NCBI GenBank assembly: GCA_030018135.1
Contig: JASEGJ010000029.1
Coordinates: 1 to 7,523, forward strand
Direction of reading: 5' to 3'
Length of the DNA stretch: 7,523 nucleotides
Source: Candidatus Hodarchaeaceae archaeon
GTDB taxonomy: Archaea; Hadarchaeota; Hadarchaeia; Hadarchaeales; Hadarchaeaceae
Positions 1 through 7,523 of this stretch are shown here, in pieces. Position numbers and translations under genes: made by a program. Position 1 is the first letter of the stretch; each line of letters starts with the position of its first letter. The notes beneath the pieces are model-generated. The model was not told where the DNA came from. It worked only from the letters and a program-made list of their open reading frames with translations, and ran no database searches.

Positions 1-45
1 GAGAAGTTTCAGATGGCATATTTTTGAGGCTGAAAATGGGAAAAT

Positions 46-60
46 AGTAAAAAAAAGTTA
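46..60 (-). terminator. T-tract terminator after ndk
   Basis: On the minus strand a run of eight T (plus-strand A at 49-56) inside an AT-rich stretch lies about 45 bases past the ndk stop. Archaeal RNA polymerase commonly terminates at oligo-T tracts without a hairpin. No clear stem precedes it. The short stretch from here to position 1 shows no gene. Confidence 0.5.
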
Positions 61-102
61 AAGTTTAACTCGGCCGGCTTCCCCTAGACGATCTCCGACC
101 CC

Positions 103-501
103 TTAAAAAAATATTTGAATCTCCCGCTCGGCGTTTTCAACCGAGTCCGCGGCATGCACCACGTTCTCTCGTATCCCTAGGCCGAGGTCGCGGCGTATGG
201 TGCCGGGTTCGGCCTTCGCGGGGTCCGTGGCTCCGACCACCCGCCTCACGCGCCTGACCGCACCCTCTCCCTCGAGGATCATCGCCACCACCGGTCCAGA
301 CATGATGTACTCGACCAAGCCATCGTAGAACGGCTTGCCCCTGTGGATGGCATACAATCGCTCAGCGGCTAGCCTGTCAACATTGAGCATCTTCATCGCC
401 ACCACCCTCAAGCCCTCGCCCTCCAGCCTGGCGATGACCTTTCCTATCAGGCCCCGCGAGGTCGCGTCCGGCTTTATCATCACGAAGGTTCGCTCCGTCA
501 T
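103..501 (-). CDS. ndk: Nucleoside diphosphate kinase
   Basis: Ndk moves the gamma-phosphate of ATP to other (d)NDPs through a phospho-histidine and balances cytosolic NTP pools. The protein has the N-terminal TFVMIKPDA strand with the nucleotide-contacting Lys, the [15 protein letters not shown] segment, and the active-site region NVVHAADS, where the catalytic His is residue 116. The family usually reads HGSDS or HASDS, so the Ala-Ala here is a mild variant. It ends EIQIFF and, at 132 residues, is slightly shorter than typical. I chose the ATG at 501. A TTG at 504 directly before it would add one residue, and no strong Shine-Dalgarno decides between them. It is the last gene of the L7Ae-S28e-L24e-Ndk cluster, but about 320 bp of hairpin-rich DNA separates it from L24e, so it may need its own promoter. 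A weak TATA-like stretch lies near 550-556 or 582-587 on the minus strand. Confidence 0.95.
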
Positions 502-509
502 CAAAGACG

Positions 510-540
510 CCCCCAGGAGACCCCCTGCTTTAGCTGGGGG
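510..540. repeat. Two mutually exclusive hairpins just upstream of ndk
   Basis: CCCCC (521-525) pairs with GGGGG (536-540), with an inner GCT/AGC stem. Alternatively CCCCCAG (510-516) pairs perfectly with CTGGGGG (534-540). Both cannot form together. On the ndk transcript this lies 9 to 39 bases before the ATG. It may be the left-end hairpin of the inserted element or a structure affecting ndk translation. Confidence 0.5.
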
Positions 541-614
541 AGGAATTGGATATTACTTTCGGTGACATCTCCCCGAAGCCGCTTAAGTAGCTCGGCCAAA
601 CTTGTCTCGATGAA

Positions 615-835
615 CATCCGATGGAAAGCGCGGGTAAACATCGGATGCGATGGGGGGTGAGGGATCCGCGCAAATCGCTCTCGGGGCGAGAGCGCAGGGG
701 CGGCATCCTCGACAGCCTGAGTCTCTGTCTCTCGAAGGAGGCGGCGCAGTCAGCCGCCGCGCCTTGTCCGATGATGGTGGTCGGCGACACCTGAATCACC
801 CTGAGGGACAAGCCCCTTCTTTCAAGGAGGGGTAG
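615..835 (+). ncRNA. Candidate structured RNA, omega-RNA-like
   Basis: Read on the plus strand, this is a chain of strong stems: CATCCGATG/CATCGGATG (615-623 with 639-647, perfect 9 bp, 15-nt loop); CGCTCTCG/CGAGAGCG (676-683 with 687-694, perfect 8 bp, loop GGG); AAGG-GGCGGC with GCCGCC-CCTT (735-745 with 753-765); CTTGTCC/GGACAAG (763-769 with 806-812, 7 bp enclosing a smaller GGTG/CACC stem); and a terminal 8-bp hairpin, 814-821 with 826-833, containing one G-T pair. The third and fourth stems share three bases, so they compete at their edges. A run of stems ending in the right-end hairpin matches the general plan of TnpB guide RNAs, in which the sequence past the end acts as guide. No plus-strand TATA box is obvious and no tnpB is present. 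Expression and function are unknown. Confidence 0.3.
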
Positions 836-1025
836 TTGACCTCGCCCTCGCCTTCCTGAAGTGCTCGGTCCAGCGCACTCGATGGGGCTTCCTGCCCAGG
901 CGGAGGTTTCGCTCGCACTTGCTCGAGCAGAAGAACAAGATCGTGCCATCCCGCCTAACGAACATCAAACCAGTGCCCGGCTCCACCCGCCCGCCGCAGA
1001 AGGAGCACTTCCTGGCGATCGGCAT
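822..1025 (-). CDS. rpl24e: Large subunit ribosomal protein L24e
   Basis: A small zinc-ribbon protein of the archaeal 50S subunit. The 67-residue protein has the CxxC...CxxxC zinc site (Cys7, Cys10, Cys33, Cys37), the family signature GTGLMFVRRDGTILFFCSSKC, and the basic tail GRKPHRVRWTEHF. The ATG abuts the S28e stop (TAGATG), and GGGTG (1032-1036) lies at good ribosome-binding distance, so the start is firm. The last five residues, STTPP, and the stop TGA are encoded by GTCAACTACC and the adjoining hairpin arm. These look like part of the neighbouring inserted element rather than the original gene, so the native C-terminus probably lay near the preceding RKARAR. The protein core is intact. 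Confidence 0.95.
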   Translation of the reverse strand: MPIARKCSFCGGRVEPGTGLMFVRRDGTILFFCSSKCERNLRLGRKPHRVRWTEHFRKARARSTTPP

Positions 1026-1247
1026 CTAGGGCACCCTTATCTCCCGCGCCTCTCTCTCGGTCTCCCGCAGCATCAAGATGTCGCCTACCCTGACCGGCCC
1101 CTTGACGTTCCGGGTTATGATCCTGCCCTTGTCCCGCCCGTCGAGCACGCGGCATTTGACCTGCAATATCTCGCCGGTTATCCCCGTGCGGGTGCGGATT
1201 TCGATAACCTCGGCCGGGATGCCGAGTTCCGTCGCCATGTGGCTCAC
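1026..1247 (-). CDS. rps28e: Small subunit ribosomal protein S28e
   Basis: An OB-fold protein of the archaeal 30S subunit near the mRNA exit region. The 73 residues include the family signatures [23 protein letters not shown] and [24 protein letters not shown], so it is complete. The GTG start at 1247 overlaps the L7Ae stop as GTGA. An ATG three codons later (1238), preceded by GTGA as a possible weak Shine-Dalgarno, is an equally good start and would give [11 protein letters not shown]. Either way it is translationally coupled to L7Ae. Confidence 0.95.
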
Positions 1248-1615
1248 TTCTTAAGCTCTTTGACCTTATCGACGATTTCCCTTACCAAGGAGCTAGCCCC
1301 GCCCGCCTCCGCGATGGCGACGGCCGCAGCCGGCACGTTTATCCCGGCGGCCGCGCCCAGCTCGCGCTTGCTCGGCACGTAAACGTAGGGCACGCCCTTC
1401 TCATCGCAGAGCATCGGCAGGTGAGCGACTATTTCAGCTGGCTCGACATCCTCGGCGATCACCACGAGCGCCGCCTGCTTGCGCTCAATCGCCTTGGTCG
1501 CCTCGTTCGTGCCCTTGCGGAGCTTGCCGGTGTCCCTGGCCCCCTCTACCGCCTCGTACGCCTTGTCGGCCAGCTCCTTCGGCACCTCAAATCGAACGTA
1601 AATTGGCTTAGCCAC
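1244..1615 (-). CDS. rpl7ae: Ribosomal protein L7Ae
   Basis: L7Ae binds kink-turn RNA. In archaea it is both a 50S protein and a core subunit of box C/D and H/ACA RNPs and of RNase P. The RNA-binding signature [15 protein letters not shown] and the block [30 protein letters not shown] are intact. I chose the GTG at 1615 (123 residues, beginning [11 protein letters not shown]). It sits six bases after a perfect AAGGAGGTG, and known archaeal L7Ae proteins begin close to this strand. An upstream in-frame GTG at 1651 would add twelve residues ([12 protein letters not shown]) that would encode the Shine-Dalgarno itself and lies only about 14 bases from the predicted transcript start. L7Ae leads the operon L7Ae-S28e-L24e(-ndk). 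Confidence 0.95.
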
Positions 1616-1621
1616 TTTGAG

Positions 1622-1630
1622 CACCTCCTT
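1622..1630 (-). promoter_or_regulatory. Perfect Shine-Dalgarno for L7Ae
   Basis: Minus-strand AAGGAGGTG is fully complementary to the archaeal 16S 3' end and is six bases before GTG 1615. It decides the L7Ae start in favour of the shorter protein. Confidence 0.8.
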
Positions 1631-1684
1631 CGGATCTACCTCATCATTCACCGCGCCAGTGGCTTTACATAATTTGAAAGCGCG

Positions 1685-1695
1685 AAGTATTTAAG
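1685..1695 (-). promoter_or_regulatory. TATA box for the L7Ae operon
   Basis: Minus-strand CTTAAATACTT is a good archaeal TATA element lying immediately behind the gltX stop (1700-1702). Transcription would start near 1664, giving a leader of about 50 bases to the GTG at 1615. Confidence 0.65.
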
Positions 1696-1699
1696 TTTG

Positions 1700-3391
1700 T
1701 CACCTGTGTCCGTAGACAGTCGTTAGCTTGGGCTCGGCAGCGTCTATCCTCACAAAACCGTAGCGCTCGAACTGCACCACCTCGCCGACCTGGAGACCTG
1801 CGACGGCGGGCTCCGCTAGGCCGATCTCCTGCGAGGCATCCGGCTTTATCACCTCGACCCCAACCGCGCCCGCGGAAACCCATTGAACCTTGGGCACATC
1901 CATGAGCTCGAGGCTGTGGAAGTCCGCCTCCATCGGCGGCCCCCGCGACCTTAGCTTTACGTTCATGAGGTCCTTAAGGCGGAACATCTCCCCCTCGCGC
2001 AGGTTCGCGGCGTCCTCGCTGGCTAGGTGAACGGTCAGGACATCCCCCTCGCGCAGCAGCGGCACCACGCGCTCCCCCCGCTTAACGTCGCTGGGGTGCA
2101 GGCGCAGTCGGACCTCACTTAACTCCGGCACGCCCTCCACGAGGAGTTTCACTGGGTTCGCCACGAAAAAGTATCGGTTTGCCCTGATGTCGACGAACTT
2201 CCGGTTGCGGGCATACAGCGTCTCCCAACTCAACGCGGCATCGACCGGCGTTGACCCTATATCGAGGATGACCTCCCTTATCGCCTCCGGCGAGAAGCCC
2301 CTCCTCCTGAGCGCGGCGATCGTGCCCAGCCTGGGGTCGTCGTAGCCGGAGAACTCGCCCCCCCTGACGCCGCGGACGGTCTGGGTCTTGCTCAGCATCA
2401 TGCCGGCGATGGTCAACCTCCCGTACTGCACAGCAGTCGGGTACGCCCAGCCGAGGTGCTCGAACAGCGTCCGCTGGCGCATCTCGTTGACCACGTGCTC
2501 CTTGCCCCTGATGACGTGCGTCACGCCCATCTCGTGGTCGTCGATCGAGACGGAGAAGTTGTAGAGCGGCCATACGCGATATTTCTTGCCCGTGCGGGGA
2601 TGCGGTGCCTCGACGATGCGCAGCGCCGGCCAATCGCGGACCGCGGGGTTGGGGTGTTTCAGATCCGTCTTCACCCGCACCACCGCTCGCTCCTCCGCAT
2701 ATTCGCTGGCGAGCATCCTGCGCCAGCGCTCGAGTTGCTCCTGCGCGGGCAGCGCACGACATGAGCATGGCTCGCCTCGGTCGCGCAGGCGCCTGAAGTC
2801 CGGGGCATCGCATGTGCAAACGTATGCTTTACCCGCGGCGAGGAGCTGTTCAGCGTACTTGTAGTAGATCTCCAAGCGGTCGGACTGTATGTGTTCCTCA
2901 TCCCATTCCATGCCGAGCCATCGTAGGTCCCGCCGGATGAGGTCGTACATCTCGAGCATGGCATTCGCTGGGTTGGTGTCCTCGAAGCGCAGGATGAACT
3001 TGCCCCCGTACCTTCTCGCGTACTCGTGGCTGAGCAGCGCCGCCCTGACGTGGCCGATGTGCAGGGGCCCGTTGGGGTTTGGGGCGAAGCGCGTCACCAC
3101 GGTCAGGTACTTATCGACATCGAGCAATTCTGGCAATCCGAGTTTTCTCTCGGGGCGGGGTGCCTCGGGCGGGCCGAACTCTCTGAGGCGGGCGAGCTGT
3201 TCAGCAGTCGAAAGACGATTAATGTCCTCCACAACCTCTTCGACGATCGCCCTGAATTCTTCCACCTTGGAGCGCAGCTCCGGCATTTCCGCTATGAGCT
3301 TGCCCATTACTGCATTCGGACTTGCACGACCTTCGTGGTCAACCGCATTGGCAAGGGCCCATCTTAGCGCTTTCCTACGAACGTTTTTCAA
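1700..3391 (-). CDS. gltX: Glutamyl-tRNA synthetase, archaeal type
   Basis: This class I synthetase charges tRNA-Glu with glutamate in the cytosol. The 563 residues are full length. Residues 101-114, RFAPNPNGPLHIGH, contain the HIGH ATP site. FEDTNP follows at 136-141. A cysteine cluster CTC (192-194) and CSC (209-211) is a likely zinc site. MLSKT at 332-336 is the KMSKS equivalent. The C-terminal third is the beta-barrel anticodon domain of the archaeal/eukaryotic GluRS-GlnRS branch, unlike the bacterial helical form. The N-terminal 90 residues form the usual helical extension. In archaea lacking GlnRS this enzyme also misacylates tRNA-Gln for GatDE, which I cannot test here. The start is TTG at 3391, four bases after GGGGTGG. 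It has its own promoter and is followed directly by the L7Ae operon promoter. Confidence 0.97.
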   Translation of the reverse strand: MKNVRRKALRWALANAVDHEGRASPNAVMGKLIAEMPELRSKVEEFRAIVEEVVEDINRLSTAEQLARLREFGPPEAPRPERKLGLPELLDVDKYLTVVTRFAPNPNGPLHIGHVRAALLSHEYARRYGGKFILRFEDTNPANAMLEMYDLIRRDLRWLGMEWDEEHIQSDRLEIYYKYAEQLLAAGKAYVCTCDAPDFRRLRDRGEPCSCRALPAQEQLERWRRMLASEYAEERAVVRVKTDLKHPNPAVRDWPALRIVEAPHPRTGKKYRVWPLYNFSVSIDDHEMGVTHVIRGKEHVVNEMRQRTLFEHLGWAYPTAVQYGRLTIAGMMLSKTQTVRGVRGGEFSGYDDPRLGTIAALRRRGFSPEAIREVILDIGSTPVDAALSWETLYARNRKFVDIRANRYFFVANPVKLLVEGVPELSEVRLRLHPSDVKRGERVVPLLREGDVLTVHLASEDAANLREGEMFRLKDLMNVKLRSRGPPMEADFHSLELMDVPKVQWVSAGAVGVEVIKPDASQEIGLAEPAVAGLQVGEVVQFERYGFVRIDAAEPKLTTVYGHR

Positions 3392-3395
3392 TAGG

Positions 3396-3402
3396 CCACC
3401 CC
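3396..3402 (-). promoter_or_regulatory. Shine-Dalgarno supporting the TTG start of gltX
   Basis: Minus-strand GGGGTGG is four bases before TTG 3391. The next in-frame ATG is 28 codons further on, inside the conserved helical extension, so the TTG is preferred. Confidence 0.6.
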
Positions 3403-3428
3403 ATACAACATTTGCTGTTTTCGTGTGG

Positions 3429-3441
3429 CGATATTTGACTG
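3429..3441 (-). promoter_or_regulatory. TATA box for gltX
   Basis: Minus-strand AGTCAAATATCGC contains an AT-rich TATA-like core centred near 3434, about 43 bases before the TTG start. That predicts a start near 3408 and a short leader holding the Shine-Dalgarno. No T-tract separates gltX from the regulator gene upstream, so some read-through is possible. Confidence 0.45.
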
Positions 3442-3504
3442 TTTGGTTTCACGTATGTTTGGCCTGCGCCCAAGGGTCGATAGGATCCAGAAATATCTTT
3501 ACTT

Positions 3505-4053
3505 TCAATTTGCGGTGCTCCGTCCTAGCACGCTGATGAGTCTAGAGCGTTGAAGGTAGATCAGGGTTGCGAAAAGCACCAGCAACAGCAAAATGTCTGC
3601 CATGTTTGGCGAAGGTCTGACAGCAGCATCTGAAACGCTCGGAGGATATAGCTCTCGTAGCAAGGTCCAAACCTTAAACCCAGCACCGGCGGTTAGGAGA
3701 AGGGAGAAAATGTCTTTTATGATGTAACCTTTTCTCGAGGGTACTCCAGCGAACTCTCTCTTTAGAGCCCTTTTCTCCTCTTCCGGAAGGTTCAATAAAA
3801 TGAGGTAAGCGGTGCTGCCCCCTGTCGCTTTGTAGAGCCTCATCCTTTTGTCACCGTATTTCTGCTTAACTTCATCCACTAACCCGAGTCCTTCTAGGCG
3901 CTTGAGGTGATAGCAGATAGTTGAGGGAGCAAGCTTAAGTTCGCGTGCTAAACCTCTCACGGACTTCTCCTTTTTGAGGGATTGGATGATTGTTTGTCCC
4001 ATGCCCCCAGTCAACTCAGCTAGAGCTTTAATCCTCTTTTCATCGATAAGCAC
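3505..4053 (-). CDS. Membrane-anchored winged-helix transcription regulator
   Basis: The 182 residues begin with an ArsR-like winged-helix domain. The recognition part is SVRGLARELKLAPSTICYHLKRLEGLGLV (shown by residues 31-59), followed by a wing near KQKYGDKRMRLYKAT (64-77). After a charged linker come two hydrophobic segments, about 110-132 and 150-168, joined by a short polar loop, and a basic tail. This predicts both ends in the cytoplasm and a small outside loop. Such anchored wHTH proteins are common in archaea and may sense membrane or surface signals; the signal here is unknown. The start is GTG at 4053 with no strong Shine-Dalgarno. It is divergent from the broken secreted protease at 4143, with a perfect palindrome between them, so autoregulation and control of the protease are likely but inferred. 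Base composition is more AT-rich than the flanking genes. Confidence 0.85.
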   Translation of the reverse strand: MLIDEKRIKALAELTGGMGQTIIQSLKKEKSVRGLARELKLAPSTICYHLKRLEGLGLVDEVKQKYGDKRMRLYKATGGSTAYLILLNLPEEEKRALKREFAGVPSRKGYIIKDIFSLLLTAGAGFKVWTLLRELYPPSVSDAAVRPSPNMADILLLLVLFATLIYLQRSRLISVLGRSTAN

Positions 4054-4071
4054 GACTTGATTCTTATCCTC

Positions 4072-4089
4072 GTTCGAAATTTTTCGAAC
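4072..4089. promoter_or_regulatory. Perfect 18-bp palindrome, likely operator
   Basis: GTTCGAAA-TT-TTTCGAAC is an exact inverted repeat of 8 bp with a 2-bp spacer. It lies between the TATA box and start of the regulator gene and about 13 bp from the TATA box of the protease gene. Position and symmetry fit a dimeric winged-helix repressor, most simply the adjacent regulator binding its own promoter. Confidence 0.6.
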
Positions 4090-4098
4090 AATATAGAA
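4089..4098 (-). promoter_or_regulatory. TATA box for the wHTH regulator gene
   Basis: Minus-strand TTCTATATTG abuts the palindrome. Transcription would start about 25 bases on, near 4068, leaving a leader of about 15 bases. A protein bound to the palindrome would block initiation. Confidence 0.4.
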
Positions 4099-4101
4099 GG
4101 A

Positions 4102-4110
4102 CTTTATAAA
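4102..4110 (+). promoter_or_regulatory. TATA box for the protease gene
   Basis: Plus-strand CTTTATAAA gives a predicted start near 4131, just before the ATG at 4143. GGTGG at 4130-4134, eight bases before that ATG, would serve as ribosome site if the transcript starts slightly earlier. Confidence 0.5.
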
Positions 4111-4142
4111 GAATTCTTAAAAAACTTTCGGTGGCGATGTGA

Positions 4143-5360
4143 ATGATGGAGCGAAGAATTCAAGCGATTGCTGTTTTGAGCATTTTGATTTTAGTCGCCG
4201 GTTTAACGATTTCCTTTACCTTGCTGAATCCGAAAAGCTCATTGAGCCCTCCATATCTCTCGAGAAGCTTCAAGAACTTCTCCCCGGTGTTGAGAATAAA
4301 AATGGAGATAATCCCAATAAAAGATCCGATCCCTGAAACCCGCGGTTCGGATACCATTAGAACTTACAGTTTCGGCAAACCACCGGAATTCACGAGCGAA
4401 AGAGAAAAAGAAGAATGGATTAATAAAATTATAGAGCTCGCTAAACGATTTGACCCCCCCCGATGACCGCGTCAAACAATTTGGCCGCCTCGGGGTCAAG
4501 CTTCCGTTTTGGCATCCTGAAGGGCCCGTCGTGACTTATGGCGTGGGTGGCGACGGATACTTCCATGTAGGCTTCAAACTTGATATGCCTTTCACCGAGG
4601 TCATGATGGTGGAGATATTTAAGGCAATAAATAAAGAGGCCAAGGAAATCGAATTTAGGGGAGAGGTGCCAATACATTTTGGTCGAGCTGGCCCTAGCAT
4701 AAGCGACGCCCAAGAAGAACCTGAGCGAAGGAACGTGTATCGTCCTATTATCGGAGGGATACATATCCAAAATAGGGATCAGGGTGTCACAATATATTCA
4801 ACGCTGGGTTGGTCCGCTGTGAGAAGCGGGGTGAATGGATACGTCGTTGCTGGACATATTGGCTATAACAGGCCAATACCTAATGGGTCGACGATATATC
4901 AGCCGACTTATCCTAGCTATCCGGTGGGAGTGGTCAAAGCGGTACCCACCTACCCTTATTATGCCGACGTTGCATGGGTTGAATACAGCAATGTGGCCCA
5001 AAAATTTTTCTTACTCCGACCTTAATCGTCTCAGTCAATTTTTATCAAGAGCCATCCGTTAACTCTACCGTTTATATGTCCGGTTATGGGTCTGGTCTTG
5101 TGAACGGAGTTGTGAAATATGTGTACGTAGATGCACCATCTAATGAATTTGGTACGCTTTATCGGCAGGCGCTGGCCACCTACTCACGTAGAAAGGGTGA
5201 TAGCGGTGCCCCAGTTTATATTCCCACGTAATATGGACGTGGAATAGTTGGTATTCACTCGGGAGCGAATTGGCACAATGGCGAGTACCTCGCCCGTTTT
5301 TCACCGTGTTCTGGGGTCAACACTGAAGTGGGCGCTGTTCCGCTGACCACATGGCCGTGA
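4143..5360 (+). pseudogene. Broken secreted chymotrypsin-like (S1) serine protease
   Basis: The joined reading frame would encode about 405 residues. Residues 7-29 are a hydrophobic signal or anchor. About 107-195 look like a propeptide. RPIIGGIHIQ at 200 opens the catalytic domain. The catalytic triad can be read: His238 in VVAGHIG, Asp275 in YADVAWV, and Ser354 in GDSGAPV, followed by IVGIHSG. There are three lesions. First, a run of eight C at 4454-4461, where seven would keep the frame, ends the first frame at TGA 4464. Second, the A5T5 run at 5000-5009 has lost one base (or gained two), and the old frame ends at TAA 5023. Third, an in-frame TAA at 5229-5231 lies nine codons after the catalytic Ser, with clear homology on both sides; a CAA to TAA change would explain it. 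The frame then runs to TGA 5358. Two lesions are in homopolymers and could be sequencing errors; the stop is not of that kind. Divergent from the anchored regulator. Confidence 0.85.
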
Positions 5361-5489
5361 TCTGTTCACGTTTCATCAGCTGTCCTTCGGCAAATAGCAA
5401 GTTGCTCAATGGCTGGAGTTCCATCACAGCCGTGCACATCAAGCCGCCGGGCATAGGTCGATCAAAAGCATCCAGATGAGTCCATGAGT

Positions 5490-6275
5490 TCACGCCGCGA
5501 TGTACGGTACGAGGATCATCCGCAGGCCTATGAGGACGAACACCGCGCCGAGGATCTTCCTCAACGTTCCACCCCTCACGCGCTTGGAGAGCGAGGGGCC
5601 AAGTTGCGCTCCGCAGACGCCGCCCATGATCAGGGGGATCGCATATTCCGGCAGGATGTTCCCCAGCACGCCGTGGGAGATCGCGGCGGCGGAGTTCGTG
5701 AGTGCCATCCCGAACACGGATGTGGCGGCGGCGACATGGGCGGGCATGTTTAAAGCCAAGATCATCACGGACTCGTCGACGGTGCCGCCCCCAGCGCCGA
5801 ACATGCCTGCGACCACCCCGCTGGCGAAGCTCGCGGCTAGGCAGAACGCCACGACCCGCGCCGATAGGCCAAGAATCCCGCGCTTCGGGTCGGATCGAGG
5901 AGACCGGCGCGAGGTTTCCCCTTTCTTAGCCATGAATATGGAGATGATAATCAAAAGGATCCCGAACAGGCTCGCCAGCCACCTCGAAGCGAGGAGCGTC
6001 GTCACGTATGCCCCGAGGACGGCGCCGGGCACATCGAAGACATCCAGCAGCACGCCAACTCTATAGTTAATCCTCCTCTGGCGCGCGTACGCCATCGCCG
6101 CCGAGAGCGTAGTGAAGGTCATGACTATCAAGCTTATCCCGACCGCGTTTTGAGCGGGAAGCTTGAAGACCAGCACCAGCATGGGGACGATGAAGACCCC
6201 GCCGGCTAACCCGACCATGGAGAAGATCGCGGCGATGAGCAGGCCTATCGGGATCAACGCTATTTGAGCGATCAT
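5490..6275 (-). CDS. TauE/SafE-family membrane permease
   Basis: A 261-residue integral membrane protein of the TauE/SafE (formerly DUF81) family, whose characterised members move sulfite, sulfoacetate or other organic anions; the substrate here is unknown. It shows the family's internal duplication: MVGLAGGVFIVPML at residues 20-33 followed by KLPAQNAVGISL, echoed by MFGAGGGTVDESVMIL at 158-173 followed by NMPAHVAAATS. About eight hydrophobic segments are visible, with a charged cytoplasmic loop between the halves at 117-133 (KKGETSRRSPRSDPKRG). ATG 6275 has a good Shine-Dalgarno (GGAGGC, 6281-6286, five bases away). It follows the DUF357 gene by 31 bp with no clear promoter and probably shares the dphB transcript. 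No intact sulfur-metabolism gene is next to it to suggest a substrate. Confidence 0.93.
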   Translation of the reverse strand: MIAQIALIPIGLLIAAIFSMVGLAGGVFIVPMLVLVFKLPAQNAVGISLIVMTFTTLSAAMAYARQRRINYRVGVLLDVFDVPGAVLGAYVTTLLASRWLASLFGILLIIISIFMAKKGETSRRSPRSDPKRGILGLSARVVAFCLAASFASGVVAGMFGAGGGTVDESVMILALNMPAHVAAATSVFGMALTNSAAAISHGVLGNILPEYAIPLIMGGVCGAQLGPSLSKRVRGGTLRKILGAVFVLIGLRMILVPYIAA

Positions 6276-6306
6276 TCAACGCCTCCGAAGTCCAATCTTA
6301 ATCGAT

Positions 6307-6573
6307 TCATCGCCTTAAATGGCCCAGCTCCTCGCCGACCTCGAGCAGCGCCCAAGCCCAGATGAGGCACTCGAAGCTCCTTATCAGGTCGCCCCGCCCG
6401 AGGAAGTGCCTGTGGTCCCGATTGTAGGCTCGGGCGTTTTCAAGCAACTGCCCGCCGCGGTCGTCGAGGGGCTCGGCAGCCGAGAGGGCGTCATCGAGCC
6501 TGCGGGACCACTTCTCGATTTCCTCTGCCAACTCCTGCTCGAGCATGCTATCCAACCACATCGCCCGGCGCAC
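6307..6573 (-). CDS. DUF357 family protein
   Basis: A small helical archaeal protein of unknown biochemical function. The family core is visible as ARAYNRDHRHFLGRGDLIRSFECLIWAWALLE (shown by residues 47-78), preceded by an acidic helix ELAEEIEKWSRRLDDALS. The start is uncertain. GTG 6573 gives 88 residues and overlaps dphB by 26 bp. ATG 6561 gives 84. ATG 6546 gives 79 and lies one base after the dphB stop (TAGCATG); all keep the whole core. Tight coupling to dphB suggests co-expression but does not reveal the function. Confidence 0.85.
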   Translation of the reverse strand: MRRAMWLDSMLEQELAEEIEKWSRRLDDALSAAEPLDDRGGQLLENARAYNRDHRHFLGRGDLIRSFECLIWAWALLEVGEELGHLRR

Positions 6574-7324
6574 CAGCGAACACCCTGAGCGCCTCGGCCT
6601 CGAGGAAGTGCAGCCTGCCGGGCACGATGAGCACGTGCGGCGGCGGCCCGAAGCCTAGCCCGTGGAGGTGTTTGACCAGGTCGGCTCGAACCAGCGCATC
6701 GTCGGAGCCAGCGCGGGCCACGACCACGGCGAGCGTGTCGGGCGTAAAAGCGCCTCTCTTCAGCTTGGACTCCAAGTTGAGCATCACATCGATCGCCTCG
6801 TTTGCGCTCATCGCGCGACCCTCCTCAGCTCTAAGGTCTAAGAGCAGTAGGGTGTGCAGCCCGCGCTCCAGGTTTTCGGCGAGCACCTCGTAGGGCGTTT
6901 GCGAGGGTTGGTCCGGAAACGGCACCGTGGCCGAGCGCCCGAACTTGTAGCTCTGCAGTCCCGCCAAGCCCAGCGCCGCGGAGTGGATGGATGCGGCGTG
7001 CACGATCCGCGTCTCGACGCCTGCCCTCGCTGCTCGGAGGCGGAGGTCGATGTGCGTGGTCGCCACCATGGGGTCGCCGGGCACGAGGAATGCCACCTTT
7101 TTGACCTTGGCGGCCTCGAGTATATCGTCGGGGCGCTGCTCGACTACCTCTCGGTTTATCACGCGAATGGGTTTGCCAATGATGCGTTCAAGTCCTTGAA
7201 GGTCTAGCTTGAAGACGACGCCGGTATAGAACTCGGCGTAGACGACATCCGCCTCCCGCATCTCGCGTAGTCCCCGCAGAGACATGTCTTCGCCGTTTAA
7301 GCCGAGGCCGATGAAGACGAGCAT
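6548..7324 (-). CDS. dphB: Diphthine synthase
   Basis: A SAM-dependent methyltransferase that methylates the aminocarboxypropyl-histidine on elongation factor 2 to give diphthine, the second step of diphthamide synthesis. It belongs to the tetrapyrrole-methylase-like fold, as shown by the N-terminal FIGLGLNGEDMSLRG, the SAM-site segment VPGDPMVATTH at 81-91, and the later AASIHSAALGLAGLQSYKFG and VARAGSDD. Its 258 residues are full length. The ATG at 7324 has no clear Shine-Dalgarno. The predicted transcript start about 12 bases upstream suggests a very short leader. It is the first gene of a run with DUF357 and the TauE-like permease. Confidence 0.96.
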   Translation of the reverse strand: MLVFIGLGLNGEDMSLRGLREMREADVVYAEFYTGVVFKLDLQGLERIIGKPIRVINREVVEQRPDDILEAAKVKKVAFLVPGDPMVATTHIDLRLRAARAGVETRIVHAASIHSAALGLAGLQSYKFGRSATVPFPDQPSQTPYEVLAENLERGLHTLLLLDLRAEEGRAMSANEAIDVMLNLESKLKRGAFTPDTLAVVVARAGSDDALVRADLVKHLHGLGFGPPPHVLIVPGRLHFLEAEALRVFAGAPGDVVG

Positions 7325-7337
7325 GTGGACCGTAAAC

Positions 7338-7346
7338 GCTTAATTC
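7338..7346 (+). promoter_or_regulatory. TATA box for tRNA-Lys
   Basis: Plus-strand GCTTAATTC is centred about 30 bases before the 5' end of the tRNA, the usual spacing for an archaeal tRNA promoter with a leader of a few bases. The stronger-looking CTATATAGG at 7357-7365 is too close to the tRNA to serve it. Confidence 0.4.
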
Positions 7347-7356
7347 GGGTGGATGG

Positions 7357-7365
7357 CTATATAGG
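7357..7365 (-). promoter_or_regulatory. TATA box for dphB
   Basis: CTATATAGG reads the same on both strands. On the minus strand it is about 37 bases before the dphB ATG, predicting transcription start near 7336 and a leader of about 12 bases. dphB and tRNA-Lys thus have interleaved divergent promoters within about 45 bp. Confidence 0.5.
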
Positions 7366-7394
7366 TTTCAAGGGCCCGTGGCTCAGTCTGGCAG

Positions 7395-7413
7395 ACGTAG
7401 GTGTGCGGCCAAA
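7395..7413 (+). other. tRNA-Lys intron 1, D stem (22/23), 19 nt
   Basis: The bulge-helix-bulge fits exactly. The central 4-bp helix is TGGC (7389-7392) with GCCA (7408-7411). The 5' bulge AGA (7393-7395) is cut after G7394 and the 3' bulge AAA (7412-7414) after 7413. The inner stem is CGTA/TGCG with loop GGTG. The outer helix is weak (C7388-G7415 only), as in relaxed BHB motifs. Removal restores D-stem pairs 22-25. Confidence 0.85.
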
Positions 7414-7428
7414 AGCGATCGGCTCTTA

Positions 7429-7445
7429 GCAGCGAGCTGGGAGCA
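7429..7445 (+). other. tRNA-Lys intron 2, canonical 37/38, 17 nt
   Basis: A complete BHB. The outer helix is ATCGG (7418-7422) with CCGAT (7447-7451). The central helix is CTCT (7423-7426) with GGAG (7440-7443), one T-G pair. The 5' bulge TAG (7427-7429) is cut after A7428, and the 3' bulge CAA (7444-7446) after A7445. The inner stem is CAG/CTG with loop CGAG. Splicing yields loop CTCTTAA. Confidence 0.9.
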
Positions 7446-7523
7446 ACCGATTGGTCGAGGGTTCGAATCCCTCCGGGCCCGCCACATCTATTGGTACGAT
7501 TCTGGAGATCCGCAATATGGCGT

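Follow-up and report, generated by a model that had tools for sequence, protein, structure and literature searches.

A tRNA-Lys(CUU) gene of a Hadarchaeota genome was found to contain two introns, one of which interrupts the D arm through a relaxed motif, and the only splicing endonuclease detected in the same genome is of a type reported to cut canonical motifs only. This discordance between the type of intron and the type of enzyme is the useful finding of the present analysis. According to published work, alpha4 enzymes cut the canonical BHB only (PMC4033280; PMC6379350), whereas relaxed introns are efficiently removed only by (alpha-beta)2 and epsilon2 enzymes, an ability tied to the loops called CSL or ASL (reviews, PMC4033280, PMC6379350). 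The accepted co-evolution story couples relaxed tRNA introns with the acquisition of a beta subunit and a special loop by the enzyme; an entire archaeal class that has relaxed introns but neither beta subunit nor loop would, if true, be a natural counter-example.

The gene lies near the end of the stretch of DNA that was analysed as a whole (7,523 nucleotides, hereafter the window). An earlier note had described a double-intron tRNA-Lys(CUU) including a D-arm intron at 7372-7484, and its description was confirmed by direct reading. A script that lists possible BHB-type introns and checks the RNA left after splicing, with neither T33 nor A21 required, recovered the gene independently. The gene consists of five pieces followed by an encoded CCA (Table 1). 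All stems of the spliced product are fully paired: acceptor GGGCCCG/CGGGCCC (7/7), D GCUC/GAGC (4/4), anticodon AUCGG/CCGAU (5/5), and T GAGGG/CCCUC (5/5). With the anticodon loop CUCUUAA, G73, and the conserved T8, A14, G18G19, and TTCGAAT, the cloverleaf is complete after splicing. ARAGORN called no tRNA on 7372-7484, and the top Rfam match over the gene was a weak tmRNA, which was rejected as false and reflected mainly the acceptor and T arm. Such intron-bearing genes can be overlooked or misnamed by tRNA finders.

Table 1 The tRNA-Lys(CUU) gene and its surroundings in the window.
Feature	Position	Strand	Basis
Exon 1, tRNA positions 1-22	7372..7394	+	direct reading, script
Intron 1, 19 nt, D arm 22/23, relaxed BHB (HBh')	7395..7413	+	BHB geometry, relatives, intronless orthologues
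Exon 2, tRNA positions 23-37, anticodon CTT at 7425-7427	7414..7428	+	direct reading, script
Intron 2, 17 nt, 37/38, canonical hBHBh'	7429..7445	+	script; 37/38 introns of relatives
Exon 3, tRNA positions 38-73, and encoded CCA (7482-7484)	7446..7484 (exon proper to 7481)	+	direct reading, script
Conserved A+T-rich upstream element AAACGCTTAATTC (AAACACTTAATTT in relatives)	7334..7346	+	orthologue upstream regions by eye
TP_methylase family protein, divergent neighbour	6548..7324	-	Pfam PF00590; tblastn against relatives' loci

The A+T-rich element may act as box A for the tRNA gene, for the divergent gene, or for both, and for the neighbouring methylase we infer the name diphthine synthase (dph5), which is probable. 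The Glu-tRNA synthetase (GltX) encoded in the window showed 75, 67, 67, 69, and 59% identity to its nearest records, several of which are labelled Hadesarchaea or Ca. Hadarchaeum. Judged from this protein, the host is a Hadarchaeota MAG and not a member of Thermoproteales, and the earlier idea that the gene is a lineage marker was not borne out. High expression of Hadarchaeota is reported in PMC12918454. Elsewhere in the window, a 191-aa reading frame (4450-5025, + strand) had no Pfam match, and a HEARO match at 685-840 (E 0.52, far below the cut-off) was set aside as chance.

The pairing of both introns was read as follows. The central helix of intron 1, UGGC/GCCA (7389-7392/7408-7411), consists of four Watson-Crick pairs and is accompanied by the bulges AG^A and AA^A and by the intron stem CGUA/UGCG (7396-7399/7404-7407; h' 4). 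Because the exon-side helix amounts to only 1 bp (h 1), the motif is relaxed (HBh'/BHL); the central helix, a proper bulge, and the intron-side helix are present and the exon-side helix is missing. Intron 2 has the central helix CUCU/GGAG (7423-7426/7440-7443), the bulges UA^G and CA^A, the intron stem CAG/CUG (7430-7432/7437-7439; h' 3), and the full anticodon stem (h 7), namely a canonical BHB with a 4-bp central helix, two 3-nt bulges, and helices on both sides. These helix and bulge counts agree with the assignment of a relaxed motif to 22/23 and a canonical one to 37/38 in the earlier note. When intron 1 was shuffled, equal pairing arose in about 3.5 of 10,000 trials (P about 0.00035). 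Owing to an A repeat, intron 1 taken as 7396-7414 gives an identical mature RNA, and the choice between the two was made by BHB geometry alone.

The BHB conformers were not preferred by ViennaRNA, which gave -15.0 kcal/mol for a continuous helix in the anticodon arm vs -8.1 kcal/mol for the BHB, and -8.2 vs -7.5 kcal/mol in the D arm. For this reason, the BHB folds claimed for both introns stand as a comparative result and not as a free-energy result: geometry and comparison support them, but the predicted minimum-energy fold is not the BHB.

The comparison covered the tRNA-Lys(CUU) genes of relatives within Hadarchaeota. The 22/23 intron was present in nine genomes, namely that of the present gene (G000) and eight relatives (G003, G006, G008, G009, G010, G011, G013, and G017). 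It is 17-25 nt long in these genomes and invariably ends in GCCAAA, and the pairing of GCCA with the D loop is constant in the nine species. The intron stem is always paired (3-8 pairs) and differs in sequence, for example CGTA/TGCG, TGCA/TGCA, TGTCAGGA/TCCTGACA, and TGCCAGG/CTTGGCA. Its first three pairs are kept in 27/27 cases, two of the three having changed on both sides (CG to TA). Covariation in these three pairs is modest, since 85% of positions still pair when the stem halves are swapped between species. Stronger evidence is given by the longer, wholly different stems and by intronless orthologues, the D arm being uninterrupted in the tRNA-Lys(CUU) of seven genomes (G005, G014, G015, G019, G020, G021, and G022). 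Most of the loci, with or without the intron, adjoin the same divergent methylase gene. The junctions of intron 1 are fixed because the intronless orthologues run through the D arm, and the splice sites proposed at 22/23 and 37/38, with their lengths of 19 and 17 nt, are in accord with the BHB geometry. Comparison confirms the D-arm intron as real, and the observation in the earlier note is right to the base. Other intron positions (37/38, about 30/31, and 9/10) are variably present in the tRNA-Lys(CUU) of relatives; the second intron of G017, read by eye, is at 37/38.

Other tRNAs, whose inspection the earlier note had recommended, were sought by scanning the genome in stretches (1.108 Mb in 45 contigs, 92.9% complete). 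About ten tRNAs carry relaxed D-arm introns, namely Thr-GGU, Thr-CGU, Lys-CUU, Val-GAC, Gly-GCC, Gly-CCC, Gly-UCC, Leu-CAG, Arg-GCG, and Asp-GUC. The nine D-arm introns solved by the script have an exon-side helix of 1-3 pairs and an intron stem of 3-7 pairs, and that of Thr-CGU, which has an unusual T loop, was read by eye. Their positions lie within 20a-24 and are exact only to within one or two bases. Asp-GUC is the only tRNA-Asp found in the genome, and Asp-GUC, Val-GAC, Gly-GCC, and Thr-GGU are apparently the sole readers of their C/U-ending codons. For the codons of several of these tRNAs no other tRNA was found, from which we infer that relaxed introns must be successfully removed in vivo. 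The cell may be able to do without Lys(CUU), because an intronless tRNA-Lys(UUU) is present in the genome.

Only one EndA gene was found in the genome; it adjoins trpS and encodes a 179-aa product in a 189-aa open frame. EndA was searched in 27 genomes of the class in three ways (PF01974, a family profile, and an M. kandleri beta-domain query). Exactly one EndA was detected in 22/27 genomes, including all ten that are >90% complete as well as a 4-contig and a 9-contig assembly, and none of the three queries found EndA in the remaining five, all of which are incomplete. A second subunit was found with these queries in no Hadarchaeota genome searched. Applied to other archaea, the PF01974 search detected two subunits in three genomes and longer frames of 318 and 389 aa in two more, as expected of alpha'2 and epsilon enzymes. 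Second matches of the beta-domain query in G025 and G026 (E 0.07-0.08) were regarded as noise; the family profile repeated neither, and the weak stretch in G025 overlaps a long opposite-strand frame that by eye resembles an Fe-S assembly protein (SufB/D).

The predicted fold of EndA (mean pLDDT 86) matched best the M. jannaschii structure 1a79 (Z 22.7, rmsd 2.0 over 171 residues, 43% identity), and the alpha subunits of (alpha-beta)2 enzymes scored 1 to 3 lower in Z. In M. jannaschii numbering, EndA has Y115, H125, K156, and the acidic stretch D164-D168, which we take to be residues of the L10 loop. The nine-residue Crenarchaea-specific loop (CSL; K44, P45, and R46) of A. pernix corresponded to a gap in 20/20 Hadarchaeota EndA proteins aligned. 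EndA is thus encoded by a single short gene with N and C domains and the catalytic Y-H-K, as in the alpha4 type, and its 179 aa are at variance with the three-unit epsilon2 protein of ARMAN (about 390 aa). These features suggest that EndA most likely assembles as a homotetramer, to which the acidic L10 loop, whose role is described in PMC6379350, lends supporting detail.

The earlier note had taken the relaxed motif to imply a heterodimeric-type endonuclease, and this expectation was not supported, as only a CSL-less, M. jannaschii-like alpha EndA was found, with no second subunit. It had also held that the intron would be refuted if the genome had only a homotetrameric endonuclease; only an alpha-type EndA was detected, yet the intronless orthologues and the conserved pairing show the intron to be real, so that the failure lies with the marker rule. 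The rule that a relaxed motif implies an (alpha-beta)2 or epsilon2 enzyme therefore appears to fail in Hadarchaeota as a class, unless a highly divergent beta subunit went undetected, and this would warn against taking intron type as a marker of enzyme type.

Comparison with known systems places the exception in the combination. The tRNAs of Thermoproteales and Caldiarchaeum (PMC4033280, PMC3293823) likewise have at least two short BHB introns per tRNA in the D arm and at other non-canonical positions; however, Thermoproteales/Crenarchaeota are reported with (alpha-beta)2 enzymes, in contrast to the one CSL-less alpha-type EndA of the Hadarchaeota genome. In the Asgard groups Atabeyarchaeia and Freyarchaeia, a lineage unrelated to Hadarchaeota, most tRNAs are similarly interrupted, with multiple introns and non-canonical positions (PMC11291895). 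The EndA of M. jannaschii (1A79, alpha4) is alike in size, in the numbering of the catalytic triad and L10 loop, and in having no CSL, but its type is reported to cut canonical BHB only, whereas Hadarchaeota tRNAs carry many relaxed sites. The enzyme of Methanopyrus kandleri (5X89), the best PDB sequence match, also has no CSL; it is, however, an (alpha-beta)2-type enzyme with "constrained broad" specificity, unlike the single short gene of Hadarchaeota. Hence tRNA-Lys(CUU) joins the known multi-intron tRNAs, and the combination of enzyme and intron is an exception unreported in the open-licence literature searched, in which no paper on tRNA introns of Hadarchaeota or Hadesarchaea was found.

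Based on the sequences, we consider it likely that the alpha-only EndA cuts both introns of a functional tRNA-Lys(CUU) and that RtcB, which is present in the genome, ligates the exons. The gene would be transcribed from a nearby upstream promoter, and the precursor would be cut at four sites by the sole splicing endonuclease detected. The 37/38 intron would be cleaved through its canonical BHB, and the D-arm intron through a relaxed motif of two bulges and a 4-bp helix, in which the missing exon-side helix is perhaps replaced by the outer D-stem pairs 10-25, 11-24, and 12-23. With somewhat less assurance, we favour the wider reading that a homotetrameric, loop-less EndA routinely processes relaxed D-arm sites in Hadarchaeota; broad specificity would then have evolved in the absence of a beta subunit, a CSL, and an ASL. 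It could stem from the conserved GKPLSGG segment, which includes K35/P36 and occupies the place of the CSL, or from the enzyme recognising the tRNA body.

A variant, which we regard as a tentative possibility, is that the alpha-only enzyme reaches relaxed sites through the pre-tRNA body, by contacts with the D stem or elbow, with its active site unchanged. The alpha'2 EndA of A. fulgidus is reported to cleave a BHL at 37/38 on full-length pre-tRNA (PMC6379350), and eukaryotic TSEN is reported as a parallel. In the whole pre-tRNA, the outer D-stem pairs around intron 1 can form without energy cost (-41.4 vs -40.1 kcal/mol), but just two D-stem pairs are left for introns at 23/24.

It is unlikely that Hadarchaeota possess a divergent structural beta subunit missed by the searches, which would make their enzyme a regular (alpha-beta)2 endonuclease of broad specificity. 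Crenarchaeal beta subunits are sometimes very short and divergent, and the Hadarchaeota EndA profile, when run against the PDB, detected 2zyz_A, a short beta chain from Pyrobaculum (E 2e-4), but none of the A. pernix beta chains even at E 10, so that an extremely divergent beta subunit could escape it. Against this stand the single gene returned by three kinds of query in 22 genomes, some in few contigs, the detection of second subunits in other lineages, and the acidic L10 loop of the Hadarchaeota alpha subunit, which is absent from A. pernix alpha, together with the lack of the CSL. It is very improbable that the tRNA-Lys(CUU) gene represents a degenerate, unspliced copy, with the intronless Lys(UUU) reading both codons: no stem or conserved base has been lost, the gene encodes CCA, the intron pairing is kept across genera, and other tRNAs with D-arm introns seem indispensable.

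Several further observations were made. The RtcB frame (874 aa; G000 C11:68229-70859, L257/L258) contains a long insertion, perhaps an intein, around model position 50. Position 33 is C, not U, in Gly(CCC) (G000 C11:117941-118034) and Gly(UCC) (C40:53028-53118), and a probable tRNA-Cys with an intron in the T loop (about 59/60) was located at G000 C42:22156-22238, its Rfam match being sub-threshold. In G026 (L233) and G025 (L236), the tRNA-Lys(CUU) read by eye has three introns, at 9/10, in the anticodon stem, and at 37/38. These two belong to five genes with a 9/10 intron (the others being L221, L226, and the elongator-Met-like L139:1309-1360 on C40, the one of the five in G000), and in 5/5 the acceptor 5' strand is repeated (GGGCCC, GGGCCCG, or GGGTCCG) immediately upstream of the gene. 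An upstream repeat with at least 6 of 7 bases pairing with the 3' acceptor strand was found in 0/29 other tRNAs of the genome; by the same metric two of the five genes score 7, and the other three are exact GGGCCC repeats by eye. The upstream repeat might retain the 3' acceptor strand during pairing of positions 4-7 with the intron.
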